Source: Lysinibacillus macroides
GTDB taxonomy: Bacteria; Bacillota; Bacilli; Bacillales_A; Planococcaceae
Length of the DNA: 64,000 bases
Assembly: GCF_001281525.1 (NCBI RefSeq)
Contig: NZ_LGCI01000014.1
Location: forward strand, 200,940 to 264,939
Reading direction: 5' to 3'
Of this stretch, positions 1 to 64,000 are shown in pieces. The position numbers and the translations under genes were made by a program. The first letter of the stretch is position 1; every line of letters begins with the position of its first letter. The notes below the pieces were generated by a model. It was not told the DNA's origin. It was given only the letters and a program-made list of their open reading frames with translations, and made no database searches.

Positions 1-72
1 GCGGTCCTTTTCTGAAATTAGCCGTAAAATAATTGCATCCAAGTGTCCTCGGATAATATCACTTCGAACCAT
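1..72 (-). CDS. PadR-family transcriptional regulator (N-terminal 24 codons, cut by window edge)
   Basis: Read on the minus strand, the first 72 bases give an open frame starting MVRSDIIRGHLDAIILRLIS, which matches the beginning of PadR-like winged-helix regulators (helix 1 with a conserved RG-H/D-I-L pattern). An AGGTGA ribosome binding site lies just upstream of the ATG at 72. PadR proteins repress neighbouring genes and often control membrane or efflux proteins. The rest of the gene and its operon lie left of the window, so ligand and targets cannot be seen. The repeated motif just upstream of its start is the natural candidate for its operator. Family assignment rests on 24 residues only. 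Confidence 0.6.
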   Translation of the reverse strand, partial: MVRSDIIRGHLDAIILRLISEKDR

Positions 73-95
73 AAGTCACCTGCTTTAGTTTATTG

Positions 96-148
96 CTCTA
101 TCTGTCAGAGTAATACTAGCAAATATTACTCTACCTGTCAAAGTAATA
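96..148. promoter_or_regulatory. Direct and inverted repeats, likely PadR operator
   Basis: A 20-base unit (CTCTAtCTGTCAgAGTAATA at 96-115, CTCTAcCTGTCAaAGTAATA at 129-148) occurs twice with a 33-base period and two mismatches. Between and within the copies lies an inverted repeat AGTAATA-N8-TATTACT (109-130). This is upstream of the minus-strand PadR start at 72. PadR regulators commonly bind such dyads at their own promoter; autoregulation is inferred. Confidence 0.5.
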
Positions 149-273
149 TCTCTTTATATAGCTAATTTTAAGGAGAGGTATAGATGAGCCATAGCGGAAA
201 TCAACACATTTGTTCTTTTTGATTGTATACTAGTAATTAAGAATAGATTGAGATGTAAAGGTAGGAGAACCAA

Positions 274-3015
274 ATGTTGAATAGACTTAAATTAGGAATA
301 CGCTCCAAGATTACATTAGGTTATATCGTTATAATCCTTTGCTTACTTGCAGCAATTATTATATTAAATCATCAAATTACCTCTTTACAGGAGGAAAGAA
401 ATTATATTATTAAATATGATGCAAAAGTTCAGGAGCTTACGAATAATATTGAGAAATATATATTAGATATGGAATCAAGTCAGCGAGCCTTTATTATTAC
501 GGGTGAACCAAGTTACCTGGAGCCTTATGATAATGCGGCTAAAAGTTGGAAAACTGATTTTAATGATCTTTATCTTCAATTAAAAGAGAAACCAACCCAG
601 CGGGAAAAACTAAAGGAGATAGAGGAGACGATTGAGCATTGGATTGAAACTTCAGGTAATCCAACGATTCAATTTACAAAGGATAATGATACAGCAGCAC
701 TAAATGAATTTTTTAAAGTAGATAATGGGCGCCAAGACATAGAAAAAATGCGTAATTTATTTGAGTCTTTTCGCTCGGCTGAAAATAATTATACACAGGC
801 CAAAGCTCATCAATTAGATAAGAAAAATAGTCAGTTAACGAGTGGTTTATTTGGTATTTTAATTGTTATTTCTACTATTTCTATTATTATAGCTAATGGA
901 ATTTCCCAGTCTATTGTGAAAACGATCACAGAGGTAATGCAAACAATCCAAGAAATTGCAGTGACAAAGGGTAATTTCAAAAGAAGAATTCATGTTAAGA
1001 CGAATGATGAAGTGAATGAGCTTGCTGATGCAACAAATCTATTATTAGAGTCTGTTGAAAAAAGAGAATGGCTGCAAACAAATATTGCTGATATTGTCAA
1101 GAAATACCAAGGTATTTCAGCGATTTCAGGATTGGCGGAGACGTTTCTCTCAGAGGTGGCACAAAAAACAGAAGCTTCCCTTGGTGCATTTTACGTCCGA
1201 GAGGAGATAGAGGATCAAGTACTTTTTGTGAAAAAGGCTACCTTTGCTGATGGAGATGATCTCCTTGGGATAAATAGCTTTAAAATAGGGCAGGGGTTAA
1301 TTGGCCAATGTGCTTTAGAAAAAAGAATATTATTTTATGATAATATACCGCAAAATTATCGTTTAATTCGAACAGGTTTGGCAGAAATGAGGCCTCAAAA
1401 TATTTTATTAGTTCCAATTATTTTTGAAGGCGAAGTAATTGCAGTGGTTGAACTGGCAACAATGACTAGCTTTAATGATTTACAGCAAGAATTGGTGAAG
1501 CAGGTTATTGAAAACTTTGGATTAACGATTAATAGTGTCTTAGGACGTATGGAAATAGTGCGTTTATTGAACGAATCGAGAGCAATGACTGAAGAATTAC
1601 AAGTTCAATCAGAGGAGCTTCAAACACAGTCTGAGGAGCTACAAATGCAGACAGAGGAGCTAACAATCATTAATGAACAGCTTGAAGAACGAACAAAAGA
1701 GGCAGAGTCGAAGTCCAAAGAATTAGAAAAGGCGAAGAAGGAATTAGAGGAAACCGCGGAACAGCTTATCTTAAATTCCAATTATAAATCTGAGTTTTTA
1801 GCCAATATGTCACATGAATTAAGAACACCTTTAAATAGTATTTTGATTTTATCGGAAATGTTAGCAGAAAATAGCCACAATAATTTAACAGACGAGGAAG
1901 CAGAATTCGCTAAGGTTATTCATTCCTCTGGTGAGGATCTGCTGGCACTAATTAATGATATTTTGGATTTATCAAAGGTTGAGGCAGGGAAGCTCGATAT
2001 GATTTTTAATGAAGTAAATATGAACGAGATACCTACCCAAATGGAACATACCTTTGCACCGGTTGCGATAAAGAAAAATTTAGCTTTCTTGATTTCGAAA
2101 GCAAATGACGTTGTGGATATATTCTATACAGATGAAAAAAGATTCCATCAGATATTAAAGAATTTATTATCAAATGCCTTTAAGTTTACCGAAAGTGGCT
2201 CAGTAACCTTAACGATTCAGCAGCTTACACAGCAGCAGCTAACAAGCAATATGCAAGAGGTGAGTGCTGATTGGCTAGAAATTACAGTGTCAGATACGGG
2301 TATAGGCATTCCAAAGAACAAGCATCAGCTTATCTTTGAATCATTCCAACAAGCAGACGGGGCTACTGTGCGGAAATATGGTGGTACAGGATTAGGCTTA
2401 TCGATTTGTAAGGAGTTTGCTAAATTACTTGGTGGTTGGATTACACTACAAAGTGAAGAGGGGCAAGGTAGTAGCTTTACCTTAACGATTCCAAGTTTAC
2501 CAAATGGTATCGAAGAGGAGCAATGTCAGAAGCTCGCTATGAATGAGGTTGCGGTTACAGTTGAGGAAGTTGCATTAATAGAAGAACAGCCACAAGAAAA
2601 AGAAGAAGTTTCTCAGCATGAAGTAGAGGTCTTTCAAGGGAAAAATATTTTAATTGTGGACGATGATCATCGTAATATTTATGCATTAAAAACAGCTCTT
2701 GAAAAAAGAGGAATGAATATTCTTGTTGCCAAGGATGGGCTTGAAAGTATAGAGATTATGCAGGCTAATCATAATGTTGACCTCATTCTTATGGACATTA
2801 TGATGCCAATTATGGATGGCTATGAGGCGATGACCATTATTCGACAACAAATGAAACAAACAGATTTACCAATTATCGCATTGACTGCAAAGGCGATGAA
2901 AAATGATCGTGATAAAGCATTGCAGGCTGGTGCATCTGACTATATTAGTAAGCCATTAAATTTAGATCAATTATTATCGGTTTTAAGAGTATGGCTAGTA
3001 TCTAAAGGGAGTTAA
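274..3015 (+). CDS. Hybrid sensor histidine kinase (CHASE3-HAMP-GAF-HisKA-HATPase-REC)
   Basis: A 913-residue membrane sensor kinase with its own receiver domain. Visible order: transmembrane helix at about 14-31, an extracytoplasmic helical CHASE3 sensor at about 35-180, a second helix at about 188-207, HAMP, a GAF domain at about 280-425, and a Glu/Gln-rich coiled coil (430-500) with repeated EELQ units. The HisKA box SHELRTPLN places the phospho-accepting histidine at 514. The ATPase N box and the G boxes DTGIGIP and GGTGLGLSI follow. The C-terminal receiver has DD near its start, Asp841 as the likely phospho-acceptor and Lys893. The start has the ribosome site GTAGGAGA. The cheR-like gene follows after 5 bases, so the two are co-transcribed. 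The signal sensed is unknown. Confidence 0.93.
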   Translation: MLNRLKLGIRSKITLGYIVIILCLLAAIIILNHQITSLQEERNYIIKYDAKVQELTNNIEKYILDMESSQRAFIITGEPSYLEPYDNAAKSWKTDFNDLYLQLKEKPTQREKLKEIEETIEHWIETSGNPTIQFTKDNDTAALNEFFKVDNGRQDIEKMRNLFESFRSAENNYTQAKAHQLDKKNSQLTSGLFGILIVISTISIIIANGISQSIVKTITEVMQTIQEIAVTKGNFKRRIHVKTNDEVNELADATNLLLESVEKREWLQTNIADIVKKYQGISAISGLAETFLSEVAQKTEASLGAFYVREEIEDQVLFVKKATFADGDDLLGINSFKIGQGLIGQCALEKRILFYDNIPQNYRLIRTGLAEMRPQNILLVPIIFEGEVIAVVELATMTSFNDLQQELVKQVIENFGLTINSVLGRMEIVRLLNESRAMTEELQVQSEELQTQSEELQMQTEELTIINEQLEERTKEAESKSKELEKAKKELEETAEQLILNSNYKSEFLANMSHELRTPLNSILILSEMLAENSHNNLTDEEAEFAKVIHSSGEDLLALINDILDLSKVEAGKLDMIFNEVNMNEIPTQMEHTFAPVAIKKNLAFLISKANDVVDIFYTDEKRFHQILKNLLSNAFKFTESGSVTLTIQQLTQQQLTSNMQEVSADWLEITVSDTGIGIPKNKHQLIFESFQQADGATVRKYGGTGLGLSICKEFAKLLGGWITLQSEEGQGSSFTLTIPSLPNGIEEEQCQKLAMNEVAVTVEEVALIEEQPQEKEEVSQHEVEVFQGKNILIVDDDHRNIYALKTALEKRGMNILVAKDGLESIEIMQANHNVDLILMDIMMPIMDGYEAMTIIRQQMKQTDLPIIALTAKAMKNDRDKALQAGASDYISKPLNLDQLLSVLRVWLVSKGS

Positions 3016-3020
3016 TACAC

Positions 3021-3875
3021 ATGGAACAAATGCAGCCTTTGGAGCAGAAAATACAATTAGATAAGCAAACAAAATTAGAGATTGAGTTGTTACTAGAGGC
3101 TATTTATCGTTTATCAGGTTTTGATTTTCGACAATATAATCGTTCCTCCATTTCACGAAGAATTTATAATAGGATGAAAATAAATAATATCCCAACAATT
3201 TCTCGTGTACTAGAAAAGGTTATTCATGATAAAGCGTTTTTAGAGCAGCTTTTAAACGATTTTTCAATAAATGTTACGGAAATGTTTCGCAATCCTAGCT
3301 TTTTTAAAACCTTTCGCGAAAAGGTAATCCCGTCTTTACGAGACTATCCAGAAATCCGGATATGGCACGCTGGCTGTGCAACAGGTGAGGAAGTATACTC
3401 AATGGCTATTTTGCTTCAAGAAGAAGGGCTTATGGAGAGGGCTATGATTTATGCAACGGATATGAATGAGCAAGTTTTAGAAAAGGCAAAAAAGGGCATC
3501 TTTCCAATCCATAAAATGCAGGCGTATACGAAAAACTACATGCTGGCTGGAGGGGCGCATGCTTTTTCAGAATACTATAAGACTGATTATCAATATGCCT
3601 ACTTCCACCCTACTTTACTGAAAAATATTATTTTTGCTCAGCACAATTTAGTCACAGATCAATCATTTAATGAATTTCATGTTATTTTATGTAGAAATGT
3701 GTTGATTTATTTTTCACCTCAGCTACAAAGTTATGTGCATCAGTTGCTTTATGAAAGCTTAAGTGATCAGGGGTTTTTATGCTTGGGGGATAAAGAAACA
3801 TTGCGATTTGAAGAGGTTATTTCAAACTATGCAGAAATTGCATGTAACGAGAGAATTTATCAAAAAAAGCATTGA
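3021..3875 (+). CDS. CheR-family protein-glutamate methyltransferase
   Basis: A 284-residue CheR-type S-adenosylmethionine-dependent methyltransferase. The N-terminal all-helical part (YRLSGFDFRQYNRSSISRRI) resembles the CheR substrate-binding domain. The SAM-binding motif I is seen in IRIWHAGCATGEEVYSMAI, and NVTEMFRNPSFF is the CheR motif that precedes it. Its ribosome site lies in the 3' end of the hybrid kinase gene, so the two form an operon. Because it sits with a hybrid kinase and opposite a receiver-phosphatase, rather than in a chemotaxis operon, it probably modifies a partner in this signalling set instead of classical chemoreceptors. That role is inference. There is no CheB partner in view. 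Confidence 0.9.
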   Translation: MEQMQPLEQKIQLDKQTKLEIELLLEAIYRLSGFDFRQYNRSSISRRIYNRMKINNIPTISRVLEKVIHDKAFLEQLLNDFSINVTEMFRNPSFFKTFREKVIPSLRDYPEIRIWHAGCATGEEVYSMAILLQEEGLMERAMIYATDMNEQVLEKAKKGIFPIHKMQAYTKNYMLAGGAHAFSEYYKTDYQYAYFHPTLLKNIIFAQHNLVTDQSFNEFHVILCRNVLIYFSPQLQSYVHQLLYESLSDQGFLCLGDKETLRFEEVISNYAEIACNERIYQKKH

Positions 3876-3901
3876 TCATAAAAATCTACTTTACTTTAAA
3901 C

Positions 3902-3952
3902 TGCGCCCCAATTGTTAGATACTATCTAACAATTGAAGGTGCGGTTTTTTTC
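3902..3952. terminator. Bidirectional terminator between convergent genes
   Basis: A 13-base perfect inverted repeat (CAATTGTTAGATA at 3909-3921, with its complement following) is embedded in a longer GC-containing stem and followed by seven T. It serves the cheR-like gene and probably the convergent phosphatase gene. Confidence 0.85.
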
Positions 3953-3955
3953 CAT

Positions 3956-5089
3956 TTAAGAGCTTGCATTTGCTTGAATCATTACTACACACATATCATC
4001 AGGCTGATTTTTTTGTTTGTCCTTTGGCAATAAATTATCAATTAGATTTTGTGAGTATTCCCATTTAGTGGATGTAAGCGCCTGCAAATGTTGCTCTGCC
4101 TCTATTTCACAGGGGCCCATTGCTTCTAAAACACCATCTGTAAACAAAACAATTTGAATATCTTGCTCATATTGAATAAATTGCTTGGACACATCAATTT
4201 CATCAAAAAAGCCGACAGCACAGCTACCTTGGTTTAATGGTATACATGTTTTTTCATCAATGAGTGCGTACCCAGCAGGATGTCCAGCATTTATGTATTC
4301 AACTGTTTTTTCCTTTGTATTAATGACTAAATAAATCGCTGTGAAATAATGGAGATTATTGTCTTTTCCGTCTTGTAAAAGGGTCATATAGCGATTCAGA
4401 TCCTTAATAACAAGCTCCGGATCATTTAATTGTTTCACAGCCTCTCTTAGTACAGAGGAAATAAACATACAAACAAGTGCTGCAGATATACCATGTCCCA
4501 TCATATCTAATAAAATAATGGCATAGCGATGATCGTCTATTTTATGCCAATAATACATATCCCCTGCTAAATTAGAGCATGGTAGATAGGAAACGCCAAT
4601 GCGAATATCCTTTTCATCTAATGGAGGACTCAGTAAGCTTCTCTGTACATGGGTAGCTAAATCGAGTTCATAGGTTATTTTCTTTTCATGCTGTTTGTGC
4701 CAATCTAATTCTGTCTTTAACCGTAGGGCAACTCGAATTCTAGCAAGCAGCTCTGTTTTATTAATCGGTTTTGTAATGTAATCTACGCCACCAATATCTA
4801 ATGCTTCAGCTAGTTTACTTTTATCCTCAAGTGCTGTAACAAATATAATTGGAATATCTTTTAATCTTTCGTTTTGCTGAATACGTTTACAGGCTTCAAT
4901 CCCATCAATTTCTGGCATCATAATATCTAATAAAATTAAATCTACTGTATTTTGTGTATCTAAACGTAAATAATCAAATAGCTCATAGGCGGATGCCAAA
5001 GAAACACAGTTTGTATAACCTGCGCTTTTTAGTATTTTTTCAATGACAAACAAATTGACTTGATTGTCATCTACTAGAAGAATGGTCAT
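3956..5089 (-). CDS. Response regulator with SpoIIE/PP2C serine phosphatase domain (RsbU-like)
   Basis: A 377-residue fusion of an N-terminal receiver (Asp55 in LILLDIMMPE, DD at 7-8, Lys in the TKPI motif) and a C-terminal PP2C-type SpoIIE phosphatase domain. The phosphatase metal-binding motifs are visible as NLAGDMY, LLDMMGHGISAAL, NAGHPAGY and FTDGVLEAMG. Such proteins dephosphorylate anti-anti-sigma factors in partner-switching pathways, for example general stress control. Phosphotransfer to the receiver would come from a kinase such as the neighbouring hybrid enzyme. No anti-sigma or anti-anti-sigma gene is nearby, so the target is unknown. The start is preceded by AAGGGGAAA. It converges on the kinase-cheR operon across a shared terminator. 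Confidence 0.9.
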   Translation of the reverse strand: MTILLVDDNQVNLFVIEKILKSAGYTNCVSLASAYELFDYLRLDTQNTVDLILLDIMMPEIDGIEACKRIQQNERLKDIPIIFVTALEDKSKLAEALDIGGVDYITKPINKTELLARIRVALRLKTELDWHKQHEKKITYELDLATHVQRSLLSPPLDEKDIRIGVSYLPCSNLAGDMYYWHKIDDHRYAIILLDMMGHGISAALVCMFISSVLREAVKQLNDPELVIKDLNRYMTLLQDGKDNNLHYFTAIYLVINTKEKTVEYINAGHPAGYALIDEKTCIPLNQGSCAVGFFDEIDVSKQFIQYEQDIQIVLFTDGVLEAMGPCEIEAEQHLQALTSTKWEYSQNLIDNLLPKDKQKNQPDDMCVVMIQANASS

Positions 5090-5204
5090 AGTTATTTCCC
5101 CTTACTCTGATTGATTTGGCATGCATCTCAATTATTATTAATTCTATTATTATACAAAACATTAGTGAGTAAGGGTATTTTGATGATCTAAAAGTATAGG
5201 GAAT

Positions 5205-6212
5205 TTAACTTTTTGCTTTTTTAAACCCTTGATAAATATCAAATGCATTGGCTAAAACGGTAATAATAATACTAACAAGTAAAATTTTATCTATGGTAAA
5301 AGTCACTTTTGCTGAAGTCGTTTCGATAATAGCTGCAATGTAAGGAATAGCGGCACTATGAAGGATATCAGGGTGAATGGCTATTAGGATAAAAACAATG
5401 GTTCCTAGAATTTGAAGCAGTGCATTCATGATGGCAATGGGCATTGTCCATTGACCTGTACGCCATTTTAAAAATACTAAAATAAGACTTAAGAGGATAC
5501 AGCATAAAATGATTGGAGCAAATAGGAACAAAACATGTTGATTGAAGATGGGCATAACATATTTTAAGCTGCCATTATCATTCGTAGTATAAATGCCTAA
5601 TAGACGATTGGCATTCCAATAAACAAAAGAAAAAATAGCGATTCCTATAAGGCTGAAAATAGCTTCACTTAAAGAAATAACCTTTTCTTTAGGAATAATT
5701 TTAATGTCTGCTAAATCCTCAGGTGTCCATTGCTTCGTATTTGGGATAAAGGGCAATTGAATAGTGTCCTTGCCAAATCGGTCAATCACAAGAAAAATAA
5801 CTGTAATCCAAAACAATACATGAAATAACACAGAAAAAATAGCGATAATGGTCATGGTAAAGGCTGAAATAACTGCAGAAAGGAGCGCCTCATTTCCTGT
5901 ATAAAGCATAACCTTCTCGATAATTTGAACAACAATTGTAATAAAAATGGCCCAAGGTATAGCGAGTTTCAATGTTCTTATATATTGGTCATAAACGTTG
6001 ACGCTCATAAAAAAACGAGGTATCTTCTGATAGCTTGCAGCAACCTCTACAGGGCTTCCAAGCTTTTTTAGTGCTGCCTTCACCTCTGCTTCTGAATATT
6101 CCTGTGGTAGCATAGCTTCAATGCTAGCCTTTAACTCAAGCCTTACTTCTTCACGCTTATTTTTATGGAGTCTTTTCGTTACTTCATCAATATAAATATC
6201 CATTAAAGTCAT
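5205..6212 (-). CDS. HAAS-domain multipass membrane protein
   Basis: A 335-residue protein whose first 65 residues form a soluble helical region (DIYIDEVTKRLHKNKREEV, then LKKLGSPVEVAASYQ) typical of the HAAS signalling domain (DUF1700-like). It is followed by about seven hydrophobic segments. HAAS proteins are usually paired with a PadR regulator; a PadR gene lies 5 kb away at the window edge but not adjacent, so linkage is not shown. The start at 6212 has GAGGAGG nine bases upstream; an in-frame ATG three codons later is also possible. No enzymatic motif is visible. Function unknown; a membrane-located sensor or accessory role is a guess. Confidence 0.75.
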   Translation of the reverse strand: MTLMDIYIDEVTKRLHKNKREEVRLELKASIEAMLPQEYSEAEVKAALKKLGSPVEVAASYQKIPRFFMSVNVYDQYIRTLKLAIPWAIFITIVVQIIEKVMLYTGNEALLSAVISAFTMTIIAIFSVLFHVLFWITVIFLVIDRFGKDTIQLPFIPNTKQWTPEDLADIKIIPKEKVISLSEAIFSLIGIAIFSFVYWNANRLLGIYTTNDNGSLKYVMPIFNQHVLFLFAPIILCCILLSLILVFLKWRTGQWTMPIAIMNALLQILGTIVFILIAIHPDILHSAAIPYIAAIIETTSAKVTFTIDKILLVSIIITVLANAFDIYQGFKKAKS

Positions 6213-6424
6213 TGATGGATGCCTCCTCGATCATTAAATTTTAAGCTTATTCAATTATAGTGGTAATATATGTTATTGTGGGGTATGAAAATGAATATAA
6301 AATATTTTTAAACGATATGCCAAGCTTCGAAAATGGAGGGGAACGAGTGAGGCCTATATAAAGGAACAGGATTTTTTAACATTTGTAAATATTGTTGTAG
6401 GAGCTTAACGCTAACAAAAGAGCG

Positions 6425-6465
6425 GTTGCAAAATAGGAGCAATTCATTTAATGCTCTTTTTTTAT
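6425..6465. terminator. Weak hairpin with T-run next to psiE 3' end
   Basis: GAGCA and TGCTC enclose a ten-base loop and are followed by seven T on the plus strand. On the minus strand the same stem overlaps the end of psiE. The stem is short, so the call is tentative. Confidence 0.35.
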
Positions 6466-6903
6466 AAAAAGCGATGAACGTGTGGGTCTTTCAAGCGGTG
6501 TGATATTAATAATAAAGTAACTGATGATCAGTATAAGAATAATCAAAGAATACATTAAAGTGTTAAGAGGATGATCGTGTTCAACAATAATTAAACGAAC
6601 CATGGCTGTAATACCGATATAGATAAAATAGCGAAGCGGAAAATGATAATTCTCTTTAAAATATTTAATAATCATTGTGATAAATTCAAAATACAAAAAG
6701 AAAATAAGAATATTAGCAAGGAATAGCTTATAATCGCCCTCTTCCTTAGAAAATATTAAGATTTTCAGAAATTCTATAAGCTCTTTAAATAGCAAAAAGG
6801 ACAGGATAAGGGCTAATAGGATAAGACAGGCATTGAGAAAAAGTTGTAGAGACTTTGGAATAGCCTTTATAAGCTGTAAATATGTTGAATTTTTTTGATG
6901 CAT
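6448..6903 (-). CDS. psiE: PsiE-family membrane protein
   Basis: About 151 residues with four transmembrane helices and the conserved core FFLYFEFITMIIKYFKENYH then PLRYFIYIGITAMVRLIIV, which is characteristic of the phosphate-starvation-inducible PsiE family. The open frame extends upstream, but the methionine at 6903 (MHQKN) is preceded by GGGAGG at proper spacing and the extra 17 residues have no ribosome site, so I place the start there. The biochemical role of PsiE is not established. It appears to be transcribed alone. Confidence 0.85.
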   Translation of the reverse strand: MHQKNSTYLQLIKAIPKSLQLFLNACLILLALILSFLLFKELIEFLKILIFSKEEGDYKLFLANILIFFLYFEFITMIIKYFKENYHFPLRYFIYIGITAMVRLIIVEHDHPLNTLMYSLIILILIISYFIINITPLERPTRSSLFIKKEH

Positions 6904-7261
6904 ACAATTCCTCCCGTTCATTGTTAGAAATATTTCCAGTTCATTATATGACATTATGATATAAATATAACAATTTACTGTAAACTTCTGTTTTCCCTTT
7001 TGTAAAGTTTTAGTTTATTTTTCGCTTTGATTCAGAACTAGGCTTCTACTTCGCTAGGTGGTGAGATGGGTGTATGCTTTCGACGCCTATGAAAATCAAG
7101 AGAAAAGCCCAGACATATATCATAAACTTTTCCCCTGCATGCTCGAAAAATCCATAAGCTATTACGCAAATGTATAATTGGTAAAAGAAAATTTTCAAAA
7201 TAATTTACTGGTATGCTAAAATAGATATGCATGAATATAAAATTTAAAAGGGGTTTTTAAA
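6904..7261. other. Intergenic region without a supported gene
   Basis: This 358-bp stretch lies between divergently transcribed psiE and the 74-residue gene. An open frame of 64 codons on the minus strand (7038-7232) has no ribosome site and an unlikely composition, so I do not call it. The promoters of both genes must lie here, but I see no clear -35/-10 pair. Confidence 0.5.
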
Positions 7262-7486
7262 ATGGCAAAATCTGCGAAATCTGATGCGAAAATTACACCA
7301 GAACGTTTAGAAGAAGCATTAAATGTCCGTGATCGTCTTATTATTGAACTACTTGTACAAGTGCTTGATGAAAAGCTAGTAATTGAGCGCCCTGTATTAC
7401 GTGAACGTCTAGGAAACCTTGTAGGCCTTTCTGAACATGATGCAGAATTAAAGGAAACACTTTACGCACTCATTAACAAACTTTGA
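7262..7486 (+). CDS. Small conserved-looking protein of unknown function (74 residues)
   Basis: Encodes a 74-residue, charged, probably all-helical protein (for example ERLEEALNVRDRLIIELLVQ), with no signal peptide or membrane segment. The ribosome site AAAAGGGG precedes ATG at 7262. I do not recognise the family. The stop codon TGA lies inside the TTTGAA that begins the structured element at 7483 onward, so the present 3' end may have been set, or slightly altered, by that insertion. It stands alone as a transcription unit. Confidence 0.65.
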   Translation: MAKSAKSDAKITPERLEEALNVRDRLIIELLVQVLDEKLVIERPVLRERLGNLVGLSEHDAELKETLYALINKL

Positions 7487-7862
7487 ACTACCCACTTGTA
7501 GAAGTGTGGGATTCCTGCGAATACTAGACCAACGACTAGCTATATTAGCAGGCTTTACCTGTAGTCCTACGGTGGAAAACTTGCAATGATTGTACGTTGG
7601 ATTCAGATGTCTAGCGTACTGCTTGGTTTTTGCTTTTCGGCTAGACAGAGCGATAGAATATTGAAGATTTTACGTAACAGACGAACTTTCCTGTTACCAC
7701 CTCATATCTTCAATTTTCAAAGAACAATCTGGACAGGTTCATTGCAGCACATACGTTCTAATTGAGCAGAAATTTAGGCTAACGCCTACGGACATTCATC
7801 TTCCACTTACTCACAGGGCTATCTCCTTCACGTTCTTTAAAGTGGGAGTCTTCTGTCGGAAA
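7483..7862 (-). mobile_element. Hairpin-rich non-autonomous element, probably IS200/IS605-derived (no TnpA/TnpB)
   Basis: About 375 bp with no credible reading frame but many stems. At the left (minus-strand 3') end is a CCCA-CTT...AAG-TGGG hairpin at 7491-7510 next to TTTGAA (minus strand: TTCAAA), which looks like the right-end hairpin and terminal TTCAA of IS605-type elements. Inside are GTCTAGC/GCTAGAC (7609-7615, 7640-7646), nested ATTGAAGAT/ATCTTCAAT (7660-7668, 7706-7714) around GTAACAG/CTGTTAC (7674-7680, 7691-7697), and TAGGC-TAAC-GCCTA (7775-7788). A CTCC..CAC/GTG-GGAG hairpin (7823-7848) is near the other end. I read it as a TnpB-less derivative that could still encode an omega-RNA-like transcript on the minus strand. 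Exact ends are uncertain, and another structured RNA class is possible. Confidence 0.5.
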
Positions 7863-7873
7863 ATAACAAAAAT

Positions 7874-7911
7874 AAAAAGAATGCTACAGACAATGTGTAG
7901 CATTCTTTTTT
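7874..7911. terminator. Terminator of the sCache chemoreceptor gene
   Basis: A stem of 15 bases per arm (AAAAAGAATGCTACA at 7874-7888 and its complement at 7896-7910) with a short loop, T-rich on both strands. It lies directly after the minus-strand chemoreceptor stop. Confidence 0.85.
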
Positions 7912-7914
7912 ATG

Positions 7915-9648
7915 TCATGTAAAGCGTTCTACTAAGTCATGCATGCGTTCTGCCTCTGTATGAAGCTCCGTGGAGGAGTGCATGATGGATGTTATAGCCG
8001 ATTTTTGCTCGTCAATGGAGGCATTAATTTGTTCAGTTGCCGCAGCGGATTCTGTAGCAACACTAGCTATCTCATTAATAGCCTTGATTACGATTGCACG
8101 GTTTTCGTCCATTTCATTCATCCCTTTATCGAGTGAAACCAGATGTACTGTAATATCCTGAATGGAATCAGCTAAAAACGTAAAGGCTCCTTTTACTTCA
8201 GTAATTGACAGTGCCTGATGTTCTGAAAGCTGAAGCGTGTGTATCATTTTTTCATCTGAACTAGCCGTATCGACCTCAATACGCTGCAATAAATTTCTAA
8301 CACGATTAGTAGCTTCATTTGTATTCTCAGAGAGATGGCGTACTTCCTCTGCAACGACAGCAAAGCCTTTGCCATGCTCCCCAGCACGTGCAGCTTCTAT
8401 ACTTGCATTTAATGCTAATAAATTGGTTTGTTCAGAGATTGATGAAATTGTTTGGACAACTTGATGAATCTCCTTCATTTGATTTGTTAAGCTTGAAAAG
8501 TTTGCGCGTAACTCCTCGATCACTTGCGTATATTCAGTTGAGTTTTGTAGTAAAATATCTACTTTTTGTCTACCATTTTCTTGTGATTGATTGATAATAT
8601 TCATATTTTTTGTAATTTCGCTATATTTGTCAGTCGCATTGGAAATAAGTACTGATAGTGTTTCTACTTTACTAATAGCCATTTCAGCTTCTTCTGCTTG
8701 GATGACAGCTCCCTTTGATATATCATTGATGGCTTGATGGATTTCTTCAGCAGAAGCTGTTGTTTCCTCTGTAATAGCGCTTAGTACCTCTGAGGAGACT
8801 CTCATTTGAGTGGCACTACTCTTTGTATTATTGACCATTTCATGTAAGCTTTGTTTCATATTATTGACGTTATTAGCCAGTATTCCTAGTTCATCTTGTG
8901 TTGTAACAGGAATGTTCTCGCCTGTTAATTTACCTTGTGCAATATCCGATGTCATTACCATAATTTTACGTATATAAGCCGTCATACGACCTGAGAAGAA
9001 CCAAAAAAGTGCCATACCAATTGTTGTGGCAAGAAGCGTCATACCGAGTGTGTAATATAAAACTTTTTTAGTGCCCGCATTAAAGTCCATTTCATATGTA
9101 CCAGCGGCGATAATCCAACCCCAATGCTCGTCCATCTCCACATACGTAATTTTCGGGGCTACTACATCAGGGTTTGTGGGTAGTGCCCAATCATAACGAA
9201 CATAGCCACCACCAGCCTTTGCTTCTTCGATCATTTCTCGTACAAAATAGCGTCCATCCTCTGTTTGTAAATCGGAAATATTTTGCCCGTCTAGCGATGG
9301 GTGTGATTCTACCATACCATCCTCTTTAAAAACATAGAAATAGAAGTTTTCACCATACTTTACTGGATTATCAATGGAGCGTTTATTATCTTCAATTTTT
9401 TTACCAACAATCTGTGTTCTGGCCCTTTCTTGAGCCTCTGCTAATGTTATGATTCCCTCTTGAACCTGACTATCTAGCTGTTCAATCAATTCAAGTATAC
9501 TGAGTGTGCCGTTTTTAAGACTTTGTCGACCTACCTCATCCATTTCGCCTTTTGCGATAAAATAATTGACTGTGCCAACTAGTACAGTGGCTATTAAAAT
9601 AACAATAATAGCAAGGCTAACAAGCTTAATACGCACTGATTTAATCAT
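7915..9648 (-). CDS. Methyl-accepting chemotaxis protein with sCache sensor
   Basis: A 577-residue chemoreceptor: N-terminal transmembrane helix (about 8-30), an extracytoplasmic single Cache (sCache_2) domain with the [19 protein letters not shown] and YVRYDWALP patterns, a second helix at about 195-215, HAMP, and a long cytoplasmic signalling coiled coil. The hairpin tip is intact ([20 protein letters not shown], then [13 protein letters not shown]). It senses a small extracellular ligand, probably an organic acid or similar, and signals through CheA. Ligand identity cannot be read from sequence. Single-gene unit with AACGGAGG before the start. Confidence 0.93.
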
Positions 9649-9793
9649 AGATAAAACCTCCGTTCCTCTGTTACATGCATGATAGTTCTATTATAATATA
9701 TATATTTCCAACAAAATAGAAAATTCTGATAATATAATAAGGGATTTTGGAATACATTATAGCCATAATGTTTATAAAGTTATAAAAGAAATG

Positions 9794-9836
9794 AAAAAGC
9801 CCCAGCTAAGAGCAGTAATACTCTTAGTTGGGGTTA
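9794..9836 (-). terminator. Terminator of guaC
   Basis: AACCCCAACTAAGAG and CTCTTAGCTGGGGC form a long stem on the minus strand followed by five T, just beyond the guaC stop. Confidence 0.85.
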
Positions 9837-9843
9837 CAATTTA

Positions 9844-10827
9844 TTAGTACACTTTATCTCCATTGAAGATGGAGTTTTTCACAATAACATAATCAACATT
9901 TCGAATAGCTTCTAACTTTGTACCACCTGCATAAGAAATAGACGATTGTAAGTCTTGTTGCATTTCAATTAGGGTGTCTTGAATGCGACCTTTATGCTCT
10001 ACATACATTTTCTTCCCTTCAACATTTTTACGTTCACCTTTTTGGAATTCAGAAGCAGAGCCGAAGTATTCTTTTACAACTTTACCATCGATTTCAATCG
10101 TTTCACCAGGTGATTCTTCATGACCTGCAAATAGAGAACCGATCATCACCATTGATGCGCCAAAGCGTACAGATTTTGCGATATCTCCATGTGTACGAAT
10201 ACCACCATCAGCAATAATAGGCTTTGTAGCAGCCTTTGCACACCAACGTAATGCAGCTAGTTGCCAGCCGCCTGTACCGAAGCCTGTTTTGATTTTAGTA
10301 ATACATACTTTACCTGGTCCAATCCCAACTTTTGTTGCATCTGCACCTGCATTTTCAAGTTCACGTACTGCTTCTGGTGTTCCAACGTTACCAGCAATGA
10401 CAAAGCTAGTTGGTAAGTGTTTTTTAATATGCTGAATCATACGAATAACAGCATTTGAATGACCGTGTGCAATATCGATTGTAATAAATTCAGGTACTAA
10501 ATGAGTGGCTGCTAATTCTTCAATAAATGCATATTCATCTTCTTTTACACCGACACTAATTGAGGCGATGAAGCCACGGCTTTGCATATCTCGTATAAAG
10601 CCTATACGTGTTTCTGGCTGGAAGCGATGCATAATATAAAAGTAACCGTTTTCAGCTAACTTCGTAGCAAGATTTTCATCAATGATGGTTTGCATATTTG
10701 CAGGTACTACAGGAAGCTTGAATTTATGCCCTCCTAAAGTAACAGAAGTATCACATTCTGAGCGACTTTCTACAATACATTTTGCCGGAATTAGTTGAAT
10801 ATCCTCGTAGTCAAATACATTATCCAT
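9844..10827 (-). CDS. guaC: GMP reductase
   Basis: A 327-residue IMP dehydrogenase/GMP reductase-family barrel that converts GMP to IMP with NADPH and release of ammonia (purine salvage). The opening [19 protein letters not shown], the phosphate loop and the catalytic cysteine in [11 protein letters not shown] (Cys175 by my count) are typical of the GuaC type. There is no CBS pair, unlike IMPDH. I start at ATG 10827, because AGGAG lies eight bases upstream; the slightly longer GTG frame would overlap that ribosome site. A promoter and a pair of PurBox-like motifs lie directly upstream, which fits PurR control known for guaC in Bacillus. Monocistronic with its own terminator. Confidence 0.95.
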
Positions 10828-10841
10828 TATATACACTCCTA

Positions 10842-10885
10842 AAATACGAATATTTTTTAATAATTAATTTAAATTGTTCGTCATT
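10842..10885 (-). promoter_or_regulatory. Inverted PurBox-like pair upstream of guaC
   Basis: Two 13-base sites around CGAA (AATGACGAACAAT on the minus strand, 10873-10885, and AAATACGAATATT on the plus strand, 10842-10854) face each other with an 18-base spacer. They resemble the PurR consensus AWWWCCGAACWWT, although each has lost one C or the final C. Their position just downstream of the predicted -10 suits repression. Confidence 0.5.
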
Positions 10886-10889
10886 TGGT

Positions 10890-10918
10890 AATTTACATGA
10901 TTTTTGAGTAAATGTCAA
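10890..10918 (-). promoter_or_regulatory. SigA promoter of guaC
   Basis: On the minus strand, a perfect -35 TTGACA (10913-10918) is followed after 17 bases by TAAATT (10890-10895). Confidence 0.6.
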
Positions 10919-11052
10919 AGCATTTGCTAAAATAATATAAAGTTTTTACAGTGGAGACTAAAAATAAGGATGTTTCTACTTATAATTTGTGTTGTGAGTC
11001 GCCATCCATGTACAATAAAGATGTTTTAAAATATAGCAAGGGAGTGTTGGAA

Positions 11053-11472
11053 ATGGCAGTAGATGTTTATTTAATTTTTAATGGTAATTGTCGAGAGGCT
11101 GTAGCATTTTATGAGGATGTTTTTAACACAGAAAAGGCTGAAATTATGACATTTGGAGATTCGCCTCAAAGTCCTGATTATCCATTACCAGAGGAAGCTA
11201 AAAACCTTGTAATGCATACACGACTTTCCATTTTTGGTAGTAGGGTCATGTTCTCAGATACATTTCCAGGCTCACCTTTTACAGTAGGGAACAATATTAC
11301 ATTAGCTATTGTTTCTGATAACGAAGAGCAGATGCGTCAAGCATTTGATAAGCTAAAAGACGGTGGAGAAGTGAAGATGGAGCTACAAGAAACATTCTGG
11401 AGTAAATGTTACGGCTCATTGGTAGATAAGTTTGGTATTGAATGGCAATTTAGTCATGAGGAAAATGCATAG
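11053..11472 (+). CDS. PhnB/VOC-family protein
   Basis: About 139 residues of the PhnB-like vicinal oxygen chelate fold: VDVYLIFNGNCREAVAFYED at the start, a central VMFSDTFPG segment and a C-terminal FGIEWQFS strand. The open frame reaches upstream to 10951, but AAGGGAG precedes the ATG at 11053 and the extra 34 residues do not fit the family, so I choose the later start. These proteins are often annotated as 3-demethylubiquinone methyltransferase-like or glyoxalase-like; a specific substrate cannot be assigned. Divergent from guaC and convergent with the second chemoreceptor. Confidence 0.85.
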   Translation: MAVDVYLIFNGNCREAVAFYEDVFNTEKAEIMTFGDSPQSPDYPLPEEAKNLVMHTRLSIFGSRVMFSDTFPGSPFTVGNNITLAIVSDNEEQMRQAFDKLKDGGEVKMELQETFWSKCYGSLVDKFGIEWQFSHEENA

Positions 11473-11480
11473 ATAATAAA

Positions 11481-11516
11481 AAAGCTGTAGAGAATGTAAA
11501 ATTTCTCTACAGCTTT
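11481..11516. terminator. Bidirectional terminator
   Basis: AAAGCTGTAGAGA and TCTCTACAGCTTT form a perfect 13-base stem between the convergent PhnB-like and chemoreceptor genes. Confidence 0.85.
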
Positions 11517-11522
11517 GCTTAT

Positions 11523-13472
11523 TTAATAGTGAAAGCGATCTACATAGCCTTGTAGTTCATCTGCCATATCAAGTAATGTTTTGGCAGAGGAAGCAATTTC
11601 CTGCATAGAAGATAGGGTTTGTTCTGTTGAAGCGGCTACTTCCTCAGATGCAGCAGCATTTAATTTAGCATGATCGGATAATTCGATAGCTGTTGCAGAG
11701 ACTTCTTCGACAACTGCGGATATTTCTTGAGCGGAAGCTGAGATATCCTCCATTTTAGGTGCCATTTCTCGTAGGCTATTGACAATACTTGAAAATTTCT
11801 CCTTCGTATCCTCCGATAATTGTAAGCCTTCTTGCACATCTGTTGAAGCCTTTGTCATCGTTTGTACAGATTTAGCTGTATCCTGATGAATTCCTGAAAT
11901 AAGTACTGAAATTTGCTCTGCGGATTGATGGGATTGCTCAGCTAATTTACGTACTTCATCTGCTACAACGGCAAAGCCTTTGCCATGCTCACCTGCTCGT
12001 GCCGCTTCAATGGCAGCATTTAGGGCTAGCAGATTGGTCTGATCTGAAATGGCACTAATAATTTCAATAATAGAGCCTATTTCTTTGGTACGATCAAACA
12101 GTGATTTAATCATTGTATCTGATTGTGTAACAGAGTCGTGAATAGAGACCATTTGATTAACGGTTTGCTCAACAGATTGTCCACCTTCTTCTGCTAACTG
12201 AATAGCCTGAGTGGATAGGTCTGACACTTGTAGGGCGCTATCTGCTACCTCTACAACACCCTTAGCAATTTCTTCAACTGAAATAGCATTTTGATCGATA
12301 CCCGTTGTTTGTTTCTCGGTACTGATGGCTACCTGCTGCATAGCCTCTGTTACCTGTTCGGATGCAGCAATATTTTGTTCAGCATTTGCTGACAGCCCTT
12401 GTGCAGCTGTTTGAACATGCTGTGAGCTTTGGTCAACATTGCGAATAAGTTTTTTCAAGTTCACTTTCATAGCAACAAAAGCTTCACCGAGCTGCCCAAT
12501 TTCATCTTTTGTATGAATATCAATAAACTCTGTTAAATCACCCTCACTAATTTTCAATGCACTTTGCTGTAAACTTTTAATTGGGTGAACGATTGATTTA
12601 ATCATATAGAGCATAAAGATAATACCTGCAATAATAGAAACAGTGATAATGATTAAGTTAATACGAAGTGTAGAGATGGCAGCATTTGTAGCCTCTACAG
12701 TAAACATTGTGCCAACAATTTTCCAGCCGGTTAGCTCATTTGTAGCAAATTGTAAATGACGCTTATTTTCCATCACAGTACCTGCATCTTGTGCATAAAT
12801 CTTATCAATGTAGCTTTCGGTAGCTTCAGAGCCACTTTCTTTATCCTTCTCTACAATATAGAGCTTATTGTTATCAATAATAGAAGCAAAGCCCGTTTTA
12901 CCTATGCGTGTTTCGTCTGTTAGTGCGCTTAAAACAGAGATATTTAAGTCTAGGGCAACAACACCTGATTCGTCAGGAAGGGTTTGCATAACGGTCACAA
13001 CAATATTATTTGTAGATTTTGCTACATACGGAGATGTAATCGAAACTTGCCCTTTATTATCAAAGGCTTCCGTATACCAAGTTCGAACACGTGGGTCATA
13101 ATCACTTGGATAATCATGAACAGGTTCATCGAGAATTCGCCCGTCAGCAGTACCTATATACAGCAATTCTACTTCTGGATGGGTATTGATATATTCCTGA
13201 AATAGGCTTTTCAGTTCAGCTCTTCTATCGTCCTGTAAATAAGATTCATTTAATTTTTTTGCAAAATACTCAATATCATGTACCTTTGGCGCAATCATGC
13301 TTGTAATATTTGTATTCAGCATATGGACACTTTCAGTTGCGCTCGCTTGTTGCTCTTCCAAAATTTGATTCTTGGTGCTTTGGAAGGAAATCGTACCAAT
13401 TAAAATGGTAGGAACAAGAAGTATTATTAAAAAGGCAAAGATAAGCTTCTTTCTTAAACTGATTCGTTTCAT
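11523..13472 (-). CDS. Methyl-accepting chemotaxis protein with dCache sensor
   Basis: A 649-residue chemoreceptor. A transmembrane helix at about 10-30 is followed by a large extracytoplasmic dCache_1 domain (about 35-265; note [16 protein letters not shown] and the Cache motif [12 protein letters not shown]). Next come a second helix at about 275-293, HAMP and the signalling domain with an intact tip ([20 protein letters not shown] and [13 protein letters not shown]). dCache receptors of this motif class frequently bind amino acids, but the ligand here is unknown. AGGGAGGG precedes the start. Monocistronic. Confidence 0.93.
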
Positions 13473-14093
13473 AAATATGTAACCCTCCCTTGATAGTCTC
13501 TATGTATTTATTGAACAACTAAGGCGAAAAAGATCACGAAAATGATAAGCTAATTATAGACAGGGCTGTGTATAAGAAAACATCACTCATTTAATTGGGT
13601 TCGCTAGTAGCTCAAAGGTTTTAATCTGATTCTAAGAGTAAAATGACTATTAATCAACATAATCTTCCAAAAAATATGGAAATAAAATTAACACTACTAT
13701 ATTTTTATAATAAAGCACCTTCTATTGCAGCTTTTCTGCGTAAAATCTCTCCGCGAGTCTTGTATGTAATAATGAAAAAATATGGGTTTACGCTATAAAG
13801 AAACCCAGATTTGATAGATAGCTTACTATTTAAGACAATTTACATATTCCACCATAGTAAGTGTTGATCTTTGTTTTGAACAGGATCATTTTTTTGTTCT
13901 TAAATTTTTGTGATATAGCTTTCTGGAGCCGGGAAGTAAAAGTCGATATACCTATTTGATAGTGATGATTTACTAAGGATATTTCTTTGTATTATATAGT
14001 AGAAAATAAGAGGGATTTTATGAGCGCTCTTCCTGGTGTTAATGGTTAGTTGATTGAGGTATACTAATGCTCAAAAGAGGAGGAAGTGATGTT
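13473..14093. other. 620-bp intergenic region with no supported gene
   Basis: AT-rich and stop-rich in all frames. It contains a GGGTTT/AAACCC hairpin at about 13784-13806 without a T-run, and a nine-codon frame at 14020-14049 preceded by AAGAGGG that I do not consider a gene. It must hold the promoters of the chemoreceptor (minus) and the VOC gene (plus). No ncRNA family is recognised. Confidence 0.5.
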
Positions 14094-14468
14094 ATGATTC
14101 ACCAAATTGGGCAAGTGATGCTATATGTTAACGACCAAGATGCCGCAGTTAAATTTTGGACAGAAAAAGTAGGTTTTGTTGTTGTTGCGGAGCAGGAGGA
14201 GGCAGGAATGCGTTGGATTGAAATTGCACCAACAAAGGAAGCGCAAACATCCTTTGTCTTACACAATAAAGGGCTTATTGCCAAAATGCAGCCAGAGCTA
14301 AATTTAGGTACGCCTTCTATTATGTTTTACGCAGGTCAAATTGAAGAGATGTATCAAGATTTTCAGCAAAAGGGAATTAAAGTGGGCGATTTAGTAATGA
14401 TGCCAATGGGAAGAGTTTTTAACTTTGCAGATCCTGAAAATAACTACTTTGCCTTGATTGAAAAATAA
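14094..14468 (+). CDS. VOC-family protein (glyoxalase/bleomycin-resistance fold)
   Basis: A 124-residue single-domain VOC protein: IGQVMLYVNDQDAAVKFWTE, then RWIEIAP and the closing FADPENNYFALIE, the standard beta-alpha-beta-beta-beta repeats with metal-ligand positions. The frame is open from 14067, but GAGGAGG lies about ten bases before the ATG at 14094 and family members begin there. Such proteins act as glyoxalases, dioxygenases or antibiotic-binding proteins; the activity of this one cannot be told from sequence. Confidence 0.88.
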   Translation: MIHQIGQVMLYVNDQDAAVKFWTEKVGFVVVAEQEEAGMRWIEIAPTKEAQTSFVLHNKGLIAKMQPELNLGTPSIMFYAGQIEEMYQDFQQKGIKVGDLVMMPMGRVFNFADPENNYFALIEK

Positions 14469-14477
14469 CAACTTTGT

Positions 14478-14517
14478 AAAATCTGCTCGACCTTTGTCAA
14501 AAAGGGTGAGCAGATTT
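14478..14517. terminator. Bidirectional terminator
   Basis: AAATCTGCTC-GACC and GGGT-GAGCAGATTT form a long stem with a T-rich tail between the convergent VOC and FG-GAP genes. Confidence 0.8.
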
Positions 14518-14523
14518 TGTCTT

Positions 14524-15270
14524 TTACGATAAATCTTCTCCGAATATCCCAACAGTTTGGCGCTCTACAATAAATTCATGACCGTTCCACGTTAAAATAT
14601 TTTCTACATAGCCTAGCCCATCTGCATGATATCTACCGGCAATGGCCTGATATGCCAAAATTTCATATACACCATCTCGATTATAATCTACAGGATATAG
14701 CCCACTAATAGGGTCTACCCAGCCCTCAATAGGCTGTTTTAATGTACCATCTTTGTTGTAAATTTCTGCTAAATAATCGGCGCCCTTATACTGTAAATCA
14801 ATCGTGTATCTTTTAGCGGGACTTTTGCTTTGCACAACAGCCTTGTAGTTATCTACATAATTGACAGTATATTTAAGCTTATCACTAAAAGTTTCTGCGT
14901 CAAAAATAGAACGAACTCGATTGCTTACAGAAGAAAATATTTCACCATTAATAATACCACCGCTACCCCCTGTATCAGAAATAGCCATAATATCCTCAAT
15001 ATGATTGCCCGTAAAATCGCCTAAAAAAATAGTTGGATTATAGCCAAGGCTTTGTTTCAATGGGATTTGTTCCATTTGTTGTGTTTGCCCATAAAAAATA
15101 ACTAATGTGAGGTTGTGCCATAAGGGACTATCAGGCTGTTTTATGCCCATTAAAAAAATAGTCTCAAAAAAGCCATCGCCATTAATATCTCCAAATTTTG
15201 TTTGAATTACCTGTGGAGTCGAATAAGCAGCAGCGTTTATATTTTGTGACGAATGTATAGGATTAGTCAT
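14524..15270 (-). CDS. FG-GAP/VCBS-repeat-like protein of unknown function
   Basis: A 248-residue protein with at least three calcium-loop-like repeats: FGDINGDGFFETIFLMG near residue 27, LGDFTGNHIEDIMAIS near 84, and PVDYNRDGVYEILAYQ near 193. These DxNxDG-type loops are typical of FG-GAP or VCBS beta-propeller blades. No signal peptide is evident, so unlike many FG-GAP proteins it may be cytoplasmic or spore-associated. Similar proteins occur in Bacillus genomes without known function. The gene is monocistronic and divergent from the acyl-CoA-dehydrogenase operon. Confidence 0.75.
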   Translation of the reverse strand: MTNPIHSSQNINAAAYSTPQVIQTKFGDINGDGFFETIFLMGIKQPDSPLWHNLTLVIFYGQTQQMEQIPLKQSLGYNPTIFLGDFTGNHIEDIMAISDTGGSGGIINGEIFSSVSNRVRSIFDAETFSDKLKYTVNYVDNYKAVVQSKSPAKRYTIDLQYKGADYLAEIYNKDGTLKQPIEGWVDPISGLYPVDYNRDGVYEILAYQAIAGRYHADGLGYVENILTWNGHEFIVERQTVGIFGEDLS

Positions 15271-15372
15271 CTATCCACCTCTTTCCTTAGTGCTAGCATA
15301 TGTTGAAAAGAAAGCTTGGTGCATAAAATTATAATGCTTATTAAACTAATAAAAAAACTTGCAATTAACCCA

Positions 15373-15409
15373 TTGACATTTTTTAAGCTGAAACGTATGA
15401 TAAGTTTCA
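15373..15409 (+). promoter_or_regulatory. SigA promoter with overlapping palindromic operator for the sulfur operon
   Basis: TTGACA (15373-15378) and TATGAT (15396-15401) are separated by 17 bases, an almost ideal SigA promoter. The dyad TGAAAC-N9-GTTTCA (15389-15409) is centred on the -10 box, so a repressor bound there would block the promoter. The binding protein is unknown. The leader to the first gene is about 150 bases. Confidence 0.65.
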
Positions 15410-15555
15410 ACGAATCAGAAAATTCAGTACCGATCATTATAAAAATAATAGCAAATTTTTTTACGTTTAAATCATAGTAAGTTTATAAGTTTTGTATTAT
15501 TTTGACATAAGAGTCATCAAGACATAATTGATACATGAGGAAGAAGGAGATTTAT

Positions 15556-16710
15556 TTGAAAAATTTATTTATAAAAACAGAGCGACAACGGTTTTTATTA
15601 GAGCAGTTAGCAGCTATTGCAGAGCCCATTAAAGCAGAAGCTGCTGAGGTAGATGAGCAATCTCGTTTTCCGTTTAAAGCACATCAATTACTTTTACAAG
15701 TTGGCTACCCAAGATTTACTTTACCAAAGGAATACGGAGGAGAAGGATTATCGGTCTATGAGATGGTGCTTGTGCAAGAAACACTAGCAAGCTATGACGA
15801 AAATGCCTCCCTTTCCCTTGGTTGGACGCTAGGGGTTGTGGGTGAAATATATGAGAAAAAGCTATGGGCTGAGGAGCTATTAACAGCGTTTGCCCAGAAA
15901 ATCAAGAAGGGAGCCCTTATCAACCGAGCTGTTAGCGAAGCGGCAACTGGAAGCCCAACACGTGGAGGACGACCAGGAACAAATGCAGTTTCTACAAAGG
16001 ATGGCTGGCGCCTAAATGGCCGCAAAATCTTTACAACTGCATCCCCAGTGCTCGATTATTTCCTCACATCTGCTTGGATTGAAGAACAGCAACAAATCGG
16101 CTTTTTCCTTATCCATAAAGATGCACAAGGGTTATCTATTGAAGAAAATTGGGAAATGTCCGCCATGCGTGGCACGAGTAGCCATGATCTTGTACTACAG
16201 GATGTTGTTGTCGCAAAAGAGTATTTAGTAGAATTACCCAATCATCCTAGTGGCGGTAAAATAAATGGTTGGTTACTACATATTCCTGCAACCTATTTAG
16301 GTATTGCCCAGGCAGCTCGTGACTATGCATTGCATTTTGCCAACCATTACCAACCAAATAGCTTAAATGCTCCAATCGGCACATTACCAAATGTACAGCA
16401 GCTTTTGGGAGATATTGAATTAAAGCTAGATCAGGCTCGATTTGTGCTATACGGGGTAGCTGATGCTTATGATGATCCAGCAAGACGGGCACTGTTAACA
16501 AATGAAATGGCGGTTGCTAAACATACCGTTACAAATATAGCTATTGATATCGTTGATAAGGCCATGCGTGTTGTTGGGGCAAAAAGCTTGCAACTGTCCA
16601 ATCCATTACAACGCTATTACCGCAATGGGCGGGCTGGCCTTCATAATCCACCAATGGATGATATGACGATTATTAAATTAGCAACGGCTGCGCTTGAGCA
16701 GCAAAAATAA
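15556..16710 (+). CDS. Acyl-CoA-dehydrogenase-family flavoprotein (possible sulfur-acquisition oxidoreductase)
   Basis: A 384-residue acyl-CoA-dehydrogenase-like flavoprotein: helical N-terminal domain, central region LPKEYGGEGLSVYEMVLVQE, beta domain with GSPTRGGRPGT, and a C-terminal helical bundle. A standard catalytic glutamate is not obvious. Members of this branch (SfnB/DszC-like) act as flavin-dependent monooxygenases on organosulfur compounds. The next four genes are a cystine-type ABC importer, so a role in using a sulfur-containing amino-acid derivative is likely but inferred. I start at TTG 15556, because AAGGAG lies six bases before it; the ATG at 15535 has no ribosome site. Confidence 0.8.
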   Translation: MKNLFIKTERQRFLLEQLAAIAEPIKAEAAEVDEQSRFPFKAHQLLLQVGYPRFTLPKEYGGEGLSVYEMVLVQETLASYDENASLSLGWTLGVVGEIYEKKLWAEELLTAFAQKIKKGALINRAVSEAATGSPTRGGRPGTNAVSTKDGWRLNGRKIFTTASPVLDYFLTSAWIEEQQQIGFFLIHKDAQGLSIEENWEMSAMRGTSSHDLVLQDVVVAKEYLVELPNHPSGGKINGWLLHIPATYLGIAQAARDYALHFANHYQPNSLNAPIGTLPNVQQLLGDIELKLDQARFVLYGVADAYDDPARRALLTNEMAVAKHTVTNIAIDIVDKAMRVVGAKSLQLSNPLQRYYRNGRAGLHNPPMDDMTIIKLATAALEQQK

Positions 16711-16774
16711 TAGCTTAAAGCTAAATGGCTTATTGCCAGTGAAAATACATGGAATATGAAGGAGAATGATCAGT

Positions 16775-17644
16775 ATGTTAAAACAAAAGAATAAAATTTT
16801 CCAATTTGCAGCGGTGGGGTTGGCTTCGATTGCACTTTTAGCAGGCTGTAATGCAAGTGAAGCCTCTGATAAGGATTCAGGTAATGGCGACAAGGTTCGT
16901 ACAGTTAAGGTGGCTTTTGATCAGGCGACTAAGCCTATTAGCTATATTGATGATAATGGCAATCCAACAGGCTATGACGTAGAGGTAATGAAGCTAGTAG
17001 ATGAGTTACTGCCTGAGTATGAGTTTGAGTATGTTGGGACAACAAGTGATGATTTATTAATTGGGGTGGAGCAAGGTAAATATCAGGTAGGTGTCAAAAA
17101 TGCATTCTTTACGGAGGAGCGTAAAGAGAAATTTGTTTTCCCACAGGAGTTTATAGGGCTAAGTAGTGCAGGTCTTGTGTTGCGCAAAGAGGATGAGGGC
17201 GTGAAAACATTAACAGATTTTGCGACAAAGGGTTATTCACTAGCTCCGATTGCTGCTAATAATGCACAATACACAATTATCGATGAGTACAATACAGCGA
17301 ATCCAGATAATAAAGTAAAGCTAGAGGCTGGTGATGCATTTACGGTCGATGTTGTGCAATGGGTAAATGAAGGTCGTGTTGATGGCGGTGTCATGATTGA
17401 AGGTCCATTTAAACAGCAGGTTCTTGCGGAAGATGGCCCTTACTATAATTTAAAAGATGCCGTTGTTTATAACGAGTTTGCTGTTATTAAAACATGGCCA
17501 CTGTTCAATAAAAAGGAGCAAAAATTTGCTGATGCCTACGATAAAGCGATTACTCAAATTAAAGAACAAAAGAAAACAAATGACATTAGCACAGAGTTTT
17601 ATGGTCGCGATTTATTTGAAGTGTTAGAGAACGTTAATCGTTAG
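16775..17644 (+). CDS. Amino-acid (cystine-type) ABC transporter substrate-binding lipoprotein
   Basis: A 289-residue lipoprotein with a signal peptide ending in LLAGC (acylated Cys25) and a family-3 solute-binding fold (VRTVKVAFDQATKPISYIDD, then GYDVEVMKLVDELLPEYEFE). It captures an amino acid outside the membrane for the permease and ATPase encoded next. The set resembles TcyJ/TcyK of the Bacillus tcyJKLMN cystine system. An ATG nine bases earlier lies too close to the AAGGAG site, so I use 16775. A hairpin follows the gene and may raise its expression relative to the permeases. Confidence 0.88.
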   Translation: MLKQKNKIFQFAAVGLASIALLAGCNASEASDKDSGNGDKVRTVKVAFDQATKPISYIDDNGNPTGYDVEVMKLVDELLPEYEFEYVGTTSDDLLIGVEQGKYQVGVKNAFFTEERKEKFVFPQEFIGLSSAGLVLRKEDEGVKTLTDFATKGYSLAPIAANNAQYTIIDEYNTANPDNKVKLEAGDAFTVDVVQWVNEGRVDGGVMIEGPFKQQVLAEDGPYYNLKDAVVYNEFAVIKTWPLFNKKEQKFADAYDKAITQIKEQKKTNDISTEFYGRDLFEVLENVNR

Positions 17645-17665
17645 TCAATCCCTAAAGAATGTTTA

Positions 17666-17703
17666 AGAGACTGCTGGGTCAGTAATCACTCAGCAGTCTC
17701 TAT
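17666..17703 (+). terminator. Intra-operon hairpin after the binding-protein gene
   Basis: AGAGACTGCTG (17666-17676) and CAGCAGTCTCT (17691-17701) form a perfect 11-base stem without a strong T-run. It could be a leaky terminator or an mRNA-stabilising stem, as is common after binding-protein genes. Confidence 0.65.
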
Positions 17704-17728
17704 TCATAAAAGCAAAGTTGGTGAGGTA

Positions 17729-18436
17729 ATGGATAAATACTTTGATGCATCCTATATTTGGAATTCGATTCCAGTGTTATTGCCGTTTTTAAAGATTACG
17801 TTTTTAGTGGCAGGGTCTGCGATTATTTTAGGTGTAATATTTGGCGTATTGCTAGCCGCTGCTAAGCTATCTTCTATCAAGCTACTTCAGAAATTAGCAA
17901 ATTTATATACAACAATTATGCGCTGTACCCCATCCATTGTATTATTATTTCTGATCTATTATGGTGTGCCAGCATTAGCTGAGAATTTTGGCATGAATCT
18001 ACATTCAATTGAAACAGCTATTTTTGTCGTGATAACATTTACACTACAATTTGCAGCGATTATGTCAGAGGTGATTCGTTCAGCTTATTTAGCTATTCCA
18101 AAGGGGCAGTTTGAGGCGGCTGTTAGCGTAGGACTCACACCATTCCAAGCCTATCGTCGAATTATTTTTCCGCAGGCACTTGTTGTTGCATTGCCGAACT
18201 TTGGCAATGGCATGATTGCTTTATTACAGGAGGGTGCTCTAGCCTATACAATCGGTTTAATTGATATTGTTGGTAAGGCAAATTTAATTATTGCAAGTAA
18301 TATTAATGCCCATGCATTAGAGGTTTATATTGCTTTAGCCATTGTGTATTGGGTGCTATCCGTTATTATTGAAAAAATCTTTACGACATTAGAAAAAATA
18401 TTTGGTAAGGGTAAGAAGACCTTAGAAACAACGTAA
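17729..18436 (+). CDS. Amino-acid ABC transporter permease (TcyL-like)
   Basis: A 235-residue HisM-type permease with five transmembrane helices. The EAA loop that contacts the ATPase reads QFEAAVSVGLTPFQAYRRII. Length and position match TcyL of Bacillus (about 239 residues). It is read with its partner permease 12 bases downstream, and both probably form a heterodimer in the membrane for cystine or a related sulfur compound. Confidence 0.88.
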   Translation: MDKYFDASYIWNSIPVLLPFLKITFLVAGSAIILGVIFGVLLAAAKLSSIKLLQKLANLYTTIMRCTPSIVLLFLIYYGVPALAENFGMNLHSIETAIFVVITFTLQFAAIMSEVIRSAYLAIPKGQFEAAVSVGLTPFQAYRRIIFPQALVVALPNFGNGMIALLQEGALAYTIGLIDIVGKANLIIASNINAHALEVYIALAIVYWVLSVIIEKIFTTLEKIFGKGKKTLETT

Positions 18437-18448
18437 GGGGGCGTAACG

Positions 18449-19150
18449 ATGAATTGGCAATTTTTATTTGAAACATTTTTTGTGGCATTATCAGGTGTGC
18501 CAGTTGCGCTTCTTGTGACAGTTGTTGCTTTGCTAATTGCGCTACCACTTGGCTTTTTACTAGCCTTAACACGAATTAATAAAATACCTGTTATCCATCA
18601 TCTAGCAAAAATTTATGTGTCCTTTGTGCGAGGAACACCGATTATTATACAAATTTTTATTATCTATAGCAGTATCCCATTAATGTTAAAAATGATTTTT
18701 GAAAAATATAATATTGCCTATGATATTTATAAAATCAATCCAATCTGGTATGCCTTTATCGTTTTTGCCTTTAGCTCAACAGCAATATTGATCGAGGTTT
18801 TTCGTTCTGCATTAAGTACAGTTGAAAAGGGGCAGTTAGAGGCAGCGTATTCTGTAGGTTTGACAACGTTCCAAGCTTATCGTCGTATCATTATTCCACA
18901 GGCTTTAGTTGTTGCACTGCCAAATATTTGTACAGCTACAGTTAATTTGATTAAGGCAACCTCTCTAGGCTATGCTATGTCCTTACCCGAAATTACCTTG
19001 AAGGCAAAGGTAGCCGCTAATGTAGGCTACAATTATGTAGAGGCTTATTTGGATATCTTTATTGTCTATTTAATTTTATGTAGTACGGTCGAATACTTAT
19101 TTAAGCGTTATGAAAAATATTTAAGCAAATACAAAGCGGCGAATGTCTAA
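18449..19150 (+). CDS. Amino-acid ABC transporter permease (TcyM-like)
   Basis: A 233-residue permease of the same family, with EAA loop QLEAAYSVGLTTFQAYRRII nearly identical to that of its neighbour, showing an old duplication. AAGGGGG precedes its start. It resembles TcyM (about 235 residues). Having two permeases rather than one is typical of tcyLMN and separates this system from the one-permease YxeMNO type. Confidence 0.88.
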   Translation: MNWQFLFETFFVALSGVPVALLVTVVALLIALPLGFLLALTRINKIPVIHHLAKIYVSFVRGTPIIIQIFIIYSSIPLMLKMIFEKYNIAYDIYKINPIWYAFIVFAFSSTAILIEVFRSALSTVEKGQLEAAYSVGLTTFQAYRRIIIPQALVVALPNICTATVNLIKATSLGYAMSLPEITLKAKVAANVGYNYVEAYLDIFIVYLILCSTVEYLFKRYEKYLSKYKAANV

Positions 19151-19163
19151 GAGGTGAATAAGC

Positions 19164-19919
19164 ATGTTAGAAATTAAAAATATCCATAAATCATTTGGGG
19201 CTAATGAAATATTAAAGGGCGTTGATTTAGCAATTGATAAAGGTGATGTGGTTGTTATTTTAGGTCCTAGTGGGTCAGGAAAAACAACATTATTGCGCTG
19301 CATTAATTTTTTAGAGAAGGCTGATCAAGGACATGCGACATTTGGCGATATTGAAGTGGATTTTCAACATAGTAAGAAAAAGGATATACATGCTATTCGT
19401 CAGCGTGTCGCATTTGTCTTCCAAAACTATAATCTTTTTACCAATAAAACAGCATTGGAGAATGTGACAGAAGGACTGATTATTGGACGTAAAGTGCCAA
19501 AAGCAGAGGCGATGGACATTGGGAAAAAGGCGCTTGATAAAGTAGGATTATCTGAAAAATATGATGCCTATCCAAGTCAGCTATCTGGCGGTCAGCAGCA
19601 GCGAGTAGGAATTGCACGTGCTGTCGCATTAAATCCTGATATTATTTTATTTGATGAGCCAACGTCTGCGCTTGACCCTGAACTAGTAGGTGAGGTTTTG
19701 CAGGTTATGAAAAATATTGCAGCAGAGGGTACAACGATGCTTGTGGTCACACATGAAATGAGCTTTGCTAAAGATGTTGCTAATCGTGTTATTTTTATGG
19801 ATGGCGGTGTTGTCGTTGAGGAAGGCAATCCCCATGATATTTTTGTAAACCCAAAAGAGGAGCGTACAAGAAAGTTTTTAAAGCGCGTCATTCCAGAGGA
19901 TTATACATTCTATATTTAA
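19164..19919 (+). CDS. Amino-acid ABC transporter ATP-binding protein (TcyN-like)
   Basis: A 251-residue ABC ATPase: Walker [10 protein letters not shown] near residue 35, Q-loop FQNYNLF, signature [17 protein letters not shown], Walker [13 protein letters not shown] and the switch histidine in VVTHEMSFA. It energises import by the two permeases just upstream. AGAGGTG precedes the start. It closes the operon, with a strong terminator directly after. Confidence 0.93.
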
Positions 19920-19927
19920 TAAAAAGT

Positions 19928-19966
19928 AAAAAATCCACTCTCAGCACGATAGCGAGGTGGATTTTT
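19928..19966. terminator. Bidirectional terminator
   Basis: AAAAATCCAC-CT and AG-GTGGATTTTT flank a 13-base loop between the transporter operon and the convergent helD. Confidence 0.85.
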
Positions 19967-19970
19967 AGTG

Positions 19971-22319
19971 TTATTGCAGGAAAGGTGTTAATTTATTGAT
20001 AGAATAAATATGCAGCTCATGCATAGCTCGTGTACAGGCTGTATAAAAATAATGACGCTCCGTTTCCCTTGAATAAGTAGCAGCAGAGGCATTATAGATA
20101 ATGACAGCGTCAAACTCGATTCCCTTTGCCATATAGGCTGGTAGCAGTAAAATCCCTTTTTTAAACTGCTTTGTATCATGGGTAATGAGCTGACTATCTA
20201 CGTGGCGATTTAATTGCTTATAGGCAGCAGAACATTCAGCAGCAGTTTTACAAATAACCGCAATTGTGTCGAATTGTCGGGATAGCTCGTGGATATTTTG
20301 GATAATTTGAGCTGTTAATTCTACTTCATTTGGCACAATGGTAATGGAAGGCTCTGGACCATTTCGATTGAATGCCTCTACCTCACTGCCGTCATTTAAA
20401 ATTTTAGCTGTAAGCTGGATAATTTGCTTTGTCGAACGATAGCTTTTCGTTAAAATCATTTTTTCTGCTTGCTCGCTATATAATTTGGGATTAAGCAGGG
20501 AAGGGTTATCAAAAGTATGTGGATGAATGGTTTGATGCCCATCACCTAAAATAGTCATACGCGCCTTTGGAAATAATTGTTGTAATAATATTAATTGAAA
20601 TGGTGAATAGTCTTGTGCTTCATCAATCAAAACATGATGAATCATTGTATTAGTCTGCTGTCCTTCAATTTTATCCTGCAAATATAAAAATGGTGCAGCA
20701 TCTTCGTAAGTAATTAGACGTTTTGCTAAATTAGGGAGTGTCTGTTGACAAATGTCCTCCCAATGATCTGGCACAAGATGCTGTAATTTTTGATAAACAG
20801 TATTATTCAAATCAAAGAGCTGACGATAAATGCCTAATATATGCACAAATTTTAAGTGTTTAATGGAGTTGCGTAGTGGCTTTAACTGCTTTTTAACAAT
20901 TTGCTTGGCTAATTTCTTTTGTTCTTGATCGAAGTCATCGAAGGAATTTTCCGTAAAATGCCCTTCGTATAATAGTTTACTATAAGATTTAGTGTAAGCC
21001 TCTGTATCTAATAAATCCATGGCCTCCTCTACCCATTCCTTTGTCCATTCCGTCTTTTCAAATTTTGTGAGCCTTTGCAATAACCATTTCTTCACAAGCT
21101 GTAGACGATCTGGTATGGATAGAGAGGAGGGGAATGAATAAAAGTATTCAGCAATTTCCTGAGCTGTAATAATTCGTTCTCCACGAAAAACAATATTTTT
21201 AAATAATAAACCTTTGTTAGACAAATAGCTGATATATTCATCCATTAATTGCTTGTAAGCAAGGCTTGCTTTGAAAGTAATACTATTCAGCTTCATTTCA
21301 TAAAAGGTACTATCCTTTTCCGTTAAAAGCTGTTCAAGCTGCTCATAAGGATATTCCAACTGAAACTGGCGGCCTAAACGCTTTTCGATATACTCTGTAA
21401 ACGTTAGCTGCTGCATATTATCCTCGCCTAAATCAGGCAAAACGGTATGGACATATTGATTAAATAGCTGGTTAGGCGTAATCAGTAAAATTTGATCAGC
21501 TGTTATTTCATTGCGATAGCGATACAATAAATAGGCAACTCGTTGAAGCGCAACAGCTGTTTTACCGCTACCTGCAACACCCTCTACAATTAGATAGCGT
21601 GAGCGAAGATGGCGAATAATTTTATTTTGCTCAGCCTGAATTGTGGCAACAATACTGCGAATATGCTCATTGGCATTTTGCGCAAGAATATCAAGCAATA
21701 AATCATCACCAATTGTAAGCCCTGTATTAAACATTGATTGAAGCTCGCCATTTTTAATAATAAACTGTCGTTTTAATAGCATCTTGCCATAAATTTCTTC
21801 CGTACTTGTTGTATAGTAAGCATCGCCGGGGGTGTGATCATAATACATACTGGATATAGGCGCTCGCCAGTCATAAATGACGATATTTTCATCCTGTTGA
21901 TCCAATAATGTAGCAACACCAATATAAATCTTTAAGGGCTCTTGTTGACCATCCTGTAAAAAATCAATACGCGCAAAATAGGGCGATTGCTGTAAACGTT
22001 CATAAACCTTCATATTACGAATGGCACGCTGCTGTGCAAGCTCTGAATCTGATAATAGCTCCACCTGCTGTTTAATCGCCATAAAGGTTTCATCTACATC
22101 TTCAGCAGTATCTAAATTGACACGAACATCATCCCAAAAGGTTTTTCTAATCGTCCCAGCATTTTCTTTAAAGCCCTTTTCTTTATGCAAAAGCTCCTTT
22201 ATTTTATCGTCAATGATCGTTAAACAATGTGCAAGGTAATGTTTTTCCTCTAACCAGTCCTTTTGATTTTCCAACGTCTCCTCACATTCCTCTCCATAAT
22301 CATTTAAGAAATTTATCAT
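19971..22319 (-). CDS. helD: HelD-like UvrD-type helicase (RNA polymerase recycling factor)
   Basis: About 780 residues of a superfamily-1 helicase: coiled-coil N-terminal arm, Walker A in VEGVAGSGKTAVALQRVAY, the DEAQDYSP motif II, and C-terminal motifs ILTKSYRST and GIEFDAVII. An N-terminal coiled coil before the ATPase, rather than a standard UvrD start, is characteristic of HelD, which binds and releases stalled RNA polymerase. B. subtilis HelD is 774 residues. The frame is open to 22385. I use ATG 22319, but it has no clear ribosome site, and a TTG at 22274 after GAGGAG is an alternative that fits the family N-terminus. Monocistronic. Confidence 0.88.
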   Translation of the reverse strand: MINFLNDYGEECEETLENQKDWLEEKHYLAHCLTIIDDKIKELLHKEKGFKENAGTIRKTFWDDVRVNLDTAEDVDETFMAIKQQVELLSDSELAQQRAIRNMKVYERLQQSPYFARIDFLQDGQQEPLKIYIGVATLLDQQDENIVIYDWRAPISSMYYDHTPGDAYYTTSTEEIYGKMLLKRQFIIKNGELQSMFNTGLTIGDDLLLDILAQNANEHIRSIVATIQAEQNKIIRHLRSRYLIVEGVAGSGKTAVALQRVAYLLYRYRNEITADQILLITPNQLFNQYVHTVLPDLGEDNMQQLTFTEYIEKRLGRQFQLEYPYEQLEQLLTEKDSTFYEMKLNSITFKASLAYKQLMDEYISYLSNKGLLFKNIVFRGERIITAQEIAEYFYSFPSSLSIPDRLQLVKKWLLQRLTKFEKTEWTKEWVEEAMDLLDTEAYTKSYSKLLYEGHFTENSFDDFDQEQKKLAKQIVKKQLKPLRNSIKHLKFVHILGIYRQLFDLNNTVYQKLQHLVPDHWEDICQQTLPNLAKRLITYEDAAPFLYLQDKIEGQQTNTMIHHVLIDEAQDYSPFQLILLQQLFPKARMTILGDGHQTIHPHTFDNPSLLNPKLYSEQAEKMILTKSYRSTKQIIQLTAKILNDGSEVEAFNRNGPEPSITIVPNEVELTAQIIQNIHELSRQFDTIAVICKTAAECSAAYKQLNRHVDSQLITHDTKQFKKGILLLPAYMAKGIEFDAVIIYNASAATYSRETERHYFYTACTRAMHELHIYSINKLTPFLQ

Positions 22320-22408
22320 ACTGCTAGTTACGAAAGAAATATAGACTAATATTTTTTGTAAATTTATGTTATAATAAAGGTACAAAGTAAGAGCAAATTG
22401 AATGATAG

Positions 22409-22443
22409 AGGCTGTTCCATAAATAGTTGGAGCAGTCTTTTTT
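22409..22443 (+). terminator. Orphan terminator-like hairpin
   Basis: GGCTGTTCC and GGAGCAGTC form a stem followed by six T on the plus strand, but no plus-strand gene ends here. It may be the relic of a lost gene or insertion sequence. Confidence 0.4.
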
Positions 22444-22539
22444 ATATGCGAAATATTTCAATAGTATTCCTCATTTCAGCAAAATTATAATAGAACACTA
22501 TTGAAAAATCCTCAAAAACCCTTGCTGCCTTCATTGTTT

Positions 22540-22719
22540 TCAAAACGCCCATTTAATGGAACAATTTTGTGTATTACCGTATATAATTTTATTTTTTAAC
22601 CTAGTAGTCAGCGTTATCTCAGCAGAAATGTAAGGAAATTCGTTCAGATGAAGTGAGTATTGTTTACCATCAATATCTATTAATAAACTGTACCCTGTAG
22701 AATAGTCTTTTTTTAGTGT
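22540..22719 (-). pseudogene. Possible minus-strand gene remnant
   Basis: An open minus-strand stretch of about 58 codons ends in TGA at 22540-22542 and reads like a protein C-terminus (SLLIDIDGKQYSLHLNEFPY, then ISAEITLTTRLKN). It has no start codon or ribosome site and is closed upstream by a stop near a run of seven A at 22708-22714. Removing one A would extend the frame some 12 codons further. I do not recognise the family. It may equally be a chance open frame. Confidence 0.3.
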
Positions 22720-23086
22720 CTAATCTAGGTAGAGAAGTCTTTTTAATCCTGTATTAACATAATAGAAATTTTAAACTTTTATTCCTTTATCATCAATCGG
22801 TGAGGGTGAGGAAAATTCTCCACTGATTGAAGGTTCGCTTTATATTCAAAAAAAGTGTTTATAATTTGGTTAAAAAGGTAGGAATAGGACGTATTTACAA
22901 TATTATTTCTCGGGGAATGAAATAATAAATTGTATGGATGAAAGTAGACCAAGAAGGCAGGGGAATAAGGTAGTTTATGATTCCTGTCTTTTGTACTGCT
23001 AGTAGCTTCAATAGTCTAGTATTGCAAGCGAAAGCTAAAGGATTGCTTTATGAAAACGATATAGATCTTTGAAGAGAGGTGAGAAT
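22720..23086. other. Intergenic leader of the broken RNA-repair operon
   Basis: AT-rich, with no supported gene. It must contain the former promoter of the kinase-HD gene. GCAAGCGAAAGCTAAAGGATTGC-type local pairing near 23025-23046 is weak. I see no known riboswitch. Confidence 0.4.
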
Positions 23087-24038
23087 ATGAAGGTTATTTT
23101 TACAGTAGGATTACCTGGGAGCGGAAAAAGTACATTTGTGCAAAAGCTAGCAAAAGAGGAAAATGCATTTATTCTTTCAAGTGATACGCCAGAAGTTATT
23201 TGGTGATGCATCCAAGCAGAAATCGCGGGTAGTTTTTCGTGTTTTGTATGAGCGGCTGAATCAGCATATGGCAAAGGGTCACTCTGTTATTGTAGATGCT
23301 ACTAATATCGAAAGAGAGCGAAGAATATTTGCATTGCATAAGCTACCAAGCTCACTCCAAAAGGAATGCTATTACTTTGACACGCCCTATGCTAAATGTG
23401 TTGCAAGAAATCAACAGCGCAAGCGACAAGTACCGTTAGTGATTATGGAAAAAATGAGAAAACATTTAGAGTTTCCGACAGTAGGAGAAGGATTTGATCA
23501 GGTACATATTGTACATGAGACAGAACCTTATGGTATTTCAATGCAGCAATTTATCGGGCTTAGTCAGCGACAGCCTACTTATGAGGAGCTTTTTCAGGTG
23601 TTACAGGCTATCCTATGCTTTAGAGAAATTTATCGCTTTCATCAAGAAAATCCGTACCATCAATTTTTACTATGCCAGCATACGTATTTTGTTTTCTCCT
23701 ATATAAATGAATACTATATGGAAAACGATAAGCTAGCATTGCAAATTGTTGCACTATTTCATGGTATTGGCAAGCCATTTTGTAAAAAATATAAACCATT
23801 GCAACAGCGATATGGTTATTTTGGGCATGAAAATGTTTCTGCACAAATCGTTTGCCATTTTTTATTTGAGTTAGGCTTTAAGGAGGATTTTGTGCTAAAG
23901 GTTGTTTATTTAGTCCAGTTTCATATGCTTCTCCAGTATGGTGGTGATAGAGGTAGTAGCCAAATTTATCATTTACTAGATGGTGATTTATTGACAAGGC
24001 TTTATTTTTTCCGTGAGGCAGACCAATTTGCAAAATAA
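23087..24038 (+). pseudogene. AAA-type (polynucleotide-kinase-like) ATPase fused to HD domain, frameshifted
   Basis: ATG at 23087, preceded by GAGAGGTGAG, opens a P-loop kinase (GLPGSGKST at residues 8-16). The frame runs through LSSD and then ends at TGA 23204. The next frame continues the same protein from RQKLFGDASKQKSRVVFRVL (from about 23190) to 24038, so two (or five) bases are missing at about 23183-23190. The middle part DATNIERERR fits AAA_33/T4-Pnk-like kinases. The C-terminal part resembles an HD phosphohydrolase but carries HGIGKP where HDIGKP is expected. An intact version would give about 317 residues and would heal RNA ends for the adjacent ligase. It could be a sequencing artefact, but the next gene is also broken. 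Confidence 0.75.
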
Positions 24039-24053
24039 CAAGGAAGTGAGAAA

Positions 24054-24693
24054 ATGACCAATTATATTAAATATCCACGGAGCTTTCATTTACCATGGAG
24101 CAGAGGCTATACACATGATGATAAGGTTGCGAAAAATGTTGCCCATTTTATTGGATAGGAAGTAGTGGTAACTGAAAAGCTAGACGATGAAGGTACAACG
24201 CTTTACAAAGATTATATGCATGCAAGAAGTATTCATTCAGCAAATCACCCTTCGAGAAATTGGGTGAAAACATTCCATGCAAGCTTTGCTTATCGAATCC
24301 CAGATGGTTGGCGCTTATGTGGTGAAAATGTGTATGCTAAGCATTCTATATTACTATCAAGCATTAACAAGCTATTTTTATTTATTTAGTATTTGGAATG
24401 AAGACAATATATGCTTAAGCTGGGATGAAACAGTAGCATATGCAACTAAATTAGGCATTGAAACGGTTCCTGTTTTATATGAAGGTCTTTTTGATGAAGT
24501 GAAAATTAAACGCACATTTACAGGAAAATCAATATTTGATGGTGAGCAGGAGGGTTATGTAATTCGCAATGTGGAAGCCTTTCATTATAATGATTTTCAA
24601 TATAACTTAGGGAAATTTGTTAGACCACAACATATTCTAACAAGCGAGCATTGGCTACAGGAAGAAATGACTCCAAATAAATTAAACATCTAA
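24054..24693 (+). pseudogene. RNA ligase-family protein, disrupted by nonsense and frameshift
   Basis: ATG at 24054, 15 bases after the previous stop and preceded by AAGGAAGTGAG, begins TNYIKYPRSFHLPWSRGYTH, a typical start of small RNA_ligase-family (Rnl2-like) proteins. A TAG at 24156-24158 interrupts FIG*EVVVTEKLD. The nucleotidyl-transfer motif K-x-D-G reads KLDDEG, so its glycine is changed as well. Near 24345-24350 (AAGCATTCTATATT) two bases are missing, and the protein continues in the next frame as YYQALTSYFYLF to 24693. The later motif EGYVIRN (motif IV-like) and KFVR (motif V-like) remain. Three independent lesions mean the enzyme is inactive in this sequence. It would have joined RNA ends prepared by the kinase-HD protein upstream. 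Confidence 0.75.
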
Positions 24694-24761
24694 TAAGTGA
24701 GCGAGAAGGGACTGAGAACAATGTAAAACTGAATAAAAAATAATCATCCATTTTAAATTAT

Positions 24762-24830
24762 GAGGAAGAATGCAAAGGTCACATAGCCCTATATAAAAGG
24801 GACTTACAGGTTCGACTCCTGTCATCCTCC
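24762..24830 (+). ncRNA. tRNA-like sequence downstream of the RNA ligase pseudogene
   Basis: A 69-base segment has a 7-base acceptor-like pairing (GAGGAAG at 24762-24768 with CATCCTC at 24823-24829, one mismatch), an unpaired base, and a perfect T arm (ACAGG-TTCGACT-CCTGT, 24806-24822). A short CCCT/AGGG stem lies where the anticodon arm would be. The D arm is abnormal and the total is shorter than a normal tRNA, so this is not a standard decoding tRNA. It follows a broken RNA-repair operon and could be its dedicated RNA, or a decayed tRNA. Confidence 0.5.
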
Positions 24831-24958
24831 TATGAATACGCAAATGTCAAAGTATTGTTCAATCAATGTTTTGATATTTTTTTATTTTTTTAGCCTAAAT
24901 TTAACCTTCAACTGTTATTTTTGATAAAGAGTAGATAAAAAATGGGAGGTAGATGGAT

Positions 24959-25393
24959 ATGAGGGAAACATTAATTGGTAATGCAGTAGTGTTAAGTTTA
25001 TTGATAGGTGGAGGAGAAATAGTCTCTGCTCATAAAGCAATTCAGTCACTTGATATAGAGGGAATAGATTTAGAAACAGCTTTAATGGAAATCCAAGCAA
25101 AGCGAATACAGCTATTAGATGAGCAGTTAAGAGGTCAAACAGTGGTTGTTGAGCAGAAGTATCAAGAAATGGTTAGATTAAATGAACAGATCGCAGCGCT
25201 ATATAACGAAGGGGTAGCAACGTCAGACCAACAGATGGAAGCATTAACGACTCAATTAGATGCTGTAAGTAATTCGCATCAAATGAAAATACAATATCTA
25301 CAAAGTCTAAAGAAAAAACGCAATGAGGTGATGACGAACTTTATGAAAACAATCCAAGGTCATCGCTCAGCTATTTTTGAAAATTTGCGTTAA
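24959..25393 (+). CDS. Small coiled-coil protein of unknown function
   Basis: About 144 residues, largely helical and rich in Glu, Gln and Leu (for example EIQAKRIQLLDEQLRGQTVV and LNEQIAALYNE), suggesting a coiled coil. The first 25 residues include a hydrophobic stretch (NAVVLSLLIGGGEIVSA) that could be a weak signal or membrane segment. GGGAGG lies nine bases before ATG 24959 and only three before ATG 24953, so I prefer the former. No family recognised. It stands alone and ends at a strong terminator. Confidence 0.65.
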   Translation: MRETLIGNAVVLSLLIGGGEIVSAHKAIQSLDIEGIDLETALMEIQAKRIQLLDEQLRGQTVVVEQKYQEMVRLNEQIAALYNEGVATSDQQMEALTTQLDAVSNSHQMKIQYLQSLKKKRNEVMTNFMKTIQGHRSAIFENLR

Positions 25394-25423
25394 TAGTATA
25401 AGCAAAGAATCTACTATATATAA

Positions 25424-25466
25424 AAAGCGGATTTGGACAATAATGCATTTGCCAAATCCGCTCTTT
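25424..25466. terminator. Bidirectional terminator
   Basis: AGCGGATTTGG (25426-25436) and CCAAATCCGCT (25452-25462) form a perfect stem between convergent genes. Confidence 0.85.
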
Positions 25467-25468
25467 GT

Positions 25469-26659
25469 TTATTTTGTATAGTTATCAAAATAGCCTTGAA
25501 TATAAATCATCGGTGTTCCTTTATCGCCTGAGCCTGATGTTAGGTCAGATAGGGAGCCGATAAGGTCTGTTAGGCGACGAGGTGTTGTTCCTTGTGCAGC
25601 CATTTGACCTGTCAAATCTTCATCTTTATTTTGGATATAATCAGAAATAGCTGCTTTTAGTTCTTCTCCTCGCAGGTCTGCAAAATCGTTATCCGCTAGG
25701 TATTTTAATTTAACCTCATTCGGTGTCCCATTTAATCCTGCTGTGAAAGCTGGGGAGACCACTGGATCTGCAAGCTCCCAAATTTTCCCGACAGGATCTT
25801 TAAATGCGCCATCACCATAAATCATGACTTCGATGGTTTTTCCAGTAGCTTCTTTAACTTTTGCTTGAATACCATCAACGATTGGCTGACATGTATGTGG
25901 GAATAGCTTGATGCTATCCTCCGTTGCTTTATTGGAGCCAAGTAGACCGTACTCAGCGTTAAAGCCAGAGCCATTGATAGATTCAGCTAAAATATTATCA
26001 AGACTGTAAACTTTTTCGGCACCATTCGCCGTTAAAATACGTTTTGTGCGGAAGCGTGTATGAATATCACATGTTAACACACTCTTCGTATAATCTAAAA
26101 TAGTTTTAGGGTTATTCGAGAAGATAACCTCACATGTAGCGCCCTCTGCTTCAATAAGTTCTTTATAGTATTCAATATAATCTACACCTGTAAAGGTATG
26201 CTTTTTATAGCCAAAATGCTCACGGAATTCAACCTCATTTAATGTATCTGTCCAAGGGTTAATGCCTTTTACATCTAGCTCGTCAATATCTACAAGATGA
26301 TTACCAACCTCATCAGATGGGTAACTTAGCATTAAAACAACCTTTTTAACACCCTTAGCAATACCACGTAAACAGTTTGCGAAGCGATTTCGGCTTAAAA
26401 TTGGGAAAATCACACCCACTGTATCGTCACCGAATTTTGCTGCCACATCTACAGCGATATCATCAATTGTTGCATAGTTCCCTTGTGCACGTGCCACAAC
26501 AGATTCTGTTACTGTCACAATATCACGATCTTCAATAGCATAGCCTTCAACTTTTGCCGCATTTAATACTGTATCTACAACAATTTGTTCAATATTATCG
26601 CCTTCATTAATAATGGGACCACGAAGCCCTCTTACTACTGTACCGATTACACGTTCCAA
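25469..26659 (-). CDS. Coenzyme F420-0:L-glutamate ligase-family protein
   Basis: A 396-residue protein of the CofE/FbiB ligase family (PF01996-like): IGTVVRGLRGPIINEGDNIE at the N-terminus, the DRDIVTVTESVVARAQGNY motif, and YGDGAFKDPVGKIWELADPV in the C-terminal half. CofE adds glutamate to F420-0. No other F420 gene is in view, and Lysinibacillus-type bacteria are not known to me to make F420, so this paralogue probably ligates glutamate or another amino acid to a different substrate. A LysR gene is transcribed divergently, with a clear dyad between them, which suggests it regulates this enzyme. Confidence 0.75.
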   Translation of the reverse strand: MERVIGTVVRGLRGPIINEGDNIEQIVVDTVLNAAKVEGYAIEDRDIVTVTESVVARAQGNYATIDDIAVDVAAKFGDDTVGVIFPILSRNRFANCLRGIAKGVKKVVLMLSYPSDEVGNHLVDIDELDVKGINPWTDTLNEVEFREHFGYKKHTFTGVDYIEYYKELIEAEGATCEVIFSNNPKTILDYTKSVLTCDIHTRFRTKRILTANGAEKVYSLDNILAESINGSGFNAEYGLLGSNKATEDSIKLFPHTCQPIVDGIQAKVKEATGKTIEVMIYGDGAFKDPVGKIWELADPVVSPAFTAGLNGTPNEVKLKYLADNDFADLRGEELKAAISDYIQNKDEDLTGQMAAQGTTPRRLTDLIGSLSDLTSGSGDKGTPMIYIQGYFDNYTK

Positions 26660-26706
26660 CTTAATCTCTCCTTATTCGACAATCGTAAAGTGAAATAAAA
26701 CTCATA

Positions 26707-26747
26707 TAATTTTACTATACGCCTCAGTAATGATATAAGTAAAATTA
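26707..26747. promoter_or_regulatory. Large inverted repeat between ligase-like gene and divergent LysR gene
   Basis: TAATTTTACT (26707-26716) and AGTAAAATTA (26738-26747) are perfect 10-base inverted arms 21 bases apart. LysR-type regulators bind such dyads in divergent promoters, so this is the likely operator. Confidence 0.6.
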
Positions 26748-26780
26748 ATAGTTTATATAAGAGCTATAAGGGGTGCTTAT

Positions 26781-27698
26781 ATGATAGGGAAATTAGATTT
26801 ATATCGTGTTTTTAGTGTTGTCGCTAAAAATAATAGCTTTTCGAGAGCAGCTAAGGATTTATATATGACACAGCCAGCTGTTAGTCAAGCTATGATGCAA
26901 TTAGAAAAGGAGCTAGGTACACGTCTTTTTAATCGGACACCTAAGGGGGTAACATTAACAACAGAGGGTAGCCTGCTTTTTGAATATACCAACTCTGCAT
27001 TAGGGCTATTGGACGCTGGCGAGGAAAAGCTGCTAGAATTTAAAAATTTAACAACAGGACAGTTAAAAATTGGGGTAGGGGATACGATTTCTCGTTTCTT
27101 TTTAATGCCTTATTTAGAGGCATTTCATACAATGTACCCCAATATAAAGCTACAAATGCTAAATGGCACAACCTCTGAAATTTGTAATTTTATTAAATCC
27201 GGTGAGGTAGATATTGGACTTTGTAATTTTCCGATAGAAGATGCAACATTACAATTGACTGTATGTACAGATGTTCAGGATATTTTTGTCTGTGGTGAAA
27301 AATATAAAACATTAGTGTCTAAAAGCCTGAGCTATCAAGACCTTTTAAAATTCCCACTGGTGTTTCTTGAGAAAAAATCAAATTCAAGAAGATATGTAGA
27401 GGATTATTTAGTTGGTTATGGCATTCATATTGAGCCAGAGTTTGAGCTAGGCTCACATGATCTTGTGCTTGAATTTGCGCGCAGTAATTTAGGAATTGCC
27501 TGTGTCACAAAGGAGTTTTCTAAGGATTATCTGCAACGAGGACTTCTTTATGAGCTAATATTAGAGGAAAGCATTCCACCAAGAAGTATTGGCATATGTT
27601 ATTTAAAAACTGTGCCTCTTTCTAGGGCAGCAACAAAATTTGTGGAGATCATTGAACATAAGCGGTTAAATACTAGAAAAACAATGAAGAAAGCTTAG
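26781..27698 (+). CDS. LysR-family transcriptional regulator
   Basis: A 305-residue LysR regulator: N-terminal winged helix-turn-helix (LDLYRVFSVVAKNNSFSRAA, TQPAVSQAMMQLEKELGTRL) and a periplasmic-binding-protein-like effector domain from about residue 90. It is divergent from the F420-ligase-like gene and probably controls it in response to a small ligand. The ribosome site is AAGGGGTG. Its 3' end overlaps the terminator shared with the next, convergent LysR gene. Confidence 0.92.
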   Translation: MIGKLDLYRVFSVVAKNNSFSRAAKDLYMTQPAVSQAMMQLEKELGTRLFNRTPKGVTLTTEGSLLFEYTNSALGLLDAGEEKLLEFKNLTTGQLKIGVGDTISRFFLMPYLEAFHTMYPNIKLQMLNGTTSEICNFIKSGEVDIGLCNFPIEDATLQLTVCTDVQDIFVCGEKYKTLVSKSLSYQDLLKFPLVFLEKKSNSRRYVEDYLVGYGIHIEPEFELGSHDLVLEFARSNLGIACVTKEFSKDYLQRGLLYELILEESIPPRSIGICYLKTVPLSRAATKFVEIIEHKRLNTRKTMKKA

Positions 27699-27726
27699 CG
27701 ACAGTAAAAGTCAGCTAAGCTTTTTT
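27690..27726. terminator. Terminator shared by two convergent LysR genes
   Basis: AAGCTTAGC (27691-27699) and GCTAAGCTT (27714-27722) followed by T on the plus strand. The stop codons of both genes lie in or next to this stem. Confidence 0.8.
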
Positions 27727-28595
27727 AATAATGCATTCATCAATATGTCAACATTACGCTTATTCTTCATGGTTGGTGAGTAAAGATAGGAAAATGTTCG
27801 CATAAAATGCTGCCCTTCGAGAGGAAGGGTTGTCAGATCACCATTCTTTACCTCACGCTCAATTACACAGGCAGATAATAAGGAAAGACCAAGGCCTTGT
27901 ACAACACTCTCTTTGACTCCCTGATTACTACTAATTGTTAAAAGCGAATGAATCTGTAAACCATTTGCTCTAAATAAATGATCTAAATAATAACGTGTTC
28001 CTGAGCCTTCCTCACGCGCCACCCAGCTTTGTTGTTGAAGCTTATCAGCCGTAATGGGCTTTTGTCTTGTTAGAGGATGGTCACTTGCACTCACAATAAA
28101 TAACTCATCTTGCATAAATGGTTGTATAAATAGCTCCTGATCCTGAGCTTGTCCTTCTATTAGCCCAATATCAACTTGCAATAATTTAGTATATTGAATG
28201 ATTTCCTTTGTATTACCAATAATAACTTGAATCTCAAGTTGTGGGAATTGCTGATGGAGGTTGGCTAGGATGGGCGGCAATATATATTCTCCGATGGTAA
28301 AGCTTGCTCCAATGATGAGTGATCCTTGTACCTCGTGATGATAGGTAGCAATATCGTCCCTAGCTGCTTCAGTGATAGCCATGATTTGTTTTGCTCGTTT
28401 ATAAAGAATTTCGCCAGTTGGTGTAATTTGAACAGATTTTGGTGAACGAATAAATAATGTTGTGTGTAATTCTTGCTCTAAGTTTTTAATATGTAGGCTG
28501 ACACTTGGCTGTGAAATATGAAGTATTTCTGAGGTCTTTGTAAAATTATTGACCTCTACCAGTGTGACAAATGTTTTTAAAGCATCATATTGCAT
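27711..28595 (-). CDS. LysR-family regulator, CysL/YeiE-like
   Basis: A 294-residue LysR protein (MQYDALKTFVTLVEVNNFTK, SQPSVSLHIKNLEQELHTTL) with the GSLIIGASFTIGEYILPPIL segment typical of the CysL/YeiE branch, which controls sulfite and cysteine metabolism. It is divergent from a YeiH-type transporter gene, the same arrangement as yeiE-yeiH in enterobacteria. It therefore probably activates the transporter. The effector is unknown. Confidence 0.88.
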   Translation of the reverse strand: MQYDALKTFVTLVEVNNFTKTSEILHISQPSVSLHIKNLEQELHTTLFIRSPKSVQITPTGEILYKRAKQIMAITEAARDDIATYHHEVQGSLIIGASFTIGEYILPPILANLHQQFPQLEIQVIIGNTKEIIQYTKLLQVDIGLIEGQAQDQELFIQPFMQDELFIVSASDHPLTRQKPITADKLQQQSWVAREEGSGTRYYLDHLFRANGLQIHSLLTISSNQGVKESVVQGLGLSLLSACVIEREVKNGDLTTLPLEGQHFMRTFSYLYSPTMKNKRNVDILMNALLKKLS

Positions 28596-28606
28596 ATCCT
28601 CACCCC

Positions 28607-28629
28607 TATTATTAGAAATATTAATAATA
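28607..28629. promoter_or_regulatory. Inverted repeat in the LysR/YeiH divergent promoter
   Basis: TATTATT-N9-AATAATA, a T-N11-A-type LysR dyad next to the regulator start. AT-rich, so chance is possible. Confidence 0.45.
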
Positions 28630-28699
28630 ACAATTATATATATCTATTTTACTAATGATGAGCTTTTTAATAAAGTAGGAAGCAACAAGGGAGAAAGAA

Positions 28700-29722
28700 G
28701 TGAACATCATGGTAAATAGACAGAATGACATAAAATATTTTCCTCATCTAGCCTTTTTTAAAGGAATTTTATTAACATTTTTTATCGCTTTAGCGGCAAA
28801 ATATATTGCTACATTTTCGTTATTTTCAATGGTGGGACAGTTAGTGATAGCCATGGTATTAGGAGTGGCTTGGCGAGCAGCATTTACAGTACAGGCTTCG
28901 TGGCAAGCAGGTATCACATTTTCCAGTAAGAAGCTGCTACGGTTCGGTATCATTTTATTGGGCATGCGCTTAAATTTGGTAGATATTTATCATACAGGAG
29001 CCAGCGTTTTTTTAATCGCAGTTATTGATCTGCTATTTGCATTAATAGTTGTGTATGGATTAACGAAAATGTTTAAAGTCGAGCAGAAGCTAGGGATCTT
29101 AACAGCTTGCGGAACGGCTATTTGTGGAGCCGCTGCTGTAGTAGCTATTGCCCCTCAAATTAAAGCAAATGAAAAGGAAACGGCAGTAGGGGCAGCTATT
29201 GTGGCATTGTTAGGGACAGTATTTACACTTATTTATACAATACTTTATTCCATTATTCATTTAACACCAACTGAATACGGGATTTTCGCAGGTGGCACGT
29301 TACATGAAATTGCGCATGTCATTGCGGCTGCATCTACTGGTGGTAAGGAAGCGGTGGATCTAGCTGTTATTGTAAAATTAACGCGTGTGGCGCTGCTTGC
29401 ACCAATTGCTATTATTATCGGCGCTTTCTATCAAAAGGTGGATAAGGGTGAGGAAAAGGTCTTGTCATTATCGATTATTCCATGGTTTATTGTAGGGTTT
29501 TTAGCGATGGGAGCTTTTAATTCATTAGGTATTGTAGAAGCGAATACAGTACAAAGCATTGTGAATATTGCCTATATTTTAATTGCTATGGCGATGGCTG
29601 GTCTTGGCTTAAATATTGAAATTAAAACCTTTAAGGAGCTTGGTGTAAAGGCCTTTATTGCTGGCTTAATTGGTTCACTTTGTCTAGCCATAATGGGCTA
29701 TATACTCGTTATTTTTTTATAA
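28700..29722 (+). CDS. YeiH-family (putative sulfate/sulfite exporter) membrane protein
   Basis: A 340-residue membrane protein of about ten helices in the UPF0324/YeiH family; the conserved TACGTAICGAAAVVAIAPQI and the GTLHEIAHVIAA stretch are characteristic. It is annotated in databases as a putative sulfate exporter, but transport is not well established. The start is GTG 28700, with GGGAG six bases upstream; the ATG at 28709 is too far from it. The divergent YeiE-like regulator suggests a role in sulfite or sulfur stress. Confidence 0.88.
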   Translation: MNIMVNRQNDIKYFPHLAFFKGILLTFFIALAAKYIATFSLFSMVGQLVIAMVLGVAWRAAFTVQASWQAGITFSSKKLLRFGIILLGMRLNLVDIYHTGASVFLIAVIDLLFALIVVYGLTKMFKVEQKLGILTACGTAICGAAAVVAIAPQIKANEKETAVGAAIVALLGTVFTLIYTILYSIIHLTPTEYGIFAGGTLHEIAHVIAAASTGGKEAVDLAVIVKLTRVALLAPIAIIIGAFYQKVDKGEEKVLSLSIIPWFIVGFLAMGAFNSLGIVEANTVQSIVNIAYILIAMAMAGLGLNIEIKTFKELGVKAFIAGLIGSLCLAIMGYILVIFL

Positions 29723-29728
29723 GAAAAG

Positions 29729-29763
29729 ACCCTGCATAAAATTTTCATATGCAGGGCTTTTTC
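29729..29763 (+). terminator. Terminator of the yeiH-like gene
   Basis: CCCTGCATA and TATGCAGGG stem followed by C and five or more T. Confidence 0.85.
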
Positions 29764-29807
29764 AGATAGAATCAGAAGATCATGTATAAAATGTTACTTG
29801 TTGTTTA

Positions 29808-30140
29808 TTATCGTAAAGCTTCAATGGAAGATGCGAGTTCCGCAACTACAATTTTGCTGCCGATAATCGGACTATCAGCTTTGTCACCCTCAGAGCCCGA
29901 ACCTGGACGTTGATGAGCTGCAGCAAATGCATCGCTATTGCGCCATGCTTGGAAATGCTCCTTGGATTCCCAATACATATTCACACTCATTTCGTCATAA
30001 GTAGGATCATCCGTTGAAATTAACACCTCTACTTTATGGAAGCCTTCAAATTGTTGTAGAGGACCTGGTTTTGTAAAATTCGGTGCCATTCTTGCAGCAA
30101 AGCCTGGTTTTACTTGAATGCGGTTCGTTACAATAATCAT
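29808..30140 (-). CDS. hmoA: Haem-degrading monooxygenase (HmoA/IsdG-like)
   Basis: A 110-residue ABM-fold protein of the IsdG/HmoA family. The N-terminal Asn in IIVTNRIQV, the Trp in FQAWRNSDAF and the His in AAAHQRPG correspond to the Asn-Trp-His catalytic set. It opens haem to release iron. AAGGGGGG precedes the start, and a Fur-type box lies about 45 bases upstream, so it should be induced in iron limitation. Monocistronic. Confidence 0.9.
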   Translation of the reverse strand: MIIVTNRIQVKPGFAARMAPNFTKPGPLQQFEGFHKVEVLISTDDPTYDEMSVNMYWESKEHFQAWRNSDAFAAAHQRPGSGSEGDKADSPIIGSKIVVAELASSIEALR

Positions 30141-30181
30141 GCTTTTCCCCCCTTACTATTAGTTACTAAGTATTTGAATGA

Positions 30182-30200
30182 GTTATCATTGATTATCATT
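30182..30200. promoter_or_regulatory. Fur box upstream of hmoA
   Basis: GTTATCATTGATTATCATT contains two overlapping TGATWATCATT-like hexamer sets close to the Fur consensus GATAATGATAATCATTATC. Its position upstream of a haem oxygenase supports iron control. Confidence 0.6.
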
Positions 30201-30732
30201 CGCAATCAATCATAAGTGGCATAAGAAGTCATTGTCAATAGTTGCCCCTTATATCGGCTAATATTTTCCCGACAGTATTTGGTTAGTGATTTGCGGTGGA
30301 TACTATTCTAGTAAAGTATGAGATTGTCGATATTAGTCAATTTCTATTGGAAGCGGTGGAAGGTTATGCAAAAAGATAGAATGTATAGATGTCCAATTAT
30401 ATTTGCTAAAACAACAAGATTAGGCATTTATTTTGATGTATAGAAGGAAACATGCAATTCATCAAAAAACATGGTGTTGGTGATCGAAATGTTATCTTTT
30501 TTCCTGTAAATTTAATTAAGGGATGGATGATAATTTTATCGGCACCATTTTTTAAATTAAAAATATTTATTTAACTATTTTTATATAAATGAGTAGTAAT
30601 GTTATAATACGGAATTATATAATAAATTCGGATTATGTAGTCGCAATATTCATAAATCTTTTTACAACACATCCACCACCCTCACTAACAAGATGCCACA
30701 ACATGAAACGAAAAAACAGTGGGAGAGTTGAG
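30201..30732. other. Non-coding stretch with a degenerate copy of the island promoter region
   Basis: No credible gene. CGCAATCAATCATAAGT at about 30200-30217 also occurs at about 32620-32637, ahead of the response-regulator gene, and resemblance continues loosely for some 70 bases. A 25-codon frame at 30366 is not supported. The remainder is AT-rich. Confidence 0.4.
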
Positions 30733-31691
30733 ATGATAAATGGTCTTCATGATACAGTAAAATTTGAATTTAACGTTTCAATTTTTAAAAACGGAGGGAG
30801 AACAAAATTAAAAATTTTATCTGTAGTATGTTTGGCGTTAATAATAATATTTACAGAGGCTATGCCCACATTTGCACTAACATCAGAAAACAAAGCTTTC
30901 CCCTATTATACAAACTTAAATCATATTGAATTGACGGAAGATCAATACAAGAATTTGGCAAGGGTATCCGATGAAGATACAATCGCAACATTCACGCAAG
31001 ATATGGTAGATATACTTGCAAATGATACAACTTTAGAAACAAGAGGTCATTCTAAATATATATAAACAGATACAGTTGTTGATTTCCTCGGAAATGTAAT
31101 TTCTACAACGGATACAGAAGTTACTGAAAAGGAAGCGATGGAATTTATAGAAAATCCGCCAGTTCAATTGAAAGGATATCCTGTTCACCAAACGACTATG
31201 AAACGATTAACAATTAATGTTACCGCTGGATCACTTTCGAGTAAGTGACCTGTGAATGGTTAGCGGGTCAAATGCCTGCAACTCGTTCCCACGATGTGAT
31301 CGCTATAAGACCTGGTCTTAGTATAGGTCTAAATGATCGTAGCAGTATTACGGGATATTTAAAACATAATGGTTCTATTGTTCAAAATTATACTAAAGGT
31401 CATAGTAATATAAAAGATATTTCAGGTGGTGTAGGTCTTAGTATGTCTTTACCAAGCGGTGGAACGTCCATGTCACATGGGTTAACCATGATTGTTATAT
31501 CTAATAGGGATCCATTTACTGCTTATGGTAGTTTCCAACATGCCCAATCTGCGGTTACGTTAGCGGATTCAAAAGCATACAATATTAATAGTAGTGGATT
31601 GGGATCAGTCATCGACTTTACGAATACAACTACAAGATCAAAATACGATGCTATGCAAGGCGTAAATGTACATGGAGTACAGATACATTAG
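30733..31691 (+). pseudogene. Secreted protein gene, disrupted by nonsense and frameshift
   Basis: From ATG 30733 (after GGGAGAG) a frame encodes a hydrophobic signal segment (ILSVVCLALIIIFTEA, then a likely cleavage after TFA) and runs to TAA at 31063. The same frame then continues in protein-like sequence (TDTVVDFLGNV to LTINVTAGSLSSK) until TGA near 31244. From about 31245 another frame carries on as CEWLAGQMPATRSHDVIAIR to 31691. So one stop and one shift break an exported protein of about 300 residues. A strong GGAGGG at about 30794 precedes no start codon in frame, so the original start may also be lost. The family is not recognised. Confidence 0.6.
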
Positions 31692-31754
31692 ATTGTAGAT
31701 AATAAATGTAAAGGTCCAAAAAGTTGAATGATCGACTAAATGTGACAAAATGAG

Positions 31755-31794
31755 AAACCAAAGAATGTTGATTTTACAGCATTCTTTGGTTTTA
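31755..31794 (+). terminator. Terminator after the secreted-protein pseudogene
   Basis: AAACCAAAGAATG and CATTCTTTGGTTTT with a short bulge and loop. Confidence 0.8.
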
Positions 31795-31917
31795 AATATA
31801 TAGGAACAAGTTAAATGATGTAATAAATGTAAAAGTGCAATCTAGTTCATGATATGAATCGTAGGTAACACATGATCGTATAATGTCAAAAACATGATCT
31901 GATCCATGGGGGATACG

Positions 31918-32352
31918 ATGAAAAAATATATATTTCTATTTTTCATTATAATTTGTATGTTAATTATAACAGGGTGCGAGAACGATAAAAATAAAGATTT
32001 GACTTGTACTAAAATAGCTGGTGAGAATGAGGAATTTATTTTGAAGTATTCGTTTAAAGAGGGGAAAGTCTATTTGTTGGATTGGACCTTGACAGCACCA
32101 GGGAATCCAGATGTTTATGGTAGACCCTATTATGAAAGAGAATTAAAAAAGTTTAATCGGATACCAGGTTGTACACAAGCAATCACAGAAAACAATGAGA
32201 CAAGACATACGCTAAAGCAAGTTTGTGATCTTAGTAAAATGTCAGACCAGGATATCCAAACAGTATATTCAACTAACAGAAGTTCATTAGAGACTACAAG
32301 AAAGGAAACGTTAGATTGGCACGAACAGGATACGCTTACAAAATGCGAATAA
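31918..32352 (+). CDS. Small lipoprotein of unknown function
   Basis: About 144 residues with an N-terminal lysine pair, a hydrophobic stretch and the lipobox IITGC (acylated Cys20). The mature part is charged and has a few cysteines (LTCTK, GCTQAI, KQVCDLSKM, TKCE) that might form disulfides outside the cell. GGGGG lies five bases before ATG 31918; the upstream in-frame ATG lacks such spacing. No family recognised. It lies between a pseudogene and the TCS island. Confidence 0.75.
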   Translation: MKKYIFLFFIIICMLIITGCENDKNKDLTCTKIAGENEEFILKYSFKEGKVYLLDWTLTAPGNPDVYGRPYYERELKKFNRIPGCTQAITENNETRHTLKQVCDLSKMSDQDIQTVYSTNRSSLETTRKETLDWHEQDTLTKCE

Positions 32353-32388
32353 AATAAACCTTTAAATCAGTAGCACATTTTTTCCATA

Positions 32389-32433
32389 CCTTAAAGAATA
32401 AATGCTCATGGATTATCTATTCTTTAGGTTTAT
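32389..32433 (+). terminator. Terminator of the lipoprotein gene
   Basis: CCTTAAAGAATA and TATTCTTTAGG arms with a 17-base loop and a T-rich tail. Confidence 0.65.
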
Positions 32434-32486
32434 TGTCGCCTTCCCATCTTTTCTGTTAAATTTCTAGTGTTGAAAAAGACCTTTGC

Positions 32487-32620
32487 CCTTTGTTGTTACA
32501 GTTAAGCGTAATAGTCGCTAAAACATAACCATATCCAATGCATTTGGGTATGGTTTTTACTTTTGGGCATGCTAAAATAAAGCACTCTTTACTGAGGAAA
32601 TTTTTTGAGTGGGTTATCAT
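32487..32620 (+). repeat. Left direct repeat of the island (degenerate CotH 3' end plus terminator)
   Basis: This stretch matches 38311-38450. TTTGTTGTTA...CGTA...CGCTAA mirrors the last codons and stop of the cotH-like gene (both end VV...KR..R-stop). The hairpin AACCATATCCAATGC...GGTATGGTT matches its terminator, and ATGCTAAAATAAAGCAYTCTTT-CTGAGGA follows in both. Identity over the best 85 bases is roughly 80 percent by eye. It appears to be what is left of a second cotH-like gene. A hairpin terminator (about 32525-32557) is included. Confidence 0.6.
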
Positions 32621-32663
32621 GCGCAATCAATCATAAGTAAAGTAGAAAGACATTATCGATAGC

Positions 32664-32696
32664 TGACACTTCCCTGACATTATTCGGTGCTATACT
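32664..32696 (+). promoter_or_regulatory. Promoter of the response-regulator gene with TGACA direct repeats
   Basis: TGACA at 32664-32668 and 32675-32679 (11-base period), then 11 bases, then the -10 box TATACT (32691-32696). The layout is identical to the promoter at 35079-35111. Direct repeats one helical turn apart beside a -10 box without a proper -35 are typical of OmpR/PhoB activation, so autoregulation is likely. Confidence 0.7.
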
Positions 32697-32730
32697 GATA
32701 GAAAAAAGGCTAATAGTGAGGTGGATGGCT

Positions 32731-33417
32731 GTGGCAAATATATTAGTGGTGGAAGATGAATATGCAATCAGCCAGGTTTTAACGGTTTATTTAAAAAAGG
32801 TAGGCTATGAGGTGACACAATGCTTTAATGGTGGACAGGCATTAGATGTATTTCATAAGGTACAGCCAGACTTAGTATTGCTAGATATTATGCTGCCCGA
32901 GAAAAATGGGTGGTTGATTTTAAAGGAAATAAGAGAGCTAAGTGCTTGTCCCATTATTATGTTAACCGCATTAGGTGAGGTGAATAATCGTTTAGAGGGC
33001 TTTGAGCAAGGTGCAGACGATTATATTGCTAAACCTTTTATTGCAGATGAAGTTGTGGCAAGAGTAAAGGCAGTGTTACGACGTACCACAGGGAATCTTG
33101 ATCCAACTTCTATAAAGCGCTATGGAGCTCTTCAAATTGATCGTAAGGCACATCAGGTATTTTTAGGAGAGGAAGAAATTATATTAACACCAAGAGATTT
33201 ATCAGTACTGTTGTTTTTAGCTGACCATCCGAACCAAACGTTTACACGTGACCAGCTTATCGATCAAATTTGGGGTTGGGAATATGAGGGGAGCGATCGA
33301 GCCGTCGATTTAGCTATTAAGAGGCTACGTAGGGCATTAAAGGAATGGGATGAAGCAGAGGGAGAAATAAAGACACTACGTGGATTGGGGTATCAGCTAA
33401 GTGTTTCAAAAAAATAA
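32731..33417 (+). CDS. OmpR/PhoB-family response regulator
   Basis: A 228-residue two-domain regulator: receiver with Asp52 (LVLLDIMLPEKNG), DE at 9-10 and Lys in the AKPF motif, then a C-terminal winged helix (LTPRDLSVLLFLADHPNQTF to TLRGLGYQLS). The frame is open from GTG 32716, but AGGTGG lies six bases before GTG 32731, which gives the usual ANILVVEDE start. It overlaps the kinase gene by 17 bases. It is the probable binder of the TGACA repeats upstream of itself and of the VTC cassette. Confidence 0.93.
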   Translation: MANILVVEDEYAISQVLTVYLKKVGYEVTQCFNGGQALDVFHKVQPDLVLLDIMLPEKNGWLILKEIRELSACPIIMLTALGEVNNRLEGFEQGADDYIAKPFIADEVVARVKAVLRRTTGNLDPTSIKRYGALQIDRKAHQVFLGEEEIILTPRDLSVLLFLADHPNQTFTRDQLIDQIWGWEYEGSDRAVDLAIKRLRRALKEWDEAEGEIKTLRGLGYQLSVSKK

Positions 33418-34804
33418 ACGCATTGCCTTACTCCATTACTGGACAAGCCGCTATTTACTCACCCTTTTCATCGGGCTAGCGATTATTTCATTGATTTCTG
33501 CAGCATGGATTCGTCATACAACCTTTGAAAATCGCTTAGAGATGATGGCGTTTTTAGCAGATGAAACCGTTTATCGTCTTACTGATACATCTGAGCCAAA
33601 TGGTATTCCGGGCTTTATCGGTGATCGAGAACGTTTTACTATGAGGGAAATTGATCCTATTTTATATGTGGTAGATACAGCAGGCAATATATTGACAAGT
33701 AATCGTCCTGTGCCACCTGATCGTGTTAAAAATATTGCTAGCTTATTGGATGGCAAAGAGGGCATAGCGAAAATAACGGATGAGCAAGCATCTATTCAAT
33801 ATGTTGTGAAAAGAAAAATAGAAAGTAATCATAAGTTAATGGGCTGGGTACTTGTGATGGAAAAAAGCGACAATTTAACAAGAGTGAACCAGGCATATGG
33901 TCAGCTTGCACTGTTAATTGGGGCGTTAGCTGTTTTAGGCTGGATCGCTATTTATTTTTTATCAAAGCGTTTAGCCTATCCAATTAAGCAAGTAGCGAAA
34001 GCCGCAAAGCAAGTGCAGGAAGGAAATTATACCATTGATTTGCCTCAGGATAGTAAGGAAGAAGAGGTATATGAGCTTGTGACCTCCTTTGAAAATATGG
34101 CACATAAGCTAGAGCAGCTGGAGAAAACCCGAACGGAATTATTAGCAGGTGTTACGCATGAGCTGAAAACACCTGTGACATCTATAAGTGGCTTATTACA
34201 GGCTGTTAGAGATGGCGTTGTAACTGGACAGGATGCAAAGGAATTTATTGATATGGCGATGGTCGAAACAATGAAGATGAAAACAATGGTCGGTGATTTA
34301 CTGGCGTTTAATCAATTTGCTGTGGATGCTATTCCAGTCAAGCTTGAGGTTGTGAATGTTAATCAGCTTCTGCGTGATGCGGTGATGCAGTGGAAAGTCA
34401 TGCAAGAAGAGGAACGGGTAGATGTACAATTACATTTACTAGAGCAAGCCGTAATGGTTCAGGCAGATATTGTACGTGTTCAGCAAATTATGACAAATCT
34501 ATTTACCAATGCCAAACAGGCAATGGACAATGGCACGATTACAATCACTGTAATGGATCAGGGGGCTACACTAGCTATTGTGGTGAAAGATACAGGTGAT
34601 GGTATCCCGCTGGAAGATCAGGCATTTATTTTTGAGCGTTTTTATAGAGGGGAAAATAAAAAATATACTATTAGAGGACTAGGTCTAGGGTTACCACTTA
34701 GTAAAATGATGGCACAATCGATTGGTGGTGACTTGCGATTAATCGAAAGCGACACCTCTGGGACATGCTTTGAATTTGTATTGCAAAAGGCTACTACGTC
34801 ATAA
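33401..34804 (+). CDS. Membrane sensor histidine kinase
   Basis: A 467-residue kinase: helix at about 15-37, an extracytoplasmic loop of about 130 residues, helix at about 170-190, HAMP, HisKA with His253 (GVTHELKTPVTSI), and an ATPase domain (NLFTNAKQAM, DTGDGIP, RGLGLGLPL). GTG start within the end of the regulator gene, so expression is coupled. Its sensor loop has no recognised fold. It is the partner of the upstream regulator and likely controls the VTC-DUF4956-CotH genes. A terminator overlaps its stop codon. Confidence 0.92.
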   Translation: MFQKNKRIALLHYWTSRYLLTLFIGLAIISLISAAWIRHTTFENRLEMMAFLADETVYRLTDTSEPNGIPGFIGDRERFTMREIDPILYVVDTAGNILTSNRPVPPDRVKNIASLLDGKEGIAKITDEQASIQYVVKRKIESNHKLMGWVLVMEKSDNLTRVNQAYGQLALLIGALAVLGWIAIYFLSKRLAYPIKQVAKAAKQVQEGNYTIDLPQDSKEEEVYELVTSFENMAHKLEQLEKTRTELLAGVTHELKTPVTSISGLLQAVRDGVVTGQDAKEFIDMAMVETMKMKTMVGDLLAFNQFAVDAIPVKLEVVNVNQLLRDAVMQWKVMQEEERVDVQLHLLEQAVMVQADIVRVQQIMTNLFTNAKQAMDNGTITITVMDQGATLAIVVKDTGDGIPLEDQAFIFERFYRGENKKYTIRGLGLGLPLSKMMAQSIGGDLRLIESDTSGTCFEFVLQKATTS

Positions 34805-34825
34805 GAGCGTAGTAGCCTTTTCTTA
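34785..34825 (+). terminator. Terminator of the two-component operon
   Basis: AAAAGGCTACTACG (34785-34798) and CGTAGTAGCCTTTT (34808-34821), a perfect 14-base stem that contains the kinase stop codon in its loop. Confidence 0.9.
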
Positions 34826-34859
34826 TGTTTGTAGGCAAAATAAAAAGAATTAAGTCCAA

Positions 34860-34985
34860 TTAGAGCCAATCTTTTACATATGCGATTAATCCTAGGAATG
34901 TACCTATCCCTGCACCAAAGAAAATAGGAATTATAATATTGGGATTATACCTTTTTTTATTTAGTAGTTTATTATTATGATTCAT
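34860..34985 (-). CDS. 41-residue single-helix membrane peptide
   Basis: A minus-strand frame from ATG 34985, preceded by a near-perfect TAGGAGGAA site, encodes 41 residues. A basic, Asn-rich N-terminus (NHNNKLLNKKRYNPN) is followed by one hydrophobic segment with glycine spacing (IIIPIFFGAGIGTFLGLIAY) and a VKDWL end. Length, ribosome site and composition support a real small membrane protein. It lies between the two-component operon and the divergent VTC cassette, so it may be an accessory of that system; this is inference. Confidence 0.6.
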   Translation of the reverse strand: MNHNNKLLNKKRYNPNIIIPIFFGAGIGTFLGLIAYVKDWL

Positions 34986-35078
34986 TAAAATTCCTCCTAC
35001 CATTCTTTATTCACTATACGGAAAAATTAAGAAAACGTTTCAGGCTTTCTTCAACAGGACAAAAAGAAAATAGTAGAC

Positions 35079-35111
35079 TGACATCTGCCTGACACAAAGG
35101 CCCTTTATAGT
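35079..35111 (+). promoter_or_regulatory. Promoter of the VTC-DUF4956-CotH cassette with TGACA direct repeats
   Basis: TGACA at 35079-35083 and 35090-35094 (11-base period), an 11-base gap, then TATAGT (35106-35111). The same geometry is found ahead of the response-regulator gene, so both promoters probably answer to that regulator. Confidence 0.7.
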
Positions 35112-35166
35112 AGGTCATGTAAGCAACACTAGCACGACTAAAGAAAACGAAAGAAAGGTGATGTAT

Positions 35167-35868
35167 ATGCCTATTGTTACTTCATTTAACCCAAATGGTC
35201 GCAAGGAAATTAAGCAGGCGATCTCCTATCCAGATTATGCGTTATTAAAGGCTAAGCTTCAATATGTGATGCAACTAGATAAACATGCAGGCAAGAATGG
35301 CAAATATTTAATTCGGAGCACATACTTCGATAATTTTGCCAATAAAGTGCTCAATGAGAAAAAAGAGGGCTATATTAATCGCGATAAATATCGAGTGCGT
35401 ATCTATGGTAAATCCAGTGCCATTATTAATTTGGAGCGCAAGAGTAAGCGCAATAATTTAACCTTTAAAACAAAATGTGCCATCTCACAAGCAGAGTATG
35501 AGAAAATGCGCGTTGGAGATATAGCGTGGATGGAGGAAGATAAACGAGCGCTTATTCGAGACCTATACCAAGAGATGCATTATAGCCAGCTTAAGCCAAC
35601 AACAGTAGTAGATTATGAACGAGAGGCCTATATCTATCCATTTGGCAATGTGCGCGTAACTTTTGATAGTAAGGTGCAATCAAGTCTACGCAATACAGAT
35701 ATGTTTAATCCAGAGTTACCTATGGTGGATGTATTGGAGCCAAACCTTGTCATTTTAGAAGTGAAATATGATGAATATTTACCAGATATCATCAAGTATT
35801 TACTACAGTCTGTGGATACACGTGCAGAAGCCTATTCAAAATATCAACTCAGTCGTATGTACGGCTAA
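35167..35868 (+). CDS. VTC-domain (polyphosphate polymerase-like) protein
   Basis: A 233-residue protein of the VTC/CYTH-like tunnel-fold family: RKEIKQAISYPDYALL, YLIRSTYFDN, DKYRVRIYG and INLERKSKRNN give the conserved basic and acidic tunnel residues; EVKYDEYLPDII is near the end. In eukaryotes this domain makes polyphosphate from ATP. The bacterial proteins are annotated as polyphosphate polymerase domain, with activity mostly untested. AAAGG precedes ATG 35167. It starts a three-gene unit with DUF4956 and CotH proteins. Confidence 0.85.
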   Translation: MPIVTSFNPNGRKEIKQAISYPDYALLKAKLQYVMQLDKHAGKNGKYLIRSTYFDNFANKVLNEKKEGYINRDKYRVRIYGKSSAIINLERKSKRNNLTFKTKCAISQAEYEKMRVGDIAWMEEDKRALIRDLYQEMHYSQLKPTTVVDYEREAYIYPFGNVRVTFDSKVQSSLRNTDMFNPELPMVDVLEPNLVILEVKYDEYLPDIIKYLLQSVDTRAEAYSKYQLSRMYG

Positions 35869-35884
35869 TATAAAGGAGACATGA

Positions 35885-36571
35885 ATGATGGATACAATTA
35901 ATTTTAGTGATATTTTTAAATCCAATTTTTTAGAAAAAACAACATCATTTTCATTGATTGATTCTGTGATTGGATTAGTAGTAGCATTTTTTATCGGGCT
36001 TTTTATTTATGTGGTTTATAAGAAAACCTTTAATGGTGTGATTTACTCACATTCCTTCAATATTTCCTTGTTAATTATGACAATGGCCACAGCACTTGTC
36101 ATTATGGGGATTAGCTCCAATGTGCTGCTATCGCTTGGGATGGTTGGAGCCCTATCAATTGTGCGATTCCGTACACCAATTAAGGACCCAATGGATTTAG
36201 TATATATATTCTGGGCAATTGTTTCTGGTATTTTATGTGGCGCAGGCTTTATACCCTTAGTGATTATTGGCGCTGTGTTAATTGGACTTGTATTGCTTGT
36301 ATTTGTCAATAAAATTACTGTAGAAAATCCTTATTTATTAATTGTAAAGCTTGAGGAAGAGCTTGCTAATGCAGAGGTAGAGCGCATTATTGCTGCTGAA
36401 ACAAAAAAATTCGCGCTGAAGTCTAAATCCATTATGCAAATGGGGGAAATTGAAACAACTTATGAAATTCGTATCAAGCAAAATGATGCTAAACTGATGG
36501 ATCGTTTAACAAAGGTTCCAGGTGTGCAATCTGCCATTATGCTTAGCTATGATGGGAATTTCACGGCGTAA
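35885..36571 (+). CDS. DUF4956 membrane protein
   Basis: A 228-residue protein with about four transmembrane helices in its first 145 residues (the LSLGMVGALSIVRFRTPIKD motif between helices is diagnostic of DUF4956) and a soluble C-terminal ferredoxin-like part. AAGGAG precedes the start, 16 bases after the VTC stop. DUF4956 proteins regularly accompany VTC-domain and CotH proteins in Firmicutes. It may anchor the polymerase or move its product across the membrane. Function unproven. Confidence 0.85.
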   Translation: MMDTINFSDIFKSNFLEKTTSFSLIDSVIGLVVAFFIGLFIYVVYKKTFNGVIYSHSFNISLLIMTMATALVIMGISSNVLLSLGMVGALSIVRFRTPIKDPMDLVYIFWAIVSGILCGAGFIPLVIIGAVLIGLVLLVFVNKITVENPYLLIVKLEEELANAEVERIIAAETKKFALKSKSIMQMGEIETTYEIRIKQNDAKLMDRLTKVPGVQSAIMLSYDGNFTA

Positions 36572-36588
36572 TAAAAGAGGTGTAGACT

Positions 36589-38349
36589 ATGATAAAAACA
36601 CGCATTGTCTATCTGTGCATGGCGATACTGCTTGTTCTCTTTGCTGTGATATATGCGGTGCTTCCGAATATAGGCATTGAAACAAAAAAAACTGAGTTTT
36701 CCTATGAGAATTTGGTATTTAATAAAAATAAAGTCACAACCGTTGATATTGAAATAGCTGAGGAAGATTGGGCTGATATGCTTGAAAATGCAGCAGAGGA
36801 GGAGTTAAAGCAGGCCACTATCACAGTTAACGGCAAGAAAGTAGAAAATGTTGCTATTCGCACAAAGGGCAATTTATCGTTACGTTCGGTTGTGAATAGT
36901 GACTCTGATCGCTATAGTTTAAAAATTGATTTTGATTATTATGATAATACACAAAGCTTATATGGTTTGAAAAAATTAAACTTAAATAATAATTATAGTG
37001 ACACTACATTGATGCGAGAATATATTTCCTATGAATTGATGGAGCAAATGGGCTTACCAACGCCAGCTCATTCCTATATGTATGTCACTGTAAATGGTGA
37101 GGAACGCGGCTTGTTTTTAGGTGTGGAGGCCGTGGATGAAACCTTTTTAGCAAATAACTATGGCTCTAATGATGGTTTTTTATTTAAACCAGATGGAACA
37201 GGCAGTGATTTACAATATATTAGTGATGATCTAGCAGACTATACAGGTATTGGCTTAAAGACCAATGAAGGCAATAGTGATGAATCGAAGCTTATTGAAA
37301 TGCTGGATGCTATCAATAATGGCGGAGATATTGAGCAATACATTGATGTCGATGAAATGTTGCGCTACTTTGCCGTAAATACAGCAATTGTGAATTTAGA
37401 TAGCTATCAAGGAAATATGAAGCACAATTACTATCTGTATGAACAAAATGGGGTGTTTTCTATTATTCCATGGGATTATAATATGGCATTTGGAGGCTTT
37501 GGTGCTGGTGGTGGTAGAATGGGTGGAGAAAATGATCAAAATCCAGCCAATACTTCTACTAATAGGGAAAGAACTTTTGTCCAAAATAATGAACAACCTG
37601 CTCAGGCAGATGGTGAAGATAAACAGCAACAAGGTGGCGTCTTTAATATGGGAATGGGCATGTCAGGCAACCTATTAGATGAGAGTGCCATTAATTTTAG
37701 TGTGACGACCCCAGTTTCTGGTACAACGTTAGAGGAGCGACCATTGCTCAATGCTTTACTTGTAAATGAGGAGTACCGTGCCAAATATGAAAGCTATTTA
37801 GAAAAGCTAGCAACCACTTATTTAACAGAGGAGTATATACAATCCATTACTAAAAATTTAGCGGTGCTATTAACAACCTATGTGGAGGCAGACCCTACAA
37901 AATTCTCAACAACAGAGCAGTTTTTAGCAGCAGTTGAGGGTGACAACAGCCTGCCTGAGTTTGCTAAACAACGCTCGGCTTCTATTTTAAAGCAGTTATC
38001 AGGAGAGCTTGTGGTGGAAGCATCTACAACGACAAATATGCCAGCACCTAATGAAAATGGTGCTATGCCAGAAAACTTTGATCCGAGTCAGTTTCCAGAG
38101 GATTTTGATCCAGCGCAAGGCCCACCGTTTAACAGGGAAGGTAATGGTCCAGGGGAGGGACAGAATGGCGAACCTATGCAACGTCCTGGTGGAAACGGAT
38201 TTAAAATGGGGATGCCAGGTGCAAATGGTGAACCATCGAATCAAGCAACTGTTATTGATAAAAATACAGTACTTACAGTAACGGTATCCTTAGTATTCCT
38301 CCTCCTAGCAATCTTATTTGTTGTTAAATTTAAACGTAGAGGCCGCTAA
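36589..38349 (+). CDS. CotH-family kinase-like surface protein
   Basis: A 586-residue membrane-attached protein: N-terminal anchor helix (about 7-27), an extracytoplasmic CotH domain (about 40-330) with the IRTKGNLSLRSV, LNLNNNYSDTTLMREYISYE and GEERGLFLGVEAVDETF motifs and the catalytic-type IIPWDYNMAFGGFG, low-complexity Gly/Pro/Asn/Met-rich segments (about 305-360 and 480-555), and a C-terminal helix followed by basic KFKRRGR. CotH proteins are atypical protein kinases that act on spore coat proteins; this one, with two membrane anchors, likely acts at the cell surface. It ends the VTC cassette. Confidence 0.88.
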   Translation: MIKTRIVYLCMAILLVLFAVIYAVLPNIGIETKKTEFSYENLVFNKNKVTTVDIEIAEEDWADMLENAAEEELKQATITVNGKKVENVAIRTKGNLSLRSVVNSDSDRYSLKIDFDYYDNTQSLYGLKKLNLNNNYSDTTLMREYISYELMEQMGLPTPAHSYMYVTVNGEERGLFLGVEAVDETFLANNYGSNDGFLFKPDGTGSDLQYISDDLADYTGIGLKTNEGNSDESKLIEMLDAINNGGDIEQYIDVDEMLRYFAVNTAIVNLDSYQGNMKHNYYLYEQNGVFSIIPWDYNMAFGGFGAGGGRMGGENDQNPANTSTNRERTFVQNNEQPAQADGEDKQQQGGVFNMGMGMSGNLLDESAINFSVTTPVSGTTLEERPLLNALLVNEEYRAKYESYLEKLATTYLTEEYIQSITKNLAVLLTTYVEADPTKFSTTEQFLAAVEGDNSLPEFAKQRSASILKQLSGELVVEASTTTNMPAPNENGAMPENFDPSQFPEDFDPAQGPPFNREGNGPGEGQNGEPMQRPGGNGFKMGMPGANGEPSNQATVIDKNTVLTVTVSLVFLLLAILFVVKFKRRGR

Positions 38350-38450
38350 AAAATAACCATATCCAATGCGTTTGGATATGGTTATTGCCTTTTCTCATGC
38401 TAAAATAAAGCATTCTTTGCTGAGGAGCCTTTTTATATGAATGAATATCA
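38344..38450 (+). repeat. Right direct repeat of the island
   Basis: Counterpart of 32516-32620: cotH stop region, ATATCCAATGC hairpin and ATGCTAAAATAAAGCA segment. The match continues weakly into the start of the methyltransferase gene (ATGAATGAATATCA against TTGAGTGGGTTATCA). Confidence 0.6.
38352..38390 (+). terminator. Terminator of the VTC-CotH cassette
   Basis: TAACCATATCCA and TGGATATGGTTA enclose a short loop and precede a T-rich stretch. The same hairpin exists in the left repeat at about 32525. Confidence 0.8.
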
Positions 38451-39054
38451 GTTTGATAAATATTAGTTTGATAAATATTTACATATTAATACTGTTGGGG
38501 AACAATATGGATTCCCTAAGCTGTCCCATTATCATCGCTATGAGCCAACACCTTATACTGGACTAGAACAGTTATTTGCTGTCTATGAGATGCCAGCTCA
38601 TCCTGTTTTTATTGATATGGGATGTGGGAAAGGACGTGTACCCATTTATGTCTATGATAAATTCCGTGTGCCAACAATTGGAATAGAAATGGATATAGGA
38701 TTTTATAGAGAGGCTGAAGAGAATAAGCGAAGTTATCTACACAAGAAACATGCTCATGCGCCTATCTCATTTATTCATACTATTGCTGAAGCCTATGAAG
38801 TAAAATCATGTGATAATGTTTTTTTCTTTTTCAATCCCTTTTCGATTCATATTTTCCGTACAGTAATTCATAATATTTGGAAATCCTATGAGCAGCGAAT
38901 GCGAGATATTCATATCATTTTATATTATCCACCCTATGATTATTTACAATTCTTACATCATGGAACGCCCTTTGAATTACTTCATGAAATTCATTTAGAA
39001 AATGAAACAAATCTTAATGAACGCCTTTGTGTATTTGGTTTAAAAAAAGCTTAG
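38437..39054 (+). pseudogene. SAM-dependent methyltransferase gene, interrupted by a 15-bp tandem duplication
   Basis: From ATG 38437 (after GAGGAG) the frame reads NEYQFDKY, then TAG at 38464-38466, then FDKYLHINTVGEQYGFPKL and on without further breaks to 39054. The stop is formed exactly at the junction of two copies of AGTTTGATAAATATT (38450-38464 and 38465-38479). One copy fewer would restore a continuous 200-residue protein. The body has the SAM motif VFIDMGCGKGRVPIYVY and a HIIL..PP-type motif, so it is a class I methyltransferase of unknown substrate. A shorter product from ATG 38590 is possible but lacks the leading helices. The lesion is reversible by slippage. Confidence 0.75.
38450..38479 (+). 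repeat. 15-bp perfect tandem repeat in the methyltransferase gene
   Basis: Two adjacent copies of AGTTTGATAAATATT, five codons each, creating an in-frame TAG at the junction. Confidence 0.95.
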
Positions 39055-39084
39055 AGGAATGAAAGTCATCTCTAAGTTTTTTAT
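39048..39084 (+). terminator. Terminator of the methyltransferase gene
   Basis: CTTAGAG (39050-39056) and CTCTAAG (39070-39076) followed by six T. Confidence 0.75.
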
Positions 39085-39447
39085 TTTGCCTCTTAAGTAA
39101 TCTTTTTTTGATGTATTCTACTGAATTATTTTCAGGGAAATAATCATTATTTATGGAGGACATTAATTAAATAGGTACTCCTATTTTTGTATAGCCAGCT
39201 TTTGTTTTTAATGACTGTTGTAGTGAAAATCAATGATTTGTTAAGCTTATCGAGGAAAAAAAATAATCATTTAACACTACTGCTAGTTGTATGTATAAAA
39301 TTAATAGATAATTCATAGAAACAATTATACTGAAAAATCACACTAGACTAAATATAAGGTACTGTCAATATTTTTGTGTAAATGACGATTCACCCGTTCA
39401 AGGGAACTCATCACCTGTGTATTCAATTGTACTTGTTCGAAGTGTTG

Positions 39448-39493
39448 ATTTGAGTGTGTAGGAAAGGGCTAGCCCTTTCCTACACACTCAAAT
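39448..39493. terminator. 46-bp perfect palindrome after the transposase gene
   Basis: A perfect palindrome centred on GGGC-TA-GCCC, each arm starting ATTTGAGTGTGTAGGAAA. It lies between the transposase stop and the IS end and would act as a strong terminator or block read-in from outside. Confidence 0.8.
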
Positions 39494-39514
39494 TTCGCGC
39501 TGGCGCGTCCCGGT

Positions 39515-40711
39515 CTAGTTTGCCGGTTCGTGCAGCTGCTCAAACATTTCTTCTAGCTTTGCACGGGCCTGATTGAAGCCGATGTGGCAGCGTGTGGCGA
39601 AACGTTGATTATAGTCTTCGAACTGCGTCACTAAAAAGCGCTCCAACGATTCTTCGTTCGGGAACTGTTCCTTGCGCTTTGTATATTTTTTGATTTGCTT
39701 ATTGAACGACTCGATTAAATTCGTCGAGTAGATGCTTCGCCAAATCGCCTTGGGAAAGCCGTAAAACGTCAGTAAATACGGGTTTTCGAGTAAGCCTTGT
39801 GCGACTTTTTTATACGATTTGCCCCATTTTTCGCAGAACGTCTCGAGCGCTTTTTTCGCTGCTTCAGCGTTCTTTGCCTGGTGAATCGTTTTAAAATCCT
39901 CGCACACTTCCTTGCGATCTTCTACTCGGACTTTATGCATGATATTGCGTGCCACATGGACAAGGCACACCTGATATTTTGCCTTTGGAAACACATTAAA
40001 CACAGCGTCTGCCATGCCTTTTAAGCCGTCTGATACGAATAAAAGTACGTCTTCTACACCACGGTCTTTGAGCTCTTGTAGTAGCTCCTGCCAGTTGTAG
40101 GCCGATTCTGTTGGGGCAATCGTATAGCCAAGCACTTCTTTAGAGCCGTCTTCACGAATACCAACTGCAATATAGACGGCCTCTTTTGACACCGTATCAC
40201 GACGCACGGCAATATACGTCGCGTCTAAATACACGCATACGTAACGATTGTGCAAAGGACGGTTATTAAAGGCTTCTACCGTTTCTGAAACAGCCTTTGT
40301 CATATTCGAAATCGTTTGCGGCGTATAGTGATGCCCATACATTTTCTCAATTAATTGCGCAATTTCCGCCATCGTAATGCCTTTTTTGAACAAGTGAATG
40401 ACCGTTTCTTCCAGCGTATCGTTCGAGCGCTTATATGGTACCACTGTCTGTTGTTTAAACTCACCGTTGCGATCCCGCGGGATTTGAAGCGTTAAATCGC
40501 CGTACTCCGTGTGAAGTGTACGCGAATAAGACCCATTGCGAGAATTGCCTGAGTTGAACCCGATACGATCGTATTTTTCGTAATCCAAAAATTCCGTCAG
40601 CTCTGTCGCCAGTAGCGAGTTGATCGCCATTTCCAAGTGCGAACGAAAAACCTCGGTAATATCTTGTTTTTTGACTAGTGCATCGACAATTTCTGTTGTA
40701 AACTGATTCAT
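39515..40711 (-). CDS. IS256-family (Mutator-type) transposase
   Basis: A 398-residue DDE transposase of the Mutator/IS256 family. Catalytic residues visible: Asp163 (YLDATYIAVRR), Asp228 (FVSDGLKGM), and Glu334 (STNLIESFNKQIKKY); the family C2H motif is CLVHVARN (249-256). GAAAAGAGGTC upstream of the ATG gives a ribosome site. GC content is higher than in surrounding genes, a sign of recent acquisition. Product identical to that of the second copy, and full length, so the element is probably active. Confidence 0.97.
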   Translation of the reverse strand: MNQFTTEIVDALVKKQDITEVFRSHLEMAINSLLATELTEFLDYEKYDRIGFNSGNSRNGSYSRTLHTEYGDLTLQIPRDRNGEFKQQTVVPYKRSNDTLEETVIHLFKKGITMAEIAQLIEKMYGHHYTPQTISNMTKAVSETVEAFNNRPLHNRYVCVYLDATYIAVRRDTVSKEAVYIAVGIREDGSKEVLGYTIAPTESAYNWQELLQELKDRGVEDVLLFVSDGLKGMADAVFNVFPKAKYQVCLVHVARNIMHKVRVEDRKEVCEDFKTIHQAKNAEAAKKALETFCEKWGKSYKKVAQGLLENPYLLTFYGFPKAIWRSIYSTNLIESFNKQIKKYTKRKEQFPNEESLERFLVTQFEDYNQRFATRCHIGFNQARAKLEEMFEQLHEPAN

Positions 40712-40905
40712 AGGGAAGACCTCTTTTCTAGGATTGGTTGTGGTGACTTAATTCTACCAAGAAAGGGTCTTCCTTTTTCTATGGAATTTTCTATTTACAC
40801 AAAATATTTTATACTCTCAAATATAAAGAATGCTTTACAATGTAAAAGGCTTAAATGAATAATATTTTCTTTTATTAAAGATAGTTATAAATAATTATTT
40901 TTCTA

Positions 40906-40946
40906 TTGAGCAAATGCAATTTATTGTTTATAATTATCAGAAATAT
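40906..40946 (+). promoter_or_regulatory. SigA promoter of livJ with adjoining CodY-like site
   Basis: TTGAGC (40906-40911), a 17-base spacer and a perfect TATAAT (40929-40934). AATTATCAGAAATAT (40932-40946) matches the CodY consensus AATTTTCWGAAAATT at 12 of 15 positions. The IS copy lies just upstream but leaves the core promoter intact. Confidence 0.65.
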
Positions 40947-40981
40947 CTAATATTTGAAAAACTTTCAGGGGGAATTTAATT

Positions 40982-42211
40982 ATGAAAGAGAGCAAAAAGC
41001 TTAAGAAGTTCGGTTCACTTTTAGTAGCATCATCATTGCTTGCTGGCGTTTTAGCTGGTTGTGGTAATGGAGGCGATTCAGGCTCTGGTGGAGGCTCATC
41101 TTCATCAGGTGGTGGTTCATCATCAGATGGCGATACAATTAAAATCGGCGCCAACCTAGAACTTTCAGGGAACGTAGCTTCCTATGGTTCCTCTATTGGA
41201 TTAGGTGCAGAACTAGCTGTAAAGGAAATTAACGATAATGGCGGTATTGATGGTAAGAAAATTGAGCTAATTAAAGTAGATAATAAATCCGAAAACGCTG
41301 AGGCAACTGCAGCAGCTATGAAACTTATCACACAAGATAACGTAGTAGCTATGCTAGCGCCTGCCACTTCAGGTAATACAGTAGCAACTGTACAAATTGC
41401 AAATGATAATAAGATTCCGATTGTTACTGGCTCTGGTACAGCACCAAATATTACAGTAAATGAAGACGATGGCACTGTGAATGAATATGCATTCCGTACT
41501 TGCTTTATCGATCCATTCCAAGGAATTGTAGCTGCTAACTTTGCTTCAAATGAGTTAGATGTGAAAAACGTAGCTATTTTTGCAGATAACGCATCTGATT
41601 ATGCAAAGGGCTTAGCAAAATCCTTTAAAGAAACGATTACAGCAAATGGTGGAAACATTGTAGCTGAAGAAGCATACGTAGCGAAGGATGCAGACTTCCG
41701 TACACAGTTAACAAGTATTAAATCAAAAAATCCTGACTTTATTTTTATTCCTGGATATTATGAAGAGGTTGGTTTAATTGTTAAGCAAGCACGTGAATTG
41801 GGTATTGATGTACCTTTAATGGGTGCTGATGGTTGGGATTCACCAACTTTAGTAGAGCTAGCTGGTGCAGAGGCATTGAATAACACATATATTACAAACC
41901 ACTACTCTGCAGAAGACCCAGAACAAAAAATTCAAGATTTTGTAAAGGCATTTAAAGAGGCAAATGGTGACAAAGCACCTGATGCATTCAACGCACTTGG
42001 TTATGATTCTATTTACTATATTGCAGATGCAATTAAACGTGCGGGCTCTACAGATGGAGAAGCGATTAAAGATGCATTAGCTGACACAAAAGATCTTTCT
42101 TTAGTAACAGGTACTTTCTCAGTTGACGAAGACCATAACCCAATTAAAACAGCAACAGTTCTTGAATTTAAAGACGGTAAACAAGTGTTCAACTCTAAAG
42201 TAAATCCTTAA
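40982..42211 (+). CDS. livJ: Branched-chain amino-acid ABC transporter binding lipoprotein
   Basis: A 409-residue lipoprotein: lipobox LAGC (acylated Cys27), a Gly/Ser linker, then a LivJ/AmtB-type Peripla_BP_6 domain (IKIGANLELSGNVASYGSSI, the GIDGKKIELIKVD strand, and LGYDSIYYIADAIKRAGS). It delivers leucine, isoleucine or valine, or a related amino acid, to LivHMGF. AGGGGGAATTT precedes the start. A terminator after the gene and a CodY box before livH mean the binding protein is made in excess over the membrane parts. Exact substrate preference unknown. Confidence 0.93.
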   Translation: MKESKKLKKFGSLLVASSLLAGVLAGCGNGGDSGSGGGSSSSGGGSSSDGDTIKIGANLELSGNVASYGSSIGLGAELAVKEINDNGGIDGKKIELIKVDNKSENAEATAAAMKLITQDNVVAMLAPATSGNTVATVQIANDNKIPIVTGSGTAPNITVNEDDGTVNEYAFRTCFIDPFQGIVAANFASNELDVKNVAIFADNASDYAKGLAKSFKETITANGGNIVAEEAYVAKDADFRTQLTSIKSKNPDFIFIPGYYEEVGLIVKQARELGIDVPLMGADGWDSPTLVELAGAEALNNTYITNHYSAEDPEQKIQDFVKAFKEANGDKAPDAFNALGYDSIYYIADAIKRAGSTDGEAIKDALADTKDLSLVTGTFSVDEDHNPIKTATVLEFKDGKQVFNSKVNP

Positions 42212-42225
42212 TGTTTTGTAAGTAA

Positions 42226-42257
42226 GGGGGAGGCGGGTAAACACGCCTTCCTTTTTT
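42226..42257 (+). terminator. Terminator or attenuator between livJ and livH
   Basis: GGGGAGGCG and CGCCTTCC with an eight-base loop, followed by six T. Some read-through into livHMGF is likely. Confidence 0.8.
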
Positions 42258-42323
42258 ATGCTGTAGATTACTAGAATGATAGTAGAGAGCATAAATTTTT
42301 ATAGATGTATGCATTTATTTTTC

Positions 42324-42338
42324 AATTTTCAGAAAATT
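42324..42338 (+). promoter_or_regulatory. Perfect CodY box ahead of livH
   Basis: AATTTTCAGAAAATT equals the CodY consensus AATTTTCWGAAAATT at all 15 positions. It lies 17 bp before livH, so CodY bound with branched-chain amino acids and GTP would block transcription here. Confidence 0.85.
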
Positions 42339-42355
42339 AAAAGGAGTGAACGCAC

Positions 42356-43231
42356 ATGGAATGGATACAGCAGCTTGTGAATGGTATTTCACTAGGTAGT
42401 ATCTACGCGTTAATAGCGTTAGGGTATACGATGGTATACGGAATTATTAAGCTGATTAACTTTGCTCATGGTGATGTTTTCATGATCGGTTCGTTTATTG
42501 GCTTTTACGCAATTGCTAAATGGGAGCTTGGCTTCTTTCCTGCACTGTTATTGGCGATGACAGTCTGTGCGATTATGGGTGTGTTAATTGAACGTATTGC
42601 CTATAAACGTTTGCGGAATGCCACACGTATTGCGGCGTTAATTACAGCAATTGGTGTATCGTTATTAATCGAATATACAACAATTTTCTTCAGAGGCGCA
42701 CAACCAGCAGCATACCCTGAGGTATTTAAAAATAAATCATTGGATATTTTCGGTGTACAAATTAGTAGTACATCTATTCTAATTTTAACGGTCGCAGTTG
42801 TGCTGATGATTCTTTTACAATTCATCGTACATAAAACTAAAATCGGGAAAGCAATGCGAGCCGTTTCTCATGATGCGGATGCAGCGCGTTTAATGGGAAT
42901 TAACGTAGATAATACAATCTCTGCAACATTTGCCATAGGCTCTGCCTTAGCAGGTGCAGCAGGTGTTATATTTGGTGTGTATTATACAAAGATTGACCCA
43001 TTAATGGGCGTTATTCCAGGGGTGAAAGCATTTATTGCAGCCGTTCTTGGTGGTATTGGTATTATTCCTGGTGCTATGGTTGGCGGTATGCTACTTGGTG
43101 TTGTGGAATCATTAGTAAGTGCGCTTGGCTTCTCGTTATGGCGTGATGCAGCGGCATTCGTTATTTTAATTTTAATTTTAATCTTCAGACCATCGGGTAT
43201 CTTTGGTAAAAACGCCCGTGAGAAAGTGTAG
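42356..43231 (+). CDS. livH: Branched-chain amino-acid ABC permease
   Basis: A 291-residue LivH-type permease with about eight helices; NGISLGSIYALIALGYTMVY and the cytoplasmic TKIGKAMRAVSHDADAARLMG loop that touches the ATPases are conserved. AAGGAGTG precedes the start. It pairs with LivM, encoded next, to form the channel. Confidence 0.95.
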   Translation: MEWIQQLVNGISLGSIYALIALGYTMVYGIIKLINFAHGDVFMIGSFIGFYAIAKWELGFFPALLLAMTVCAIMGVLIERIAYKRLRNATRIAALITAIGVSLLIEYTTIFFRGAQPAAYPEVFKNKSLDIFGVQISSTSILILTVAVVLMILLQFIVHKTKIGKAMRAVSHDADAARLMGINVDNTISATFAIGSALAGAAGVIFGVYYTKIDPLMGVIPGVKAFIAAVLGGIGIIPGAMVGGMLLGVVESLVSALGFSLWRDAAAFVILILILIFRPSGIFGKNAREKV

Positions 43232-43243
43232 GTGAGCGGTATT

Positions 43244-44179
43244 ATGAAAAAGTCTAAAGTTTTCTGGGGCTATGCCGTATTAGCGCTAGTCATCTATGCA
43301 GTTGTCCAAGTGTTAATTTCAACAGGTGCAATCGATATCTATTATAAAAATATGCTGATTACGATGTGTATTAATATTATGCTGGCTGTCAGCTTGCATA
43401 TTGTTATCGGGGTTACAGGACAATTCTCGATTGGGCATGCTGGTTTCTTAGCAGTGGGTGCCTATATATCCGCTATTATTACAACAAAGCTAATGCTACC
43501 ATTCCCATTGGCAATCCTTTTAGGTGCACTTGCAGCAGCCGGGGCTGGCTTAATTGTGGGGATTCCTACTTTACGTTTAAAAGGGGACTATTTAGCGATT
43601 GCAACACTAGGATTCGCAGAGATTATTCGTATTATCTTTTTAAATACGGATTATGTGGGTGGCGCAGCAGGGATGCAGGTAAAGTATTTGTCTAACTGGA
43701 CATATGCATTTGTTGGTGTTGTGTTAACGATTTTAGTCATCTCTAACTTTACAAATTCTCGTCATGGTCGTGCATGTATTTCGATTCGTGAGGATGAAAT
43801 TGCAGCAGATGCGATGGGTATTAATACAACTTACTATAAGGTAGTTGCATTCGTTATCGGCTCCTTCTTTGCTGGGCTGGCTGGTGCTATTTTTGCTCAC
43901 AACTTTTACATCATTCAACCAACGACATTTGGCTTCTTAAAGTCGTTTGATATTTTAATTTATGTGGTACTTGGTGGTTTAGGAAGTCTTTCAGGGTCAG
44001 TAATTGCAGCTATTTTCTTAACAGTGGTATCAACATACCTAGCAAACTTCCCTGAAACACGTATGATTATTTACAGTTTAGTATTAATTATCGTGATGCT
44101 TTATCGTCCAACAGGCTTAATGGGCACAAAGGAAATTACGGATTTATTTAAGTTTGGTAAAAAAGGAGGTACAAAATAA
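43244..44179 (+). CDS. livM: Branched-chain amino-acid ABC permease
   Basis: A 311-residue LivM-type permease. The AVSLHIVIGVTGQFSIGHAG motif and the loop RHGRACISIREDEIAADAMG are diagnostic. The frame opens at GTG 43232, but AGGTGAG lies seven bases before ATG 43244, so I start there. Its stop overlaps the livG start. Confidence 0.95.
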   Translation: MKKSKVFWGYAVLALVIYAVVQVLISTGAIDIYYKNMLITMCINIMLAVSLHIVIGVTGQFSIGHAGFLAVGAYISAIITTKLMLPFPLAILLGALAAAGAGLIVGIPTLRLKGDYLAIATLGFAEIIRIIFLNTDYVGGAAGMQVKYLSNWTYAFVGVVLTILVISNFTNSRHGRACISIREDEIAADAMGINTTYYKVVAFVIGSFFAGLAGAIFAHNFYIIQPTTFGFLKSFDILIYVVLGGLGSLSGSVIAAIFLTVVSTYLANFPETRMIIYSLVLIIVMLYRPTGLMGTKEITDLFKFGKKGGTK

Positions 44180-44958
44180 TGACTGGGAACCTTCTTATCA
44201 AAGTTGAAAATATGGGTATTCAATTTGGCGGCTTAAAGGCGGTACAGGCTGTGAATATGTACCTCAATCAAGGAGAACTAGTGGGGCTTATTGGGCCAAA
44301 TGGTGCTGGAAAGACAACAAGCTTCAATATGTTAACGGGCGTTTATACGCCAACAGAAGGGACAATTACATTTGATGGTTTGAAATTAAATGGGCTTGCA
44401 CCTTATCAGGTAACACAAAAAGGGATTAGCCGTACATTCCAAAATATTCGTCTCTTTAAAGAGCTATCTGTTTTAGATAATGTAAAGGTAGCCAACCATT
44501 CACTTGCAAAGCATTCCATGTGGTCTTCTATTTTCCGTTTGCCAGCACATTTTAAGGGTGAGGCAGAAATGGAGCATCAATCAATTGAGTTTTTAAAAAT
44601 CTTTGGCTTAGATGTTTATAAGGATGAGCTAGCAAAAAACTTACCGTACGGGATGCAGCGTCGTTTAGAGATTGCTCGTGCGTTAGCGGCAAATCCCAAA
44701 CTACTCTTATTGGATGAACCAGCAGCAGGGATGAATCCACAAGAAACACATGATTTAATGGAGTTAATTGCCTTTATTCGTAAAGAGTTTGGCTTAACCA
44801 TTTTACTGATTGAGCATGATATGAGTTTAGTTATGGGCATTTGTGAACGCATCTATGTACTCGATCATGGACAATTAATTGCTGACGGAACACCAGAGGA
44901 AATTCGCAACAATCCAAAGGTAATTGAAGCATACCTTGGTGAGGAGGTTATCGGCTAA
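44179..44958 (+). CDS. livG: Branched-chain amino-acid ABC ATPase
   Basis: A 259-residue ABC ATPase with Walker A GPNGAGKTT, the LivG-type extended insert (AKHSMWSSIFRLPAHFKGEA), a modified signature LPYGMQRRLEIARALA, and Walker B LLLLDEPAAGMNPQE. It overlaps livM and livF by one base each, so translation is coupled. Works with LivF as a heterodimer. Confidence 0.95.
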   Translation: MTGNLLIKVENMGIQFGGLKAVQAVNMYLNQGELVGLIGPNGAGKTTSFNMLTGVYTPTEGTITFDGLKLNGLAPYQVTQKGISRTFQNIRLFKELSVLDNVKVANHSLAKHSMWSSIFRLPAHFKGEAEMEHQSIEFLKIFGLDVYKDELAKNLPYGMQRRLEIARALAANPKLLLLDEPAAGMNPQETHDLMELIAFIRKEFGLTILLIEHDMSLVMGICERIYVLDHGQLIADGTPEEIRNNPKVIEAYLGEEVIG

Positions 44959-45665
44959 TGCTAAAAGTACAAAATATAGATGTTTATTATGGCAATATTC
45001 AAGCATTAAAGGGCCTCTCTTTAGAAGTAAACGAGGGTGAAATTGTCACATTAATCGGTGCAAATGGTGCTGGCAAAAGTACATTGTTAAAGACATTGTC
45101 AGGCTTGCTGAAGCCAAAGGGTGGTATTATTGAGTACGAAGGCTTCTCGATTGCAGGAAAGGCTGCTCAAACTATTGTAAAGTCAGGCATTTCTCATGTT
45201 CCAGAAGGTCGTCGTGTTTTTGCCAATATGACCGTAGAGGAAAACTTAGAGCTTGGTGCTTATTTGCGTAATGATAAAGCAGGAATTAAAAAAGATATGG
45301 ATCATGTTTTTGAGTTATTTCCACGATTATTGGAGCGTCGTAAGCAGCAATCGGGTACACTGTCAGGCGGTGAGCAGCAGATGCTTGCAATGGGGCGTGC
45401 ATTAATGGCAAAGCCAAAGCTGTTATTAATGGATGAGCCTTCAATGGGTCTTGCACCGCTCATGGTTAAAAATATTTTTAATATTATTGAGCAGGTCAAT
45501 AAAGAGGGTACAACTGTTTTACTTGTTGAGCAAAATGCTAATATGGCGTTATCTGTTGCTAATCGTGCATATGTACTGGAAACAGGAAAAATAGTTTTAT
45601 CAGGTACAGCACAAGAGCTTCAAGAAAGCGAACAAGTAAAAGCAGCTTATTTAGGTGGTTTATAA
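44958..45665 (+). CDS. livF: Branched-chain amino-acid ABC ATPase
   Basis: A 235-residue ABC ATPase: Walker A GANGAGKST, the LivF motif GISHVPEGRRVFANMTVEEN, signature LSGGEQQMLAMGRALM and Walker B LLLMDEPSMGLAP. Last gene of the liv operon, followed by a terminator. Confidence 0.95.
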   Translation: MLKVQNIDVYYGNIQALKGLSLEVNEGEIVTLIGANGAGKSTLLKTLSGLLKPKGGIIEYEGFSIAGKAAQTIVKSGISHVPEGRRVFANMTVEENLELGAYLRNDKAGIKKDMDHVFELFPRLLERRKQQSGTLSGGEQQMLAMGRALMAKPKLLLMDEPSMGLAPLMVKNIFNIIEQVNKEGTTVLLVEQNANMALSVANRAYVLETGKIVLSGTAQELQESEQVKAAYLGGL

Positions 45666-45672
45666 TTGAAGG

Positions 45673-45715
45673 AAGGGGTGTGAGGAAGATTTCGTCTTTC
45701 CCAGCACCCCTTTCG
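45673..45715 (+). terminator. Terminator of the liv operon
   Basis: AAGGGGTG..AGGAAGA and TCTTTCC..CACCCCTT form a long interrupted stem followed by a T-rich stretch. Confidence 0.8.
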
Positions 45716-45720
45716 CTTAT

Positions 45721-46440
45721 TTACCATAAAATTTCTTCTGGATATTTGAGCTGAATTTGAATATTGTGTAGTGGCTGTTTTGTTGTAATAGCAGCGTCCA
45801 TTAGCTGAGCCTTTAATGCTGCATAGTCATGATCCTCAATCATGAATCGCACTGCAAATGCAGCTAAATGGGCTTTACGCTCCTCTTTGTCTAATTGGAG
45901 ATATTCTAAATTGAGTACATCAACATATTGTGTTGCATAACGGAAGGTTAATGGATTTTTCGCATGCAGCATTTTTAAAAATACCTCATAATCTTCCTCG
46001 TTCATCTCTTGCTCTAGGCAATCAGCAATAGCTGCTTGAAACTTACGAATAATAGCAATGTCATAATCCCACATGGACGAATCATTTAACTGCTGGTGTA
46101 GATCAATAAAATCATTTAAGGCAATTGCGCTAAAAATGATTTCAGGCCACAGTATTTCAGTTGCAAAATAGACATTTTTATTTGGGAAGATTAACTCATG
46201 CTGTGTAAGAACATTTTTATTAAGCCCATTATTGACAAAATCTAACTGGTGTTCGCCAAGCGCAGCGTGCCTTAGTTTATAGCAAACACTTAAAATACGC
46301 AGCCGAGGACCTTGATAATCATAGTATTTATTTTCATCCCCAGTTATTTTGTAAATGGCATTAATCAGTTCATCTAAATCCCAAAAATCTCCACTAATTC
46401 GTACCCCTGTTAATTGTTCCGTGCTTCGAATAACAATCAT
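45721..46440 (-). CDS. DUF6904-like protein of unknown function
   Basis: A 239-residue soluble protein opening IVIRSTEQLTGVRISGDFWD followed by LDELINAIYKITGDE, which resembles the DUF6904 family as I remember it. There is no signal peptide, membrane segment or catalytic motif that I can name. GGGGAGGTG precedes the start. It is 26 bases from rluF and read in the same direction, so the two are probably co-transcribed. Confidence 0.65.
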   Translation of the reverse strand: MIVIRSTEQLTGVRISGDFWDLDELINAIYKITGDENKYYDYQGPRLRILSVCYKLRHAALGEHQLDFVNNGLNKNVLTQHELIFPNKNVYFATEILWPEIIFSAIALNDFIDLHQQLNDSSMWDYDIAIIRKFQAAIADCLEQEMNEEDYEVFLKMLHAKNPLTFRYATQYVDVLNLEYLQLDKEERKAHLAAFAVRFMIEDHDYAALKAQLMDAAITTKQPLHNIQIQLKYPEEILW

Positions 46441-46466
46441 TGTCCTCGCACCTCCCCTTTAATCGC

Positions 46467-47168
46467 TTATTTTGGTGTGTAGTTGAGTAGTTTAAATAAT
46501 TCTGTTCGTTCTTTGTCGGTTAAGTCGCGCCATTGCCCAATCTTTAAATTTCCAAGCTCAATATTCATAATGCGAATTCGCTGTAGACGCTTAACAGAAT
46601 AACCTAACGCTGTACACATTCGTCGTATTTGGCGATTTAAGCCTTGCTCCAAAATAATTTTAAAGACTTTGTCCGATATTTTTTCAACATGACAGGGCAA
46701 TGTTGTTGTATCTAAAATATCTACACCTGCACCCATTTTTTTAATAAATGCCTCTGTAATTGGCTTATCAACCTGAACGATATATTCCTTTTCATGGTGG
46801 TTTTCAGCACGTAAAATTTTATTGACGATATCACCATCATTGGTTAATAACAATAACCCCTCTGATTCTTTATCGAGTCTTCCAATATGAAAAATACGTA
46901 AAGGATGATTAACAAAGTCAACCACATTCCCTTTAATATGGCGTTCCGTTGTACTTGTGATGCCGACAGGTTTATTAAGGGCAATATAGACGAGTTGTTG
47001 TTCCTTCTTTACCTCTTTTCCATCAACGCAAACAGTATCGTCAGCCTCAACTTGACTACCTACTGATGCAAGCTTTCCATTAATCGTTACTCTCCCTTCC
47101 GCTATCCAATTGTCAGCACCTCGGCGAGAGATAATGCCTGTTTCACTCAAATATTTATTAATACGCAT
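46467..47168 (-). CDS. rluF: 23S rRNA pseudouridine synthase, RluF-type
   Basis: A 233-residue RsuA/RluF-family enzyme: N-terminal S4 RNA-binding domain ([20 protein letters not shown]), the catalytic-aspartate motif in [19 protein letters not shown], and the C-terminal [20 protein letters not shown] motif. It isomerises uridine to pseudouridine in 23S rRNA. The assignment to RluF rather than RsuA or RluB rests on the [12 protein letters not shown] and CTALGY segments. Confidence 0.9.
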
Positions 47169-47409
47169 ATGGTTCTCCTATATTTTATATTAATTTAAGT
47201 ATACCTTAACGTTGCGTCTAGCGTGAATGCTAGAAGCCTTTCTTATTAAAAATAAATTAGATGGGAAATTTTTCGAAAAAGTTGAAATTATTTTTTGTTT
47301 CTGACAATATATTAAATGAGAGGGTTTCTATAAAAATATGGTTATTCCGATATAAAATAATGTTTTTTGTAGACAATTCTCATTAAATTGTGTAAAGGGG
47401 AGAAGTAAA

Positions 47410-48930
47410 ATGGTTTATGCATTTCCAAACACTGAAGGATCGGTAGTTCAATTCAAAGAGAAATATGACAATTATATTGGTGGCGAATGGACACCCCCAG
47501 TGAAAGGTCAATACTTTGATAACGTCACTCCTGTTACTGGACAAGTTTTTACACAAATAGCGCGTTCCACAGCTGAGGATATTGAACTTGCACTTGATGC
47601 AGCTTATGCAGCTAAAGACGCATGGGGAACAACATCGCCGACAGAGCGTGCAAACATTTTACTTAAAATTGCAGACCGTATTGAGCAAAATTTAGAAAAG
47701 CTAGCTGTTGCCGAAACATGGGATAATGGTAAAGCAGTACGTGAAACATTAAATGCAGATATCCCTCTTGCAATTGACCATTTCCGTTATTTTGCTGGCG
47801 TTTTACGTGCCCAAGAAGGCTCAATCAGCCAAATTGATAACGATACAGTTGCCTACCATTTTCATGAGCCAATCGGGGTAGTCGGTCAAATTATCCCTTG
47901 GAACTTCCCGATACTAATGGCTGTATGGAAGCTTGCACCAGCACTTGCAGCTGGAAACTGTGTTGTTTTAAAACCAGCGGAACAAACACCAGCATCTATT
48001 ATGGTGCTGTTTGAATTAATTGAAGACTTATTACCACCAGGTGTCGTAAATATTGTTAATGGATTTGGTTTAGAGGCAGGGAAGCCGCTTGCGTCCAATC
48101 CACGTATTGGTAAAATTGCCTTTACAGGTGAAACAACAACAGGTCGTTTAATTATGCAATATGCTTCTCAAAATCTAATTCCTGTTACATTAGAACTGGG
48201 TGGTAAATCGCCAAACATCTTCTTTGAGGATATTATGGATGAAGATGATTCCTTCTTAGATAAAGCAGTAGAAGGCTTTGTATTATTTGCGTTAAATCAA
48301 GGAGAGGTGTGTACATGTCCTTCTCGTGCATTAATTCAGGAATCAATTTATGATAAATTTATGGAGCGTGTGATACAGCGAGTGGAGGCCATTAAAATTG
48401 GTAACCCACTTGATCCAAATACAATGATGGGTGCACAGGCTTCAAGCGAGCAAATGGAGAAAATTCTTTCATATTTAGATATTGGTAAACAAGAGGGCGC
48501 TGAATGTCTAATTGGAGGAGAGAAGAATAATGTAGGAGAAGGCTTTGAAAATGGCTACTACATTAAACCAACTGTCTTCAAAGGGCATAATAAAATGCGT
48601 ATTTTCCAAGAGGAAATTTTCGGACCAGTTGTGGCAGTTACTACATTTAAAACGAAAGAGGAAGCATTGGAAATTGCCAATGACACATTATACGGCTTAG
48701 GCTCAGGTATTTGGACAAGAGATATGAACACAGCTTATCGCTTTGGTCGTGGAATTGAGGCAGGACGTGTTTGGACAAATTGCTACCACGCTTATCCTGC
48801 ACATGCTGCGTTTGGCGGTTATAAAATGTCTGGAGTTGGACGCGAAAACCATAAAATGATGTTAGCTCATTACCAACAAACGAAAAATTTACTGGTTAGC
48901 TATAGCGAAAACAAACTGGGCTTCTTCTAA
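47410..48930 (+). CDS. Aldehyde dehydrogenase (acetaldehyde dehydrogenase AldA/ExaC type)
   Basis: A 506-residue NAD-dependent aldehyde dehydrogenase. Conserved parts: [20 protein letters not shown], the cofactor motif [20 protein letters not shown], catalytic glutamate in [13 protein letters not shown] and the catalytic cysteine in [13 protein letters not shown]. Length and the [20 protein letters not shown] end match the acetaldehyde/chloroacetaldehyde group. A DUF779 gene follows after 15 bases, the usual partner of this enzyme. It oxidises short aldehydes to acids in the cytoplasm. Confidence 0.93.
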
Positions 48931-48945
48931 TTTACAGGGAGGTGC

Positions 48946-49311
48946 ATGAGCGTGGTCGAACGTGTACTAGCTACGGCAGAGGCGCTAGCACTCATCGATT
49001 TATTAAAAGAAAAGCATGGTCCTATTATATTTCATCAATCTGGTGGCTGCTGTGATGGCTCATCCCCTATGTGTTATCCAGAGGGTGACTTATTATTAGG
49101 TGATCAGGATATATGCCTTGGAGAAATAGGCGGTGCTCCCTTCTACATGCATAAAAATCAATATGATTATTGGAAACATACCCAGATTATATTAGATGTT
49201 GTCGATGGTAGAGGTGGAATGTTTTCTTTAGAGGGTGTAGAAGGGAAACGCTTTTTAACAAGGTCAAGAGCATTTTCATCAGAGGAGCTACAAGAGCTAG
49301 GGTTAATTTAA
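48946..49311 (+). CDS. DUF779-family protein
   Basis: A 121-residue protein of the DUF779 family with the conserved cysteine-rich HQSGGCCDGSSPMCYPEGD motif, which suggests metal binding. Almost always found after an aldehyde dehydrogenase of the type seen here. Its role is unknown; an accessory or maturation function for the dehydrogenase is a common guess. GGGAGG lies close to ATG 48946; a GTG at 48952 is better spaced and possible. Confidence 0.88.
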   Translation: MSVVERVLATAEALALIDLLKEKHGPIIFHQSGGCCDGSSPMCYPEGDLLLGDQDICLGEIGGAPFYMHKNQYDYWKHTQIILDVVDGRGGMFSLEGVEGKRFLTRSRAFSSEELQELGLI

Positions 49312-49322
49312 TAAGATATGGG

Positions 49323-49354
49323 ACAGCGGCAGCAAGATATGCCGCTGTTTTTTA
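49323..49354 (+). terminator. Terminator of the ALDH-DUF779 operon
   Basis: ACAGCGGCA and TGCCGCTGT with an eight-base loop and six T. Confidence 0.9.
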
Positions 49355-49648
49355 TTGTATGTACACCTTTAATTTTTAGAGAAAAGGCTATGTAATGCGA
49401 TGGTCTTCGACGAGTTGCGTAAAGATAAAAATAACTGAAAACGCTCATATAAAGTCACTGTAAATAATAGTTTTTTAGTAGTTTTTGCGATCAACGTCAA
49501 CATCCCCTTTTTATGTTGTTGATATTCCTTATTAAACCAAATAAATGAGGTAACATATATTAAATTAAGTTTACTTTTTATGTGAATTGTTACAGGTAGG
49601 TGAATCTTTCTAGCAATATGTAACGTAAATGGAGAAAGGGAGTGGACA
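49355..49648. other. Intergenic region, no gene seen
   Basis: AT-rich leader of the DUF4003 gene. I see no recognisable RNA element and no certain promoter. Confidence 0.5.
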
Positions 49649-50620
49649 ATGATGAATGATGTGATGATTGAAAATCAATTGACAAATATAGTTGAGGACG
49701 TATCAAAAGCTGCTGGCTGGACGGTTGATCGAAAGATTATTCTAGCGATTGCTAGTACATTTCTAGCTTCAGGAAAAACATTTGATCCAGTCAAGTATAA
49801 AGCAGTATTGCAGGAGATGAAAAAGCAGAGCTCATGGATGTCCCCTTTACGAACAACCGTTGGCTATAGCATCGCTGCAAATTTAATGGAGCAGGAGGAT
49901 GCAGAAAAGGCAGTAAAGGAATTACTAACAAATGTGAGTATTTTGAAAGAAGCTAAATTTAAAAATGGCAATTTTAGCTTTATTGGTGCACAGTTTTTAA
50001 CGGAGAACAAACATGAAAAAAAGGCACATGCTCAAAAGGCTAGAGCTTTATTTGATGCAATTCGTAAGCACCACCCATTTTTAACATCCTATGAGGATAT
50101 TCCTTATGCAGTTTTATTAAGCAATCCATCTGATGATGTTGAGTTACGTGCAGATACAATGAATCGCTACTATAAAGAATTACGAACATATAATTTTACT
50201 GTGGGGAATGATCTTCAATGGCTTTCACAGGTATTAACGCTGTTATCTCCACAATATAATTATCAACTTGTAGCAAATACTGTAGCGATCCGTGACACAC
50301 TCAAAAAACAACATATAAAAGTAAAGACTATGCATTATCCGCTACTTGGGTTTTTAGCAATACTTGAGCTTAATCAAACACAGTTGCAAGATATTATTGA
50401 TTTGTATCATGAAGTAAAGAGTTTAAAATTGTTAAAATGGCATCGTGAGTTTGTCCTCTTTATGGCTGTACAAATTGCTATTTACGATATGGCAAATGTC
50501 CAAAAATCTTTGTCGATGACGATAATGGCTTCTATTGAGTTATTAATTCAAGCACAGCAAGCAGCAATGATCGCAGCGGTTAGTGCAGCCACCATAGCAT
50601 CTAATTCCAGTTCTTCATGA
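49649..50620 (+). CDS. DUF4003-family protein
   Basis: A 323-residue helical protein with the features of DUF4003: SKAAGWTVDRKIILAIASTF, SPLRTTVGYSIAANLM and DVELRADTMNRYYKELRTYN. The C-terminus is a low-complexity Ala/Ser tail. Function unknown; family members are confined to Bacilli. AAAGGGAG precedes the start. The next gene, an aldehyde dehydrogenase, begins 43 bases on without a terminator, so read-through is likely. Confidence 0.8.
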   Translation: MMNDVMIENQLTNIVEDVSKAAGWTVDRKIILAIASTFLASGKTFDPVKYKAVLQEMKKQSSWMSPLRTTVGYSIAANLMEQEDAEKAVKELLTNVSILKEAKFKNGNFSFIGAQFLTENKHEKKAHAQKARALFDAIRKHHPFLTSYEDIPYAVLLSNPSDDVELRADTMNRYYKELRTYNFTVGNDLQWLSQVLTLLSPQYNYQLVANTVAIRDTLKKQHIKVKTMHYPLLGFLAILELNQTQLQDIIDLYHEVKSLKLLKWHREFVLFMAVQIAIYDMANVQKSLSMTIMASIELLIQAQQAAMIAAVSAATIASNSSSS

Positions 50621-50663
50621 TAAAATAAAGGAGAACTTGATTATTTGGAGGTGCATGTGAAGG

Positions 50664-52091
50664 ATGAAGAAAACAAAACTATGGATAAATGGTCAATGGC
50701 AAGAGGCGGAGAATAGTTATGAGTTAATATCTCCGTATAGTGGAGAGGTCGTTGCACATGTAGCTAAGGCATCCATCCAAGATGTTGAGAGAGCGATCGA
50801 GGGTGCACAGCAAGCATTTCAATCATTTAAAAAGACAACAGCCTATGAGCGTGCCGAAATATTATATAACGTAGTCCAGATTATGCGACAACGAAAAGAA
50901 GAATTTGCAGAGATTTTAGCATTAGAGGCAGGGAAACCTCTAGCGGCAGGACTAGCTGAAATTGAACGTACCATTGCCACGTATCAATTTGCGGCAGAGG
51001 GCGCTAAGCAAGCAAAGGGTGAGACTGTACCAATGGATGCTGCGCCCGGAGCAGGAGATCGTATAGGCTGGACAAAGCGAGAACCCCTAGGTGTTATCTC
51101 AGCCATTACACCGTTTAATTTTCCATTTAATTTAGTAGCGCATAAATTAGGTCCAGCATTTGCGGTTGGCAATACGGTTGTGTTAAAGCCAGCGACACAA
51201 ACGCCATTAAGTGCCCTTATAATGGCAGAGATTTTTAAAGAGGCAGGCTTACCAGATGGGGCATTACAAATAGTAACAGGCAGTGGCGGCGAACTGAGTG
51301 ATACACTTATTACACATCCATATGTTAAAAAGGTAACATTTACAGGTAGCGGTAATGTTGGCTTAGGTATAAAAGAAAAGGTTGGCTTACGGAAAGTAAC
51401 GTTGGAGCTTGGTTCCAATGCAGCAGTAATTGTCGAACCATCGACACCTATCCACAAAATTATTAAGCGCTGTGTAGGCGGTGCGTTTAATTTTGCTGGA
51501 CAAGTATGTATTTCTTTACAACGTATTTATGTACATGCCTCGATTATTAACGAATTTACAAAAGCGTTTGTTGAAGAAACTGAAAAGCTTATAGTAGGTG
51601 ATCCATTTGATAAAAATACAGATGTGAGTGCCATGATTCATCCAAATGAAGTTGAACGAATAAGAGAATGGATTGAGGAAGCTCAGACGCAAGGCGCTGT
51701 TATGGCAACAGGAGGTGTTTTTACAGAGCGTACTTTAACCCCAACTGTTATGACGAATGTAACAGCGGATATGAAAATTGTCTGTCAGGAAGCATTCGCA
51801 CCAATCGTCTCAATTGTTTCATATGAAACATTAAATGACGCCATTCGACTTGTAAATGAGTCGGAACTTGGTTTAAATGCAGGGATTTACACGAATATTT
51901 TACCAGATGCTCTATATGCAGCAGATGAGTTACAAGCTGGTGCTGTGATGATTAATGATATTCCAACCTTTAGGGTAGATAATATGCCATATGGTGGTGT
52001 AAAAATGAGCGGCTATGGACGTGAAGGTATTAAATGGGCGATTGAGGAAATGACGGATATGAAATTTATTATGATGAAAAAATCGTTCTAA
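50664..52091 (+). CDS. NAD(P)-dependent aldehyde dehydrogenase family protein
   Basis: A 475-residue aldehyde dehydrogenase. KLWINGQWQEAENSYELISP, the Rossmann signature AITPFNFPFNLVAHKLGPAF, glutamate in TLELGSNAAVIVEP and cysteine in FNFAGQVCISLQRIY are intact. It resembles lactaldehyde/succinate-semialdehyde-type enzymes; substrate is not certain. GGAGGTG lies upstream. A thioesterase gene follows after 68 bases. Confidence 0.92.
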   Translation: MKKTKLWINGQWQEAENSYELISPYSGEVVAHVAKASIQDVERAIEGAQQAFQSFKKTTAYERAEILYNVVQIMRQRKEEFAEILALEAGKPLAAGLAEIERTIATYQFAAEGAKQAKGETVPMDAAPGAGDRIGWTKREPLGVISAITPFNFPFNLVAHKLGPAFAVGNTVVLKPATQTPLSALIMAEIFKEAGLPDGALQIVTGSGGELSDTLITHPYVKKVTFTGSGNVGLGIKEKVGLRKVTLELGSNAAVIVEPSTPIHKIIKRCVGGAFNFAGQVCISLQRIYVHASIINEFTKAFVEETEKLIVGDPFDKNTDVSAMIHPNEVERIREWIEEAQTQGAVMATGGVFTERTLTPTVMTNVTADMKIVCQEAFAPIVSIVSYETLNDAIRLVNESELGLNAGIYTNILPDALYAADELQAGAVMINDIPTFRVDNMPYGGVKMSGYGREGIKWAIEEMTDMKFIMMKKSF

Positions 52092-52159
52092 ATTTGCATC
52101 TACACTTTTTCTGCGCTACGATGACGAAAGAACATACATGAAGGGGAGTTGCAAGAATC

Positions 52160-52639
52160 ATGACAAACAACACGGTGCCAATGAGCCAATCACGTACGGT
52201 TCAATCCCGTCTCGTATTACCTCCAGATACCAATAATCACAATTCCATTTTCGGTGGAAGAGTGTTAGCTTATATTGATGAAATTGCTGCTATTACAGCA
52301 ATGAAACATGCTAAAGGACAAGTAGTAACAGCTTCGATTGATTCAGTTGATTTTTTATCGGCAGCACATGTAGGGGATATTCTTGAAATAGAAAGTATTG
52401 TTTCTTCTACTGGACGTTCTTCGATGGAGGTTTATGTGCGCGTTATTTCTCGCAATATAGAGACTGGAGAAGAAAAATTAACAACAGAATCATTTGTGAC
52501 GATGGTGGCAGTAGATGATAAAGGGAAACCAACACAAGTACCTGCTATTTATCCTGAAACAGATGAGGAAAAACGTTTATTTGAAACAGGACCAGTAAGA
52601 CGAGAGTATCGTAAACAAAAGCGTGCCTTGCCACATTAA
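52160..52639 (+). CDS. Acyl-CoA thioesterase (hotdog fold, YkhA-like)
   Basis: A 159-residue single hotdog-domain thioesterase: LVLPPDTNNHNSIFGGRVLA with the catalytic Asn/Asp positions, DEIAAITAMKHA helix and VDFLSAAHVGDILEIESIV. It splits acyl-CoA to free acid and CoA. The basic C-terminus EYRKQKRAL is typical of the YkhA/YciA group. AAGGGGAG precedes the start. Confidence 0.9.
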   Translation: MTNNTVPMSQSRTVQSRLVLPPDTNNHNSIFGGRVLAYIDEIAAITAMKHAKGQVVTASIDSVDFLSAAHVGDILEIESIVSSTGRSSMEVYVRVISRNIETGEEKLTTESFVTMVAVDDKGKPTQVPAIYPETDEEKRLFETGPVRREYRKQKRALPH

Positions 52640-52641
52640 AG

Positions 52642-52681
52642 AAAAAGGGAACTTAACTGCTTACAGCGAAGTTCCCTTTTT
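52642..52681. terminator. Bidirectional terminator
   Basis: AAAAAGGGAACTT and AAGTTCCCTTTTT form a perfect 13-base stem between convergent genes. Confidence 0.92.
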
Positions 52682-52684
52682 GTG

Positions 52685-53995
52685 CTAGATATTTAGTTCA
52701 TTCACAACATTAATAAGCGAGTCAGATGAGGAAGAAACAAGTGTTGCTCCCTGTGATAGCTCTGTAATTAAATTAGAAATGGCTGAAATATCTCTGGATG
52801 TATGAATATATTGCTGCTGAATACCAGCGACAGCATCAGCAATATCATTAAATGATTTCGATAAATTTTCCTGTGTAGTCACACTATGCTGAATCTTTTC
52901 ATCAACATTTACCACAGAATTCGACATTGTTGTAATATTGCTTTCGGTTTCTTTAATAAGATGGGAAACATTTTGTACGGCATTTTTTGTTTCCTCTGCA
53001 AGCTTACGAACTTCCTCTGCAACCACTGCAAAGCCTTTGCCATGCTCTCCTGCACGAGCTGCCTCAATTGATGCATTTAAGGCTAATAGATTGGTTTGAT
53101 CAGCAATCCCTGTAACAAGCCCTACAATCTCAGAGATTTTTTGAGAGGAAGTACGCAACTGATTCATGGTTACTTCAAGGCTGTTGACACTCTTTAAAAT
53201 AACTTGTATTAAATCATTTTGTTCTTGAAGCTGTTGCTGTCCACGTCTCGACTTTTCCTGTGTATCCGCAACGAAACTCAATCCTTGCTTTGTAGCTACT
53301 GCAATATCATCTGTTTGAGAGGAAATCACTAGTAAGGAAGCTGCTGTTTCTTCACTAATAGCATTAAGTTCCTCAGCCGTTTTGTGAATCGTTGTAACAA
53401 GAGCATTTTTTGTCTCACTCGTAGCTGTACGAATGCGCTCTTCCTCTTTTTCATAGGCCTCGATTACTAACTGTTGCTCAAAATTGATAATTTTACTAAA
53501 GGCATTAATCGCATAGATTGCATCTTGTTTCGAAATATCGAGATCATTCACGAAGTTAGTAAAAGTAGTAGTGAGTGATTGGAAGGATGCAATATACCAT
53601 TTCGATTGCAAACCGATTCGAACGTGGGCTTCAGCAATGGCTTTTCTTTCATGAATGTAAGCGCTATTAATATAACTTTCAAAAATATCACTTAAATGTT
53701 TGTGCAATGTAACTTTTAAACGGTCAATGTGCGATGTCCGATTAATAATATCGAGTAAGTCTTGACTTAGACTAATGGCTACATAAAACTGCTCCACCAT
53801 TGTTGGAATTAAATCCTTGGCAAATGGCTGTAATTGCTTAATAATCGCTAGATCTCTTATTGTTAAATTTAACAGCGCTAATTGTTTTTGAAGGCTTGGA
53901 TGGCTTGAAACATCTAATTGTACATGATCCTCGAAATTTTCAGGCATTAAGACAATTGAGTAGTGAGGACTACTATTTTTTGTAAACCAACTCAT
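52685..53995 (-). CDS. hemAT: Globin-coupled aerotaxis receptor HemAT
   Basis: A 436-residue soluble chemoreceptor: N-terminal globin-sensor domain (about 20-185) with the proximal haem histidine in [15 protein letters not shown] (His124; His123 in B. subtilis HemAT), a linker, then the signalling domain with an intact tip ([20 protein letters not shown]). It has no transmembrane segments. It binds oxygen and steers aerotaxis via CheA. IS copy 2 is inserted about 90 bp upstream of its start and could affect its expression. Confidence 0.95.
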
Positions 53996-54177
53996 GATTA
54001 ATTACTCCATTCTTAATATCTATAATAAGTAAATATAAAAGAAACTTTTGTCGTTTATAAATATATGGTATTAAATCCATTTTACTAGGTACTGTCAATA
54101 TTTTTGTGTAAATGACGATTCACCCGTTCAAGGGAACTCATCACCTGTGTATTCAATTGTACTTGTTCGAAGTGTTG

Positions 54178-54223
54178 ATTTGAGTGTGTAGGAAAGGGCT
54201 AGCCCTTTCCTACACACTCAAAT
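54178..54223. terminator. 46-bp perfect palindrome in IS copy 2
   Basis: Identical to the palindrome at 39448-39493. Confidence 0.8.
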
Positions 54224-54244
54224 TTCGCGCTGGCGCGTCCCGGT

Positions 54245-55441
54245 CTAGTTTGCCGGTTCGTGCAGCTGCTCAAACATTTCTTCTAGCTTTGCACGGGCCT
54301 GATTGAAGCCGATGTGGCAGCGTGTGGCGAAACGTTGATTATAGTCTTCGAACTGCGTCACTAAAAAGCGCTCCAACGATTCTTCGTTCGGGAACTGTTC
54401 CTTGCGCTTTGTATATTTTTTGATTTGCTTATTGAACGACTCGATTAAATTCGTCGAGTAGATGCTTCGCCAAATCGCCTTGGGAAAGCCGTAAAACGTC
54501 AGTAAATACGGGTTTTCGAGTAAGCCTTGTGCGACTTTTTTATACGATTTGCCCCATTTTTCGCAGAACGTCTCGAGCGCTTTTTTCGCTGCTTCAGCGT
54601 TCTTTGCCTGGTGAATCGTTTTAAAATCCTCGCACACTTCCTTGCGATCTTCTACTCGGACTTTATGCATGATATTGCGTGCCACATGGACAAGGCACAC
54701 CTGATATTTTGCCTTTGGAAACACATTAAACACAGCGTCTGCCATGCCTTTTAAGCCGTCTGATACGAATAAAAGTACGTCTTCTACACCACGGTCTTTG
54801 AGCTCTTGTAGTAGCTCCTGCCAGTTGTAGGCCGATTCTGTTGGGGCAATCGTATAGCCAAGCACTTCTTTAGAGCCGTCTTCACGAATACCAACTGCAA
54901 TATAGACGGCCTCTTTTGACACCGTATCACGACGCACGGCAATATACGTCGCGTCTAAATACACGCATACGTAACGATTGTGCAAAGGACGGTTATTAAA
55001 GGCTTCTACCGTTTCTGAAACAGCCTTTGTCATATTCGAAATCGTTTGCGGCGTATAGTGATGCCCATACATTTTCTCAATTAATTGCGCAATTTCCGCC
55101 ATCGTAATGCCTTTTTTGAACAAGTGAATGACCGTTTCTTCCAGCGTATCGTTCGAGCGCTTATATGGTACCACTGTCTGTTGTTTAAACTCACCGTTGC
55201 GATCCCGCGGGATTTGAAGCGTTAAATCGCCGTACTCCGTGTGAAGTGTACGCGAATAAGACCCATTGCGAGAATTGCCTGAGTTGAACCCGATACGATC
55301 GTATTTTTCGTAATCCAAAAATTCCGTCAGCTCTGTCGCCAGTAGCGAGTTGATCGCCATTTCCAAGTGCGAACGAAAAACCTCGGTAATATCTTGTTTT
55401 TTGACTAGTGCATCGACAATTTCTGTTGTAAACTGATTCAT
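54245..55441 (-). CDS. IS256-family transposase, copy 2
   Basis: Encodes the same 398 residues as the gene at 39515, with Asp163, Asp228 and Glu334 intact. Complete and probably functional. The lack of any difference between copies points to recent transposition. Confidence 0.97.
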   Translation of the reverse strand: MNQFTTEIVDALVKKQDITEVFRSHLEMAINSLLATELTEFLDYEKYDRIGFNSGNSRNGSYSRTLHTEYGDLTLQIPRDRNGEFKQQTVVPYKRSNDTLEETVIHLFKKGITMAEIAQLIEKMYGHHYTPQTISNMTKAVSETVEAFNNRPLHNRYVCVYLDATYIAVRRDTVSKEAVYIAVGIREDGSKEVLGYTIAPTESAYNWQELLQELKDRGVEDVLLFVSDGLKGMADAVFNVFPKAKYQVCLVHVARNIMHKVRVEDRKEVCEDFKTIHQAKNAEAAKKALETFCEKWGKSYKKVAQGLLENPYLLTFYGFPKAIWRSIYSTNLIESFNKQIKKYTKRKEQFPNEESLERFLVTQFEDYNQRFATRCHIGFNQARAKLEEMFEQLHEPAN

Positions 55442-55717
55442 AGGGAAGACCTCTTTTCTAGGATTGGTTGTGGTGACTTAATTCTACCAAGAAAGGGTCT
55501 TCCTTTTTCTATGGAATTTTCTATTTACACAAAATATTTTATACTCTCTTTTACTATTTTTTGTTGGATATTTGGTTAAAAATTTAGTTTATTTCTTTAT
55601 TTTTTTACTCATCGCTAGAAGCGAAGTAAATTTGAATTTGATAGAAGAAACCTGTAAAATACGAACTGTTTAAGATCATAGAACTGTGCGTAAAAAAGGA
55701 TGGGGAGGAGGTATTGT

Positions 55718-55927
55718 ATGGAGAAAAAACGCTTTAAATTCGTTATTCCAGTGATGGTTATTGTGGCAATTGGCTCTGTTTACATGTTGCGTAACTATTA
55801 TGCAGAGGTACCAGCCATTGAACAATTATTAATAACGATTTGCGCAACCTTAGGATCAGGCGTGTTGGCATACTTTTTATTCCCGCAGCAAGGCGAAAAT
55901 AAAATTGATGACCGGGGCCCATATTAA
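55718..55927 (+). CDS. Small membrane protein of unknown function
   Basis: 69 residues with two hydrophobic segments (FVIPVMVIVAIGSVYML and LLITICATLGSGVLAYFLF) joined by a short loop, and a polar C-terminus. GGGGAGGAGG lies six bases before ATG 55718, so I reject the longer frame from 55700. No family recognised. Its promoter region borders IS copy 2. A terminator follows. Confidence 0.75.
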   Translation: MEKKRFKFVIPVMVIVAIGSVYMLRNYYAEVPAIEQLLITICATLGSGVLAYFLFPQQGENKIDDRGPY

Positions 55928-55936
55928 TAGCATTAG

Positions 55937-55974
55937 AAAGCTGCTCGTTTGATGAAAAACGAGCAGCTTTTTTT
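55937..55974. terminator. Bidirectional terminator
   Basis: AAAGCTGCTCGTTT and AAACGAGCAGCTTT, seven T, between the small membrane gene and corA; it overlaps the corA stop. Confidence 0.9.
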
Positions 55975-56944
55975 AGGGCTTAAATAATTTAAACCAGCCT
56001 TTCAGCTTAAAGATGATGAGCATTAAAATGGCAATAATAATCATAATAGCAAGTACAATAAAATAGCTATATCGTCCATGTAGCTCAGGCATATGATCAA
56101 AATTCATGCCATAAACGCCAGCAATAAATGTTAAGGGAATAAAGATTGTTGAAACGATGGTTAATGTCATCATAATACCATTCATGCGACTTGAACTTAT
56201 GGCCATATAACTATCTCGCATATCTGCAGTAAGCTCTCGATTAGATTCTACCATTTCTGTTAGCTTAAGTAGATGGTCATATATATCTCCAAAGTAAGCT
56301 CTTTCGGATTTTTTTAATGAGAAGCGGTAAGAATTCAATATCCGATAGAGCAGATCTCGCATTGGTAAAATAGTACGTCTTAAGTCGAGCAAATCACTAC
56401 GGAATTCAAAGACAATCTTCATAGCATTCACATTGCTTTGATAGGTAAGTTCGTCTTCAAGCACATTTAAGTGGTCTTCGATTTCATAGACAAGCGGGAA
56501 ATAACTATCAACGATTTTATCGATGGTCTGATAGGTTAAGTAAATCGTACCGCGTTCCCAATTTTTCGATTGATTTTCCAGCATTTTTTGTAGCTTATCT
56601 ATTTCAGGAGCAGGATTTTTATGGAATGTCACAATGTATTTATGAGAAGTAAAAATATTGACCTCCTCCGCCGCTAATGTTTCTTCGTTTAAGCGATGAA
56701 TAACAAAAAAGTGAAAATCATCATAAAAATCAAGCTTGGGGCGCTGTAATCGCAGCAAGCAATCTTCAATCGCCAGTGGATGGAAATGGAAAAATGTATC
56801 GAGCAATGATTCTTCCTCAATGGTAGGGCAATTAAAATCAACCCAGTACCATTCAAATTCATGTTGTTCTATAACCTCCAAGGGGAAATCCTTTAAGAGT
56901 TGTTGTTGTTTTGTAATTCCAATGGTGCGTATCACAGCATTCAC
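55973..56944 (-). CDS. corA: CorA-family magnesium transporter
   Basis: A 323-residue CorA-type channel: large cytoplasmic N-terminal domain, long pore helix, then the GVYGMNFDHMPEL signature (GMN motif) at the end of the first of two C-terminal transmembrane helices and basic KLKGWFKLFKP at the tail. It forms a pentamer that carries Mg2+ or related divalent ions. The start is preceded by TTGAGGTGA. Monocistronic. Confidence 0.93.
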   Translation of the reverse strand: MNAVIRTIGITKQQQLLKDFPLEVIEQHEFEWYWVDFNCPTIEEESLLDTFFHFHPLAIEDCLLRLQRPKLDFYDDFHFFVIHRLNEETLAAEEVNIFTSHKYIVTFHKNPAPEIDKLQKMLENQSKNWERGTIYLTYQTIDKIVDSYFPLVYEIEDHLNVLEDELTYQSNVNAMKIVFEFRSDLLDLRRTILPMRDLLYRILNSYRFSLKKSERAYFGDIYDHLLKLTEMVESNRELTADMRDSYMAISSSRMNGIMMTLTIVSTIFIPLTFIAGVYGMNFDHMPELHGRYSYFIVLAIMIIIAILMLIIFKLKGWFKLFKP

Positions 56945-57056
56945 CTCAAGTTTTTTACTACAAAATCAGCCGTGGGGAGATTGTCAAGGCTTTTAGCCAG
57001 ACATGCCCCGTTCAGCTAGAGTAGGTCCGCAGAAGCCAACACGACTGTATAAAATT

Positions 57057-57740
57057 TTAATGTTTCTCCTTAAAGCATACCCAACCACCAAACAAAGTAG
57101 TGGCAAAGAATCTCGAAGGTTTTGTAAAGCCTGCATGCTGAAGCAATGTTAAAATATCCTCTTCCGACATAAACGAAAGGGCACGGATAGATGTCTCCAT
57201 ATCTGCTACATCTTCAGCCGATAGCTTTGTATGCTGTAGCCAATGAGCGCGCCATAAGTCAAGTTGTAGCTCTGTTTCTAATGAGCCAGGTTGTCCGTAT
57301 TTGGAGACAAGAACAAAGGGTGCGCCAGGTTTTAAATGATGTGCTATTTGCTGTAAGGTAGACAGCTTTTCTTTATAATCCTGAATAAAATGAAGAACCA
57401 GTACACAGCTAGCTGCATCATACTGTGTTGTTGGTAATGTTGTATTGAGTATGGTTCCTTGATGGAATGACAGAGTATTTGTTAGAGATTGTAAACGCTC
57501 CTTTGCTACACGGAGCATGGATTCAGATGGATCAATGCCTGTAAATGACCAGTGCGGTCGCTTTTCTGCAAGCTGTGAAATTTCATTGCCGCTTCCTGCT
57601 CCTACAATTAACAGCTCAGCTTTCTCAGGCAATGTGGAATAATAAAAAGTCTGTATTAAACGAAGCATTGCATCATAGCTTGGAAGTGTACGTCGAATGC
57701 CCTTTTCATATTCGTTTGCCAATGTGTTGTTAAATTCCAT
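57057..57740 (-). CDS. Class I SAM-dependent methyltransferase
   Basis: A 227-residue methyltransferase with motif I LLIVGAGSGNEISQLAE, the acidic residue in FTGIDPSESMLRVAK and motif IV YDAASCVLVLHFIQDY. It resembles small-molecule methyltransferases of the Methyltransf_11/25 type; the substrate is unknown. GAAAGGTAGTGATG precedes the start. No operon partner. Confidence 0.88.
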   Translation of the reverse strand: MEFNNTLANEYEKGIRRTLPSYDAMLRLIQTFYYSTLPEKAELLIVGAGSGNEISQLAEKRPHWSFTGIDPSESMLRVAKERLQSLTNTLSFHQGTILNTTLPTTQYDAASCVLVLHFIQDYKEKLSTLQQIAHHLKPGAPFVLVSKYGQPGSLETELQLDLWRAHWLQHTKLSAEDVADMETSIRALSFMSEEDILTLLQHAGFTKPSRFFATTLFGGWVCFKEKH

Positions 57741-57866
57741 CTCACATCACTACCTTTCAAAAAAAATTTAAAAATCTCTTTTTACTATGAAACTATTAGG
57801 GGTATAGTTCCGTAAATAGTAGTACATAAAAACATAAACAGCCATAAAGAAAGGATTGATAGATAT

Positions 57867-58172
57867 ATGGAGAGTAAATGGTCTAAAGTCATCATACACG
57901 CAAGTGCGTTTTTTGCGCCATGGTTAGTGCCAATTATTTTTTTCTTAATTAGTTCAGATGAGGAAGTAAAAGCGATTTCGATTCAGGCATTGTTATTCCA
58001 AATTGTGATGGGTGTGTTAATAGCGATTGCTGGGGTGTTAAGCTTTGTTCTAATTGGGCTTCCATTTTTACTGATTTTCGCAATTATGGTATTTATCGTA
58101 CCAATTATCGGTATCGTGAAAGCATTGTCTGATGAGCCTTGGCGTTATCCAATTGTTGGTCGTTGGGTATAA
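57867..58172 (+). CDS. DUF4870-family membrane protein
   Basis: A 101-residue protein with three hydrophobic helices and the DUF4870 features HASAFFAPWLVPIIFFLISS and VKAISIQALLFQIVMGVL, ending near WRYPIVGRW. Function unknown. Transcribed alone, with a terminator after it. Confidence 0.85.
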   Translation: MESKWSKVIIHASAFFAPWLVPIIFFLISSDEEVKAISIQALLFQIVMGVLIAIAGVLSFVLIGLPFLLIFAIMVFIVPIIGIVKALSDEPWRYPIVGRWV

Positions 58173-58182
58173 TTTTCATAAG

Positions 58183-58220
58183 CGCAAGTATATGCTAGTT
58201 GCATATGCTTGCGTTTTTTT
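58183..58220 (+). terminator. Terminator of the DUF4870 gene
   Basis: CGCAAGTATATGC and GCATATGCTTGCG with one mismatch, followed by seven T. Confidence 0.9.
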
Positions 58221-58350
58221 GATAACAAAACAGGGTACAGTATGTGTGCAAGTAATTGATAATGTACACATACTATTAGCGAAAATGACATATTGTTTTG
58301 CGCTTGAATAGCCACCTTTATGACTTTTTATTTTTCTTTAGGCGAATTAA

Positions 58351-58409
58351 TTGCAATTATTTTCAAGCGTTTTGTATAATATACTCAAAGAAAGTCAAAG
58401 ATAGTCAAA
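58351..58409 (+). promoter_or_regulatory. ctsR operon promoter with CtsR operator
   Basis: TTGCAA (58351-58356), an 18-base spacer and TATAAT (58375-58380) give a SigA promoter. The heptad repeat AGTCAAA-GAT-AGTCAAA (58393-58409) is a perfect match to the CtsR operator (A/G)GTCAAANAN(A/G)GTCAAA and lies over the transcription start, so CtsR represses its own operon until heat or protein stress. Confidence 0.93.
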
Positions 58410-58440
58410 GTCAGTGAAGTAAGCGAGGTGTATTCCTAAA

Positions 58441-58911
58441 ATGCGTAATATATCAGACATCATAGAGGGCTACTTAAAGCAGGTACTTGAATTAGGTGGA
58501 GAAGGGCATATTGAAATAAAACGTAGTGAAATCGCTGATAAATTTCAATGTGTACCGTCACAAATAAATTATGTCATTAATACAAGATTTACTGCTGAGC
58601 GGGGTTACCTTGTTGAGAGCAAACGTGGCGGTGGTGGATACATTCGAATTTTACGTGTCCGTGCGAATTCACAAATTGATTTAATTGACGATGTTCTTAA
58701 GCAAATTGAAGGTGGGGCATCGCAAACGATGGCAGAGGATTTAATCTATCGACTTATTGATGAGCAGGTAATTTCAAAACGAGAGGCGAAATTAATGTTA
58801 GCAGCAATTGATCGCTCAACAATCGATTTACAACTTCCTTTAAGAGATAGCATTCGAGCTAAAATCTTACGAGCGATGCTGACAACAATAAAATATGAAC
58901 AACAAAAATAG
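58441..58911 (+). CDS. ctsR: Transcriptional repressor CtsR
   Basis: A 156-residue repressor of class III heat-shock genes. N-terminal winged helix with NISDIIEGYLKQVLELGGEG, the DNA-contacting glycine-rich wing ESKRGGGGYIRILRV that acts as the heat sensor, and the C-terminal domain recognised by McsB. It binds the heptad repeats upstream of its own operon and of other clp genes. First gene of ctsR-mcsA-mcsB-clpC. Confidence 0.97.
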   Translation: MRNISDIIEGYLKQVLELGGEGHIEIKRSEIADKFQCVPSQINYVINTRFTAERGYLVESKRGGGGYIRILRVRANSQIDLIDDVLKQIEGGASQTMAEDLIYRLIDEQVISKREAKLMLAAIDRSTIDLQLPLRDSIRAKILRAMLTTIKYEQQK

Positions 58912-58924
58912 TGAGGTGATGGAA

Positions 58925-59467
58925 ATGATATGCGAACATTGTCAACAGCGAAATGCGACAGTTACTGTAACACAAGTTCAAAATGGGCAAAAGGTGGAGC
59001 ACCATTATTGTGACGTCTGCGCCTCACAATTCCATCCATTTCATGCAGAGTTTAAGCAAGAGCCAGTATCCATTCAACAGCTGTTGTCCAACTGGTTTGG
59101 CTCGCCGACGTGGCAAAAGGTGGGGGAAAAGCAGCAGGCACAGCCGCCACAGCAAACATGCTCACAATGTGGATTTACTTATAAGCAATTTTTAAAAGAG
59201 GGGAAATTTGGCTGTCCAAACTGTTATGACACCTTTAGTGAGCATTTGCCGAAGCTCTTTAATCGCATACAAGCGGGACCGCAGCATATTGGAAAAATGC
59301 CTGGTGCTCACAGTAATGTATATGTCATTAAAAAGCAAATTGAGGATATTCGTAAACGTATGAAATTAGCGGTGGATGAAGAACAATTTGAGGAAGCAGC
59401 CAAGCTTCGGGATGAAGTAAGGGAGCTTGAGAAGCAGCTACAATTTAAAGGTGGTGATGTGTCATGA
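58925..59467 (+). CDS. mcsA: McsA, activator of the McsB arginine kinase
   Basis: A 180-residue protein with four CxxC zinc-binding motifs (CEHC, CDVC, CSQC, CPNC) and a C-terminal UVR-type coiled coil (RMKLAVDEEQFEEAAKLRDE). It binds and activates McsB and takes part in CtsR removal. The frame opens upstream at 58895, but AGGTG is placed correctly for ATG 58925. It overlaps mcsB by four bases. Confidence 0.95.
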   Translation: MICEHCQQRNATVTVTQVQNGQKVEHHYCDVCASQFHPFHAEFKQEPVSIQQLLSNWFGSPTWQKVGEKQQAQPPQQTCSQCGFTYKQFLKEGKFGCPNCYDTFSEHLPKLFNRIQAGPQHIGKMPGAHSNVYVIKKQIEDIRKRMKLAVDEEQFEEAAKLRDEVRELEKQLQFKGGDVS

Positions 59468-60576
59468 TGATTGAATCGTTTTTAGAGCGTGCGACCCCGG
59501 CATGGATGTATGTTGAGGACGATTATTCAGATATTGTCATTAGTACACGTATTCGCCTTGCTCGAAATTTAGATGGCTATCGTTTCCCATTAGTTTTTTC
59601 TGAGAATGAGGCATTGCAGGTGGAGCAGGCAGTTACACATGCTGTAAGTGATAGCCCAACGCTTCAAAATGATTATGCTTATTTTGCTATAAAGGATTTA
59701 ACGCCTTTGCAGCGTCAAATTCTTGTAGAAAAACATTTGATTAGTCCGCAACTGGCTAAAAAAGAGCAAGTGGGCTCTATCCTACTTTCTGAAGACGAAT
59801 CCGTTAGCATTATGGTGAATGAAGAGGATCATTTACGTATCCAGTGTATGACCGCAAGTTTTCAATTACAACGTGCCTATGAACAGGCAAATAAAATTGA
59901 TCGTATTTTAGAAAAAGCATTACCATATGCATTCCGAGATACCTTTGGCTATTTAACAAGCTGCCCAACAAATATTGGTACGGGTCTTCGAGCATCTGTC
60001 ATGATGCATCTACCAGCACTTACACTCACTGGACAAATGAATCAAATTATTAATGCGATGACACGTCTAGGCATGACAGTACGAGGGATATATGGTGAAG
60101 GAAGCGAAAATTTAGGTAATATTTATCAAGTGTCTAACCAAATTACGCTTGGCAAGACAGAAGAGGATATTTTAACAGATATACAAAGTGTCGCTGAAAA
60201 AATTATCCAAAAAGAACGGCATGCAAGAGGTAAGTTGATGGAAAAAGCAGAGCTCGCCTTAGAGGATCGGGTTTATCGAGCTTTAGGCACCCTTACACAT
60301 GCAAGGATTTTAACAAGTGAGGAGGCAGCAACCTGTCTATCCAATGTCCGTTTAGGGGTAGATTTACAGTTGATTACAGGTATACAAGCAACAACTTTAA
60401 ATGAATGTGTTGTAAGTATGCAACCAGCATTTTTACAACATTATGCAGGTGAGGTATTGCCGCCTGCTGAACGCGACCGTGTACGAGCAAAAATGCTTCG
60501 AGAAGTATTATTAGCTCAAAAATATACGAATAAGCCTATGAATGGTGGAAAGGGAGAGGATTTATATGATGTTTAA
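59464..60576 (+). CDS. mcsB: Protein-arginine kinase McsB
   Basis: A 370-residue phosphagen-kinase-like enzyme that phosphorylates arginine on CtsR and on damaged proteins, marking them for ClpC-ClpP. The nucleotide-binding [16 protein letters not shown] and the [20 protein letters not shown] segment with the conserved cysteine are intact, as is [16 protein letters not shown]. The start ATG 59464 lies within the end of mcsA. Confidence 0.97.
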
Positions 60577-63010
60577 TCGTTTTACACAACGCGCGCAAAA
60601 AGTATTACAGCTTGCTCAGGAAGAGGCTATTCGTTGGAAGCACGAATCCATTGGTACAGAGCATATTTTATTAGGGCTTATACGTGAAGGTGGCGGGATT
60701 GCTGCAAAAGCGTTAGAAGCTATTGATATTAGTCCTCAAAGAATTGAAGCAGGTATTGAAGAATTAGTTGGCAAAGGTAAAGAGGACGTTGGACCAATTG
60801 TTCACTATACGCCACGTGCTAAAAAAGTGATTGAGCTTTCGGTTGATGAATCACGTAAATTAGGTCATTCTTATATTGGTACAGAGCATTTATTATTAGC
60901 GTTGATTCGTGAAGGGGAAGGTGTAGCAGCTCGTGTCTTAAATAATGCAGGTGTGGGCTTAAATAAAGCTCGTCAGCAAGTATTATTACTATTAGGCAAT
61001 AACGATAATGCACAATCTGGACAACAGGCGACACAAGCTGCCAATACACCGACATTAGATAGCCTGGCACGTGATTTAACACAAATTGCACGTGAAGGCT
61101 CTTTAGACCCTGTTATTGGCCGAAGCAAGGAAATTACACGTGTTATCGAAGTATTATCGCGTCGTACAAAAAATAACCCTGTCTTAATTGGTGAACCAGG
61201 TGTTGGTAAAACAGCGATTGCTGAAGGGCTAGCACAGCAAATTATTAATAATGAAGTACCAGAAACATTAAGAGACAAACGTGTAATGACATTGGATATG
61301 GGCACAGTCGTTGCAGGTACAAAATATCGTGGTGAATTTGAAGATCGCTTGAAAAAAGTAATGGATGAAATTCGCCAAGCAGGCAATATTATTTTATTTA
61401 TCGATGAATTGCATACATTAATCGGTGCAGGTGGTGCAGAAGGGGCAATTGATGCCTCCAATATTTTAAAACCATCGTTAGCACGTGGCGAATTGCAATG
61501 TATCGGTGCAACAACATTGGATGAATACCGTAAATATATTGAAAAGGATGCAGCTTTAGAGCGTCGTTTCCAGCCAATCCAGGTAGATGAGCCAACAGTA
61601 GAAGAGGCTATTCAAATTATTCAAGGCTTACGTGACCGTTATGAAGCACATCATCGTGTGAAAATTACGGATGAAGCAATTGAAGCCGCAGCTAAAATGA
61701 GTGATCGCTATATTTCAGACCGCTTCTTACCAGATAAAGCAATTGACTTAATCGATGAAGCTGGCTCAAAAGTACGCTTACGTTCATTTGCAGTGCCACC
61801 AAGCTTAAAGGCGCTTGAAGATAAGCTTGAAAATGTTCGCTCTGAAAAGAATGCTGCTGTATCAGGTCAAGAATTTGAAAAAGCAGCATCATTAAGAGAT
61901 ACAGAGCAAAAGCTGAAAGATGAAATTGAAGCAACACGCAAGAATTGGAAGGAAGAGCAAGGGAAAGCGGAATCACAAGTGACGGTGGATGATGTGGCAG
62001 CAGTTGTCTCAATGTGGACAGGAATTCCAGTATCGAAAATTGCCTCTGAAGAATCTGCAAAATTATTACATCTCGAAGAGGAGCTACACAAACGTGTTGT
62101 GGGGCAAGGAGAAGCGGTAGAAGCAATTTCTCGTGCGATTCGTCGTGCAAGAGCAGGCTTAAAAGATCCTAAACGTCCAATTGGCTCATTTATCTTCTTA
62201 GGGCCTACAGGTGTTGGTAAAACAGAGCTAGCCAGAGCGCTTGCTGAAGTAATGTTTGGCGATGAGGATGCAATGATTCGTGTTGATATGTCTGAATACA
62301 TGGAGAAGCATTCGACTTCACGCTTAGTAGGCTCACCTCCAGGCTATGTAGGCTTCGATGATGGGGGTCAACTAACAGAGAAAGTTCGTCGCAAACCATA
62401 TTCTGTCGTTTTATTAGATGAAATTGAAAAGGCCCACCCTGATGTATTCAATATTCTATTGCAAGTGCTTGAAGATGGTCGTTTAACAGATTCTAAGGGA
62501 CGTGTAGTAGACTTCCGCAATACAGTAGTCATTATGACTTCGAATGTTGGTGCGGATGCCCTTAAATACCAAAAGAGCCTTGGTTTCAATGTGGGTGGTG
62601 CAGAGTCTAAGCATAAAGACATGAAGGGGACGATGCTAGAAGAATTGAAAAAAGCATTCCGTCCAGAATTCTTAAACCGTATCGATGAAATGATTGTCTT
62701 CCATTCATTAGAAAAAGAGCATTTAAAAGAAATCATTGCGATGATGGGCAATGCATTAACGAAACGCTTAAAAGAGCAAGATATTTCGTTAGAGCTAACA
62801 GATGCGGCACTTGAAAAAATCGCTGAGGAAGGCTATGACCCTCAATATGGTGCGCGTCCACTACGTCGTGCATTACAAAAGCAAGTAGAGGATCGCTTAT
62901 CAGAGGAATTACTAAAAGGTAATGTAGAAAAAGGGAATCAAGTTGTGATTGATTATGTAGATAATGAATTTATTGTAAAGAAAAAAGAGGGAGTATCCAT
63001 CTCTAAATAA
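60566..63010 (+). CDS. clpC: ATP-dependent Clp protease ATPase subunit ClpC
   Basis: An 814-residue HSP100 unfoldase: two N-terminal Clp repeats ([20 protein letters not shown]), first AAA+ domain with Walker [10 protein letters not shown], the middle coiled coil with a UVR-like segment ([20 protein letters not shown]), second AAA+ domain with GPTGVGKTE and the LGF-type ClpP-binding loop, and a C-terminal small domain. It unfolds McsB-marked substrates for ClpP. GGGAGAGG precedes ATG 60566, inside the end of mcsB; ATG 60569 is also possible. Confidence 0.97.
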
Positions 63011-63020
63011 TTTTATGGAA

Positions 63021-63058
63021 AGACAGTGAGGCTTTAAGTGCCAAGCTGTCTTTTTTTC
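63021..63058 (+). terminator. Terminator after clpC
   Basis: AGACAG and CTGTCT with an inner GGC/GCC pairing, followed by seven T. It may only partly separate clpC from radA. Confidence 0.75.
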
Positions 63059-63099
63059 TGTACAATGAATATAAGAACAAATATTCGAGGTGAAGCAAC

Positions 63100-64000
63100 T
63101 TGGCAAAGAAAAAAACGAAATTTATCTGTTCTGGCTGTGGCTATGAATCTGCAAAATGGATGGGAAGATGTCCAGGCTGTGGAGAATGGAATAAGATGGT
63201 GGAGGAAGTTGAGGTTGTGGCAAAAGGACCTCGTGGAGCATTCCAGCATTCCGCAACGGTGACCCAAAAGGCACTGCCCATTATTCAGGTCCAGGCTACG
63301 GAAGAGTCCCGTGTCGCAACGGAAATGAGTGAATTGAATCGCGTGCTTGGGGGAGGGATTGTGGCTGGCTCGTTAGTATTAATTGGTGGTGATCCTGGGA
63401 TTGGTAAATCAACGCTTTTATTACAAGTTTCAGCATTGCTCTCGAATAAAGGGCATCGCGTGCTTTATATTTCTGGGGAGGAATCAATTCGTCAGACAAA
63501 ATTACGAGCAGAACGTTTAGGGGTAGTTTCTCAAGAGCTATATATCTATTCTGAAACGAATCTTGAATTTTTACATCAAACGATTGATGAGGTGCAGCCG
63601 AAATTTGTAATCGTCGATTCTATACAGACGATCTTCCATCCAGAGGTAACGAGTGCACCAGGCAGTGTTTCACAGGTGCGAGAATGTACAGCTGAGCTAA
63701 TGCGTATAGCTAAAACAAAGGGGATTGCCATCTTTTTAGTGGGACACGTTACAAAAGAAGGACAAATTGCTGGACCACGTATTTTAGAGCATATGGTGGA
63801 TACCGTATTGTATTTTGAAGGAGAAAGACATCATAACCATCGTATTTTACGAAGCCAAAAAAATCGCTTTGGCTCTACCAATGAAATTGCGATATTTGAG
63901 ATGCTTCAGGGAGGTTTAAAGGAAGTTCTAAATCCTTCTGAGCTATTTTTACAGGAACGCTCACAGGGAGCTGCGGGTTCTACGATCGTGGCGTCAATGG
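63100..64000 (+). CDS. radA: DNA repair protein RadA (C-terminus beyond window)
   Basis: TTG at 63100, seven bases after GAGGTG, opens a continuous frame to the window end (300 codons). An N-terminal C4 zinc finger ([20 protein letters not shown]), Walker [11 protein letters not shown], the KNRFG motif in [20 protein letters not shown] and the RecA-like core identify RadA/Sms, which assists branch migration in recombination. It follows clpC, the usual order in Bacillales. The Lon-like C-terminal part is outside the window. The non-ATG start explains why a simple frame search can miss it. Confidence 0.95.

Follow-up and report, generated by a model that had tools for sequence, protein, structure and literature searches.

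The window, that is, the whole stretch of 64,000 nucleotides of Lysinibacillus macroides DNA analysed in this work, contains a two-component system (TCS) followed on the same strand by a cassette of VTC, DUF4956 and CotH-family genes. The features of this region are as follows:

32664..32679, + strand: candidate regulator box of the TCS promoter (TGACA at 32664-32668, N6, TGACA at 32675-32679)
32688..32696, + strand: -10 of the TCS promoter (TATACT at 32691-32696) with its extension (TG at 32688-32689), the second TGACA lying 11 bases upstream of TATACT
32731..33417, + strand: OmpR/PhoB-family response regulator (Response_reg + Trans_reg_C, Pfam)
33401..34804, + strand: sensor histidine kinase (HAMP, HisKA, HATPase_c, Pfam), overlapping the regulator gene
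34785..34821, + strand: terminator-like hairpin closing the TCS operon (consensus scan only)
35079..35094, + strand: candidate regulator box of the VTC cassette promoter (TGACA at 35079-35083, N6, TGACA at 35090-35094)
35106..35111, + strand: -10 (TATAGT) of the VTC cassette promoter
35167..35868, + strand: VTC-domain protein, predicted polyphosphate polymerase (PF09359, E 8.6e-38)
35888..36571, + strand: DUF4956 protein, probably a membrane protein (PF16316, E 3.3e-10)
36589..38349, + strand: CotH-family kinase-like protein (PF08757, E 8.8e-68)

For the response regulator gene, the GTG at 32731 suits the upstream AGGTGG better than the ATG at 32725, as judged by eye. Its product is a member of the OmpR/PhoB family, with both the receiver domain (93.6 bits, cut-off 30.2) and the Trans_reg_C winged helix (80.7 bits, cut-off 26.2) above the curated cut-offs. 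Among the NCBIfam matches listed (25 of 101) it fell under the cut-off of PhoB, MtrA, PieR and all the other models. The AlphaFold model of the kinase had a mean pLDDT of 74.5 and its best match among solved structures was a WalK model; for the sensor domain, neither the AlphaFold model nor the structure search gave anything informative. The terminator-like hairpin at 34785-34821 would end transcription of the TCS operon, and the VTC cassette therefore seems to form a transcription unit of its own.

The VTC protein exceeded the PF09359 cut-off (130.6 bits vs 23). As a single sequence it had no match in the PDB, and a profile of 17 relatives matched the yeast Vtc4 chain 3g3q_A with E 1.1e-4, so that the protein is a predicted VTC polyphosphate polymerase by both its Pfam score and its similarity to Vtc4. 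From these assignments the cassette is predicted to make polyphosphate. Repeats in the window resemble leftovers of a duplicated cassette.

Promoter pattern in the window, the source genome and related loci

In the scan of the window, TGACANNNNNNTGACANNNNNNNNNNNTATANT was matched with 0 mismatches at 32664-32696 and at 35079-35111, exactly where the preliminary description had placed TGACA-N6-TGACA-N11-TATA(C/G)T in front of both operons. At up to three mismatches the window contained five matches, those beyond the two exact ones having 2, 3 and 3 mismatches, and the shuffled window gave a mean of 3.63 matches at the same threshold. At the TCS promoter TATACT is preceded by TGC, which makes an extended -10, and the VTC promoter is without such an extension.

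The genome scan for TGACA-N6-TGACA-N11-TATANT, which the preliminary description had proposed, yielded 3 exact copies in the source genome (4,866,035 bases) vs 0 for the reversed pattern. By chance about 0.035 exact copies would be expected at an assumed G+C content of 37%, with a Poisson probability of three or more of about 7e-6. The third exact copy is situated on another contig, about 110 bases upstream of the gene for an Acyl_transf_3 membrane protein; 0 of the 3 exact sites in this genome stands at a PrsA or HtrA gene. With 2 mismatches 19 matches were obtained vs 12 in the control, which is near noise, and therefore no more sites were accepted in the source genome. The relaxed pattern at 1 mismatch added one weak site, with one match in the control. 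Two candidates were rejected: L005, the sole 1-mismatch match of the exact pattern, which has by eye the appearance of coding sequence, and L281, the 1-mismatch match of the relaxed pattern, which has a poor second half-site.

The spacing was analysed at 106 kinase loci, 57 of them from genomes of the family and 49 from a scan of named genomes; the latter found 298 relatives, of which the best 80 were retained, and 31 of these 80 duplicated family loci and were left out of the counts. The double repeat followed by TANNNT gave 131 exact sites at the 6/11 spacing and 0 in the reversed control, and at each of the 71 other spacings tried no more than 7 exact sites were found. With up to one mismatch the box was present in 103 of the 106 kinase loci (181 sites vs 2 in the reversed sequence). 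Such a box lay no farther than 350 bases from the regulator gene in 41 of the 57 family loci and in 23 of the 49 further ones. No box was found within this distance, even at 2 mismatches, in 5 of the 57 and 22 of the 49 loci, respectively, and autoregulation would therefore be common, not universal.

A sequence logo was prepared from 175 unique sites belonging to target clusters 0-7. Because the two TGACA repeats and TA...T were the selection criteria, only the remaining positions of the logo are independent; conserved among them are T at position 6 (95%), Y at 11 and 17 (100%) and A at 18 (91%). The half-site consensus reads YTGACAT and CTGACAYA. A sequence matching TTGACA at at least 4 positions, located 15-19 bases before the -10, occurred in 29 of the 175 unique sites vs about 25% in shuffles, and the consensus scan called no sigma-70-type pair on the plus strand at either box of the window, both in keeping with the earlier statement that a separate -35 box is lacking. 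TGn precedes the -10 at 50 of the 62 unique sites of regulator genes vs 1 of 97 unique target sites (clusters 1-4), a pattern which may reflect basal expression of the TCS and tight control of its targets.

Distribution of the box in the family and the genus

The family set comprised 261 genomes, with six candidates scored per genome and a kinase match accepted at E <= 1e-85, and the kinase was found in 57 of them. Exact boxes were detected in 37 of the 57 kinase genomes vs 4 of the 204 kinase-less ones, the control giving 0 in all 261 genomes; 20 of the 57 were without an exact box in this family scan. The co-occurrence of box and kinase corresponds to a Fisher value of 6.5e-26 with relatedness ignored, and as the genomes are related the counts are not independent events. 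That the exact box follows the TCS across these genomes speaks for the tie between the TCS and the VTC-DUF4956-CotH genes which had been proposed from the two promoters. The exact matches in the kinase-less genomes G211 and G257 (L198 and L199) lie in random-looking sequence, where 0 of 8 query proteins match. A site in G065 and G066, about 560 bases upstream of a gene recognised as purE-like, was taken as a chance match.

The VTC cassette is not confined to genomes that have this TCS. A VTC match was present in 48 of the 57 kinase genomes (weak in G053) and in 79 of the 204 kinase-less ones, and the cassette must therefore be under other controls elsewhere. Among these 79 kinase-less VTC genomes an exact box is present in G211 alone, where its contig is not that of any listed VTC match, and in all 30 VTC loci retrieved (29 from kinase-less genomes) no box was found at up to one mismatch.

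Within the genus, 51 exact boxes were found in 24 of 32 genomes, with a control of 0 in all 32. These boxes were assigned to 17 intact response-regulator promoters and 2 relics of such promoters (G015, G030), to the VTC operon, whether or not a PrsA-like gene precedes it (19), to the acyltransferase gene (12) and to a secreted repeat protein (1). At a kinase match threshold of E <= 1e-60 the kinase was found in 22 of the 32 genomes, and the VTC gene in the same 22. In all 22 the VTC gene or the PrsA-VTC pair is preceded by the pattern with up to one mismatch, and the whole pattern, again with up to one mismatch, is present at the regulator promoter in 21 of the 22 kinase-bearing genomes, G016 being the exception. 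An acyltransferase match of at least 75% identity was obtained in 13 genomes of the genus, 12 of which have the exact box; at the acyltransferase gene of G019 no box was found at up to one mismatch.

The kinase match is absent from 10 genus genomes, and 3 of these (G015, G029 and G030) retain a regulator-type promoter, in each case at the hmo-methyltransferase junction. In G015 there are 29 aligned regulator residues, and G030 keeps two regulator fragments together with 60 residues of the CotH end; in G029 neither a regulator nor a CotH remnant was found. By their sequences the three loci look like cassette deletions. The acyltransferase gene of G015 likewise retains an intact box, with no kinase match remaining in that genome. 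The other 7 kinase-less genomes of the genus gave 0 matches even with the relaxed pattern; they include G005, a genome with a completeness of only 86%.

Target genes and proposed mode of action

A target was called for 194 of 199 sites. By cluster, these 194 targets consist of the regulator (64), PrsA-like (35), VTC (32), HtrA-like (25) and Acyl_transf_3 (12) genes, followed by two clusters of secreted repeat proteins (9 and 4), an exporter adaptor-like one (3), two pairs and six singles. The Pfam checks covered four proteins, namely an acyltransferase, a PrsA-like, an HtrA-like and a DUF3500 protein; the remaining members were assigned by BLAST clustering, and the exporter label was given by reading the sequence. 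The 25 HtrA-like genes with a box at this TCS, of which one member was checked by Pfam, are from other genera. A relaxed search of the genus added three repeat-protein sites. As the loci had been selected for a kinase match or a pattern match, the target counts represent the TCS neighbourhood plus pattern matches, not whole regulons.

In related genera carrying the box, which we take to belong to the order Bacillales, it lies upstream of genes for a PrsA-like foldase, an HtrA-like protease, secreted repeat proteins and a few exporter-like proteins. The expectation that the motif would be searchable for other targets was borne out, as the scans led to acyltransferase, PrsA-like, HtrA-like and repeat-protein genes. 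What began as two sites now extends to a candidate regulon, whose operator is precise, can be searched for and recurs across many related genera.

We consider it quite likely, judging from the sequences compared, that the boxes are binding sites of the TCS's own regulator, acting as a PhoB-like class II activator of what is probably an envelope or secretion-stress regulon. The kinase would phosphorylate the regulator encoded at 32731-33417, and the phosphorylated protein would bind, as a head-to-tail dimer, to the TGACA half-sites, which are separated by one helical turn (11 bp). The dimer would thereby occupy the place of the -35 element and recruit sigma-A RNA polymerase to the -10 beginning 11 bp downstream, in the class II manner of PhoB. 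Box 1 would drive the TCS operon itself, which probably has a basal level of expression because of its extended -10; box 2 would drive VTC-DUF4956-CotH, and the third genomic box the Acyl_transf_3 membrane enzyme. Binding of the regulator, activation at the boxes and the nature of the signal are what we infer from this arrangement. In our best reading the regulon would be small and mostly autoregulated, and its role most likely an envelope or secretion-stress response because of the identity of the targets in related genera.

The pstS promoter of E. coli K-12 is activated by PhoB in a class II manner, and the pattern TGTCA-N6-TGTCA-N11-TATA was found there once in 3.5 kb. Both cases have 5-base half-sites 11 bp apart, a gap of 11 bp from the second half-site to the -10, and a winged-helix regulator of the OmpR/PhoB type; the promoters described here thus show the layout of PhoB-type class II promoters (11-bp step between half-sites, 11 bp to the -10, no -35). 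They differ in the half-site (TGACA here vs TGTCA), in the envelope-like targets and in the regulator, which is below the cut-off of the PhoB equivalog TIGR02154 (208.4 vs 296.2 bits). A shared mode of class II activation would best explain why the layout is the same and the half-site altered. The OmpR/PhoB-type activator site originally suggested for the two promoters is consistent with the equal pstS geometry, with the Response_reg and Trans_reg_C domains and with the recognition-helix segment GSDRAVDL of the regulator, which is unchanged in 57 of 57 relatives.

Alternative explanations and the role of the cassette

The system might be CssRS or PieRS, or an orthologue of either, which we regard as unlikely. 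According to the available part of PMC4812647, CssRS of B. subtilis governs HtrA and HtrB and, by the title of a reference cited there, is autoregulated, and the accessible text of PMC12234432 describes PieRS of Listeria as governing PrsA1, PrsA2 and an ABC transporter. The kinds of targets are alike: the present TCS would share HtrA-type protease targets and autoregulation with CssRS, and PrsA foldase targets with PieRS. The boxes may be similar too, because the CssR box has 16 bases and its mutated BoxI starts with TGAC in the portion of PMC6057675 at hand, so CssR may use a kindred box. However, in the case quoted in that portion the CssR boxes precede the -35 region, which is not so here, and the regulator has 31% identity (120 bits, BLASTP) to an approximate, uncurated CssR sequence. 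The score with MtrA was 162 bits by a program other than that used for CssR, which suggests, as far as scores of two different programs and an approximate sequence go, that CssR is no closer to the regulator than MtrA. The PieR and PieS models gave only 155 bits (cut-off 450) and 114.2 bits (cut-off 850). The present TCS differs from CssRS also by its PrsA-like and VTC targets, and from PieRS in that the regulon list in the accessible text of PMC12234432 names no VTC gene.

We give somewhat less credit to a PhoPR-type system which would induce polyphosphate synthesis on phosphate starvation. It would fit the PhoB-like geometry, the predicted polyphosphate polymerase and the presence of PhoB, PhoR and PnpS among the closest NCBIfam models listed, but all three are below their cut-offs (208.4/296.2, 136.6/334.2 and 148.9/400 bits, respectively). 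Moreover, prsA, htrA, VTC and secreted-protein genes make up the large clusters of targets around the TCS, and no phosphate-uptake gene was recognised among the clusters, several single targets being without annotation and whole-genome lists being confined to the genus.

It is improbable that the box is read by another regulator, with the TCS operon merely one of its targets. Such a regulator would account for the boxes retained at the former TCS position in G015, G029 and G030, which have no TCS, and for the one at the acyltransferase gene of G015. Against this, exact boxes track the kinase over 261 genomes, 103 of 106 kinase loci have the box, all 30 retrieved VTC loci (29 kinase-less) are without it, and the three relics share the hmo-methyltransferase junction in a deletion-like manner. 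A chance likeness of the two sites, or copying of one promoter from the other, which the resemblance of the window repeats to remains of a duplicated cassette might favor, has practically no weight given the 3 exact copies vs about 0.035 expected, their conservation in other genera and the fixed 6/11 spacing.

Returning to activation of the boxes by the TCS's own regulator, the kind of system is already known, and the regulon and its link to the polyphosphate-polymerase cassette appear to be new. In the open-licence papers searched, a scope which leaves most subscription journals outside, no description was found of the TGACA box or of a link between the cassette and PrsA or HtrA. The comparison suggests that the new part is the linkage of a polyphosphate-polymerase cassette to extracytoplasmic protein quality control, and the otherwise unplaced cassette can be set in a regulatory frame together with PrsA-like and HtrA-like genes. 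A further, tentative reading, which as a whole we find doubtful, is that under envelope stress the TCS would induce VTC-DUF4956-CotH beside PrsA and HtrA, that polyphosphate would be exported via DUF4956 and shield unfolded secreted proteins on the outside, and that CotH would be a surface kinase. If this were true, the box would define a third Bacillales secretion-stress regulon, distinct from CssRS and PieRS.

A contiguous set of CotH, poly-phosphate polymerase and DUF4956 genes is described beside Gram-positive pel clusters in the available part of PMC7112168; that set occurs with DUF4832 and pel genes, and this part of the paper mentions no such TCS. Two other operators were compared and set aside, the CiaR-type repeat TTTAAG (as given in the excerpt of PMC4938410) and the CutR site TAWATAAA (as given in that of PMC12802291), both of which are unlike the TGACA box.

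Repeats and apparent deletion scars

The cassette, in which the two-component system genes are followed by VTC, DUF4956 and CotH genes, is accompanied in the window by two pairs of direct repeats:
30193-30250 with 32614-32671, direct repeat pair 1, 78%
32489-32606 with 38317-38434, direct repeat pair 2, 82%

Both pairs resemble what would remain at the two ends if a tandem copy of the entire cassette had been lost; no box (TGACA-N6-TGACA-N11-TATANT, a putative response regulator site) was seen in the promoter remnant of the left copy. In three related genomes the following scars were noticed, now located 5' of a methyltransferase gene, which are apparent remains of regulator promoters after cassette deletion:
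L132 6887-6919, (-), regulator promoter scar
L133 4983-5015, (+), regulator promoter scar
L312 5222-5254, (-), regulator promoter scar

Further genes behind a box

A box precedes each of these genes, encoding secreted-looking repeat proteins:
L134 3644-4453
L171 1932-2729
L313, L314, L315, L277 and L278 (loci)

Two of the set were scanned and gave no convincing Pfam family; by analogy, the proteins may serve outside the cytoplasm in a chaperone-like or a feedback role. In one related genome (G255) the start codon of another gene lies 67 bases downstream of the box start:
L197 2764-3975, (-), DUF3500 lipoprotein-like gene

Neighboring genes

38420-39054, methyltransferase-like gene downstream of CotH
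29808-30140, heme oxygenase gene
39515-40711, (-), 398-residue gene close to the cassette
L004 2756-3952, (-), 398-residue gene close to the acyltransferase locus

The methyltransferase-like gene is intact in relatives, while the window copy has nine codons followed by an in-frame TAG, coinciding with a short tandem duplication. The stretch at 30180-30220, before the heme oxygenase gene, we take to be Fur-box-like, and its partial copy adjoins the two-component system promoter. Both 398-residue genes, presumably transposase-like, are identical by appearance.
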